A stretch of DNA of 40,469 bases from an uncultured Bacteroidota bacterium (GTDB taxonomy: Bacteria > Bacteroidota > Bacteroidia > Chitinophagales > LD1): assembly GCA_903861145.1 (NCBI GenBank), contig CAIOTH010000076.1, positions 1 through 40,469 of the forward strand, in the 5' to 3' direction. The position numbers were made by a program, and so were the translations under genes. The notes beneath the pieces are model-generated. The model searched no databases and was not told where the DNA came from. It worked only from the letters and a program-made list of their open reading frames with translations. Below are positions 1-40,469 of this stretch, piece after piece (positions within the stretch are counted from its first letter, which is position 1; each line of letters opens with the position of its first letter).

Positions 1-943
1 CATCGCTTTGCAATACATAACCGTTGGCTGCGCCGTTGGTTATTTGCAAATACTTGCTGGTTAAACTATCGTTTACCGTTAAGTGTTTGGTTGAAAAATT
101 ACCATAAATAAGAGGAGAGGAAGTTTGGCTATTGGCAATGTAGAGGCTATTGCTACCTGATTCAAAATAACCTGCCGAATACCCAAGGAAAACGTTACCC
201 GACCCGTTGTTATTGTATCCCGACTTACTGCCAATCATGGTATTTTCGTCGGCATTATTATTGCCAGCGCTAAATCCAATCAACACGTTATCGGTGCCAA
301 GAGAGGCTATACCGGCGTATGAACCTAAAGCCGTATTGTTAGTACCGGTAACATTATTGTTAAGCGCATCATAACCAACCGCCGTATTATTGCTGGCTTC
401 GGTGCTTGACTGAGCGGAATAGACGCCTATTGCAGTATTAAAATTACCGGTCGTATTACTTTGTAAGGCCTGGCTACCCAGCGCGGAGTTCGCATCGCCG
501 GTGGTGGTGTATTCAGCAGCATTAGTGCCTATTCCGGTATTATTCCGGTTGTTATAGTCGTCGCTTTTACCAGCCGAGGCACCCATGTATACTGACGACC
601 CGGAGTTATTTACCTCAAGCGCTGCTTTGCGCATATCAAAATAACCGGTACCGCTAAGTGTAAACGTAATTACATTGGCTGTTTGCTGTGTTTCAATGCG
701 GGTTGCACGGTCGGTGCTGGCAATTAAGCTCATGGTATCGGCACCGGTTGATGAAGGAGCTACCCAAGTTGCATTCCCGCTGGCATCGCTTTGTAACACA
801 TAGCCACTGGTAGCGCCGTTGGTCATTTGGAAATATTTGCTGGTTAAGCTATCATTGATGGTTAAATGGCCGGTGGCGAAATTACCATAGATAAGCGGCG
901 ATGAGGTGTTGGTGTTGGCAATGTAAAGTAAGTTGCTGCCGGT
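1..943 (-). repeat. Internal tandem repeat in collagen-like gene (783-bp period)
   Basis: Bases 1-160 and 784-943 are clearly similar and offset by exactly 783 bp (261 codons), so the reading frame is kept. Both encode a segment with SLYIAN or [18 protein letters not shown]-[IV]-N-D-S-L-T-S-K-Y, and NGAxxGYVLQSD. Between them lie diverged head-type repeats. The window starts inside the second copy, so more copies may follow. Confidence 0.75.
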
Positions 944-3028
944 TGACCCTTGCCCTGCCTGGTTACCCAACATTACGTTATTACTACCCGAATTTCCGGC
1001 ACCGTATCCTACAATTGTGTTTGAACTTGAGGTATATTGACCGCCATAACCGGTATTGGAACCGACAAATACGTTATCGTTGCCGGTTACGTATTTACCT
1101 GCGTTATCTCCTACGGCAGTATTTTCAGAACCTACGTTGTTTGAACCAAGCGCGGTACTACCCACCCCCACATTGCCGCTGCCGGTTGATGCAAATTGAA
1201 GCGCATTGTTGCCAACGCCAACATTATAATTAGCCGTTGTATTGTATTGTAATACAGAGTATCCCACTGCCACATTGTAAGAGCCGGTAGTATTTCGGTA
1301 CATAGTATTGCTCCCCACAGATGTATTATCAATTCCCCCTTTATTAACCCTTAACGCATAATATCCAAACGCCGTATTATTGGTGTTGGTATCCGATAGC
1401 AGGGCCTGATAACCCAAAGCTGTTCGCGCTGAATTGATTCCTATATAACCCGAAGCGTTGCTGTTAACCTTAAACTCCAGATCCTTGGCATCTGTTGTAC
1501 CAATAAAATTGGTTCCAGCAGTAGTTCCCGAATTACCGGTAAGGCTCCATGCATTTTGCGAGCCATCAGCGCCAGTGGCACCGGTAGCGCCAGTGGCACC
1601 CGTAGCGCCGCCACCAACACCTGTGGAGCCCGTTGCCCCGGTGGCACCCGTAGCTCCACCGCCTGCACCGGTTGAACCTGTAGCACCCGTAGAGCCGGTG
1701 GCACCTGAACCTGTCGCACCGGTAGCGCCCGCATTACCTTGCGAGCCCGTAGGGCCGGTGGCGCCTGTGGCACCGGTTGCTCCACTTCCTGTTGCGCCGG
1801 TTGCACCATTGCTACCGTTAGCTCCGGTTGAGCCGTTTGCTCCATTACTTCCGCTTAGCCCGGTGGCACCTGTTGAACCGTTAGTCCCGTTACTTCCAGT
1901 AGCGCCGGTTGCACCCGTTGCTCCCTGCGCACCGTTACTTCCTGCATTTCCCTGCACGCCCTGAGAACCTTGTACACCCTGACTACCAGTTGCACCGGTT
2001 ATACCTTGTATACCCTGTGCACCTGTTGCACCCGTAACGCCCGCAACACCTTGCGAACCTGCTGCGCCGGTTGCTCCGTCATTACCCGTTGCGCCGCTTG
2101 GCCCCGTTGCTCCACCCCCCGAACCGGTAACACCGGTAGGCCCTGTAGCTCCGGTTGCACCTGTAGCACCACCACCCGGCCCCTGGTCGCCCGTTGCTCC
2201 TGTTGCGCCTGTAGCACCAACACCCGTAGCACCATTTGCGCCTGTTGCACCGTTATTGCCTGTTGGCCCTGTGGCACCTGTTGCACCAGCAGCGCCCTGA
2301 GACCCTGCGTTACCTTGCACACCCTGTGCTCCCTGCGAACCTTGAACACCCTGTAAACCCGTAGGCCCTGTTGCTCCGACTGTTCCATTTGTTCCGTTTG
2401 TTCCATCCTGGCCTGAAGGGCCGGTCGCTCCCGAAGGCCCTGTTGCTCCTCCGCCTGAGCCTGTAGCTCCGGTGGCACCCGTTGTTCCGGCACCGGTGGC
2501 GCCTGTAATGCCCTGGGCACCTGCAGCTCCCACGTTTCCGGTTGGGCCGGTAACACCCGTGGCACCCGTTAAACCAACCCCTGTAGCACCGGTTGCGCCT
2601 GCAATTCCTTGAGCCCCCGTTGCCCCGGTTGCTCCGTTAGTTGCATTACCTGCAAACAAAGCGTATGGAACACTCTGTAATTGCGTAGTGCCCATATCTG
2701 TGAAGGCGGTTCCGCCTGTTTCGTCAATTTCTATTTGCAAATATTTTGCGCCATTTCCCCAATTTACGCTGCTCAGGCTGCCATCGCTACCTATTACATG
2801 CGTAATAAGCCCAAACTGGTTGGTTGTAACTGTATCCGATTCCTGGTAAACAATGGTTCCGGTTGGGCTTACGTCGTGAATAAGGTATTTAACATTAACC
2901 AGGTGGTTTTGAAGCACCGCTCCCTGCGCATCGCGCACTACGGCCTGGTAATTAATGCCTTGTGGGGCCTGGGCCATACTATTAATTGCAAACATGACGA
3001 TAACGAATAGAGGGGTCAACTTTTTCAT
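1..3028 (-). CDS. Collagen-like surface fibre protein, 3' end outside window
   Basis: The frame is open from an ATG at 3028 to base 1, giving at least 1009 residues; the C-terminus lies beyond the window. A signal peptide (residues 1-19, ending SMAQ) is followed by a globular N-terminal domain starting [12 protein letters not shown] (about 20-127). A long Gly-X-Y collagen-like tract rich in GATGATG, GPTG and GAQG fills about 130-487. Then come head-like repeats of the NTAVGxxAL type, interrupted twice by a 53-residue module containing SSPLIYGNF and NDSLTSKY. The same N-terminal domain and layout occur in the complete protein at 23430-26090, so an S74 chaperone end is likely here too, but that is inference. 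No T9SS tail is visible in the part present. A trimeric, collagen-like extracellular fibre is the likely structure; its ligand is unknown. Confidence 0.85.
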
Positions 3029-3186
3029 AGGCCTTGGGTTTTTTGTAAGATTATAGTAGAAAATTTAAACAACCAAAAACGGGTGTTAAACTATTAGGCG
3101 CTAAAATGAAAAATAGTACTCGCTGTAAAACAATAAAAGGGGGCTACAAAAGGGCTACAAAATTATAACTTATTGATTTACAATAT

Positions 3187-5004
3187 TTAAAGATTAGACA
3201 AAAACTGATAAATATCCCCTTCGGGCGCAAGCCCCAATTTTTTACGAAGTCTATAGCGCGCCATTTTTACTGATAAGGGTGATATATTTTTAAGCAAACT
3301 GATGTCTTTATTTGAGAGATTCATTTTAAAAAAGCTGCAAAGTTCGATTTCGGATTTGGTAAGTTCAGGAAATCGGGCAATTACCTTTTGGGTAAATTCC
3401 GTATTTACCTTTTCAATATTCTCCTGAAACATGATTGTCTTTTCCTGAGAATTGGTAATCACTCCAAGTTCGGCAACCAGGTTATTAATTGACTCTTTTT
3501 GTTCAAGGGGTTTTTTGTTCTTTATATCTCCCAACTTATTAAGCATGGTTAGGTTCATGTTTTTTATTCCCGATAGGTATAAGCTTAGTTCCGAAATGTC
3601 TTTCTTTTTATACTCCAGCTCCCGGGTCAGCTTTTCGCGTTCAAGGCGCTGTATATCAAATTGTGCTTCAGATAGTTGCCGGGCAATTTTTTCCAATTCA
3701 ATTTCATCCCGTTGTATTTTTAACTCGCTTTGCTGAAGCCTTATCTGGTCCTTTTGTATCCTGCTTTTGTTCCTGTAAAAAACATAAAGCAAAATACACA
3801 GCCCGGTACCCAAAATGAACGTGATTATCAAAAACAGCAAATTACTTTTGGCTTCGCCGCGCGCACTTTTCAAATCACGGTCACGTAACAACAAACGATT
3901 TTGATATAATTCAAGCTGGGTATTAAACTTGTACATTTCGCTACTAATCATGGCATCGCTCAAAGTCTTTAACGCCTTGCTATTATTATTTGAAATAGAA
4001 TCTTTTAGCGACGAAAGTTGCTCCTGGGCCTTGAGAGCCTCCTTAAAATTTCCGGTAGTTAAATAGTATTGCAGCAGTAGCTCATAATACCCTAAAACAT
4101 GTGCCTGGCTAACAAATTTTTTGCTATGAACTAAGGTGGCAATTAAACTCAACTGTGTCCATAGGTCGCCCAGGTTTCTTTGAGCAAGAAATACGTTACC
4201 CAGGCCTAACCGCGATTTCACAATATCCTGATGGATGTTGAGCACCGTATAACTTGCAATATTTGCCTTGTATAGTACGGCTGCCGCACCCAGGTTACCC
4301 TGGGCCAAAAGCAACTGCGCCATGTTATCTACAATGCTGCACTTAAGAATTGAATCTTCGGTGTGGTTCAAAGTAAGTACCGAATCGGCCATCTTAAAGT
4401 GCCGGTAAGCATCGGCGTAATTTCGTTCCTTAAAAAGACATATTCCCAGATTATTTTGCGCTCCGGCTATCCAGGTGGGCATACCCGTATTTTGAGCTTC
4501 ATTTATTGCCAATTGATAATAGTGGCCTGCACTATCAAGCTCATTATTTTTTAAATAAAATGAAGCCAGCTTTCCCGAAAGATTGTATGAAGTGGAGGTA
4601 GAAGCGGCATGCGCCAATTTATAAGAGGCTAATGCTTTTTTAACGTAATCAATAGATAAGTAAGGAGCGCCGGCTTCGTTTAGTAGTGAAGAAAAATCTG
4701 CATAAAGACGTGATACGGCTTCAAACGAGTCGCGCGCATAAGGTACAAGCATAAGTCCTAACTGAAAGGTTTGGATAGCCTGGCTTTTTTTTTGTGGGTC
4801 GGTCGCCAAACGGCTTGCCAATGTATCCAGTTGCCTTATTCCTGCACCGGCGTGAATCGTGTCGGACAAGTATTGATTCAAAATTGAATCGCTTAGATAA
4901 AAATGCAGTTCATTGTTTTCAGCTACGCCAGCAATTGGATTTACTAACCCCAACAATAGCAACGGAAGACCTAATAGAAATAATTTTAAATTGACAGCAG
5001 GCAT
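3187..5004 (-). CDS. TPR-membrane-coiled coil-HTH transcriptional regulator
   Basis: The 605 residues begin with a signal peptide or anchor (1-28), followed by a helical TPR-like region (about 40-370) with recognisable repeats such as the one containing AGAQNNLGICLFKERNYADA. One transmembrane segment lies at about 386-408, then a long charged coiled coil (about 410-480). A C-terminal LuxR-like helix-turn-helix spans about 545-600, with LTKSEIELCSFF, LSNKDIS and SVKMARYRLRKKLGL. This is a common Bacteroidota architecture in which a periplasmic TPR sensor is linked through the membrane to a cytoplasmic DNA-binding domain. It lies 126 bp downstream of the PorP/OmpA gene and 158 bp upstream of the collagen-like gene, all on one strand, so it may control one of these surface genes. 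That link is inference; the ligand is unknown. Confidence 0.8.
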   Translation of the reverse strand: MPAVNLKLFLLGLPLLLLGLVNPIAGVAENNELHFYLSDSILNQYLSDTIHAGAGIRQLDTLASRLATDPQKKSQAIQTFQLGLMLVPYARDSFEAVSRLYADFSSLLNEAGAPYLSIDYVKKALASYKLAHAASTSTSYNLSGKLASFYLKNNELDSAGHYYQLAINEAQNTGMPTWIAGAQNNLGICLFKERNYADAYRHFKMADSVLTLNHTEDSILKCSIVDNMAQLLLAQGNLGAAAVLYKANIASYTVLNIHQDIVKSRLGLGNVFLAQRNLGDLWTQLSLIATLVHSKKFVSQAHVLGYYELLLQYYLTTGNFKEALKAQEQLSSLKDSISNNNSKALKTLSDAMISSEMYKFNTQLELYQNRLLLRDRDLKSARGEAKSNLLFLIITFILGTGLCILLYVFYRNKSRIQKDQIRLQQSELKIQRDEIELEKIARQLSEAQFDIQRLEREKLTRELEYKKKDISELSLYLSGIKNMNLTMLNKLGDIKNKKPLEQKESINNLVAELGVITNSQEKTIMFQENIEKVNTEFTQKVIARFPELTKSEIELCSFFKMNLSNKDISLLKNISPLSVKMARYRLRKKLGLAPEGDIYQFLSNL

Positions 5005-5082
5005 GGTTCAATAAGCGGGTACTAGCTTTGCAGCAAAAATAGCATACAACCCCAAAGTTTGAGCCCCGAATCTTAAGAAAGA

Positions 5083-5111
5083 CAAATTTATACAGTGCAT
5101 CAACATAGCAA
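5083..5111 (-). promoter_or_regulatory. Bacteroidota-type promoter for the TPR-HTH gene
   Basis: On the minus strand a -33 TTG (5111-5109), an 18-bp spacer and a -7 TAAATTTG (5090-5083) fit the Bacteroidota pattern TTG-N(17-23)-TAnnTTTG, about 80 bp before the ATG at 5004. A second -7-like TATTTTTG lies at 5041-5034 without a well-spaced -33. Confidence 0.45.
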
Positions 5112-5129
5112 TACAGCTACAAAAAATTT

Positions 5130-6947
5130 CTACTCCTTAACGATTGTAAATTCAACCCTACGGTTTAGCTTTCTTCCGTCGTCATTACCGTTATCGGCAA
5201 TAGGGAAGCTGCTACCCAGGCCCTGGAATTCAAGACGGGCGGATTCAATGCCGTGACTTATCAGATAATCGGCAACGCTTTGCGCACGGCCCATACTTAA
5301 CTTTTCGTTCGAAGCATCATTTCCAATAATATCAGTATAACCAATTATAAGTATATGAACACTTGGAAAACGTTTCATAAACGCGGTAAGCTCATCCAAC
5401 TGTTTGCGGCTTTTAGGCAACAAGCTAAATTTATTGTAATCGAAATAAATCCGCTCTAATCGGTACGAATTTCCTTTTACACTTTGCCCATTACCAAAGC
5501 TCTTCGTGGCCAAAACATCATCCGTTTCCTTCGACATCTTGTCAACTATCTTATTATACTCGCCCGGTTGAACATGTAACACCTGTGCGTTTTTAGGTTT
5601 CTGCGATTTACCCGTTAGCGTTTGTGGTTTTTCAGCACTTATCTGCTCCTCCTCCGCTTCTTTTTGCGCTTGCATACGCTCGCCTTTGCCTATAGGCCGT
5701 GGTAATGGACGTTTACGTTCTTCACTCTGCTCCTGCACATTAATGAGTTTTGCCAGCTGGTCAACTTTCTTTGCCAGGCTATCCGACATTCTTTGCTGAT
5801 CATCGGCCGCGGCACGTAGGCTATCGTTTGATTTTTGCAGCGCTTGTGTTTGCACCGAAGCACTATCTAAAGCCTGCTGTGCCGAATCGGCCTTAGCAGC
5901 TAAGGCCAGGCTCTCTTTTTGCATTTTAGCCAGTGAGTCTTTTTCTATCTCAATTTTCGACTCGTATTTTTTCTTCACCCGGTAATTGCTTGGTAAATGG
6001 AAACCCGCCGTGATTTCATGGGTAGAGCCCACCTGCCCGTTAATGGCCGGTTGCGTTGTATAATCATACGCATAAGCAATGGTAAACATGTTAAACACAT
6101 TTACCCCGGCCATACCTATTACGCCAAACGAGTTGCGATAGCCGCCACCCAGGAAAACAATATTTTTATAATCGAGCATGGCGGTGGCGTCAAACTGAAA
6201 ACCGGTGGCAGGCCCTTTGCGCATAAATAGCTGCGGTGTTATATTAAACTTGCCGTCGAGCAAGCTGATTTTGTATTGGGCAAAGGCAGTATAATGCCTT
6301 ACGTAAACATAATTGGCGGCCATACCGGGTACGGCGTAATTAGCCAAAGGCTGCAAAATATTAGGAATTGAAACGCCAACCAAAAGTCCCTTCCATTTAT
6401 ATCCCAAACCAATGTTCATATCAAACACCATTTTCATTGGTTTTTGCAATAGCAGACCGGGGTCGTTTAAATCGGTAGTAGTTGCACTACTAAAATCAAT
6501 ACGGTTGGTAAAAATACCGGCCTGCAGCCCTATCGAAATTTGGTGGTCTTTAGCAAACCTGAACTTTTGTGCGTACGACAATGCAGCATTGACTGTATTG
6601 AAAATCCCGATTTTATCATTTACTACGTAACCACCAATTCCAATCTGGTCTTTCCATAATGAAGCTTCGGCAGTGGCGCCACCTGTATTGGGATGGCCGG
6701 GCATATTACCCCATTGTGTACGATAAAAACCAAACGCCCTATACTCATTATCAATACCGGTAAAGCCGGGGTTAATTAAATATTTATTGAAAAAATAAGA
6801 ACTGTAAACCGGTATTTGCTGGCTGTAAACCTGCATGCTTAACAAAGCAAACAAAAGCAATAAGCACGGCCCCGCTATGCCCGGAAGTAATTTACCGGTG
6901 CGAATAGTAAAGCGTTTGAGATTAAGTAAATCGTTTTTCATGCTCAA
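5130..6947 (-). CDS. PorP/SprF-family T9SS outer-membrane protein fused to OmpA domain
   Basis: The 605 residues start with an N-terminal extension and signal sequence (cleavage near residue 42, VYSQ; Met3 is an alternative start). A PorP/SprF beta-barrel follows (about 44-330), with IPVYSSYFFNKYLINPGFTG and an early YRTQWGNMPG, typical of the family. Residues about 335-400 are a Ser/Asp/Gln-rich coiled coil. The end (about 495-605) is an OmpA-like peptidoglycan-binding domain: YFDYNKFSLLP, GYTDIIGND, NEKLSMGRAQSVADYL and a terminal NRRVEF. It starts 5 bp after the giant adhesin gene, so the two are almost certainly cotranscribed. SprF homologues are needed for secretion of SprB-type adhesins. 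The OmpA tail would tie the adhesin's export or anchoring site to the cell wall, which is inferred. Confidence 0.88.
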   Translation of the reverse strand: MSMKNDLLNLKRFTIRTGKLLPGIAGPCLLLLFALLSMQVYSQQIPVYSSYFFNKYLINPGFTGIDNEYRAFGFYRTQWGNMPGHPNTGGATAEASLWKDQIGIGGYVVNDKIGIFNTVNAALSYAQKFRFAKDHQISIGLQAGIFTNRIDFSSATTTDLNDPGLLLQKPMKMVFDMNIGLGYKWKGLLVGVSIPNILQPLANYAVPGMAANYVYVRHYTAFAQYKISLLDGKFNITPQLFMRKGPATGFQFDATAMLDYKNIVFLGGGYRNSFGVIGMAGVNVFNMFTIAYAYDYTTQPAINGQVGSTHEITAGFHLPSNYRVKKKYESKIEIEKDSLAKMQKESLALAAKADSAQQALDSASVQTQALQKSNDSLRAAADDQQRMSDSLAKKVDQLAKLINVQEQSEERKRPLPRPIGKGERMQAQKEAEEEQISAEKPQTLTGKSQKPKNAQVLHVQPGEYNKIVDKMSKETDDVLATKSFGNGQSVKGNSYRLERIYFDYNKFSLLPKSRKQLDELTAFMKRFPSVHILIIGYTDIIGNDASNEKLSMGRAQSVADYLISHGIESARLEFQGLGSSFPIADNGNDDGRKLNRRVEFTIVKE

Positions 6948-6952
6948 TAGTT

Positions 6953-9900
6953 TTAGCGCGGTGCATCCACTATGTTAATGTCTCCTTTATAAACTGCGTT
7001 ATTTTGACTTGGTACTTTAAGTATATAGAAATACGTGCCATCAGGCAGTTTCTTTCCATTCCGCTGATCAATACCTGCCCACTCGTTGTTATAGTCGGTT
7101 GATGTATAAACTACTTCCCCCCAGCGGTCAAAAATTGTAACCACAGCGTCCGGATATTTAATCAGATCAATCTTCCACGTATCGTTAACACCATCACCAT
7201 TTGGCGTAATTGTGTTTGGCAACTCGGGCAAATCAAGCACATCAATATAACCGGTGTATTGTACAAAGCAGGCCTTATCAAACGAGTCCATAAATATTGT
7301 TATGGTATAAGTTTCGCTTACCTGTGGTTGTATTTGCACCCATGTATTGGTGTTAACTATATAAGGCACCGGTGGTGAGAAAACAACCGTCCATGGATTA
7401 GCATTCATTTTTGTAAAGTTTGCATAACTGCGATTAGTTAGAATTATCGAATCGCGTGGAAGCAACGAATCATTCAACCAAACCCTTCCATCAATCGAAT
7501 CAGGCTGGCCGATAGAAATATCCAAAGTGTCTTTACAATTATTAGCATCGGCAACTATAACCTGGTAGTTATTTGCCGAAAGGTTATAGAACACATTATA
7601 AACCTGTGGCGCGCCTCCGTTTAAGCTAAATGTGTAAGTGCTACGGTCGGCCGGTAACGGATAAATTTTGATAACGCCACTGTTGGCATCGTAACATTGA
7701 ACGCTATCAACCACAATGGAGTCACGAGAGGGTACAAACGGCGGAATATTTACATCCAAACTATCCAAACATCCATTACTGTCAATAACAGAAACCACAT
7801 AACTACCGGCACCCAGGCTATTGAAAATATTGCCCGATTGCGAAATCGAATTGCTGGTAGTAAGGTTAACGAGGTTATAAATGTACGACGGCGTTCCACC
7901 TATTGCCGTTACGTTTAAAACAGCATCAGTTCGGCCAAAGCAGGTAATACCCCCTTGTAAAAGATTGCTATCGATTAGCAACGAGGTGGGCTGGCTAAGG
8001 CTTGCTGCAAAAGTAGTTGAGCAGCCAAATGAATCGGTAACTATATAATTAGTGCTACCCGCTGCAAGGCTATCAAACTGAATTACTGATGTATCAAAGG
8101 TTACTCCATTTACCGAGAATGGGAGTACCCCATTGGACATAGTTATAACCGTTTGACCGTCGTGTGAGCCATTGCATTTCGGATTTACGGTAGCAATGGT
8201 ACCGTTTAGCATGCTACCTGCAGAAATAGTAAACAAAACCTGTTCCTGGCACCCAAGGCTATCGCTAACAAAAACATCATAGCTGCCAAGCGCACCGGTA
8301 ATGGTAACCGTATCATAGTAATTATACAAGGCACCAAAGTAAACATCGTAAGATGGGACCCCACCGGTAGTAGTTAACAACACCGAACCTGTTGTTGCCG
8401 AACACACAGTTGAATGCGGCGTTACGGTTGTTATCATAGTATCCGGTTGCCATAAACTAAACGAATCCACATATAGGCAACCACTTTGGTCGCTTACGGC
8501 AAAAACATTATTACCGGGATAAAAAGTATACTGGTTAAACTGGTTAATACCATTGTACGGTGGGTAACCACCCGTAACATTTAAACTGCCATTAACAGAC
8601 CCGCCATGGCATTTAATACCACTGCCGCTATCAATAGAGACCGTAAAGCTTATGAAGTTTTGAACGATGTTAAAATAAATGGTGGTATCGCAAGCGCCGT
8701 TTGATACTACAACGTTATACTGCCCGGGAGAAAGATTACCAATTGAATCGGCGGAAGAAACAAAGTTATTAAACTGATCGAACCACTGAATGCCATAGAA
8801 GCCGATGTTTTGTGGCGTTGTAAAATCTATTTTGGCACTACCATTGTTGCCGGTGCAGGCATTAAAGGTATCTACAAAAGCCGTAAAGCCGTTGGCCGAA
8901 TTGATCGTAAATGAACCGGTGTCCTGGCATTGGTTATTATCGGTTACAGTAAAAGTGTAATGGCCTGCTGCCAGGTTATATACATCCGTTCCAAAGCCAT
9001 GTTGGCCCGTATTAAGCGAATACGAAAACGGATAAGTACCCCCGGTAACGTTAATATAGATGGAACCGTTATTACTCTCATTACTGCAAACAGTTGGACT
9101 GGCACTACCGCTATCAGCTATTAAAGTATCGGGTTGCGAAACTGAGAAACTGACTATTACCGGACAACCACTTGCATCGGTAACTGTATCCTGATAAGTG
9201 CCATAAGGATAACTGAACTGGCCGGTGCCGTTGTAGGGTGGCACACCACCGGTTGCCGCTACTGAAACCTGTGCCTGGCCACCATAGCAAGGTACTTGTT
9301 GAACTATTGAGCTTGTAGCCGACATTGGCAAGGGTGCAAAAACGGCTGCTTGCACGGTGCTACTGCAACCGCCTAAATTGGTAACGGTATATGTATAGAA
9401 GCCCTGGCCAAGGCTATCGAAGGTGTAGGTTGAGGCAAATTGATTGCCATTAACTGTAAATGGCCCTGTAGTGGTGCCGGATACTATTGAAATAGTTATG
9501 GACCCATCATGGCTGGCGTAGCAAACGGGATTTGCTGAAGTTGCTTGCGCAACAATGCCGGAGTCCGGTTGCACGTTTATACTAACTGAAGTATTGCAGT
9601 TATTGGCGTCGTAAATATTAAGGGTGTAAAAACCAATTGAAACGTTTACAATAGAAACGGAGTCGTTATAATTATAGCCATTGCCCTGGAATGAAGTTGA
9701 GTACGGCTGAACCCCACCGTTTGTGGTAAGCTCGATTGTAGCACTGCTATTAGCTGCACAACCAGGAGGTGTAACAGAATAGCCTGCGTTTAATGGCAAC
9801 GGTTGCCATAAAGTAACGTCCTGGCTTGCAGGGCAGCCTTGTGCATCCTGCACGGTTACGGTATTGGTACCGGCATAAAACTGGTAACCACCGGTACCGC

Positions 9901-12900
9901 TAAAGTCGCCGTTACCACCACTAGCATAAACGTTAACAAAAGCAGCACCGCCATTGCAAAATATTCCATTACCGGTATCAACAGTAATAGTTATAGGTGT
10001 AGCAGGTTGGGTAATTAGGAAGGTTGAATCGTAAGTACAACCGGTGGCCGTTGTAATGGTAACCGAATAAGTACCGGGAGTTAAATTCTGAATATTATTA
10101 TCTGTGATATTGCCGTTACTCCAGCTGTAAGTTATCGGCTGTGTGCCACTGGTAACTATTGCCTGGGCTGAGCCACTGGCATCGCCGTAACACAAAACAT
10201 TTGCGGTGGTAACGTGGGCTCTAATTGTATTTAGCGTTCCAATGGTGGCCTGGTAACCGTTAATGCAGCCAAGAGAGTCATAAACCTCGAGAAAGTAGCT
10301 GCCGGGAGGTAATTGAATTGTATCGGCATAGTGATATGTTTGTGACTGGTTAGTATAATACACCGTATAAGGCGGAATGCCACCGGTAGTTGTAATTTGA
10401 ATTGACCCATTGCCATGCGCGCAGCCCGAACTGGTAGTTGTTATTGTACTATACACAGGCGTAGGTGCCGTAAGTGTTATGGTATCAACTATACCGCAAC
10501 CGGTTTGGTCGGTAACAATGTAAAGCTGCTGGCCGGGGTATTGTTGAAACGAACCTGTGCCGTTGAATGGCCCGAATGAACCGGTTGCAGATACATTTAC
10601 CGTACCATAATCGAAATAGCATTGTATGCCGGCCCCGGTATCAACGGCAACCGCAAGATCGGTACCAGCCGTAAAAATAAGGAAGCTAATAACCGTATCG
10701 CATCCCTGGTCATCGCTGATTGTGACACTATAGTCGCCCGGTGCCAGATTGTTTATTACGGCATTTGATTGATTAATTACGTTTCCGTAGTAAGACCATA
10801 TATAGGATATACTGTTACTATAAACATCTGTTACCGTAGCGTACGCAGCACCCGAATTGGCCCCCGTACATGAATTGATAGGTGTAACCACAGGTTGCAA
10901 GCCATTGGTATCGGCTATATAAATACTACCCGTATCAACACATTGATGCCCGTCCGTTACTACATACGAATAATAACCGGGCGCAAGGCCGTAAGCATAA
11001 GCTCCCGTTTCCTGGTTACTCCAATGAACGCCGTAATTAGGAGTCCCCCCCTGAATGTATAACTGCGCGTACCCGCTATTACCCGAACATGAGGAAGGGT
11101 TAATGTTATAGGCAACCGTTGTTAACGTATCGGGTTGGCTGATGCTGAACGTTGAAGTAATACTGCAACCTGAATTATCGGTTATGGTAACCGAATAAGC
11201 ACCGGTAGCAAGATTGGCAACAACCTGAGAATCGGGGCCGGGGCCCGATGGATAATTCCAGTTGTAGTTGATGGGTTGATTGCCCTGGTATATAGTTACG
11301 CTGGCCGAACCCGAGGAAGTGCCATAGCACAGAACATTGGTTTTAGAAACCGCAGCATTTAAAGTATGTACCGAGTCGATATGAACCGAACCACTACCCT
11401 GGCAGTTGTTGGCATCGGTTATTGTAAAATCATAAGTGCCGGCTGCAAGGTCGTTGCGCAAAAAGCCGGCTCCTTCATCACTCCATAAAATATTTAATTG
11501 CCCCGTACCACCGGTGGCGTTTACCTGGGCACTACCGTTAGCGGCGCTACAACCCGCCCTGGTAACGTTAACAACCTGGAATATGATAGAGTCTGGCTTA
11601 ACTAATGTAACAGTTGAGGAATCGGGGCAATTGAGGCTATCAGTAATTACATACACATAATTGCCACCCTGCAGACCAGTGGGATTAAACCCGGTTGCTG
11701 CGCCATTATGCCATTGTATTTGGTAAGGTGTATAGCCTCCACTTACGGTTAAGGCAATAGAACCATCGCTGCTATAGTAACAAAGCGGATTGTGGATTGT
11801 ATCCAGCACGGAAAGGGGAAGCTTCTTGTTATTTACAAAAGTTAAGGTATCGGTACAACCATTGCCGGCATTCACTATAATCCAACCCGGTCCCTGAGGT
11901 AGTGCATAGGCGTTGGAAGAGATTTCGCCGCTAGACCAACGATAATGATACGGCGGAAGACCGCCGGTTGGATATGCAATACCCGCACCAAGCAAACCAG
12001 GGCCACATGGTAGCGCATTGATAGCTACGGAATCGTGAAGGAATCGAATGGTATCGGTTAGTGTGAGCGGACAACCTGGAAAATTGCTATCGGTAACTAT
12101 AACCGTATACACACCGGGCTGGGTTACATATAAAGTAGAATCGGTACTCCCATTGTTTGTCCAGTAATAACTATAGGCCTGCCAGGGGCCATAAATCAGC
12201 CCAATACTTATTAAGCCTCTACCGGTGCAAAGCGAAGGGTCGTTAAATAGCAAAGCGCCTACGCCATCCGCACTGGAATCAGCAATCAACGTTCCGCAAC
12301 GGCCTTCATCAGTTTGATTTTGTATAATAACAGACTTTATGTGTACCTCGGACAAAGGCCAAATACTATCCAAAGTCCACGTTTGATCTGAACTGGCTGT
12401 AAAATGAATTATTTTGGTAAAATATTGAGTAGCTCCGCCCCACGATACGTCGGTAATCACTATCGTTTCGGAATAACCACCTAAGGACAGAAAAACGGCA
12501 GGATCGACGAAAGCAGTAAATATACCTTGAGTATAACCGTGGCAATTGAAATTAAGCTGTAAGCCAATACGCGGAACCGGATACCAGAAAATATGGCCAG
12601 TGTCAGAATTGCACTGTTCCATATTTAAATATATGCTGTAATTGCCACCAGTAATACTGTCAAGATGTAACGGTACTACAACCTGCTGTCCATAATTCGA
12701 AAAAGGAAAATTTATGGTATCGCCGTTAGGCCGGGTAAGAACGTAAAACCACTTGTTGGAACCATCAAAACTTGGGCAAGCGCCACCAAATGTTGAATTT
12801 ACAATCATGGCACAATGGCTGGTATCAATACTTAATACAGACGTAATACCAACATTTACAGCATTCCATGGCAACGAAAAGCTGACCGTACATCCGGCAG

Positions 12901-15490
12901 TATCACTTATATTAAAGTATGCTGTAGCAGGGCACGAATCCAATGAAACACCTCTATAATCAATTGTGTATGGTGCGCCTCCGCCCTGTGGCAGGATAAT
13001 GGTGTTCCAATCGGGTTGAATACCGCAGAAGGTGGTTACCATAGGCACCGATGGAACGCGCAGCACATCAAATTTGCCATACAACTCGCGGCTATAACCC
13101 AATGAATCTGTAATCTTGTTCCAATAGAGAGTGCACAGAGATGTATCTATCAAAGTAGTATCACCGTTACTCCACAATACCTTTATTGGGGGGCAGCCGC
13201 CTACATTATCAATATCAACCTTGGCTACGCCGTTACATTGATTGGGACAGGCATTTTTTATTGGAATTAAACTTTGAAACTGCAGTTGCCCGGCGCAATT
13301 GCCGTTACCACCGCCGCCTCCACCGCCATGAGCATGGCCTCCCCAACCCAAAGTATTAAAGCGGTTAGAAACACCGTTTGATGTAACCTCGGGGCAAGGT
13401 AAAAGCACTGTGTCGTTGGTAAGGAAAGTTCCGCCTATGGTATCGTTTCCGTAATTGTAGAAGGAAGTACCAACCATGTCAACTATAGGCATTTCAATAA
13501 TGGCAACATCTAACCCAAAATCATCGGTCGAGCTACCAAAGTAGGTAGACCAAAAAGAATTTTGCTTTTTATTAAGCCCCAACATGATACCATCAAAACC
13601 CGCACCGTTGATATTGTTTTGAAGATAGAATATTAGCGGATCGCCGGTTACCGGCAACTGGCCGTTAGAGAACCCGGTAAAAATGGTATTGCAATTAGCA
13701 TCGGTAACAAATTTGGTAAGCGCATCGTACCCGGCGGAACCGTAATAGGTACCATATACCTGCTGATAGGTGTTTGGATCGAAGGCCGCAATAAAACCAT
13801 CGCTTCCGCCCCCAACATAATTTGATTGGTAATAGTTGCCATTGCCCTGATCCATTACAGGTATACTATCTCCATTGGTTTTGCCGCATATCATCAACCT
13901 GCAGGCATTACGTACTATACAACTGGATATATCATTGCCCTTGCCGCCATAATACGTGCTCCAATCAAGCACTCCCGTATCGGCAAAATGAACAACAAAC
14001 GACTCCGTCTTTTGAAAAGTAGTTTGATAATAAGCGGGGCCGTTAGATACTAAAGGAATTGAGGCACCGGTAATAGAATCAGAATAACCGGTTGCATAAA
14101 TGCCACTGCCATCTACCCAAATCGAGCTAAAAAAATCATCACCCGAACCACCGAAGCAAGTAGACCAAATACGGTTGGCGGCGGTGTCAAACTCCAACAA
14201 AAACGCATCGCTTCTTGTAATAGTAGAATCGTGATAAAAATATGCGTTGGTATTTATGGAATCGGTAAAGGTTGGGAAGTTACGCGAATAAGTATATCCG
14301 CCCACGTAAATAAGGCCGTTATAGTATTTTACATCCAGCGCCTCATCAACCTTACTCCCTCCATAACCGGTTGACCAATACAATAAACCTACTGAGTTAA
14401 GCTTTACAATAAACGCATCGCGGCTGGTTAAAGATACCGGGCGATTATAGGTTCCCAGCGTGGCTTGCGGAAAATCCCACGACTCAGAATAACCCACAAC
14501 AAAAATACCGGTAGGCGTAGCTGCTATCGCATTAGCCTGGTCGTTGCCTGAACCACCAAAGAAAGTTGCCCAAACCAGATTTTGATTAGGGTCGGTTTTC
14601 ATAATTACCGCATCCTGTGAACCGCCATCGGGATTGTCCATAACATACGAACCATACACTTCGGGGAAAGTAGGCAGGTGATAATCGCTTGAATAACCAA
14701 CGGAGTAGGTATTTAAAGAATCATCGGTGGTTATTGCCGAAAAAGAAGTGAGGGTAGGGATATCAAAGGGAAGGCTCCAATCTAGTTGTAAAGGCGGATC
14801 AATAGTAAATCCACCTTTCTTTAATTCATCGCTTAGTTGATAGGAAATATCGTTACCCTTAACGTTAATCTGCCCTGCCAAATCTTTTTGCCGGGTTTTA
14901 TAAACTACGGGGCCCTCTCTTAACCTGAAATTTTTGTTTACATACTTTAATATATCACCACCACTTTTATCAATATCGGCACCGTTAACAGTATAATGAA
15001 TTACCGATGCATCGGCGCCCGCGTTAACCATAAAATCGTGATTAACAGCACCTTTGTTATCAATTGTCCAAAGCCAATCAATACCGGGGTAGATATTTTT
15101 AATGACAATCGTTTTACCACTTTTTACGCCCGTTAAAACATTGGTGCCCGGGCCATAAATATTGATGGGGGCATTTTGTGCGCCTACAAAAATTACCTGC
15201 TCTTTACTAATGGTGGCTTTGTCAAATTTAAAATCAATCTTATTATATGTAGTGGCAGATTTACCCGTATTGCGTACAATGGCCGAAAACCCCGTTGAAG
15301 TAATATATAGCTGAAGCGGCCCCCCTTTATAAAAGAGAACATTATCTGCCAACGTTCCTTTTTCGGTTTTTACCTGGCCGCGGTTTTCAATAAATATATC
15401 ATCAAGTTTGCTTTGGCTTACCGCCAACGAATGAAAATACCCGGCAAGGAATATAGCAATACATAGTATACGCGGGTACAATTGCTTCAC
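6953..15490 (-). CDS. Giant SprB-like adhesin with type B T9SS C-terminal domain
   Basis: The protein has 2845 residues. It starts at GTG 15490; an in-frame TAA lies just upstream and no ATG is available. After a signal peptide (1-25) comes a DUF7948-like region opening DIFIENRGQVK. A beta-propeller of SBBP type (about 240-700) shows six blades marked WSTYFGG-like motifs (for example WATFFGGSGNDQANAIA). A Gly-rich linker with HAHG (about 715-728) leads to about 20 SprB-like repeats, each with paired Cys and a TDxxGC ending. The C-terminus (about 2757-2845), with TITPNGDGVNDTWKI, VTIFDRWGEVVY and KLPDGTYFYIL, is the gliding-motility-associated type B sorting domain. It should be exported by the T9SS and displayed as a long filament, with the adjacent PorP/SprF partner. 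Involvement in gliding or adhesion is likely but not shown here. Confidence 0.92.
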   Translation of the reverse strand: MKQLYPRILCIAIFLAGYFHSLAVSQSKLDDIFIENRGQVKTEKGTLADNVLFYKGGPLQLYITSTGFSAIVRNTGKSATTYNKIDFKFDKATISKEQVIFVGAQNAPINIYGPGTNVLTGVKSGKTIVIKNIYPGIDWLWTIDNKGAVNHDFMVNAGADASVIHYTVNGADIDKSGGDILKYVNKNFRLREGPVVYKTRQKDLAGQINVKGNDISYQLSDELKKGGFTIDPPLQLDWSLPFDIPTLTSFSAITTDDSLNTYSVGYSSDYHLPTFPEVYGSYVMDNPDGGSQDAVIMKTDPNQNLVWATFFGGSGNDQANAIAATPTGIFVVGYSESWDFPQATLGTYNRPVSLTSRDAFIVKLNSVGLLYWSTGYGGSKVDEALDVKYYNGLIYVGGYTYSRNFPTFTDSINTNAYFYHDSTITRSDAFLLEFDTAANRIWSTCFGGSGDDFFSSIWVDGSGIYATGYSDSITGASIPLVSNGPAYYQTTFQKTESFVVHFADTGVLDWSTYYGGKGNDISSCIVRNACRLMICGKTNGDSIPVMDQGNGNYYQSNYVGGGSDGFIAAFDPNTYQQVYGTYYGSAGYDALTKFVTDANCNTIFTGFSNGQLPVTGDPLIFYLQNNINGAGFDGIMLGLNKKQNSFWSTYFGSSTDDFGLDVAIIEMPIVDMVGTSFYNYGNDTIGGTFLTNDTVLLPCPEVTSNGVSNRFNTLGWGGHAHGGGGGGGNGNCAGQLQFQSLIPIKNACPNQCNGVAKVDIDNVGGCPPIKVLWSNGDTTLIDTSLCTLYWNKITDSLGYSRELYGKFDVLRVPSVPMVTTFCGIQPDWNTIILPQGGGAPYTIDYRGVSLDSCPATAYFNISDTAGCTVSFSLPWNAVNVGITSVLSIDTSHCAMIVNSTFGGACPSFDGSNKWFYVLTRPNGDTINFPFSNYGQQVVVPLHLDSITGGNYSIYLNMEQCNSDTGHIFWYPVPRIGLQLNFNCHGYTQGIFTAFVDPAVFLSLGGYSETIVITDVSWGGATQYFTKIIHFTASSDQTWTLDSIWPLSEVHIKSVIIQNQTDEGRCGTLIADSSADGVGALLFNDPSLCTGRGLISIGLIYGPWQAYSYYWTNNGSTDSTLYVTQPGVYTVIVTDSNFPGCPLTLTDTIRFLHDSVAINALPCGPGLLGAGIAYPTGGLPPYHYRWSSGEISSNAYALPQGPGWIIVNAGNGCTDTLTFVNNKKLPLSVLDTIHNPLCYYSSDGSIALTVSGGYTPYQIQWHNGAATGFNPTGLQGGNYVYVITDSLNCPDSSTVTLVKPDSIIFQVVNVTRAGCSAANGSAQVNATGGTGQLNILWSDEGAGFLRNDLAAGTYDFTITDANNCQGSGSVHIDSVHTLNAAVSKTNVLCYGTSSGSASVTIYQGNQPINYNWNYPSGPGPDSQVVANLATGAYSVTITDNSGCSITSTFSISQPDTLTTVAYNINPSSCSGNSGYAQLYIQGGTPNYGVHWSNQETGAYAYGLAPGYYSYVVTDGHQCVDTGSIYIADTNGLQPVVTPINSCTGANSGAAYATVTDVYSNSISYIWSYYGNVINQSNAVINNLAPGDYSVTISDDQGCDTVISFLIFTAGTDLAVAVDTGAGIQCYFDYGTVNVSATGSFGPFNGTGSFQQYPGQQLYIVTDQTGCGIVDTITLTAPTPVYSTITTTSSGCAHGNGSIQITTTGGIPPYTVYYTNQSQTYHYADTIQLPPGSYFLEVYDSLGCINGYQATIGTLNTIRAHVTTANVLCYGDASGSAQAIVTSGTQPITYSWSNGNITDNNIQNLTPGTYSVTITTATGCTYDSTFLITQPATPITITVDTGNGIFCNGGAAFVNVYASGGNGDFSGTGGYQFYAGTNTVTVQDAQGCPASQDVTLWQPLPLNAGYSVTPPGCAANSSATIELTTNGGVQPYSTSFQGNGYNYNDSVSIVNVSIGFYTLNIYDANNCNTSVSINVQPDSGIVAQATSANPVCYASHDGSITISIVSGTTTGPFTVNGNQFASTYTFDSLGQGFYTYTVTNLGGCSSTVQAAVFAPLPMSATSSIVQQVPCYGGQAQVSVAATGGVPPYNGTGQFSYPYGTYQDTVTDASGCPVIVSFSVSQPDTLIADSGSASPTVCSNESNNGSIYINVTGGTYPFSYSLNTGQHGFGTDVYNLAAGHYTFTVTDNNQCQDTGSFTINSANGFTAFVDTFNACTGNNGSAKIDFTTPQNIGFYGIQWFDQFNNFVSSADSIGNLSPGQYNVVVSNGACDTTIYFNIVQNFISFTVSIDSGSGIKCHGGSVNGSLNVTGGYPPYNGINQFNQYTFYPGNNVFAVSDQSGCLYVDSFSLWQPDTMITTVTPHSTVCSATTGSVLLTTTGGVPSYDVYFGALYNYYDTVTITGALGSYDVFVSDSLGCQEQVLFTISAGSMLNGTIATVNPKCNGSHDGQTVITMSNGVLPFSVNGVTFDTSVIQFDSLAAGSTNYIVTDSFGCSTTFAASLSQPTSLLIDSNLLQGGITCFGRTDAVLNVTAIGGTPSYIYNLVNLTTSNSISQSGNIFNSLGAGSYVVSVIDSNGCLDSLDVNIPPFVPSRDSIVVDSVQCYDANSGVIKIYPLPADRSTYTFSLNGGAPQVYNVFYNLSANNYQVIVADANNCKDTLDISIGQPDSIDGRVWLNDSLLPRDSIILTNRSYANFTKMNANPWTVVFSPPVPYIVNTNTWVQIQPQVSETYTITIFMDSFDKACFVQYTGYIDVLDLPELPNTITPNGDGVNDTWKIDLIKYPDAVVTIFDRWGEVVYTSTDYNNEWAGIDQRNGKKLPDGTYFYILKVPSQNNAVYKGDINIVDAPR
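7990..9132 (-). repeat. SprB five-repeat block, second copy (W-V-X-Y-Z)
   Basis: Inside the giant adhesin, five successive SprB-like repeats occur in this order, with recognisable subtype motifs: W (SPTVCSNESNNGS), V (FNACTGNNGSAK), X (SGSGIKCHGGS with GYPPYNG), Y (STVCSATTGSV with TTTGGVPSY), Z (NPKCNGSHDG). The same order occurs at 10000-11140. Confidence 0.6.
10000..11140 (-). repeat. SprB five-repeat block, first copy (W-V-X-Y-Z)
   Basis: The order matches the later copy: W (NPSSCSGNSGYAQ), V (NSCTGANSGAA), X (DTGAGIQCYFDYG with FGPFNGTG), Y (SSGCAHGNGSIQ with TTTGGIPPY), Z (NVLCYGDASGSAQ). Another X-Y-Z set (DTGNGIFCNGG, PPGCAANSS, NPVCYASHDGS) and a lone X (VPCYGGQAQ) lie between the two blocks. 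Confidence 0.6.
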
Positions 15491-15844
15491 AAGCGAAAGT
15501 TAAAAATGTTTTAATAAAATAAAAAAGACCAGGGAACAATTTTTACCAATAAAACACCAAAAGGCCAAACCGGTTGCTGAATACTATAAACCAGGGGGAA
15601 ATGTGACATATGGTTTACATGCGCTTAAAAATATATTTTGGTTATGTACCGAATATGGTTATTCGATGAATAAGCCGTTAATTTAGATGAGTTAGCACTA
15701 TTTATGGTTGTAATCTACCGGTTAAAAAAGTCACATGCAAATCTATCAGGCTCATTAACATTTAACCTGGTTAAAAACAAACTGATTAACAATGTATATT
15801 TGAACTTAATGTAAATTTTAGTTTCATCCATAATATTTAATACT
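15491..15844. other. Divergent intergenic region, adhesin versus oxidoreductase
   Basis: This 354-bp AT-rich spacer has no convincing gene. On the plus strand TATATTTG at 15795-15802 matches the Bacteroidota -7 element, about 43 bp before the ATG at 15845; a good -33 TTG at the expected distance is not seen. I found no TAnnTTTG for the adhesin on the minus strand. Confidence 0.4.
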
Positions 15845-16480
15845 ATGAAGATAGCTGTGATAGGTACCGGTAATATAGGCAGTACACTTGCCAAAAAGTG
15901 GAGCGCAAAGGGGCACGAGATATTTTTAGGGGTACGTGATATCAATAATTTTAAAGGAAAAGGACTACTAAGTATCCCCAATATTAGTGTCCAGTCTTTA
16001 AGAAATGCTGTAGAACAAGCGGAGGTAATTTTGATAGCGGTAGTGCCACCGGCCACAGCCGATATTGCAAATGCGATGGGCGATGTTTCGGGCAAAATCA
16101 TTATTGATACCATGAACTCGCTGCGCACAAAACCCGAAGGATACAATGATACATTTGACGCCTTAAAAGCGTTATGCAAAAATACGAGTGTTGTAAAGTG
16201 CTTTAATAGCACCGGTTTCGAAAATATTGAAAACCCGGTTTACAATTTGGTAACACCGGTACCACACCATATAGGGCTTGACATGTTTGTGGCCGGTAGC
16301 GATGCTAAAGCAAAACAGGTTGCAACGCAACTGAGCTACGATGCCGGTTTTGAAAACTGCTACGATTTTGGGGGAGATGATAAAGTTGTTTTGTTGGAAC
16401 AATTTGCCTTTTGCTGGATAAACCTGGCCATTATGCAAGGACAGGGCAGAAATATAGCGTTCAAAGTTATAAAGCGATAA
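15845..16480 (+). CDS. F420-dependent NADP oxidoreductase family protein
   Basis: The 211-residue protein opens with a Rossmann dinucleotide-binding loop (KIAVIGTGNIGSTLAKKW, residues 2-19), followed by FLGVRD at the position where NADP-type enzymes of this family bind the 2'-phosphate. Later motifs include AEVILIAVVPPA, IIDTMNSL and VVKCFNSTGFENI, as in the NADP oxidoreductase coenzyme-F420-dependent family (Pfam F420_oxidored). Bacteroidota generally lack F420, so the natural acceptor is probably something else, such as a ferric chelate or flavin; this is inference. The next gene starts 4 bp after its stop, suggesting a two-gene operon. The product is cytoplasmic, with no signal or membrane segment. 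Confidence 0.82.
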   Translation: MKIAVIGTGNIGSTLAKKWSAKGHEIFLGVRDINNFKGKGLLSIPNISVQSLRNAVEQAEVILIAVVPPATADIANAMGDVSGKIIIDTMNSLRTKPEGYNDTFDALKALCKNTSVVKCFNSTGFENIENPVYNLVTPVPHHIGLDMFVAGSDAKAKQVATQLSYDAGFENCYDFGGDDKVVLLEQFAFCWINLAIMQGQGRNIAFKVIKR

Positions 16481-16484
16481 AACT

Positions 16485-17072
16485 ATGTCCATTAAAAGTG
16501 TTTGTGTTTTCTGCGGTTCCAATTATGGATTAGGTACCGCTTTTAAAGAACAGGCAGCGTTGTTAGGAACTACCCTGGCGCAAAGAGGTATTGAGCTGAT
16601 TTATGGTGGTGCTCATATAGGGTTAATGGGTGCGGTGGCAGATGGCGCTTTAAAAGCGGGTGGACGAGTAGTTGGTGTTTTACCACGGTTTTTAGAGGAG
16701 AAGGAATTAGCGCATAATGGGTTATCGGAATTGATATTGGTGGATACCATGCACCAGCGTAAAACAATAATGAATGAGCGATGTGATGCAGTAATTACGC
16801 TACCCGGCGGCTTTGGAACCATGGATGAGTTGTTTGAAATGCTTACCTGGGCACAACTTGGCTTGCACAAAAAACCGATTGGCGTATTGAATGTAAATGG
16901 ATATTACGATTCGTTGATTTTTTTGACAGAAAACATGGTTGCCAAGGGATTTATTCAACCCATACACCATGAAAGCCTTATTATAAGCGCGGATATTGAC
17001 ACGCTTTTGGGGCAAATGAATGATTATAAAGCACCTGAAATGTCAGCTATTATTACTGCAGATGAGACTTAA
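16485..17072 (+). CDS. LOG-family nucleoside 5'-monophosphate phosphoribohydrolase
   Basis: The 195 residues match the TIGR00730/LOG Rossmann family. The N-terminus SVCVFCGSNYG leads into YGGAHIGLMGAVADGAL (about 40-56). The family signature PGGFGTMDELFE starts at Pro107, and HQRKTIMNE (the R-K nucleotide-binding region) precedes it. Family members cleave the N-glycosidic bond of nucleoside monophosphates such as AMP or cytokinin ribotides, releasing ribose 5-phosphate. In non-plant bacteria the physiological role is often nucleotide turnover. The length is typical. It is cotranscribed with the upstream NADP oxidoreductase (4-bp gap). The ATG at 16485 is the first start after the preceding stop. 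Confidence 0.88.
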   Translation: MSIKSVCVFCGSNYGLGTAFKEQAALLGTTLAQRGIELIYGGAHIGLMGAVADGALKAGGRVVGVLPRFLEEKELAHNGLSELILVDTMHQRKTIMNERCDAVITLPGGFGTMDELFEMLTWAQLGLHKKPIGVLNVNGYYDSLIFLTENMVAKGFIQPIHHESLIISADIDTLLGQMNDYKAPEMSAIITADET

Positions 17073-17278
17073 TCCCTTTCTTCCGTCTCTAAACGCGCAA
17101 TTGCGTGAGGCTAATCACACTAATTGTAAAATATATCAATTGACAATTTCTACACACTTTTGCTGCAATAAAACCATCTTATGCAAAGGCATTAACGGTA
17201 ACTTGAAAATTGAGCTACTGCTATTATTATTGCGCCCTTAATTATATTGAGTAATTACTAACCGACTTATTTTAAAGT

Positions 17279-18208
17279 ATGAAAAAGACAAATATCCTGA
17301 TTTTCGGTGTGCTTATAGTGACATCTTTTTTTATGAGCAGCTACCGGAGTGGAGCCGCCAATAATGGATGGGATTGTACCGGTGCAGAATCGGGATTAAG
17401 CAATCCAACAGGATGCAGTAATGGCGGTTGCCATGGCAACTCGGCAATAACTGGAATTACTGTGACCCTGGAGTTAGACTCAGCAGGAATTGTGCCTATT
17501 ATTAAATATAAGCCCGATAGCACTTACACGGTTAAGATTACAGGTACCAATACCACAACATTTAATTTGCCAAAGTTCGGTTTCCAGGTGGCATGTATTT
17601 TAGGTTCAACAGGGCAGGTTACCCCAACAAACGCAGGCACCTTTCAACAAACGGGCTTACCATCCGGAGTTCATTTTTCGGCTCCGCAGGCAAACAACTA
17701 TGTAACCAATATTATTGAGCACACCCTTGCTTTAGCCCCGCTAAGTGGTACAGGCGGAAATGGAACCATCTACCAGAAATCGTTTAAATGGACTGCACCT
17801 GCAGCGGGTACCGGCACAGTTTCTTTTTGGGGAGTACTTAACGCTGTTAATGGTGATGGCAGTGCCAGCAGCGCTGATAAATGGAACACACAGAATTTGA
17901 TTGTAGAGGAGGATACCGCTAAGCCCATTGTAAACGGAATTACCGAAGTAAATTCGAAGTTGGAATTAAATCTGTACCCCAATCCGGCTACTGACCTGGT
18001 GCATTTGGAAGTTCAAAATGGGACAGCCGGTGTTTACAATTTGAATGTATTTACTACGGAAGGCAGAACGGTACTAAGCCAAACAGCCGAAGTAACAGCA
18101 GGCACATCGAACATTGCGCTTGATATATCAAGACTTGAAGCAGGAATTTATTTTATAAACCTGGCTAAAGGGAGCGAAAGCAATGTAATTAAGGTGGTGA
18201 AAAAATAA
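17279..18208 (+). CDS. T9SS type A cargo protein with choice-of-anchor V-like domain and CX4CH
   Basis: The 309 residues have a signal peptide (about 1-26), then a domain with GWDCTGAESGLSNPTG directly followed by CSNGGCHG, in which Cys46, Cys51 and His52 form a CX4CH motif. The domain (about 28-205) resembles the choice-of-anchor V or Reeler-like proteins of Bacteroidota, many of which carry a CxxCH haem motif at this place. The type A sorting domain follows at about 225-309 (LNLYPNPATDLVHLEV, then GIYFINLAKG). The protein should cross the outer membrane by the T9SS and be attached or released. Whether CX4CH binds haem is uncertain. It stands alone, 206 bp after the LOG gene and 496 bp before the next gene. 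Confidence 0.82.
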   Translation: MKKTNILIFGVLIVTSFFMSSYRSGAANNGWDCTGAESGLSNPTGCSNGGCHGNSAITGITVTLELDSAGIVPIIKYKPDSTYTVKITGTNTTTFNLPKFGFQVACILGSTGQVTPTNAGTFQQTGLPSGVHFSAPQANNYVTNIIEHTLALAPLSGTGGNGTIYQKSFKWTAPAAGTGTVSFWGVLNAVNGDGSASSADKWNTQNLIVEEDTAKPIVNGITEVNSKLELNLYPNPATDLVHLEVQNGTAGVYNLNVFTTEGRTVLSQTAEVTAGTSNIALDISRLEAGIYFINLAKGSESNVIKVVKK

Positions 18209-18704
18209 TGGCTAATGCTAAGCCGAGGTAAAGAATTGCCCTTAAGCAGATATTTAACCAGGCCTTAAATTGTAAAACAGCTCTACCTCTTCTTTTTACC
18301 TATTGGCCGGCCCCGTTTGTCGAGCCCGTCATTATCCTTTCGAAAAACGAGTTGGTATAACAACAGGAGGCCTGCAAATATGAATAAAATTATAACTATA
18401 TCCATGGGTTATAGAAAATGGGTGCTCTAAAATAAAGGAATTTCTTATCCGGCATAGAATCATTTTTGCCAACGGTGGTTAAATCAAAGCCTAGCACCAC
18501 TTTACATAAATTCAAAGCGCTAATAACGTTGTGAAACTTACCTGAGTTTTATTTTTGACTCATCTTTCTTTGTTCAGTTTAATAGTCAACCGGCTTTTGA
18601 TAGTTAGCGACACACCTTAAACCCAGCTGCCCCTTGTTAATTTTGTCCTCCGAAACAATTAGGATTAATTGACAAGTTTCGAAACCCGATTTACCAAAAC
18701 CCCA
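18209..18704. other. Gene-free spacer before the three-paralog cluster
   Basis: These 496 bases hold no convincing gene. A 16-codon frame at 18380-18430 (starting MNKIITISMGYRKW) follows an AGGAGG-like run but has no other support. Two promoter candidates lie at the downstream end. A low-copy palindromic GGCCGGCC is at about 18306. Confidence 0.4.
18617..18645 (+). promoter_or_regulatory. Candidate promoter for the three-paralog cluster
   Basis: TAATTTTG at 18638-18645 fits the -7 consensus, with TTA at 18617-18619 after an 18-bp spacer, about 60 bp before the ATG at 18705. A better matched pair lies upstream: TTG 18529-18531, 18-bp spacer, TATTTTTG 18550-18557. That one would leave a leader of about 140 bases. 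Confidence 0.4.
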
Positions 18705-19193
18705 ATGAAACGTAGAATCCCTGCCATTATTTTAATTGCGTTTTTTGGCTTCCTATCAAGCAGTGCACTGGTGCCCGAAAGTATTGAGAAGGTAGATATA
18801 ATGTTGGGACATTTTTTACTTCAATCGTGGCCACAAGCACATCGCATTATTAATATTGAAGTAGATGCCGCTCTTCCACCCGATACCCTGGTTTTTCATG
18901 CCATCGGCACTAAGGATGGACTAAGGCAATCGACGATAGAGATAAAAGATATGTCGGGGAATAACACTATTCAGCAACTTAACTGCTGCACCAATAGCAC
19001 TGCCGATAATGATGCCAGTTTTATTTATGTACTGAACCAAAGTAACCTGGGCAAAATAAAAGAACAGGGCTTTAGGGTAGTGCTTAACAAACATCATGAT
19101 AACGGGAATGAAATTCGCAGCATGGTAGTAATTATGCTTGACAAAAAGGAACCTGCCGTTACAGATGCAGAGCCTTCTCTCCTACCCCGGTAA
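18705..19193 (+). CDS. Small exported protein, paralog 1 of three, unknown function
   Basis: The protein has 162 residues if started at the ATG at 18705, which puts a signal peptide (MKRRIPAIILIAFFGFLSSS) at the N-terminus; the frame extends 12 codons upstream but only to a TTG. The mature part is predicted beta-rich and shares a core with the next two genes: PPDTLVFHA, then DGLRQSTIEIKDMSG, then ASFIYVLNQSN and FRVVLNK. It lacks a lipobox Cys. The next paralog starts 69 bp downstream on the same strand. I do not recognise the family. It could be a periplasmic or secreted small beta-sandwich protein. Exported location is fairly sure; function is unknown. Confidence 0.72.
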   Translation: MKRRIPAIILIAFFGFLSSSALVPESIEKVDIMLGHFLLQSWPQAHRIINIEVDAALPPDTLVFHAIGTKDGLRQSTIEIKDMSGNNTIQQLNCCTNSTADNDASFIYVLNQSNLGKIKEQGFRVVLNKHHDNGNEIRSMVVIMLDKKEPAVTDAEPSLLPR

Positions 19194-19262
19194 ATACGCT
19201 CGCCTTTTGGTATAAAGTTTGTGTAAATTACGTGTTCAACGCACGTATTCAACTACAGGCTT

Positions 19263-19697
19263 ATGCAAAAACTGAGTTTATATTTCATATTGGCCACGTG
19301 TTTTGTTTCTGTTAGTTGCTTTCTGCCGAAGCCGGATGAGTTGGATAGGGTTTTTGTGTACCGCAATAGCAAGCTGGTGGGCGCATGGCGGGCTGATGAG
19401 GGGCAGATAGTTCACGTTGATAATGTTGCTAATGGAGACACATTGATATTTAAAGCGCGAACAGACCTTGGTGGCCTGGGAAACTCAAGCATTGATATAA
19501 AAGATGACACCGGAGTGCCGGTTGATAATATTCAAAGCCCCGGGAGTAGTTCAGAGGCCGCGGATTTTATTTATGTGGTTAACCTTAAAAAAATTGATAT
19601 CGGCAAGGTAATGTCGTTACAGGTTTTTTTGAATGTAGACCCGGCGCGAAATTTACCACCGCCTACCGTTGCTTCAATTTCATTCATAAAAAAATGA
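19263..19697 (+). CDS. Small lipoprotein, paralog 2 of three, unknown function
   Basis: The 144 residues start with a lipoprotein signal ending SVSC (Cys19). The mature part follows the shared pattern: ELDRVFVYRNSKLVGAW, GDTLIFKARTD, GLGNSSIDIKDDTG, ADFIYVVNLKK, LQVFLNVD. It is the only one of the three with a lipobox, so within the set it is probably the membrane-attached form. Its stop overlaps the start of the third paralog (ATGA, 4 bp), indicating translational coupling. No enzyme motif is apparent. The family is not one I can name. Confidence 0.75.
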   Translation: MQKLSLYFILATCFVSVSCFLPKPDELDRVFVYRNSKLVGAWRADEGQIVHVDNVANGDTLIFKARTDLGGLGNSSIDIKDDTGVPVDNIQSPGSSSEAADFIYVVNLKKIDIGKVMSLQVFLNVDPARNLPPPTVASISFIKK

Positions 19698-20140
19698 GGA
19701 TGAAAAGGCTTTTACATTTATTACCGGTGTTATGTTGCTTACCCATGTTAAGCCATGCCCAGTTTGCCTGTGCAGGTTTAGACCGGGTTGATATTTATGT
19801 AAATGGCAAACTGATAGCCACGGCCACACCAGCCGATGCGCCAACAGTTAAACTTGACGCATCTTCAAAAAGCGATACTTTGCTTTTTCATGCATATACA
19901 AGTTGGGAGGGATTACGTAATAGTACGCTTGACATAAAAGACGACGTGGGTGAGTTGATAGGCCACGCAAATAGCAATAACAACAATGGTTATGAGGCCG
20001 TGTTAAGCTACGTTTTAATACGAGAGGAGTTAGATGAAGCCGAGGCCAAAAACCTCGATGTTTTCCTTAACCTGCTATGCGAACGTGATGTGGAACCGGA
20101 ACAGATTTGCACAGTAAGTTTGAATACAGTTCACCACTAA
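19694..20140 (+). CDS. Small exported protein, paralog 3 of three, unknown function
   Basis: The 148 residues carry a signal peptide ending LSHAQ (about residue 23); ATG at 19700 (Met3) is an alternative start. The mature part shares the family core: GLDRVDIYVNGKL, SDTLLFHAYTSWEGLRNSTL, DIKDDVGELIG and LDVFLNLLC. It has extra cysteines near both ends (FACAG, LLCERD, EQICTVS) that could form disulfides in the periplasm or outside the cell. The 4-bp overlap with the lipoprotein gene suggests the two products are made together. ettA begins 73 bp downstream but is a housekeeping gene and probably unrelated. Function unknown. Confidence 0.74.
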   Translation: MRMKRLLHLLPVLCCLPMLSHAQFACAGLDRVDIYVNGKLIATATPADAPTVKLDASSKSDTLLFHAYTSWEGLRNSTLDIKDDVGELIGHANSNNNNGYEAVLSYVLIREELDEAEAKNLDVFLNLLCERDVEPEQICTVSLNTVHH

Positions 20141-20213
20141 GGTGCTATGTGGTAAATTTCCTTCCGCCCTATCCTCTTTTATTTATATTCGCCACTCAAA
20201 TTAAAGCTTAACA

Positions 20214-21899
20214 ATGGCAGATAATACAGTTATATTTTCGATGCAGGGGGTGGGTAAAACCATTCCACCAAGCAAGGTTATATTGAAGGATATTTACCTC
20301 AGTTTTTTTTACGGGGCTAAAATAGGCATTATAGGTGCCAACGGTTCGGGTAAGTCAACCTTGCTAAAAATTATTGCCGGGTTAGATGAAAACTATTTGG
20401 GCAAGATTGAAAAGAGCAAAGATTACAGTGTTGGTATGCTGGAGCAGGAACCCAATCTTGACGAAAGCAAAACAGTCATCGAAATTGTGCGCGAAGGCAA
20501 GAAAGAAATTTTCGACCTGCTGGATGAGTTTAACCGCATAAGCGAAAAGTTTAACGACCCCGATTTAGATGGCGATCAGATGGAAAAAATGCTGGAGCGC
20601 CAGGGCGTTTTGCAGGATAAAATTGATGCCGCCAACGCCTGGGAAATTGACCAGGTTTTAAACCGCGCTATGGATGCACTGCAATGCCCCGAGCCTGATG
20701 CACAAATTAAGGTGCTATCGGGTGGTGAAAAGCGTCGCGTGGCACTTTGCCGCCTGCTGTTGCAGGAACCAGATGTGCTGTTGTTAGATGAGCCTACCAA
20801 CCACTTAGATGCTGAATCGGTGCTTTGGTTAGAGCACCATTTAGCGCAATACAAAGGCACCATTATATGTATTACGCACGATAGATACTTTTTGGATAAC
20901 GTTGCCGGTTGGATTTTGGAACTTGACCGCGGCGAAGGCATACCATGGAAGGGTAATTATTCATCATGGTTAGAGCAAAAGCAACTAAAGCTGGCGCAGG
21001 AGGAAAAGAGCGAAAGCAAGCGCCAGAAGTTGCTTGAGCGTGAATTAGCGTGGGTGCGCATGGGCGCCAAAGCCCGCCAGGCTAAAAGCAAAGCCCGTAT
21101 TCAGAATTACGAAAAGATGCTGAACGAGGACACCAAATCCAAGGAAGATAAACTGGAAATATACATACCGCCGGGCCCGCGTTTGGGTGCTAAGGTTATT
21201 GAGGCGCACGGAGTATCGAAGGCGTTTGGAGATAAGCTGCTGTATGAGAACCTGAACTTTAGTTTGCCACAGGGTGGTATAGTGGGTATTATTGGGCCTA
21301 ACGGCGCGGGTAAAACAACTTTGTTCCGTATGATTATGGGTGAGGAAAAACCTACCAGCGGAACTTTTGAAGTGGGCGAAACCGTTAAGATTGCCTACGT
21401 TGACCAAACGCACAGCAACATCGACCCTGAAAAAACTGTGTGGGAAGTAATTAGCAAGGGCGGTGAGTGGATTGAACTTGGTAAGCTTAAAATGAACAGC
21501 CGTGGTTATGTGGGCCGCTTTAACTTTAACGGTGCCGACCAGCAGAAAAAAATAAAGATACTATCGGGTGGTGAGCGGAACCGTTTACACCTTGCGCTTA
21601 CCCTGCGCGATGAAGCCAATGTGCTGTTGCTTGATGAGCCTACCAACGATTTGGACGTAAACACCATGCGCGCGCTTGAAGAAGCACTTGAAGATTACGC
21701 AGGTTGCGCGGTTATCATTAGCCACGATCGGTGGTTTTTAGATAGGGTTTGTACGCACATACTTGCGTTTGAGGGCGAAGGAAAAATATACTCATTTGAA
21801 GGCAGCTTTAGCGAGTATGAAGAAAACAAGAAACAACGCCTGGGCATTAGTGATGATATGCCGCGTAAGTTTAAGTATAAGAAGTTGCAGGTGAAATAG
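20214..21899 (+). CDS. ettA: Energy-dependent translational throttle protein EttA (ABC-F ATPase)
   Basis: The 561 residues match EttA in length and layout. There are two ABC ATPase cassettes and no membrane domain. The first has Walker A GANGSGKST (about 41-49), signature LSGGEKRRVALCR (about 168) and Walker B VLLLDEPTNHLD. The second has GPNGAGKTT (about 361-369), LSGGERNRLHLAL (about 450) and VLLLDEPTNDLD. The region between them (LAWVRMGAKARQAKSKARI) is the characteristic linker of the EttA subgroup. EttA binds the ribosomal E site and gates entry into elongation according to the ATP/ADP ratio. The start at ATG 20214 gives the usual N-terminus. It is probably transcribed on its own. Confidence 0.95.
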   Translation: MADNTVIFSMQGVGKTIPPSKVILKDIYLSFFYGAKIGIIGANGSGKSTLLKIIAGLDENYLGKIEKSKDYSVGMLEQEPNLDESKTVIEIVREGKKEIFDLLDEFNRISEKFNDPDLDGDQMEKMLERQGVLQDKIDAANAWEIDQVLNRAMDALQCPEPDAQIKVLSGGEKRRVALCRLLLQEPDVLLLDEPTNHLDAESVLWLEHHLAQYKGTIICITHDRYFLDNVAGWILELDRGEGIPWKGNYSSWLEQKQLKLAQEEKSESKRQKLLERELAWVRMGAKARQAKSKARIQNYEKMLNEDTKSKEDKLEIYIPPGPRLGAKVIEAHGVSKAFGDKLLYENLNFSLPQGGIVGIIGPNGAGKTTLFRMIMGEEKPTSGTFEVGETVKIAYVDQTHSNIDPEKTVWEVISKGGEWIELGKLKMNSRGYVGRFNFNGADQQKKIKILSGGERNRLHLALTLRDEANVLLLDEPTNDLDVNTMRALEEALEDYAGCAVIISHDRWFLDRVCTHILAFEGEGKIYSFEGSFSEYEENKKQRLGISDDMPRKFKYKKLQVK

Positions 21900-21902
21900 T
21901 GA

Positions 21903-21940
21903 TTTAATACAGTTTCACGCAAAGAGCGCAAAGGAGTACA
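21903..21940 (+). repeat. ACGCAAAG-type dispersed intergenic repeat, copy 1
   Basis: The copy contains AATACAGTTTCACGCAAAG followed by AGCGCAAAGGAGTACA. Related copies lie at 22681-22753 and 29634-29692, with a short one at 26168-26196. It sits between ettA and the SDR gene. Confidence 0.75.
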
Positions 21941-21956
21941 AAAACAAAGTTTAGCA

Positions 21957-22679
21957 ATGCAATTATCTAATAACAAGATTTTAATAACCGGTGGTGCCAC
22001 CGGTATTGGTTTGGGTTTAACTGAAAGGTTTTTACAGGATGGTAACACCGTAATTATTTGCGGAAGGCGCGAAGCTGCATTGAAAGAGGTAGCAGATAAG
22101 CATGCCAACATAATTACCAGGGTTTGTGATTTAAGTGCTGAAGCCGGGCGTATTGAGCTTTATGAGTGGATTGCTGCCAATCACCCCGATTTAAATGTGC
22201 TGATTAACAATGCCGGTATACAGCAGTGGATGGACGTTAGCGATGCAAATTTTTATGAGCGCGCCAAAGAAGAGATTGCAACCAATGTTGAAGCTCCCAT
22301 ACATTTAACATCGCTGTTCATCAATTTAAAAGCGCTGAAGACGGTTATTAACGTAACCTCGGGTTTATCATTTGCGCCTTTAACCAAGGTGCCGGTTTAC
22401 TCGGCTACTAAGGCGTTCTTCCATTCGTTTACTTTATCGTTGCGGCATTTGTTGAAGGCTAAGAATATTGAGGTGATTGAAATGATACCACCGGCGTTGA
22501 ATACCGACCTTGGAGGTAAAGGCCTGCACAACGCCGCCCCACCGGTTAGCGTTTTTATTGAGGCTGTGTTTAACCAACTAAAAGAAGGCAAAACCGAACT
22601 TACTTTTGGCTTTAGCGAAGCCATGGCCAACGCCAGCCAGGCCGATTTGAAGAATGCCTTTGGGAGGATGAATCAGTAA
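21957..22679 (+). CDS. SDR-family NAD(P)-dependent oxidoreductase (DltE/YdfG-like)
   Basis: The 240 residues form a classical short-chain dehydrogenase. The cofactor loop is TGGATGIGLGL (about residues 11-21), followed by ICGRRE, whose Arg pair suggests NADP preference, then NNAGIQQWMD (about 86-95). The catalytic set is Ser in NVTSGLSF and Tyr-x-x-x-Lys in VYSATKAF. MIPPALNTDLGG follows the active site, as in DltE-like SDRs. The substrate cannot be predicted. The gene is flanked on both sides by copies of the same ACGCAAAG repeat in the same orientation, and it probably has its own transcript. The start at ATG 21957 lies directly before the cofactor motif. Confidence 0.88.
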   Translation: MQLSNNKILITGGATGIGLGLTERFLQDGNTVIICGRREAALKEVADKHANIITRVCDLSAEAGRIELYEWIAANHPDLNVLINNAGIQQWMDVSDANFYERAKEEIATNVEAPIHLTSLFINLKALKTVINVTSGLSFAPLTKVPVYSATKAFFHSFTLSLRHLLKAKNIEVIEMIPPALNTDLGGKGLHNAAPPVSVFIEAVFNQLKEGKTELTFGFSEAMANASQADLKNAFGRMNQ

Positions 22680-22680
22680 G

Positions 22681-22753
22681 TTTAATACAATTAAATACAG
22701 TTTCACGCAAAGAACGCGAAGGAACAGCCTAAGAGCGCAAAGGAATACAAATG
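22681..22753 (+). repeat. ACGCAAAG-type dispersed intergenic repeat, copy 2
   Basis: This is the fullest copy with 29634-29692: AATACAGTTTCACGCAAAG, then AACGCGAAGGAACAGCC and AAGAGCGCAAAGGAATACA. It lies directly after the SDR stop and shares the orientation of the copy in front of that gene. Confidence 0.75.
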
Positions 22754-22808
22754 TTGGAGGAAATGATTCGCGGAGAATCTAACAACGCATAAAATTTACG
22801 TATTGCTA

Positions 22809-23258
22809 ATGAATAGCATAAAGTCGCGCTTATTCTTTTTCACTTTTATCAACTTTACTTTAAGCTATTTTATTTCCGCAATTGCCATCACGCTGTTTGT
22901 AGTTATTTGTAGTCACGGCAAGCTATTGTCTGAAGGTGCCTACCCAGGTGCGTTGAGTTATGTTTTCAACATGCTTTTTACTAAGTGGTTTTTTCTTTTG
23001 TGTTTTCCTTTCTTGCTATACCTTACCGAGCGTCTAAATATCCTTTCTCAGTTTGTTTTGCAAAACAGATTTATAAGCCTGTTAACATTTACGTGGACAC
23101 CGCTGATATTCATCTTGAGAGCAGTATACCTTATCATCCCCAGTACAAACTCAATAACACTTTATACTTTCATGCTCTACCTTCCGCTTTTTATCTTCCT
23201 GCTTTTACAAATTATTTCTGGCATTTGGTTTAGAAAGAAGTTAATTGAAGGTGCGTAG
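22809..23258 (+). CDS. Four-helix integral membrane protein, unknown
   Basis: The 149 residues from ATG 22809 contain four hydrophobic segments, at about 11-33, 52-72, 89-111 and 118-140, separated by short polar loops. A basic C-terminus (FRKKLIEG) is probably cytoplasmic. I see no catalytic or transport motif, and the codon use does not look unusual beside its neighbours. It follows a repeat-filled spacer and is followed by a strong inverted repeat that probably ends its transcript. It faces the convergent collagen-like gene. I cannot name the family. Confidence 0.62.
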   Translation: MNSIKSRLFFFTFINFTLSYFISAIAITLFVVICSHGKLLSEGAYPGALSYVFNMLFTKWFFLLCFPFLLYLTERLNILSQFVLQNRFISLLTFTWTPLIFILRAVYLIIPSTNSITLYTFMLYLPLFIFLLLQIISGIWFRKKLIEGA

Positions 23259-23308
23259 GTTGAATAGTTGCATTACATTTTACCGCAAAGCACACAAAGT
23301 ATAATATA

Positions 23309-23350
23309 GCACAAAGGCCACAAAGAATACATTCTTTGTGGCCTTTGTGC
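23309..23350. terminator. Perfect 20-bp inverted repeat, probable bidirectional terminator
   Basis: The arms at 23309-23328 and 23331-23350 (GCACAAAGGCCACAAAGAAT and its exact complement) are separated by only 2 bases. On the plus strand the stem is followed by TTTT. It lies between convergent genes (stops at 23258 and 23430). The left arm is made of the same ACAAAG-like words as the nearby dispersed repeats. Confidence 0.65.
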
Positions 23351-23429
23351 TTTTGCAATCTGCCAGCCTAATACATTTTAGGTCGAAGTTACGCCTCGTT
23401 AAACTTTGAGTATTGGAGGTGTTGCCCCT

Positions 23430-26090
23430 CTATTTCACCAGTTGTTTCAGCGCAGCAATATCATTCAACATCTGTTGCTGCTGAGTGGCATATTGTTGTA
23501 GCTGGCTTTTAAGCGTAGCGTTTTCGGTTTGTACAGCGTTTAGTTGCGTGCTAAGTTCCTGAACAGATTTTACCAAAGGCACTACAAATTCTGAATAGCC
23601 TAATGAGTACAGGCCATGGTCGTTAACCGGTTTGGTAACACCGCTAAAATCGTAGTTGGTTTGATTGGCGGCCTGCTCAACTTCCTGCGCAATAAAGCCG
23701 GTCATGCGTTGTTTTTCAAGGTCGTATTTTTCGGGCCAGCTTAAGTCGTTTTTATTTTCAGGATTTACAATAGCGTTTTCGGCGTGCAAATCAAAATTGT
23801 AGGTAACGGGGCGAAGACGATTTATAAAATCAAGGCCGGGCACATCTTCGCGCACGTTGGTTTTAATGCGGGCATCGCTGTATTGGTGCCAGGTGGTTTG
23901 TCCACCAATCCATGCCATGCTGGTGTTACCAATAAAGGCCTGGTTACTGGCACCGTTCAAAATATCGTTGTTGCCAATGCTTATAGTATTATTCTGGGCA
24001 CCGCCGCTGGCGTATACACCGGCCCCAAAGCCAATAGCCACATTCAGCGTTCCGCTGGTTGTATAATAACCCGCCTCGTAACCCAGGGAGGTATTTTCGG
24101 CACCACTGGCTTGTATCATAGCTTCATAACCCACTGCAGTATTGAACTGCGCGCCCATGGTATTGTTCATAGCTGCATAACCTATGGCCACATTGCGTGT
24201 GCCAATTGAATCTACCCCCAAAGCCTGGGTGCCCATTACCGTGTTGTAGCTGCCCGAGGTGTTTCCAAATAACGCATACAAACCAACCGCCGAATTATAC
24301 GAACCGTAATTATACTGCAGTGCATCTACGCCAACCGCGGTGTTCCATATACCGGTTGTGTTATACTGCATTGCATTAACACCAATGGCCGTGTTAAACC
24401 CACCGGTGGTGGTACGTTGCAAAGCAGCTGCACCAAAGGCACTGTTATCCTGGGCAGTAGTGTTAGAGTAAAGGCTGCCGTAACCCACCCCGGTATTATA
24501 AAGCCCGGTGGTATTACCATAAAGTGCTAATTGCCCCAAAGCAGTATTATACGACCCATTGTTATTTACCAGCGTACCGGTACCTATGCCGGTATTCGAC
24601 CCACCGGTAGTATTGGCCACCAACGAGTAATAACCCACTGCAGTATTATAAAAACCGGTGGTGTTATTTTGCAGGTTGTTTGCACCTATCGCAATATTAG
24701 AGCCCCCGTTACCGTGCTGGCTGAATAGTGCAGAGTCGCCAATTGCAATATTGTAGTATCCAACATCATCACTGCCTAAAGCGCCATTACCCCATCCAAT
24801 ATTTGTCGAGCCGGTTTCTGCAATACCTGCGCCGGTACCTAAAAAATAATTATGGTTCGCAGGGTCTAATAAACCTGAGGCGGCGTTGTTAATTTGAAAG
24901 CGCAAGGGTTGAGCATCGGTGGTGCCTATAAAATTAGCAGCAGTGGTGCCCGCATTGCCGGTAAGCTGCCATGCATTTGCACCGCTATCGGTGGTAGGTA
25001 TCCACGCAGTTCCGTTCCATTTCAGTATTTGCCCTGTGTTGGGATTTGTGTTGCTTATTGCATTGCCCTGCAAGCCCACCACGGTTGGGTTAGGGTAGGT
25101 TCCGGCCAGGTCTCCGCCGGCATTGTCCAGTGGGCCGGTTGGTCCGGTAATACCAGTGGCACCGGTGAGCCCGACCCCGGTACTACCTGTTGCCCCGGTT
25201 AAGCCCGTTGCACCGGTGTGGCCGGTAGCACCCGTTGCGCCCGCCAGGCCTGTTGAACCTGCCGTGCCCGTTGCGCCCACTGTGCCCGTTGCGCCCACTG
25301 TGCCCGTTACACCTACCGAACCCGTTGGGCCTGTAATACCTGTTGGCCCCGTAGCCCCACCACCTATACCGGTACTGCCGGTACTACCTGTTGGCCCGGC
25401 GGGACCTGTTGCGCCACCGCCGCTACCTGTATTACCCTGCTGCCCGGTAGGGCCGCTTGCACCGGTGTTGCCGTTGGTGCCTTGTGCGCCGGTATTGCCC
25501 TGCTGGCCGGTTGGGCCGGTTGCACCTGTATTACCGGTGGCTCCCTGTACACCTGCACCAGTGTTGCCCTGTATGCCTACACCGGTAGGGCCGGTTAGGC
25601 CCTGCGGCCCCGTTGGGCCGGTTGAACCACCACCGCTACCCGTCGCGCCCGGCACCCCTGTAGGCCCCGTTAAGCCGGTTGCCCCCGATGGCCCCGGCGA
25701 GCTATTGCCGGCAAACAAAGCATAAGGCACACTTTGCAATTGCGAGGTGCCCATATCAGTATATGTTCCGGTGTTGTTGACATCGGTTTCAACCTGCAAA
25801 AATTTGAGGCCTCCGCCCCAGCTTATTGAACCCAGCGAAGCTTCCCTGCCAATAACCACGGCGCACAAACCAAACTGGTTGGCCGAGGTTGTATCAATCT
25901 CAGTATAAACCGGGTTACCTGTTGCAGTGCCATCGTGAATGGTAAACCTGAATTTAACCGGTGTGCCCTGCGCAATGGCATTACCAAGGCCGTTACGAAC
26001 CACTGCCTGATAATTAATTCCCTGTGGGGCCTGTGCAGCCAATTGTATGGCGCAACAAACCATTACGAACAAGTGTATATTTCTTTTCAT
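23430..26090 (-). CDS. Collagen-like fibre protein with S74 intramolecular chaperone
   Basis: The protein has 886 residues if started at ATG 26090, which yields a signal peptide ([20 protein letters not shown]); the frame is open further upstream but without merit. An N-terminal domain starting [14 protein letters not shown] (20-127) is shared with the protein at 1-3028. Gly-X-Y collagen-like repeats run from about 128 to 320. About 14 head-type repeats (YNTAVGxxALxxNTTG) fill about 410-725. A C-terminal S74/endosialidase chaperone begins [12 protein letters not shown] (about 737) and includes RPVTYNFD and [11 protein letters not shown] coiled coil ends the chain (about 845-884). In phage tail spikes this domain drives trimer folding, then cuts itself off at the Ser of the SD motif. 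No T9SS tail is seen. A trimeric cell-surface fibre is the likely product. Confidence 0.88.
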
Positions 26091-26115
26091 GAATGTAAAG
26101 TTATGGGTGGTAATG

Positions 26116-26123
26116 CAAAAATA
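26116..26123 (-). promoter_or_regulatory. -7-like element before the collagen-like/S74 gene
   Basis: On the minus strand TATTTTTG fits TAnnTTTG and lies 26 bp before the ATG at 26090. I do not see a well-placed -33 TTG, so support is partial. The region 26091-26332 is shared with the divergent LytTR gene. Confidence 0.3.
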
Positions 26124-26167
26124 TGTAAGCAAGATAAATATTTGAAGGGAGAAACGCAATGCGGGAT

Positions 26168-26196
26168 CAATACCGTTTAACGCAAAGGAATACAAA
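26168..26196 (+). repeat. Truncated ACGCAAAG-type repeat
   Basis: AATACCGTTTAACGCAAAGG followed by AATACAAA matches the two ends of the longer copies at 22681 and 29634, without the middle part. It lies in the divergent promoter region between the S74 fibre gene and the LytTR gene. Confidence 0.55.
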
Positions 26197-26332
26197 CCCT
26201 TTAGTGACGGTTTGTCTTCAATATTAAAGTCCTGGGTCAGCTAGATATAAGACAAAACAATAAGAATCAGGGCCGCCAAGGTATTTAATATCATAATAAT
26301 TATCTTTATTTGAATAGATTTTAAATAAGGAA

Positions 26333-27103
26333 ATGAAATTGGCTAATCGCATTTTAGGGGTGGTATCGGCGATACTAATTATTGCAGGCGCGGTGGTGTA
26401 CGCGCTAAACGCTCCCATGGCAAGGCTATTATTAGTATTTGGCGTTTTGGGTGCGTGCTTATCAGCTTTACGCCTGTGGCTGATACAGAGCAAAAACGAC
26501 GCATTGACATTTAACCGCATTGTGGGGTATTTGGCTTTTACTTTTATCATTTGCGGGGCCTTATTTAAATTGCTGTACATACCAGGGGCCAATATGTTGC
26601 TGGTTATAGGCACCGGGCTTTTAGTGATGCAGTTTCTACCGGTTTATTTGCTGCTTGATTTGAGTGAGAAAAAAACAACTGAACCAGAAAAGCCATTACA
26701 TTTTGCTATGCCCCCGATAAATGAACCTGTTGAAAAGGAAGCTATAGCTGAACCGGTGATTAAGGGGAAAGAACTCGACTCGCTGGCGGTGCCCACTATG
26801 CAGGGTTTAATAATTGTAAAAACAAACGAAATAAGCCATTGCGAAGCCGACGATAAATACACCCGCATATTTGTTGATGGTAAAAAGATGATGCTTGCTT
26901 CGCAAACCCTGGGTTATTTTGAAGACCTGCTGAAAGATTCGGGGTTTATACGTATCCATCACTCTTACCTTATCAATCTTAAACATTTAAAAAACTACAT
27001 CAAGGGCGAAGGTGGGCAGGTGGTTATGAGTAATGATGTAGTGTTAGATGTTTCGAGGCGTAAAAAAACAGCTTTGTTGGACGCCATCTCAAACCCGAAT
27101 TGA
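26333..27103 (+). CDS. Membrane-bound LytTR-family transcriptional regulator
   Basis: The 256 residues have four transmembrane helices at about 5-24, 28-51, 60-83 and 85-108. A Pro/Glu-rich linker leads to a C-terminal LytTR DNA-binding domain (about 155-252) with EISHCEADDKYTRIFV, SGFIRIHHSYLINLKHL and VVLDVSRRKK. There is no receiver domain, so it is not a standard two-component response regulator; the membrane part probably senses the signal. It is divergent from the S74 collagen-like gene across 242 bp, which makes that gene a natural target, but this is inference. Its stop lies 8 bp from that of the convergent gene at 27112. Confidence 0.85.
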   Translation: MKLANRILGVVSAILIIAGAVVYALNAPMARLLLVFGVLGACLSALRLWLIQSKNDALTFNRIVGYLAFTFIICGALFKLLYIPGANMLLVIGTGLLVMQFLPVYLLLDLSEKKTTEPEKPLHFAMPPINEPVEKEAIAEPVIKGKELDSLAVPTMQGLIIVKTNEISHCEADDKYTRIFVDGKKMMLASQTLGYFEDLLKDSGFIRIHHSYLINLKHLKNYIKGEGGQVVMSNDVVLDVSRRKKTALLDAISNPN

Positions 27104-27111
27104 TTTTTTAG

Positions 27112-27510
27112 CTATTTCTCATTATGGCTAAGCGCCGGATTGGACGGCGAAGGCTTTTCTGGTTCTTTTAGTTTTAATGGTTCGGATATTTGCAAAACTG
27201 CTGTTGCGATGCCTGCGTAGTCGGTTTGTTTAACCCGGTAATAGCGGTAATTAGTTATGGATGTAAACTGGTAAACGCGGGGCACCAAAGTATTGCCTTT
27301 TGACGGTAGGGTGCCAATAACTTCAAAATTTACGCTGTCGGTTGATGCCTCAATAACGTATTGGCGGATGTTGGCTTCGCTGGCAACTTTAAAGCTAATG
27401 TGTTGCCCGGTCTCGTCCTGAGTTAAGGGTTGGGCAAAAATGGTGTTGTTATTTTGAGCGTTTAGCTGGCATGCAATTAATAGTGCAAAAAGGGAGGTTA
27501 GGTATTTCAT
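27112..27510 (-). CDS. Small exported protein with T9SS-cargo-type domain, no sorting tail
   Basis: The protein has 132 residues from ATG 27510, which places a signal peptide (KYLTSLFALLIACQLNAQ) at the start; the longer frame has no better start. The mature part resembles the short beta-sandwich module that often precedes type A sorting domains in T9SS cargo: EANIRQYVIEASTDSVNFEVIG, broken by a Gly-rich turn, then YQFTSITNYRYYRVKQTDYAG. Here it occurs alone, and the protein ends in a Pro/Lys-rich tail (EPEKPSPSNPAL) with no NLYPNP-type sorting domain. It may be a remnant of a larger cargo gene or a stand-alone periplasmic protein. Confidence 0.68.
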   Translation of the reverse strand: MKYLTSLFALLIACQLNAQNNNTIFAQPLTQDETGQHISFKVASEANIRQYVIEASTDSVNFEVIGTLPSKGNTLVPRVYQFTSITNYRYYRVKQTDYAGIATAVLQISEPLKLKEPEKPSPSNPALSHNEK

Positions 27511-27668
27511 AGCATATATTTTATGCAAAAATGGCACTCTATCACCCCTTAAATCAAGCTTAAAGTAGCAAGTGACAGAGTTGCGGGAGTAAGTGGTATG
27601 GGCTTGGTAGTAAGTGGCTGTTCGGATTTTCCCCAAAATGTTTAGCTTTAACTTATAGAACAACCACT

Positions 27669-29633
27669 ATGAAACAACTCCTTGCATTGTTTTTACTGCT
27701 CCCGTTCCTTACCCGCTCACAGGGCCTCGTTAACGGACAACCCTTTCCGCAGCAACAAGTAAACGAAGCGCTGCAAAAAGCCTGGGAACAACATAACAAC
27801 AACCCGGTGCCTGTACCTGTGGCAACCGGCAAACAAACTAAGCCCCACCCCTCCGGTATTTGCCACTACTTACAACAACAAACCCCTGAGGCCAAAGCCC
27901 TGCTGGCAAACACCATGAAAAGCGGTGGCACTTTCTTATATGTAGGCGCCACACCTCACGATACCATGATAGTTACCGGCAACTGGTCGTACAACGGACC
28001 TATAGCAGTGGTTAACGACGGAGTCCTTATCTTCAACAATGCCAGTGCCACCATCAGTGGCTCGCTGATAGTTGTAGGTAACGGACAAGTACTGGCTACC
28101 AATTCGTATTTCACTTTCCCTCAGCAATATTTTTACCAGTGGGGACTGGAAGGCGATGGCCACGGACTGATACAGATGCGCCATTGCACCCTCGATTTTA
28201 ACCAAACTGCCACGCCCTGGAGTTTTGCCGATTCCTCAACCGTCATTTTGCAAAACGTACAATTTACATCCAGTGCCTCCACCATTGGTTTAAATGCCCA
28301 TTCAAGCTTTATTATAGATACCGCCAACCTGCTGGGCGAAATAGTGGCTACCGATACTTGCCTGCTTAGCCTCAAAAATGTGGATACCGTTATTGTTTGG
28401 CACCATGTGCAGCGCGGTGCGGGCTTAACGTGGACCTTCCCCAACGGGTACCAGTTACAACACTATGCCATTGGGCCAGACTCCGCCGGAGTAAACAATT
28501 TGCAGTACACTATAGAACTGGATAATATTGCGCAGGTGCACTGGGCTGTTATGCCCGAAAACCTGACCGATATAAACATCAGCAACTCCACCATCCGGTC
28601 GGTGGCGGTTATTTACCGGGGCCTTGAAACCGGCACGGCACAGGGTTTGGTTGATAAATCAACCTACGTTACCTCGCCCACATTTTTTAGCGACCGCACT
28701 TTTGCACTAACTAATTGCTCAGTGCAAACCTGGGGCGTTTACCCTACCGATACCACCTATGTTGATATTTCGAGCTGCATACTGGGCGAAATAGGCACTA
28801 GTGGCCACGGCCACACTTCATGCTCCTCGATGCTCGCCGACGGCACCGGTGGGTATTTCTGGGCCAGTGGTTTTGGTTTTCAAAGCGCATCGGGTTGTGG
28901 CTTTGACTGCCCGCTGCGCGCGGAGCAGGGAGGTATGGCCGTAACGGGTTTTGGTGCGGTGAGCGCCGCCACCGGTTATGCTATTGATAGCGGCATTTTA
29001 ATTATGATACAAACGCCCACCATTTCTCCACCTATTGCATACGATGGCTCGGATATCTGGGTTGGCATGTTGCCTCCCCAAACCCTCGACTCGGGTTATA
29101 TACAGGCGCTCAACGGCTCGGCGTATATTTTGCGCGGGCCAACCAGCCACTTAATGAGCTTTGCCAGTTATTATGTGGCCTATCAACTGCAGGGTAACAC
29201 CACCTGGACCATCATCGACTCCATCCATCACACACCGGTTACCCAGGGTACGCTGGTAAACTGGAATACTACCGGCGTTTTACCCGGCCACTACAACATG
29301 CAGCTAATTATAAAAGATAATTATAACGATAGCGTTACCGTACCTTCCGGCCTCGACATCGTTATCGGCACCCCTGTAACTACCGGCATAAGTAATAATA
29401 CCCAAAGCGAATTCAACATTTACCCCAACCCCAGCACCGGGCAACTATTTATTGAAACGGGCGGCATGGCTGTAACCGGTGTAAACATTTACAACAGCAC
29501 CGGGCAACTGGTTTACCAAAGCGCACAACTACAAAACAAAACCATTGATGTTACAAATCTTGCCACCGGTGTTTATGTGCTGGAGGTAATGAGTAAAGAT
29601 GGAGGAATTAGGAAAAGCTGGGTGAAGATATAG
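27669..29633 (+). CDS. T9SS type A sorted extracellular protein, unknown
   Basis: The 654 residues begin with a signal peptide (KQLLALFLLLPFLTRSQG). The middle (about 85-350) has short repeating strands such as GVLIFNNASATISGSLIVVG, suggesting a right-handed beta-helix. A C/H/G-rich stretch (GEIGTSGHGHTSCSSM, then SASGCGFDCPLRA, about 375-425) comes before a probable Ig-like domain (about 485-565). The C-terminal sorting domain (about 575-654) has FNIYPNPSTGQLFIETGG, IYNSTGQLVY and LATGVYVLEV, so the product should be exported through the T9SS. No catalytic motif is seen. It is divergent from the small gene at 27112-27510 and followed by a dispersed repeat. Confidence 0.82.
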   Translation: MKQLLALFLLLPFLTRSQGLVNGQPFPQQQVNEALQKAWEQHNNNPVPVPVATGKQTKPHPSGICHYLQQQTPEAKALLANTMKSGGTFLYVGATPHDTMIVTGNWSYNGPIAVVNDGVLIFNNASATISGSLIVVGNGQVLATNSYFTFPQQYFYQWGLEGDGHGLIQMRHCTLDFNQTATPWSFADSSTVILQNVQFTSSASTIGLNAHSSFIIDTANLLGEIVATDTCLLSLKNVDTVIVWHHVQRGAGLTWTFPNGYQLQHYAIGPDSAGVNNLQYTIELDNIAQVHWAVMPENLTDINISNSTIRSVAVIYRGLETGTAQGLVDKSTYVTSPTFFSDRTFALTNCSVQTWGVYPTDTTYVDISSCILGEIGTSGHGHTSCSSMLADGTGGYFWASGFGFQSASGCGFDCPLRAEQGGMAVTGFGAVSAATGYAIDSGILIMIQTPTISPPIAYDGSDIWVGMLPPQTLDSGYIQALNGSAYILRGPTSHLMSFASYYVAYQLQGNTTWTIIDSIHHTPVTQGTLVNWNTTGVLPGHYNMQLIIKDNYNDSVTVPSGLDIVIGTPVTTGISNNTQSEFNIYPNPSTGQLFIETGGMAVTGVNIYNSTGQLVYQSAQLQNKTIDVTNLATGVYVLEVMSKDGGIRKSWVKI

Positions 29634-29692
29634 GGAAATACATTTTCACGCAAAGGGCGCGAAGGAACAGCCGAAGGGCGCAAAGAAATACA
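29634..29692 (+). repeat. ACGCAAAG-type dispersed intergenic repeat, copy 3
   Basis: AATACATTTTCACGCAAAG, then GGCGCGAAGGAACAGCC and GAAGGGCGCAAAG, nearly the same as 22681-22753. Again it starts right after a stop codon. Confidence 0.75.
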
Positions 29693-29766
29693 GATTTTAA
29701 GCTGAAAGATTGTTGCATTTTGGGTTTAAGGTACACTGCGTTGAACTTAGAGCAGTGAGGAAGATC

Positions 29767-30315
29767 TCATCGGACTTGTTTGGCATGTAACTCTAAAGAG
29801 TCAAATAAGGATAGTGTTTCACTATCCAATTCTAGATGCAGTTGGCCTAAGTTTTTGGGGGAATAATCATAATTAAAAAATGAGATTTCATCAGGGCCAA
29901 TATCGTTCATAAAAAATATATTGATCGTTAGCTTGGCGGTGTCATTATCAAAAACGACGTAATTAACTTTGAAATTATATTTCTCATTCAATCGTCTTTG
30001 GTTTTGATCAATTAGCTCAATCTTATTCGAATCAATTCCGAATCGATCTAAATACACGGCGAGCTTATTTATTTTTCCGGTAAATCGAAGTGATTCTGGA
30101 GTATATATTGCTAGATTAATATCTCCATGATAATGCATCAATTTAACGCCGTAATAATTTTTATCTTTTATTCGTTCAAGCACTTTTAGAGATGTTTTCT
30201 TTATTCTCTCCTCAGTTTCATTTGAAACCAATGGATTAGTACGGCTCTTATTTGAACAACCCACAACTGCTAAGATCACGAAAATCAAAACTATAGAGCG
30301 CTTTATGAAATGCAT
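29767..30315 (-). CDS. Hypothetical lipoprotein
   Basis: The 182 residues start with a lipoprotein signal (SIVLIFVILAVVGC, Cys at residue 20). The rest is charged and mixed alpha/beta, with YYGVKLMHYHGDINLAIYT, FGIDSNKIELIDQ, and a run of hydrophobic strands near VNYVVFDNDTAKLTINIFF. I recognise no family. It lies 62 bp downstream of the SUMF1-like lipoprotein gene on the same strand, so the two may be cotranscribed. Base composition is more AT-rich than the housekeeping genes nearby. Function unknown. Confidence 0.68.
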   Translation of the reverse strand: MHFIKRSIVLIFVILAVVGCSNKSRTNPLVSNETEERIKKTSLKVLERIKDKNYYGVKLMHYHGDINLAIYTPESLRFTGKINKLAVYLDRFGIDSNKIELIDQNQRRLNEKYNFKVNYVVFDNDTAKLTINIFFMNDIGPDEISFFNYDYSPKNLGQLHLELDSETLSLFDSLELHAKQVR

Positions 30316-30377
30316 ATTATATGATATGTAAGCAATTTATTCAATTTTTTCGCGACTCCATATACGTCTATTACAAT

Positions 30378-31166
30378 TTAATGCACTATAGCCACCACCC
30401 TAAATCCAACCTCGGCGCTGGGAAGGGTATAATACTTTGATACTTTATAAGAACAATCGGTGAAAGAGTCGTGCCAACCGCCGCCTTTGCATATTGATTT
30501 ATCCGAAGTCATTTCGGCCACGTTACCGTTAAGGTTATATATACCGTATCGATTGTGTTTATATGCGCTCACATTCACAGTAAAGTAACCACCATCCTCT
30601 GCGGTATTGGCTATACTATCAATAACGTAAAAATTAAAGCCATAGCAGTTTGTAGAGGCGTCAAAACCATTCGGATAACCTGTATCCAGCCCATTTTTAT
30701 CCGGGTCTGCCAACAACAACATCCATTCAGTAGGAGTCGGCAACCTAAATGTAACTTTTAGTTTACCAGGGTTTTTATTTGCTATTTGGGTTAGCCATTT
30801 ACAATACTCATTAGCACCCTCCCAACTAATACAACATACCGGATATCGGTCAAATGCCGGATGCCTGAAGTAATTTTTTGAAAGACTTGCGGCATAAGCA
30901 TAGTTTTTCCACTGGTCCGTATCAATTGCACAAATGGCATATTTTTCAGGACTTTCAACCTTCAGGTAATCTAAAAATACTTTATACTGCCGGTTTGAAA
31001 GTTCAAAGTCGCTGGCATACATGGTGTCGTTAATGCGTGCATAATCAAACCCCAATGCAAACTTAATAATATCATCGTGGGTGATATGTAGTTTACGATG
31101 CGTATTGCAACCTGATAAACCCACCGCAAACAATACTAAAAACACGATATAAAAATTGCGGTTCAT
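30378..31166 (-). CDS. SUMF1/FGE-domain lipoprotein (GldK/GldJ-like fold)
   Basis: The 262 residues have a lipoprotein signal ending GLSGC (Cys20) and a formylglycine-generating-enzyme-like domain from about 45. Motifs include ASDFELSNRQYKVFLDYL (normally EVTNxQY), RYPVCCISWEGANEYCKW, TFRLPTPTEWMLL, YNLNGNVAEMTSD and CKGGGW, ending GFRVV. Catalytic FGEs have a Cys-containing GNVWEW-type segment with a redox pair. Here GNVAEMTSD lacks the usual Trp and Cys, so a structural role such as that of GldK and GldJ is more likely than sulfatase activation. At 262 residues it is shorter than GldK. It probably forms an operon with the lipoprotein gene downstream. Confidence 0.82.
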   Translation of the reverse strand: MNRNFYIVFLVLFAVGLSGCNTHRKLHITHDDIIKFALGFDYARINDTMYASDFELSNRQYKVFLDYLKVESPEKYAICAIDTDQWKNYAYAASLSKNYFRHPAFDRYPVCCISWEGANEYCKWLTQIANKNPGKLKVTFRLPTPTEWMLLLADPDKNGLDTGYPNGFDASTNCYGFNFYVIDSIANTAEDGGYFTVNVSAYKHNRYGIYNLNGNVAEMTSDKSICKGGGWHDSFTDCSYKVSKYYTLPSAEVGFRVVAIVH

Positions 31167-31550
31167 GAGCTTTTTTCAGAATTCTTTAAGCAAGCTAAGA
31201 AACATTCACTGATTGTTTTCATCGCTTGGTTAAGGTGGTAGCAGCATGTGGAGTTATACCCACCCTGCATATATCTTGATAATAAAATGTGATTCCTGCG
31301 GTTTAGTTTTATAGTGGATTACCAGGTGTTGTTTGACATGTTGTGGTTATTAGGCGCTTGAAGTTTTATTAGGTTTTTGAAATGTTTTTAGAAATGTAAC
31401 CGGTCAAAAATAGCAACAGGAGGGTAAGTTATGTGATTATATGTTTGAAAATCAATAGTTAATACAGAGTTTACACTTTTGAAAAATGGGGATTTTTGAG
31501 CAATTAAGGCTTTATAACTAATTAATAATGTGATATTTATAGATAACGAT

Positions 31551-31630
31551 TTTTGAAAAAGTTTACAAAAGTTTACACGTTTTTTGTGGTTAGTCAGCCC
31601 CTTCCGTCCCCTAAAGGGGAAACCGGGGTG
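31551..31630 (+). repeat. GCCCCTTCCG repeat element, copy A
   Basis: TTTTGAAAAAGTTTACAAAA and GTTTACAC lead into CAGCCCCTTCCGTCCCCT and AAAGGGGAAACCGGGGTG. The core CCCCTAAAGGGG is a hairpin. Copy B at 31865 has the same order of parts. Confidence 0.75.
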
Positions 31631-31864
31631 CTCGGACGAAGTGGTGTAGTTGTTTCGCCGCAGTTTTTGCCTCACTCCTCTGCCTATCGGCATCTCCTCT
31701 CTCCATCAGAAACAAAGCTTTGCATTGTAACTGATAGAGAAAGGAGAACGTTATTGCAAAATTTGACTGTTGTAAATAGGAATTTGGGTTTGCTATTACT
31801 ATTTTACGAAATGTGATTGTAGATGTTGTAGAAATAGGATTATCAGGAAGTTGTGAAATTTTTG

Positions 31865-31974
31865 TTTTGAAAAAGTACACAAAAGTACACCAAATTTTGG
31901 GAGGGGTTGTCAGCCCCTTCCGTCTCCTTCCCGCAAAAAGCTGCGGGATGAAACAAAAGGGGAAACCAGGGCGG
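31865..31974 (+). repeat. GCCCCTTCCG repeat element, copy B
   Basis: TTTTGAAAAAGTACACAAAA and GTACACC lead into CAGCCCCTTCCGTC and AAAAGGGGAAACCAGGGCGG. Compared with copy A, about 27 extra bases carry a hairpin, CCCGCA (31930-31935) with TGCGGG (31942-31947). An inverted copy of the end, GGGACGGAAGGGGTTTGGCT, lies at 32061-32080. Confidence 0.72.
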
Positions 31975-32090
31975 AATACAGCTGCGCAAACCCTCTAACT
32001 CCCGAGGCGGGAGAACCGCTACGCTTTTAGCTTTGCCCTTAGGCTTTGGTTTCGCCATTGGGGACGGAAGGGGTTTGGCTGTTTGCATTT

Positions 32091-32235
32091 CGGGTTAGCG
32101 GTTGGAGCGGAAAGCCCGGAGCGCCGCTTTGGGCGCGAGGACTTGGAGCGGAAGACGCGACCGAAGGGAACCCCTAAATTATTTGAGGAGCGAACAGCCA
32201 ACCACCCTGCCCTTCGGGCACCCCTCAATAAAAAA
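32091..32235 (+). repeat. GC-rich structured intergenic element
   Basis: The element has two copies of TTGGAGCGGAA (32102-32112 and 32143-32153), a hairpin GCGCC (32121-32125) with GGCGC (32132-32136), and another TGCCC (32208-32212) with GGGCA (32216-32220). It resembles in style the GGAGCGGAAA noncoding elements scattered through flavobacterial genomes, which I recall but could not check. It ends about 110 bp before the gene at 32346. Confidence 0.5.
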
Positions 32236-32345
32236 AGAAGGGGAGTTGTTTAGCCCATAAAATAATTTGTGGGGGGTGTAACCTTTTAAAAACGTGTTCG
32301 TATATAATAATAAAGGGAGAATCCCCTAACCCTAAAACCGAAGCT

Positions 32346-32975
32346 ATGAAACGTTTATCCGCCTTAATCTTACTGGTTTCAATATTTGTAGCAGGCAGTT
32401 CGTTTAGTTTAAAACATGCGCATACCGAGCAGTTTAAAAACGACGGTTACTTTATGGCCAGTATAGATGGAAAGACTTTTTCGGCCCGCGAAGACAATAA
32501 GTATACTGCGGAGTTAATGAACAAGTCGTTAGAGAGAGGCACTTTAATACAGCCAGCGGCCGGCACCAAGCTTACAAGGGTAGCAACTACCATTAACTTT
32601 TACGGTGCCGATATGAGGGATGATGATGACAACACCTTTACCGAAAGCGTAGGCCTTGAGTATACCTTTAATGAAGGTAGCACGGGCGAGGCGGTTGACC
32701 AGAAAGTGATTTTGAATTATAACAACCAGCGCTTTACCAGCATACCCGCCGAAACCAAAATACATGTAAGCAAAATACAGTGGAGCAGCGATAAGAGAAC
32801 CTTTACCATGAGCGGCGATTTTGATGCCAAGATGCTTACCTGGGGTGCCCCCGGCCAGCCTAAACAAACCTTAAGGGTTAAAGGCAAAATGGAAGACGTA
32901 GTAGTATCGGTTCCTTCGTGGATAATGTTAAAGAGCCAATCGGTGCAAACCGCCGACGACGATACTGAAAAATAA
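32346..32975 (+). CDS. Exported protein of a paralogous pair, unknown (first)
   Basis: The 209 residues start with a signal peptide (KRLSALILLVSIFVAGSS, ATG 32346). The mature part begins FMASIDGKTFSARE and contains NTFTESVGLEYTFNEG, VILNYNNQRF, KIHVSKIQWSSDKRTFTMSG directly before DFDAKMLTWGAPG, and VVSVPSW. The neighbour at 33185 shares these points in the same order, so the two are tandem paralogs. I know no named family with this set; the pattern suggests a small beta-rich periplasmic or surface protein. A repeat cluster lies upstream and a palindromic repeat lies between the two genes. Function unknown. Confidence 0.72.
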   Translation: MKRLSALILLVSIFVAGSSFSLKHAHTEQFKNDGYFMASIDGKTFSAREDNKYTAELMNKSLERGTLIQPAAGTKLTRVATTINFYGADMRDDDDNTFTESVGLEYTFNEGSTGEAVDQKVILNYNNQRFTSIPAETKIHVSKIQWSSDKRTFTMSGDFDAKMLTWGAPGQPKQTLRVKGKMEDVVVSVPSWIMLKSQSVQTADDDTEK

Positions 32976-33080
32976 GGATGGCCGTAAGGCCGTCTTCGGA
33001 AAACCAAAACCGCTATACTTAAAACGTGTGGCGGCTTTTGCATTTTAGGGGTGTAGCAACTTGCCGAAATTTAAATGCAA

Positions 33081-33146
33081 GCCCCTTCCGTCCCCTAAAG
33101 GGGAAACCAGAGCCGGTTTCGGTTCTCCCTTTAGGGGCCAGGGGCT
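33081..33146. repeat. GCCCCTTCCG repeat element, copy C, long imperfect hairpin
   Basis: The left arm contains GCCCCTTCCGTCCCCTAAAG and GGGAAACC (33081-33108). The right arm runs from GGTTTC to CCCTTTAGGGGCCAGGGGC (33115-33146). The outer six bases, the central CCCCTAAAGGG and the inner GAAACC all pair. It lies between the two paralogous exported genes, about 40 bp before the second. Confidence 0.75.
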
Positions 33147-33184
33147 TGACAACACATTCGTTTTTTGCTTATATTGCAAAGCAT

Positions 33185-33745
33185 ATGAGGCACTATACTA
33201 TAGCAATAATACTATTAGCACTTAGCGGCTTAGGCTTTAAACCGGCCGAGGATGAATTGAAGGACAAAGGCACCGTTTATGCAACGATAGATGGCAAGAT
33301 GTTTAAGCTGCAGGAAGGCCAGTTAATAAGGGGCATGTTGGTTAAAAAAGGCGGCACTATGGACGGAAGAACGCCCGCACGGACGGTTATAAGCACCACC
33401 GTTAACGGCCCCAGTTATGATAAAGCCGATAAAACCCCTTTTACCGAATCGATATCGATAGAAATGAGTTATGCAGATTCGAAGCTTGGCGAGCCTGAAA
33501 AAATTTCGGTAGCGCTTCAGTATAATAGTACTGATTACAGCCTGGTGAAGGATAAGAGCAAAGTGAAGATTACCGCCTTTACCTGGGATGACGACCATAA
33601 ACATTTTCGTATATCGGCAGATTTTGACTGCACCATGCGCAGTTGGGGATACCCCGGCGATAATAAGAAAGACGTTAGCCTAAAAGGCCACCTCACCAAC
33701 ATAAGGGTTACTGTGCCTAGCTGGGTTACTACTACTTCCAAGTAG
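33185..33745 (+). CDS. Exported protein of a paralogous pair, unknown (second)
   Basis: The protein has 186 residues from ATG 33185; upstream in-frame codons run through the repeat and are not likely translated. A short signal peptide (RHYTIAIILLALSGLGF) precedes TVYATIDGKMFKLQEG, TPFTESISIEMSYADSKLG, VALQYNSTDYSL, KVKITAFTWDDDHKHFRISA, then DFDCTMRSWGYPG and RVTVPSW. These match the previous gene block by block, showing duplication and divergence. The lengths differ mainly at the ends. No catalytic motif is seen. It is followed by a TTAACAC-type inverted repeat before purT. Confidence 0.72.
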   Translation: MRHYTIAIILLALSGLGFKPAEDELKDKGTVYATIDGKMFKLQEGQLIRGMLVKKGGTMDGRTPARTVISTTVNGPSYDKADKTPFTESISIEMSYADSKLGEPEKISVALQYNSTDYSLVKDKSKVKITAFTWDDDHKHFRISADFDCTMRSWGYPGDNKKDVSLKGHLTNIRVTVPSWVTTTSK

Positions 33746-33857
33746 TGTGTTAATGTTAATTGCCCTGTGCAAAACGGTGTGGTTATAATTAAGCGAAACC
33801 TTAGCATATTAGCGGCGCGACACGTTAACACATTAGCACATTAATACATTAACACAC
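33745..33857. repeat. TTAACAC-type repeat with 11-bp inverted ends
   Basis: GTGTGTTAATG (33745-33755) and its exact complement CATTAACACAC (33847-33857) bound the spacer. The right side is a run of related words, CACGTTAACACATTAGCACA and TTAATACATT. A similar tract fills the parE-parC gap at 40107-40200. Confidence 0.6.
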
Positions 33858-33865
33858 TCTGAGAC

Positions 33866-35035
33866 ATGCCTAAAAAAATAATGCTGCTGGGTAGCGGCGA
33901 ACTGGGAAAAGAATTTGTGATAGCCGTAAAACGTTTGGGCCATTATGTAGTTGCAGTGGACTCGTATAACGATGCACCGGCGCAGCAGGTTGCCGATGAG
34001 CGCGAGGTAATAAACATGCTTGACGGAGCTGCGCTAGATGCTATAGTTGCAAAGCATCAACCGGATATTATTGTGCCTGAAATAGAAGCGATACGCACCG
34101 AAAGGTTTTACGATTATGAAAAGCAGGGCATACAGGTAGTGCCTTCGGCAAGAGCGGCCAACTTTACTATGAACCGTAAAGAAATACGCGACCTGGCTGC
34201 CAAAGAGCTTGGTTTAAAAACAGCCAATTACCGATATGCAACTACGATAGAGGAACTGCAAAAAGCAGTTGGCGAAGTTGGAATACCCTGCGTAGTGAAG
34301 CCTTTAATGAGTTCATCGGGCAAGGGGCAAAGCACTATTAAGAGCGAGGCTGATATTGAAAAGGCATGGAACTACAGCCAAAGCGGTAAACGCGGTGATA
34401 TTGCCGAAGTGATTGTGGAGGCCTTTGTAAAGTTTGATACTGAAATAACCTTGTTGACGGTTACACAAAAACATGGCCCTACCCTATTCTGTCCACCAAT
34501 TGGGCACCGGCAGGAACGTGGTGACTACCAGGAAAGCTGGCAGCCTTGCATTATGAGCAAAGCCCACCATGAAGAAGCAATGCACATTGCAGATAAAGTT
34601 ACCCGCGCCCTAACCGGTGCCGGCATTTGGGGTGTTGAGTTTTTTTTGGCCGAAGACGGGGTTTACTTTAGTGAGCTATCGCCAAGGCCGCATGACACCG
34701 GTATGGTTACACTGGCGGGCACACAAAACCTATCGGAGTTTGAATTGCACGCCCGCGCAGTACTAGGCTTGCCCATACCCGAAATTGAATTATTGAAAGT
34801 AGGTGCCAGCGCAGTTATACTGGCAGATAAAGAAGGTAAGAACCCAACTTATACCGGCGTTGAAGAGGCGATAACAGAAAAGCATACCGATATAAGAATA
34901 TTCGGTAAGCCAACCACCAGGCCTTATAGGCGCATGGCTGTTGCTTTGGCTTACGGGGCTATAGGTAGTGATGTAAACGAGATAAAAGAGAAAGCCATTG
35001 CCAATGCAAAAAAAGTAAAGGTCATTACAGCATAA
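33866..35035 (+). CDS. purT: Formate-dependent phosphoribosylglycinamide formyltransferase (PurT)
   Basis: The 389 residues match PurT in length. The N-terminal domain opens [14 protein letters not shown] and has [10 protein letters not shown] and [10 protein letters not shown]. The ATP-grasp domain follows, with [32 protein letters not shown] (the phosphate-binding loop) and [20 protein letters not shown], whose acidic residues bind magnesium, ending [21 protein letters not shown]. The enzyme uses formate and ATP to formylate glycinamide ribonucleotide in purine synthesis without needing 10-formyl-THF. The start at ATG 33866 gives the usual N-terminus. It is probably monocistronic behind a repeat-filled spacer. 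Confidence 0.96.
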
Positions 35036-35092
35036 ATTTTTCGTTGGTTTTAATCAGGCCTGAGATTTTATTATTAACTTCATAACAACAAA

Positions 35093-35683
35093 TTGCTGCT
35101 TCCCTTGAAACAACTTGCGCTGGCCTTTCTGTTTACTTTCTCGTTGGCACTTAACGCGCAAAAGCATATTTACGATGTCGAACTCTTCGGAAAGAAAATA
35201 GGCAGCACTATCGTTGAGCGCATTGATAAAGGTAACGGAGAAATGGAATACAAATTAGATAGCCATTCGGAAGTGAATATTCTGTTCACGCATAAAACTT
35301 CCAGCATGAATATGGATGTGGTTTATAAAAACGGCCAGCTTATTTCATCGTACGTAAAAAATGTAAAGGATGATGTTACAGAGATAGTAAGTATTATATG
35401 GGACGGTGCGCGATACATTATTAAAAAGGGACAAGAAACATTACAATTAAAACAAGCTGTAGATTTTTCGAACTCGCTGCTTTACTTTATTGAACCGGTG
35501 GGAAGGCAGCGCATTTTTTCGGAACGGCTCGGTCAGTTTTGCGCCTTTAAAACCGTAAGCCCCGGTGTATATGAATGTAAACTTGATAATGGCGTTGATA
35601 ATATTTACCGGTATAAAAACGGTTTGCTTGTTGAACTTGAAATGAGCAAGGGCGCCAGTGTTTTTATGAAATTAGTGAAGTAG
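35093..35683 (+). CDS. DUF6134-like exported protein
   Basis: The protein has up to 196 residues. No ATG is available between an in-frame TAA at 35075 and the signal sequence, so translation probably starts at a TTG (35093 or 35105). The signal peptide ends SLALNAQ. The mature part has IYDVELFGKKIGSTIVERID, VYKNGQLISSYVKN, IIWDGARYIIKKG, GRQRIFSERLGQF and a final NIYRYKNGLLVELEMSKGAS. This resembles the DUF6134 family of Bacteroidota as I remember it; its function is unknown. The gene lies 57 bp after purT and 37 bp before the nitrilase-family gene, so the three may be read together. Confidence 0.7.
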   Translation: MLLPLKQLALAFLFTFSLALNAQKHIYDVELFGKKIGSTIVERIDKGNGEMEYKLDSHSEVNILFTHKTSSMNMDVVYKNGQLISSYVKNVKDDVTEIVSIIWDGARYIIKKGQETLQLKQAVDFSNSLLYFIEPVGRQRIFSERLGQFCAFKTVSPGVYECKLDNGVDNIYRYKNGLLVELEMSKGASVFMKLVK

Positions 35684-35720
35684 CAATTTTGCCGAAGCCT
35701 TTATGTAATAAGTAGCCTGA

Positions 35721-36854
35721 ATGTCCAAAAGAATCCTCCAATTTATAGCCGCATTGTTTATTGTTGCCATGTTATACTCCATGTGGGCATATACCGGCAG
35801 GCAGTACACCGCAGACAAAACCTACAAGGGCAAAATTGAGATGCAGGAGTTTGGTACCGACTCCGGCCGCGGTAATATTGTGAGCATACAGCCCTTTATG
35901 TATCCCGATGATTATGCCTCGGAAAAAACCTTTCATGATGCACTTGAAATGTATGTGCACCGCGCTGCACTAAACGGCTGGTTGCATAAAAATACTGTGG
36001 TCTCGTTTCCTGAATACCTTGGCACATGGCTGGTTGTAGCCGGCGAAAAGAGGTCTGTGTTTACTGCCAAAACCGTGCATCAGGCTATGAACAACATGGT
36101 GCTGTCAAACCCATTCAGGTTTATCACCAAATACTATATGGGTAGGGCAGGGGATAAAGCAGCGGAAGCGCTTTTTAGAATGAAGGCTGGGGAAATGGCT
36201 CATATCTATAACAATGTGTTCAGCGCATTAGCAAAACAATATGGCGTAACCATAGTTGCGGGCTCAATAGTTTTACCGGACCCGGCAATAAAAGACGGCG
36301 CATTGACTGTTTGCGATGGAAAACTCTATAACATAACTGTTGTTTACCAACCCGATGGCCGCGCTGATACAAACATTGTAAAGAAGGCCTTTCCGATTGC
36401 AGATGAACTGCCTTTTACGTGCAGCGCCAATTCTGCCAACATTCCTGTATTTAACACACCTGCGGGGAAAATGGCAGTCCTTATTTGTGCTGATAGCTGG
36501 TATCCTGAATGTTATAAGCAACCGGTGCATGGCCATGCCGATTTTGTAATTGTGCCTTCGTATGTTGAGGGTAATGGCGCCTTTAAAAAACCATGGCCCG
36601 GTTACAGCGGCTTTGATAACCCGGCCGATATTGACAAAAACGACATTGGTAAAATAACCATACTCGATGGCTGGGTGCGCTATGCACTACCCGGCCGCTT
36701 AAAACAAGCCGGTTTACAAAACGGTATTATTACGTACCTCCACGGCCAGTTCTGGGACCTGGGAAGCGATGCTCAGTTTGTGCTGGTTAAGCAAGGTGAA
36801 ACAATTGTTAAACAACCCAAGGCCGATGCAAGCGTAGTTAATTTATGGCTTTAG
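35721..36854 (+). CDS. Membrane-anchored carbon-nitrogen hydrolase (nitrilase superfamily)
   Basis: The 377 residues have an N-terminal transmembrane anchor (about 5-24), so the enzyme domain is probably periplasmic. The nitrilase triad appears as Glu98 (VVSFPEYLGTW), Lys221 or Lys222 (NIVKKAFPI) and nucleophile Cys256 (AVLICADSWYPE). QYGVTIVAGSIVLPD is the typical beta-strand before the Lys region. Substrates in this superfamily are amides or nitriles; here the substrate is unknown. An N-acyltransferase (Lnt) is unlikely because there are not enough membrane helices. The stop overlaps that of the convergent gene by 4 bp (36851-36854). Confidence 0.82.
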   Translation: MSKRILQFIAALFIVAMLYSMWAYTGRQYTADKTYKGKIEMQEFGTDSGRGNIVSIQPFMYPDDYASEKTFHDALEMYVHRAALNGWLHKNTVVSFPEYLGTWLVVAGEKRSVFTAKTVHQAMNNMVLSNPFRFITKYYMGRAGDKAAEALFRMKAGEMAHIYNNVFSALAKQYGVTIVAGSIVLPDPAIKDGALTVCDGKLYNITVVYQPDGRADTNIVKKAFPIADELPFTCSANSANIPVFNTPAGKMAVLICADSWYPECYKQPVHGHADFVIVPSYVEGNGAFKKPWPGYSGFDNPADIDKNDIGKITILDGWVRYALPGRLKQAGLQNGIITYLHGQFWDLGSDAQFVLVKQGETIVKQPKADASVVNLWL

Positions 36855-37342
36855 CAGTTGAATACACCCTTTCTATCCATATCCTTATTACGTAAATCTA
36901 ATCCACCTTCATATATAGACTTCATATCAGCCATGTGAAAAGTCCAGCCTTCGCCACACTGGACAACGAGGTTCTTTTTAACGTCTTCTTCCAACGGTAT
37001 ATTTTCCTGGGTCAACTCTACTAATGTAAGGCCGCGGTCTTCGCTTAGTTTAACGGTAACAGTGCAACCGGCAAATAAAAACTGAAGCTTGTCAACACCG
37101 TTCACCTCAAGTATTGTTCCTTTTTCAACGCCATCGTAACCATGCCAGTGCCACTCGTAGGTATCACCCTTCTCAATCGAACTGTCAGCAGGCCTTACTG
37201 TGCCATCAGCTTTTTTAAAATCGGCGTGGCTAAGAAACCAATGTTCAAGGCCGCTTTGGGTTGTCCATGCTTTGTACAAGGTTGCTATATCTGCTTTAAT
37301 GGCAATTCTCTTGGTAAATTTTGACCAGTCGTTGTTTAGCAT
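36851..37342 (-). CDS. AHSA1/SRPBCC-domain protein
   Basis: The protein has 163 residues from ATG 37342; the frame runs on for 19 codons upstream, but the fold starts just after this Met. Motifs are those of AHSA1-like START proteins: FTKRIAIKADIATLYKAWTT, GLEHWFLSHADF, GDTYEWHWHGYDG, KGTILEVNGVDKLQF and TLVELTQENIP, with GWTFHMADMKSIYEGG at the end. These proteins have a hydrophobic ligand cavity; a specific role cannot be given. It is cytoplasmic, converges on the nitrilase-family gene with a 4-bp overlap of stop codons, and lies downstream of parC on the same strand. Confidence 0.82.
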   Translation of the reverse strand: MLNNDWSKFTKRIAIKADIATLYKAWTTQSGLEHWFLSHADFKKADGTVRPADSSIEKGDTYEWHWHGYDGVEKGTILEVNGVDKLQFLFAGCTVTVKLSEDRGLTLVELTQENIPLEEDVKKNLVVQCGEGWTFHMADMKSIYEGGLDLRNKDMDRKGVFNC

Positions 37343-37460
37343 ACAATGGATTTTTTTAGTGTTGAGAAAAAATGAGCAGGATATTAAACCCCAAGTCATA
37401 CAACATTACTCATTGGCTAATTGTTTTGGTTGGAATGCGCAGTTGCCGTAACACGAAAGC

Positions 37461-37494
37461 CCAATACTTCGCATTTGCCTCCTCGCAATGACAC
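37461..37494 (-). repeat. TCATTGCGAGGAGG-type dispersed repeat fragment
   Basis: On the minus strand GTGTCATTGCGAGGAGGCAA is followed by ATGCGAAGTATTGG. This matches a repeat I recall as common between genes in Bacteroidota (TCATTGCGAGGAGG... GAAGCAAT). It lies between the parC stop and the AHSA1-like gene. Confidence 0.5.
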
Positions 37495-37501
37495 ACCAGC
37501 G

Positions 37502-40096
37502 TTAAAACAAATCACCCTGCGAGCCTTTCTTGCTCGCCTTAGGGTTTACACTTAACTCAATCGTGGTGCCCATATCAACCTCATCAGGTAAATCCTCCTC
37601 CTTAACTACCTCGTGTATCTTACCGGTGACATCAAATTGAGTTAGACGATTGCCGAGGGCTTTCCAGCCTTTTACATCAATCATGTCTTTAACGTTTACT
37701 TCCTCCTCAGCCTTTTCTTTAGCCTTGCCTTTGGTAACGTTAAACTTAACCCACACATCGGTGCGCGATGAGAATACCATGAGCTTGGAGTTGTTATGCT
37801 CTGTAACTATCGGCGTTTTATACTTCTCGCTTTTCAGTTCAACCTTAAAGCGTTTTACGAAGTAGTTTTTGCTATCACCATCGTAATAAACAGCGGTGTA
37901 AACTTTGACCGGGTCAAACTTTTCGAGGAAGACGATGTCATCCATCTCGTATTTATTGGTCACTTCAAAGTTTGTCAATTCAACATTACCATCTTTAAAA
38001 GCAACAAGAATTTGGTTACCGGTATTAAACTCACCTAAGTAGACAGTCTTGTCTTTTTCCTCTGTAACAAGCCTTCCATATTTTTCATCTAGCCACAGTT
38101 TCACCCCACCAATTGACGATTGCCCCTTAGCAACCAAGTCAATTTTCCTAACCGGGAACTTAGTCATTATATTACCAATCGAGCTTCTGCCCTTAATATC
38201 AATGGTAGCAAAGTCAAACTCAAAATCCTTAATGCGCGCCGTAGAATTAGGATGCAACTGCACCTTTACAACTTCCGACTCTGAGTTCTGGTTAGCCGTA
38301 AAATAAATAACCTTGGTACCCGGGGTGCCCTGCGCCAATTCATATTCCTTATCGCGCGTAACACCGGTTACGTTAAAGCGTTTTACATAGGTGCGTTTAC
38401 TGCCACCATCGTAGTAAGCTACGTTGTATGCAGTGCGCTCATCGTTCTTTTTCCAAACTGCTACGTGTATTATATCCTTGCCCACAAACTTCTTGTCACC
38501 AATGCGGGTTACCATCATCTTCCCATTTCGGGTAAAGGCTATAATATCGTCCAGGTCACTGCACTCGCAAACAAACTCGTCTTTCTTTAAACCGGTACCT
38601 AAAAAACCTTCGACGTAGTTTACATATAGTTTGGCGTTGGTAGCGGCAACCTGTTTAACCTCAATTTCTTCAAACCCCTTTATCTCGGTTTTGCGTTCGC
38701 GCCCTTTGCCGTATTTCTTCAACAGGTTTTGGAAATAGGCAATAGTGTATTCATTCAAATGCTTAATGTCGTAAGCAACTTGCTTCAATTCTTTTTCAAT
38801 GCCTTTTATTTCTTCATCGGCTTTGAATGAATCGAACTTCGAAATACGCTTAATCTTTATTTCAGTCAACCTTACAATATCATCCTGTGTAACCTCTCTT
38901 CTAAACAACTTTTTGTAAGGCTTTAATCCCTTATCAATAGCTGCCAGCACTGCCTCCCATGTTTCCGACTCTTCAATGTTGCGGTAAATACGCTTTTCAA
39001 TAAATATCTTTTCAAGCGAAGAGAAATGCCATTTTTCATTCAGCTCTGCCTGGCGTATTTCCAACTCCTGTCCAAGCAACGATTTTGTTCTTTCAGTTGA
39101 AAGGCGCAGTATTTCATCAACAGTAATAAATACCGGTTTATCATTTACAATTACACAAGCATTCGGCGATATAGAACTTTGGCAATCTGTAAAAGCATAA
39201 AGCGCATCAATGGTAACATCAGGGTCAGTGCCCGGAACCAGCTCAATCAATATCTCAACATCTTTCGCAGTGTTATCCGATACCCGCTTAATCTTAATCT
39301 TGCCCTTATCCTGCGCCTTTAAAATACTGTCAATCAAACTACCGGTGGTCGTTCCAAAAGGTATCTCGCGAATAGCAATGGTCTTCTTATCTACCACCTC
39401 CATCTTCGCGCGAACTTTAACCCTACCTCCACGCTCACCCTTATTGTATTCACTCACATCAGCAAAACCGCCGGTTGGGAAATCCGGCATTATCCTAAAG
39501 CGCTTTCCCTCCAAATGATTGATAGATGCTTCACACAACTCAATAAAATTATGAGGCAATATTTTTGTCGAAAGTCCCACCGCAATACCCTCAGCCCCGT
39601 GCGCAAGCAGCAAAGGGAATTTCATCGGTAATGTAACCGGTTCCTTCTTACGCCCGTCGTACGATAACTGCCATTCAGTAGTTTGCGAATTAAAAGCAAC
39701 CTCCTTGGCAAACTTCGATAAACGCACTTCAATATAACGCGGCGCAGCGGCGCTGTCACCGGTGCGCACATCGCCCCAGTTACCCTGGCAATCAAACAGC
39801 AGCTCCTTCTGGCCCATGTTCACCAGTGCGTCACCTATACTAGCATCGCCGTGGGGGTGGTATTGCATACTTTGGCCAATAACGTTGGCTACCTTATTGA
39901 AACGGCCATCGTCCATTTCATTTAAGGCATGGAGTATACGACGCTGCACCGGTTTTAAACCATCTTCAATGGCCGGCACCGCGCGTTCCAAAATTACATA
40001 AGATGCATAGTCCAAAAACCAGTTCTTGAACATACCATCAACATGCAGGCGTAAATCCTCGCCCCTCGCTTCACTATTTGTAATATCTTCTGACAT
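37502..40096 (-). CDS. parC: DNA topoisomerase IV subunit A
   Basis: The 864 residues form a type IIA topoisomerase breakage-reunion subunit. The winged-helix and tower part has ASYVILERAVPAIEDGLKPV, RRILHALNEMDDG, HPHGDASIGDALVNMGQ and SAAAPRYIEVRLS, with catalytic Tyr121. The C-terminal pinwheel repeats (about 500-830) lack a GyrA-box, supporting ParC. The position equal to E. coli GyrA Ser83 is Ala85, followed by Ser86; Asp89 equals GyrA Asp87. This may be natural in this lineage and need not mean acquired quinolone resistance. With ParE it decatenates daughter chromosomes. It follows parE on the same strand across a 105-bp repeat-filled gap. Confidence 0.93.
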   Translation of the reverse strand: MSEDITNSEARGEDLRLHVDGMFKNWFLDYASYVILERAVPAIEDGLKPVQRRILHALNEMDDGRFNKVANVIGQSMQYHPHGDASIGDALVNMGQKELLFDCQGNWGDVRTGDSAAAPRYIEVRLSKFAKEVAFNSQTTEWQLSYDGRKKEPVTLPMKFPLLLAHGAEGIAVGLSTKILPHNFIELCEASINHLEGKRFRIMPDFPTGGFADVSEYNKGERGGRVKVRAKMEVVDKKTIAIREIPFGTTTGSLIDSILKAQDKGKIKIKRVSDNTAKDVEILIELVPGTDPDVTIDALYAFTDCQSSISPNACVIVNDKPVFITVDEILRLSTERTKSLLGQELEIRQAELNEKWHFSSLEKIFIEKRIYRNIEESETWEAVLAAIDKGLKPYKKLFRREVTQDDIVRLTEIKIKRISKFDSFKADEEIKGIEKELKQVAYDIKHLNEYTIAYFQNLLKKYGKGRERKTEIKGFEEIEVKQVAATNAKLYVNYVEGFLGTGLKKDEFVCECSDLDDIIAFTRNGKMMVTRIGDKKFVGKDIIHVAVWKKNDERTAYNVAYYDGGSKRTYVKRFNVTGVTRDKEYELAQGTPGTKVIYFTANQNSESEVVKVQLHPNSTARIKDFEFDFATIDIKGRSSIGNIMTKFPVRKIDLVAKGQSSIGGVKLWLDEKYGRLVTEEKDKTVYLGEFNTGNQILVAFKDGNVELTNFEVTNKYEMDDIVFLEKFDPVKVYTAVYYDGDSKNYFVKRFKVELKSEKYKTPIVTEHNNSKLMVFSSRTDVWVKFNVTKGKAKEKAEEEVNVKDMIDVKGWKALGNRLTQFDVTGKIHEVVKEEDLPDEVDMGTTIELSVNPKASKKGSQGDLF

Positions 40097-40106
40097 CTCT
40101 TTTATC

Positions 40107-40200
40107 GTGTTAATGTGTTAAAGTATTAAAGTGCGAATGTGATGACGAACAAAATTTGCATTAACCTTAACACGTTAACACCTTCGCACCTTAACACATC
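40107..40200. repeat. TTAACAC-type imperfect inverted repeat between parE and parC
   Basis: GTGTTAATGTGTTAAAGT with GTGCGAA on the left pairs imperfectly with TTCGCACCTTAACACATC and CCTTAACACGTTAACAC on the right. It is built of the same words as 33745-33857 and fills almost the whole gap. Confidence 0.6.
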
Positions 40201-40201
40201 T

Positions 40202-40469
40202 CTAAACCTCCATTTCCAATATCTCCGCCGCCTCACCATCTACGGTGTCTTTCTCTATCCGCAGGTTATCAATAATAAAATCCTGGCGTTGCTGGCTGTT
40301 TTTGCCCATGTAATATTCCAGCAATTGTTCAACCTTGGTTTTATCTTCAACAATCACCGGGCTCCACTTAATATTCTCACCAATAAAACCACCAAACTCC
40401 TCGGGGCTTATTTCACCCAAACCTTTAAATCGGGTAATCTCGGCTTTACCGTTTAGTTTTTTAATAGCG
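40202..40469 (-). CDS. parE: DNA topoisomerase IV subunit B, C-terminal end only
   Basis: Only the last 89 residues are present; the start lies beyond the right edge. They read AIKKLNGKAEITRFKGLGEI, then SPEEFGGFIGENIKWSP and a helical tail ending AAEILEMEV. The RFKGLGEI motif and its context are typical of the end of the GyrB/ParE family, after the TOPRIM domain. Its position directly upstream of parC on the same strand supports ParE rather than GyrB. ParE supplies ATPase and TOPRIM activity to topoisomerase IV. Confidence 0.85.
   Translation of the reverse strand, partial: AIKKLNGKAEITRFKGLGEISPEEFGGFIGENIKWSPVIVEDKTKVEQLLEYYMGKNSQQRQDFIIDNLRIEKDTVDGEAAEILEMEV

Follow-up and report, generated by a model that had tools for sequence, protein, structure and literature searches.

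RhoGDI, PDE6D, and UNC119 are eukaryotic, cytosolic proteins, and the Wzt carbohydrate-binding domain belongs to an ABC transporter ATPase. In RhoGDI, PDE6D, and UNC119, a lipid group is taken up by a hydrophobic beta-sheet cavity, as described in a published account (PMC6219514). These proteins were the closest solved folds for both models obtained from a tandem trio of small genes in the window (the whole stretch of 40,469 nucleotides that was analyzed, from an uncultured Bacteroidota bacterium), but they have no detectable sequence similarity to the trio, and the TM scores were ~0.4. The Wzt domain resembles the second gene product of the trio in being a beta-sandwich but is ~14% identical to it. 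Literature searches found nothing on the family or on bacterial GDI-like folds, which does not imply absence from print; among the matches listed for the GDI-like fold, no title concerned bacterial proteins of such a kind.

The trio is proposed to have originated through tandem duplication and to encode exported, single-domain binding proteins that are expressed together and have divided their specificities among them, a reading to which we give, taken as a whole, an even chance. The paralogy of the genes, their order, the recurrence of the triplet, the signs of purifying selection, and the lack of an acceptable library match are observed, and the export signals and the beta-sandwich fold are predicted.

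Three adjacent paralogous genes

Copy 1 (positions 18705 to 19193, + strand) encodes 162 aa, with a hydrophobic N-terminal signal followed by the shared domain. Copy 2 (19263 to 19697, + strand; 144 aa) has an N-terminal signal that includes the lipobox-like motif SVSC (Cys19), and copy 3 (19694 to 20140, + strand; 148 aa as listed) carries Cys26 and Cys129. The motif LDRV-x-x-Y-x-N-x-KL is present in copies 2 and 3. The other motifs are found in all three, as DTLVFHA, DTLIFKA, and DTLLFHA in copies 1, 2, and 3, respectively, then as GLRQSTIEIKDMSG, GLGNSSIDIKDDTG, and GLRNSTLDIKDDVG in the same order, and later in the sequences as VVLN, VFLN, and VFLN. A preliminary description of this DNA had listed these shared motifs, and all were found in the protein sequences. 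It had also claimed adjacent paralogous genes of 162, 144, and 148 aa; the genes are co-oriented, and their paralogy was borne out by BLASTP (pairwise E values of 1e-9 for copies 1 and 2, 3e-21 for copies 2 and 3, and 2e-13 for copies 1 and 3) and by shuffling. The mature parts of the three pairs gave local alignment scores of 97, 107, and 171 versus shuffle means of ~28; for every pair, 0 of 1000 shuffles matched the observed score, and the highest shuffle reached 52. When copy 2 was searched against the genome of the window (E ≤ 1), the three places of the trio were the only matches. The C-terminal tail of copy 1 is ~13 residues longer than that of its two 147-aa orthologues. On these sequence comparisons, the tandem trio is a set of diverged paralogues of one exported-type family.

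N-terminal signals and the start of copy 3

All three copies have a hydrophobic N terminus (15-residue hydropathy of 2.0 to 2.3), and signal peptides are predicted from this hydropathy and from a reading of the sequence. The signal types assigned earlier were thus upheld for the hydrophobic N termini of all copies and, for copy 2, held in part. SVSC (Cys19) of copy 2 in this genome fits the lipobox pattern, as in bacterial lipoproteins, but the pattern is absent from all three copy 2 orthologues (G001, G009, and G010), being present in one of the four copy 2 proteins; the other 10 proteins from the genus lack it. A conserved lipid anchor of copy 2 was therefore rejected, and the claim that one of the three forms is membrane anchored did not survive the comparison with the orthologues. 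A lipid anchor private to copy 2 of this genome is possible.

The letters ATGA (19694 to 19697, + strand) place a possible, probably unused start of copy 3 over the stop of copy 2. The orthologue alignment places the start of copy 3 at its second ATG, 19700 (146 aa), and in G001 and G009 copy 3 begins 2 bp past the copy 2 stop, a spacing that is equaled here by a start at 19700. From this alignment, ATG 19700 is likelier than 19694 to be the true start of copy 3. The ATGA letters noted earlier do exist, but as a gene overlap they probably represent a wrong start, given the orthologue alignment and the 2-bp gaps.

The pair Cys26 and Cys129 is kept in four of four copy 3 proteins, before the first and after the eighth strand, and no copy 1 or copy 2 protein has both cysteines together; copy 1 of G001 has a lone Cys127. 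This pattern points to a possible Cys26-Cys129 disulfide in copy 3, and Cys26 falls in a low-confidence part of the copy 3 model.

Occurrence in the genus and signs of selection

The trio profile matched 5 of the 30 genomes of the window's family (E ≤ 0.01), all of them among the 18 genomes of the genus; the other 13 genus genomes, some of which are incomplete, gave no match at this threshold. Weak fragments obtained with a later joint profile in G016 and G013 (E values of 2.5e-4 and 0.009, respectively) were left uncounted. The recurrence of the triplet, a question raised in the preliminary description, was observed in two further genomes of this genus, G001 and G009; both keep the order of the three copies, which are separated by 78 to 79 bp and 2 bp. 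G008 retains, where a contig ends, copy 3 and the last part of copy 2, with a gap of ~7 bp, and G010 has one copy only, which groups with copy 2 on the tree.

The copy 1 clade (c1) and the copy 2 clade (c2) were each supported at 100/99, and since each is a clade, their duplication is deduced to be older than the split of these species. Support for the copy 3 clade (c3) was just 37/37. The NG86 dN/dS values for G001 versus G009 were 0.167/1.32 (c1), 0.162/1.41 (c2), and 0.145/1.20 (c3), giving ratios of ~0.12 per copy from one genome pair with a dS above 1, the other pairs being saturated or not computable. In this one genome pair, each copy shows signs of purifying selection. The ABC-F proteins of the triplet carriers are 92 to 95% identical to that of the window. 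The carriers thus look like near relatives, and the co-retention of the copies may be simple descent.

The wider family in the order

A first wider search gave weak matches (E values of 3e-6 to 3e-4) in four genomes of another family, f20, whose proteins formed the four rows of alignment A3. The A3 profile matched 19 of 298 genomes, namely, 17 f20 genomes, the window's genome, and G001. Since it returned window copy 3 (E of 1.2e-6) and G001 (7e-4), the link between the genus and f20 is reciprocal. Further alignments were made of the genus group (A2; 11) and of the wider f20 group (A5; 19), together with a joint profile of 30 rows (A4). The hhalign comparison of A2 with A5 (probability of 97.5, E of 5.3e-12, 148 columns) indicated whole-domain homology.

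Of the 396 genomes searched in the order, 45 matched the A4 profile at an E value of ≤0.01. Strong matches (E < 1e-25) came from 33 genomes: 5 belong to the genus, and 28 belong to f20. The f20 genomes had one strong match each, and 19 of the 28 had supplied profile rows. The other 12 genomes gave short fragments (E values of 2e-4 to 0.009) and were left out of the count. In the class-level search, 14 of 247 genomes matched, including the window's and one f20 genome. The real-looking matches were those of G510 (5e-41), G440 (1e-24), and G919 (4e-8), and the other nine were weak. G919 gave a further match on another contig (7e-6) and may hold two copies. Across 395 genomes of the phylum, the A2 profile matched the window's genome only. 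Judged from these searches, which score part of the candidates so that misses are possible, the family appears sparse and mostly single copy and, as far as searched, tripled in this genus alone.

The f20 proteins of A5 share with the trio a length of ~150 aa, a hydrophobic N terminus, an N-terminal xDxxxIYLNNKL strand, and a KDxxG motif, but they differ in being represented by one strong match per genome. In the joint alignment, the trio lacks their invariant Cys, Arg, and Tyr, and it is therefore deduced to be a separate subgroup.

The preliminary description had proposed a multi-subunit exported assembly, in which the trio would be subunits of one hetero-oligomer. Consistent with such an assembly, three genomes maintain the three diverged copies in one order, the dN/dS values of the copies are similar in the single measured pair, and the trio stays intact while its neighbors change (see below). 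However, copy 2 stands alone in G010, the wider family is mostly single copy, and the trio has no conserved membrane anchor. From the lone copy 2 and the mostly single-copy family it is deduced that the domain need not have siblings, which disfavors an obligate trio, and the hetero-oligomer is considered unlikely.

Searches for described families

The trio had been described as belonging to no recognized family, and this was confirmed in that searches of Pfam, NCBIfam, PHROGs, PADLOC, and, by sequence, the PDB gave no acceptable match. For copy 2, DUF6287 (E of 0.002 over 19 residues) was below the family's cut-off and was rejected; for copy 1, phrog_20576 (E of 0.0037 over 33 residues) was rejected as a weak partial match. 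The PDB sequence searches gave no match below an E value of 0.05, and an RTX protein matched by copy 3 at 0.055 was rejected because the alignment was loose; the other PDB searches had nothing below 0.1. A Pfam scan of the 30 A4 members (E ≤ 0.1) returned 15 families, with a best E value of 0.002 and each in at most two members. The RhoGDI/PDE-delta Pfam models were absent both for the three proteins (E ≤ 10) and for the 30 members (E ≤ 0.1). HMMER discards most weak matches at its filter steps, so any remote relationship to RhoGDI, PDE6D, and UNC119 may have escaped detection. A pattern search of genome contigs yielded 264 stretches, one of which was a relative (L016), and the 137 pattern stretches from viral contigs included no relatives. 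Plasmids gave no match to copy 3, and the copy 3 model matched nothing in the viral structure library at an E value of ≤0.001.

Predicted fold

Copies 2 and 3 were each modeled as a beta-sandwich of nine strands. In the copy 2 model (11 sequences; pLDDT 82.7, pTM 0.73) the nine strands follow the signal helix, and the copy 3 model (4 sequences; pLDDT 76.8, pTM 0.70) has nine strands and a short helix. Foldseek searches of the PDB with copy 3 gave 47 matches at an E value of ≤0.001, all of them UNC119 or PDE6D entries. The best had an E value of 4.7e-5, a TM score of 0.40, and an rmsd of 5.9, and the matches listed had query TM scores of 0.38 to 0.46 and rmsd values of 5.3 to 6.5 Å. Copy 2 gave none at this threshold, its best match being PDE6D (1.4e-3), followed by PDE6D mixed with many antibodies. 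For copies 2 and 3 together, the PDE6D and UNC119 matches listed had TM scores of 0.33 to 0.46 and rmsd values of 5.3 to 7.3 Å. In VIA-align, where the best Z score is typically 7 to 8 for models with no clear match, the best match to copy 2 was RhoGDI (Z 9.1; 3.3 Å over 114 residues). The others included a phage tail tip (Z 8.9), translocon/OST chains (Z 8.9 and 8.5), antibodies, and Wzt carbohydrate-binding domains (Z 8.3 and 8.2; 2.9 Å over 101 residues for the match of Z 8.2).

The likeness to RhoGDI, PDE6D, and UNC119 is thus a weak, repeated lead from two models that were built on overlapping alignments. At TM scores of ~0.4, membership in this fold is unproven, and a common fold alone is no demonstration of function. 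If the likeness held, the trio might be exported carriers of hydrophobic ligands, the sandwich holding an acyl or prenyl chain such as that of a lipoprotein or a secreted lipid. The uniformity of the 47 copy 3 matches and the placing of PDE6D and RhoGDI first for copy 2 speak for such carriers. The TM and rmsd ranges given above, the mixed VIA-align list of copy 2, the missing RhoGDI/PDE-delta Pfam match, and the lack of a PDB sequence match below 0.05 speak against them, and we regard them as improbable. It is very unlikely, as judged from the models, that a bacterial exported branch of RhoGDI/PDE6D/UNC119-like carriers was tripled here and moves lipids or lipid-modified proteins through the periplasm. 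The presence of Wzt domains among the better copy 2 matches would suit modules that bind carbohydrates or surfaces and are released into the medium. This possibility is highly doubtful; the proteins have no attached enzyme domain, no CBM family was matched, and the five window neighbors that were scanned are not carbohydrate-utilization genes.

Proposed origin and role of the trio

For the favored reading of co-expressed binding proteins with divided specificities, we hypothesize that an ancestral family gene, elsewhere mostly single copy, was duplicated in tandem within the genus lineage. By spacing alone, the trio is probably one transcription unit. Its products would be exported (periplasmic or secreted) single-domain proteins with a predicted Ig-like beta-sandwich, each most likely serving as a small soluble envelope binder of a ligand or a protein partner. 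The three copies would be subfunctionalized, with different specificities, yet would remain co-produced. Neither a ligand nor a partner nor an enzyme motif was identified for the trio proteins.

An exported Bacteroidota family that has no name in the libraries searched is thereby defined, with two subgroups (A2 and A5), and its lineage-specific triplication is a real but modest expansion. If the lipid-carrier-like fold is true, the trio would be a candidate for periplasmic lipid or lipoprotein carriers; if it is not confirmed, the trio would be an ordinary small gene-family expansion.

Genomic neighborhood

The trio of the window lies between a T9SS-type sorting-domain protein and an ABC-F-like ATPase, and that of G001 and G009 is flanked by an arylsulfotransferase-like gene on one side and a TauE/OmpA block on the other. 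Contig C140 of the window's genome carries the series UbiA-methyltransferase-OmpA-TauE without the trio. In G001, a gene pair, one member of which is nitrilase-like by eye, lies ~2.5 kb upstream of the trio; in the window, this pair is ~15 kb downstream. The window and G001/G009 have different flanks around the trio, which is therefore deduced to have been held together through rearrangement. The ABC-F gene is present in 16 of the 18 genus genomes. At the 15 other ABC-F loci (flanks of ~1.5 kb, some cut by contig ends), tblastn detected none of the window's other neighbors beside the gene, with the exception of two short stretches of the T9SS-cargo C terminus. A mobile element carrying the trio is not claimed, as rearrangement was seen but element ends were not found.

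A link to the arylsulfotransferase as a mechanism was dropped because that gene adjoins the trio in G001 and G009 but was not seen next to it in the window. Arylsulfotransferase-like matches at an E value of ≤1e-60 (L108 to L125) numbered seven in G000, five in G001, one in G008, six in G009, and one in G014, and the other 13 of the 18 genus genomes had none at this threshold. The genomes with such matches are the four with the trio or a remnant plus G014, a pattern which the relatedness of the carriers may explain.

The loci of the distant relatives bear on a further alternative, that the trio is the envelope output of a sensing pathway, the relatives being targets of an adjoining LytS/LytT-type two-component system. 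A LytS-type histidine kinase and/or a LytTR regulator was located within ~1.5 kb in 5 of 29 relative loci (L025, L026 [L026/L034], L027, L036, and L079, in families f20 and f23), and the single genus g90 accounts for three of these five loci. However, by motif or by eye, the other 24 loci have neither in that flank, and inspection of the ORF lists by eye revealed none near the trio in the window, G001, or G009 or near the G008 remnant; this alternative is given a low probability. As to promoters, the Bacteroidota-type pattern occurred 0 times in the window versus 2.75 expected, and sigma-70-like sites in the window were at chance level.

Several other frames were noted. After the lone copy of G010, a DUF6855 protein is encoded (L016, positions 6495 to 6902; Pfam E of 2e-70). 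In the window, positions 6953 to 15490 (− strand) contain a 2845-aa frame with many short repeated modules, the C-terminal end of which we take, by eye, to be of the gliding/T9SS type. A 921-aa frame at positions 23430 to 26195 has collagen-like GATGPTG repeats, and its C-terminal part is presumably, by eye, like a tail-spike intramolecular chaperone.
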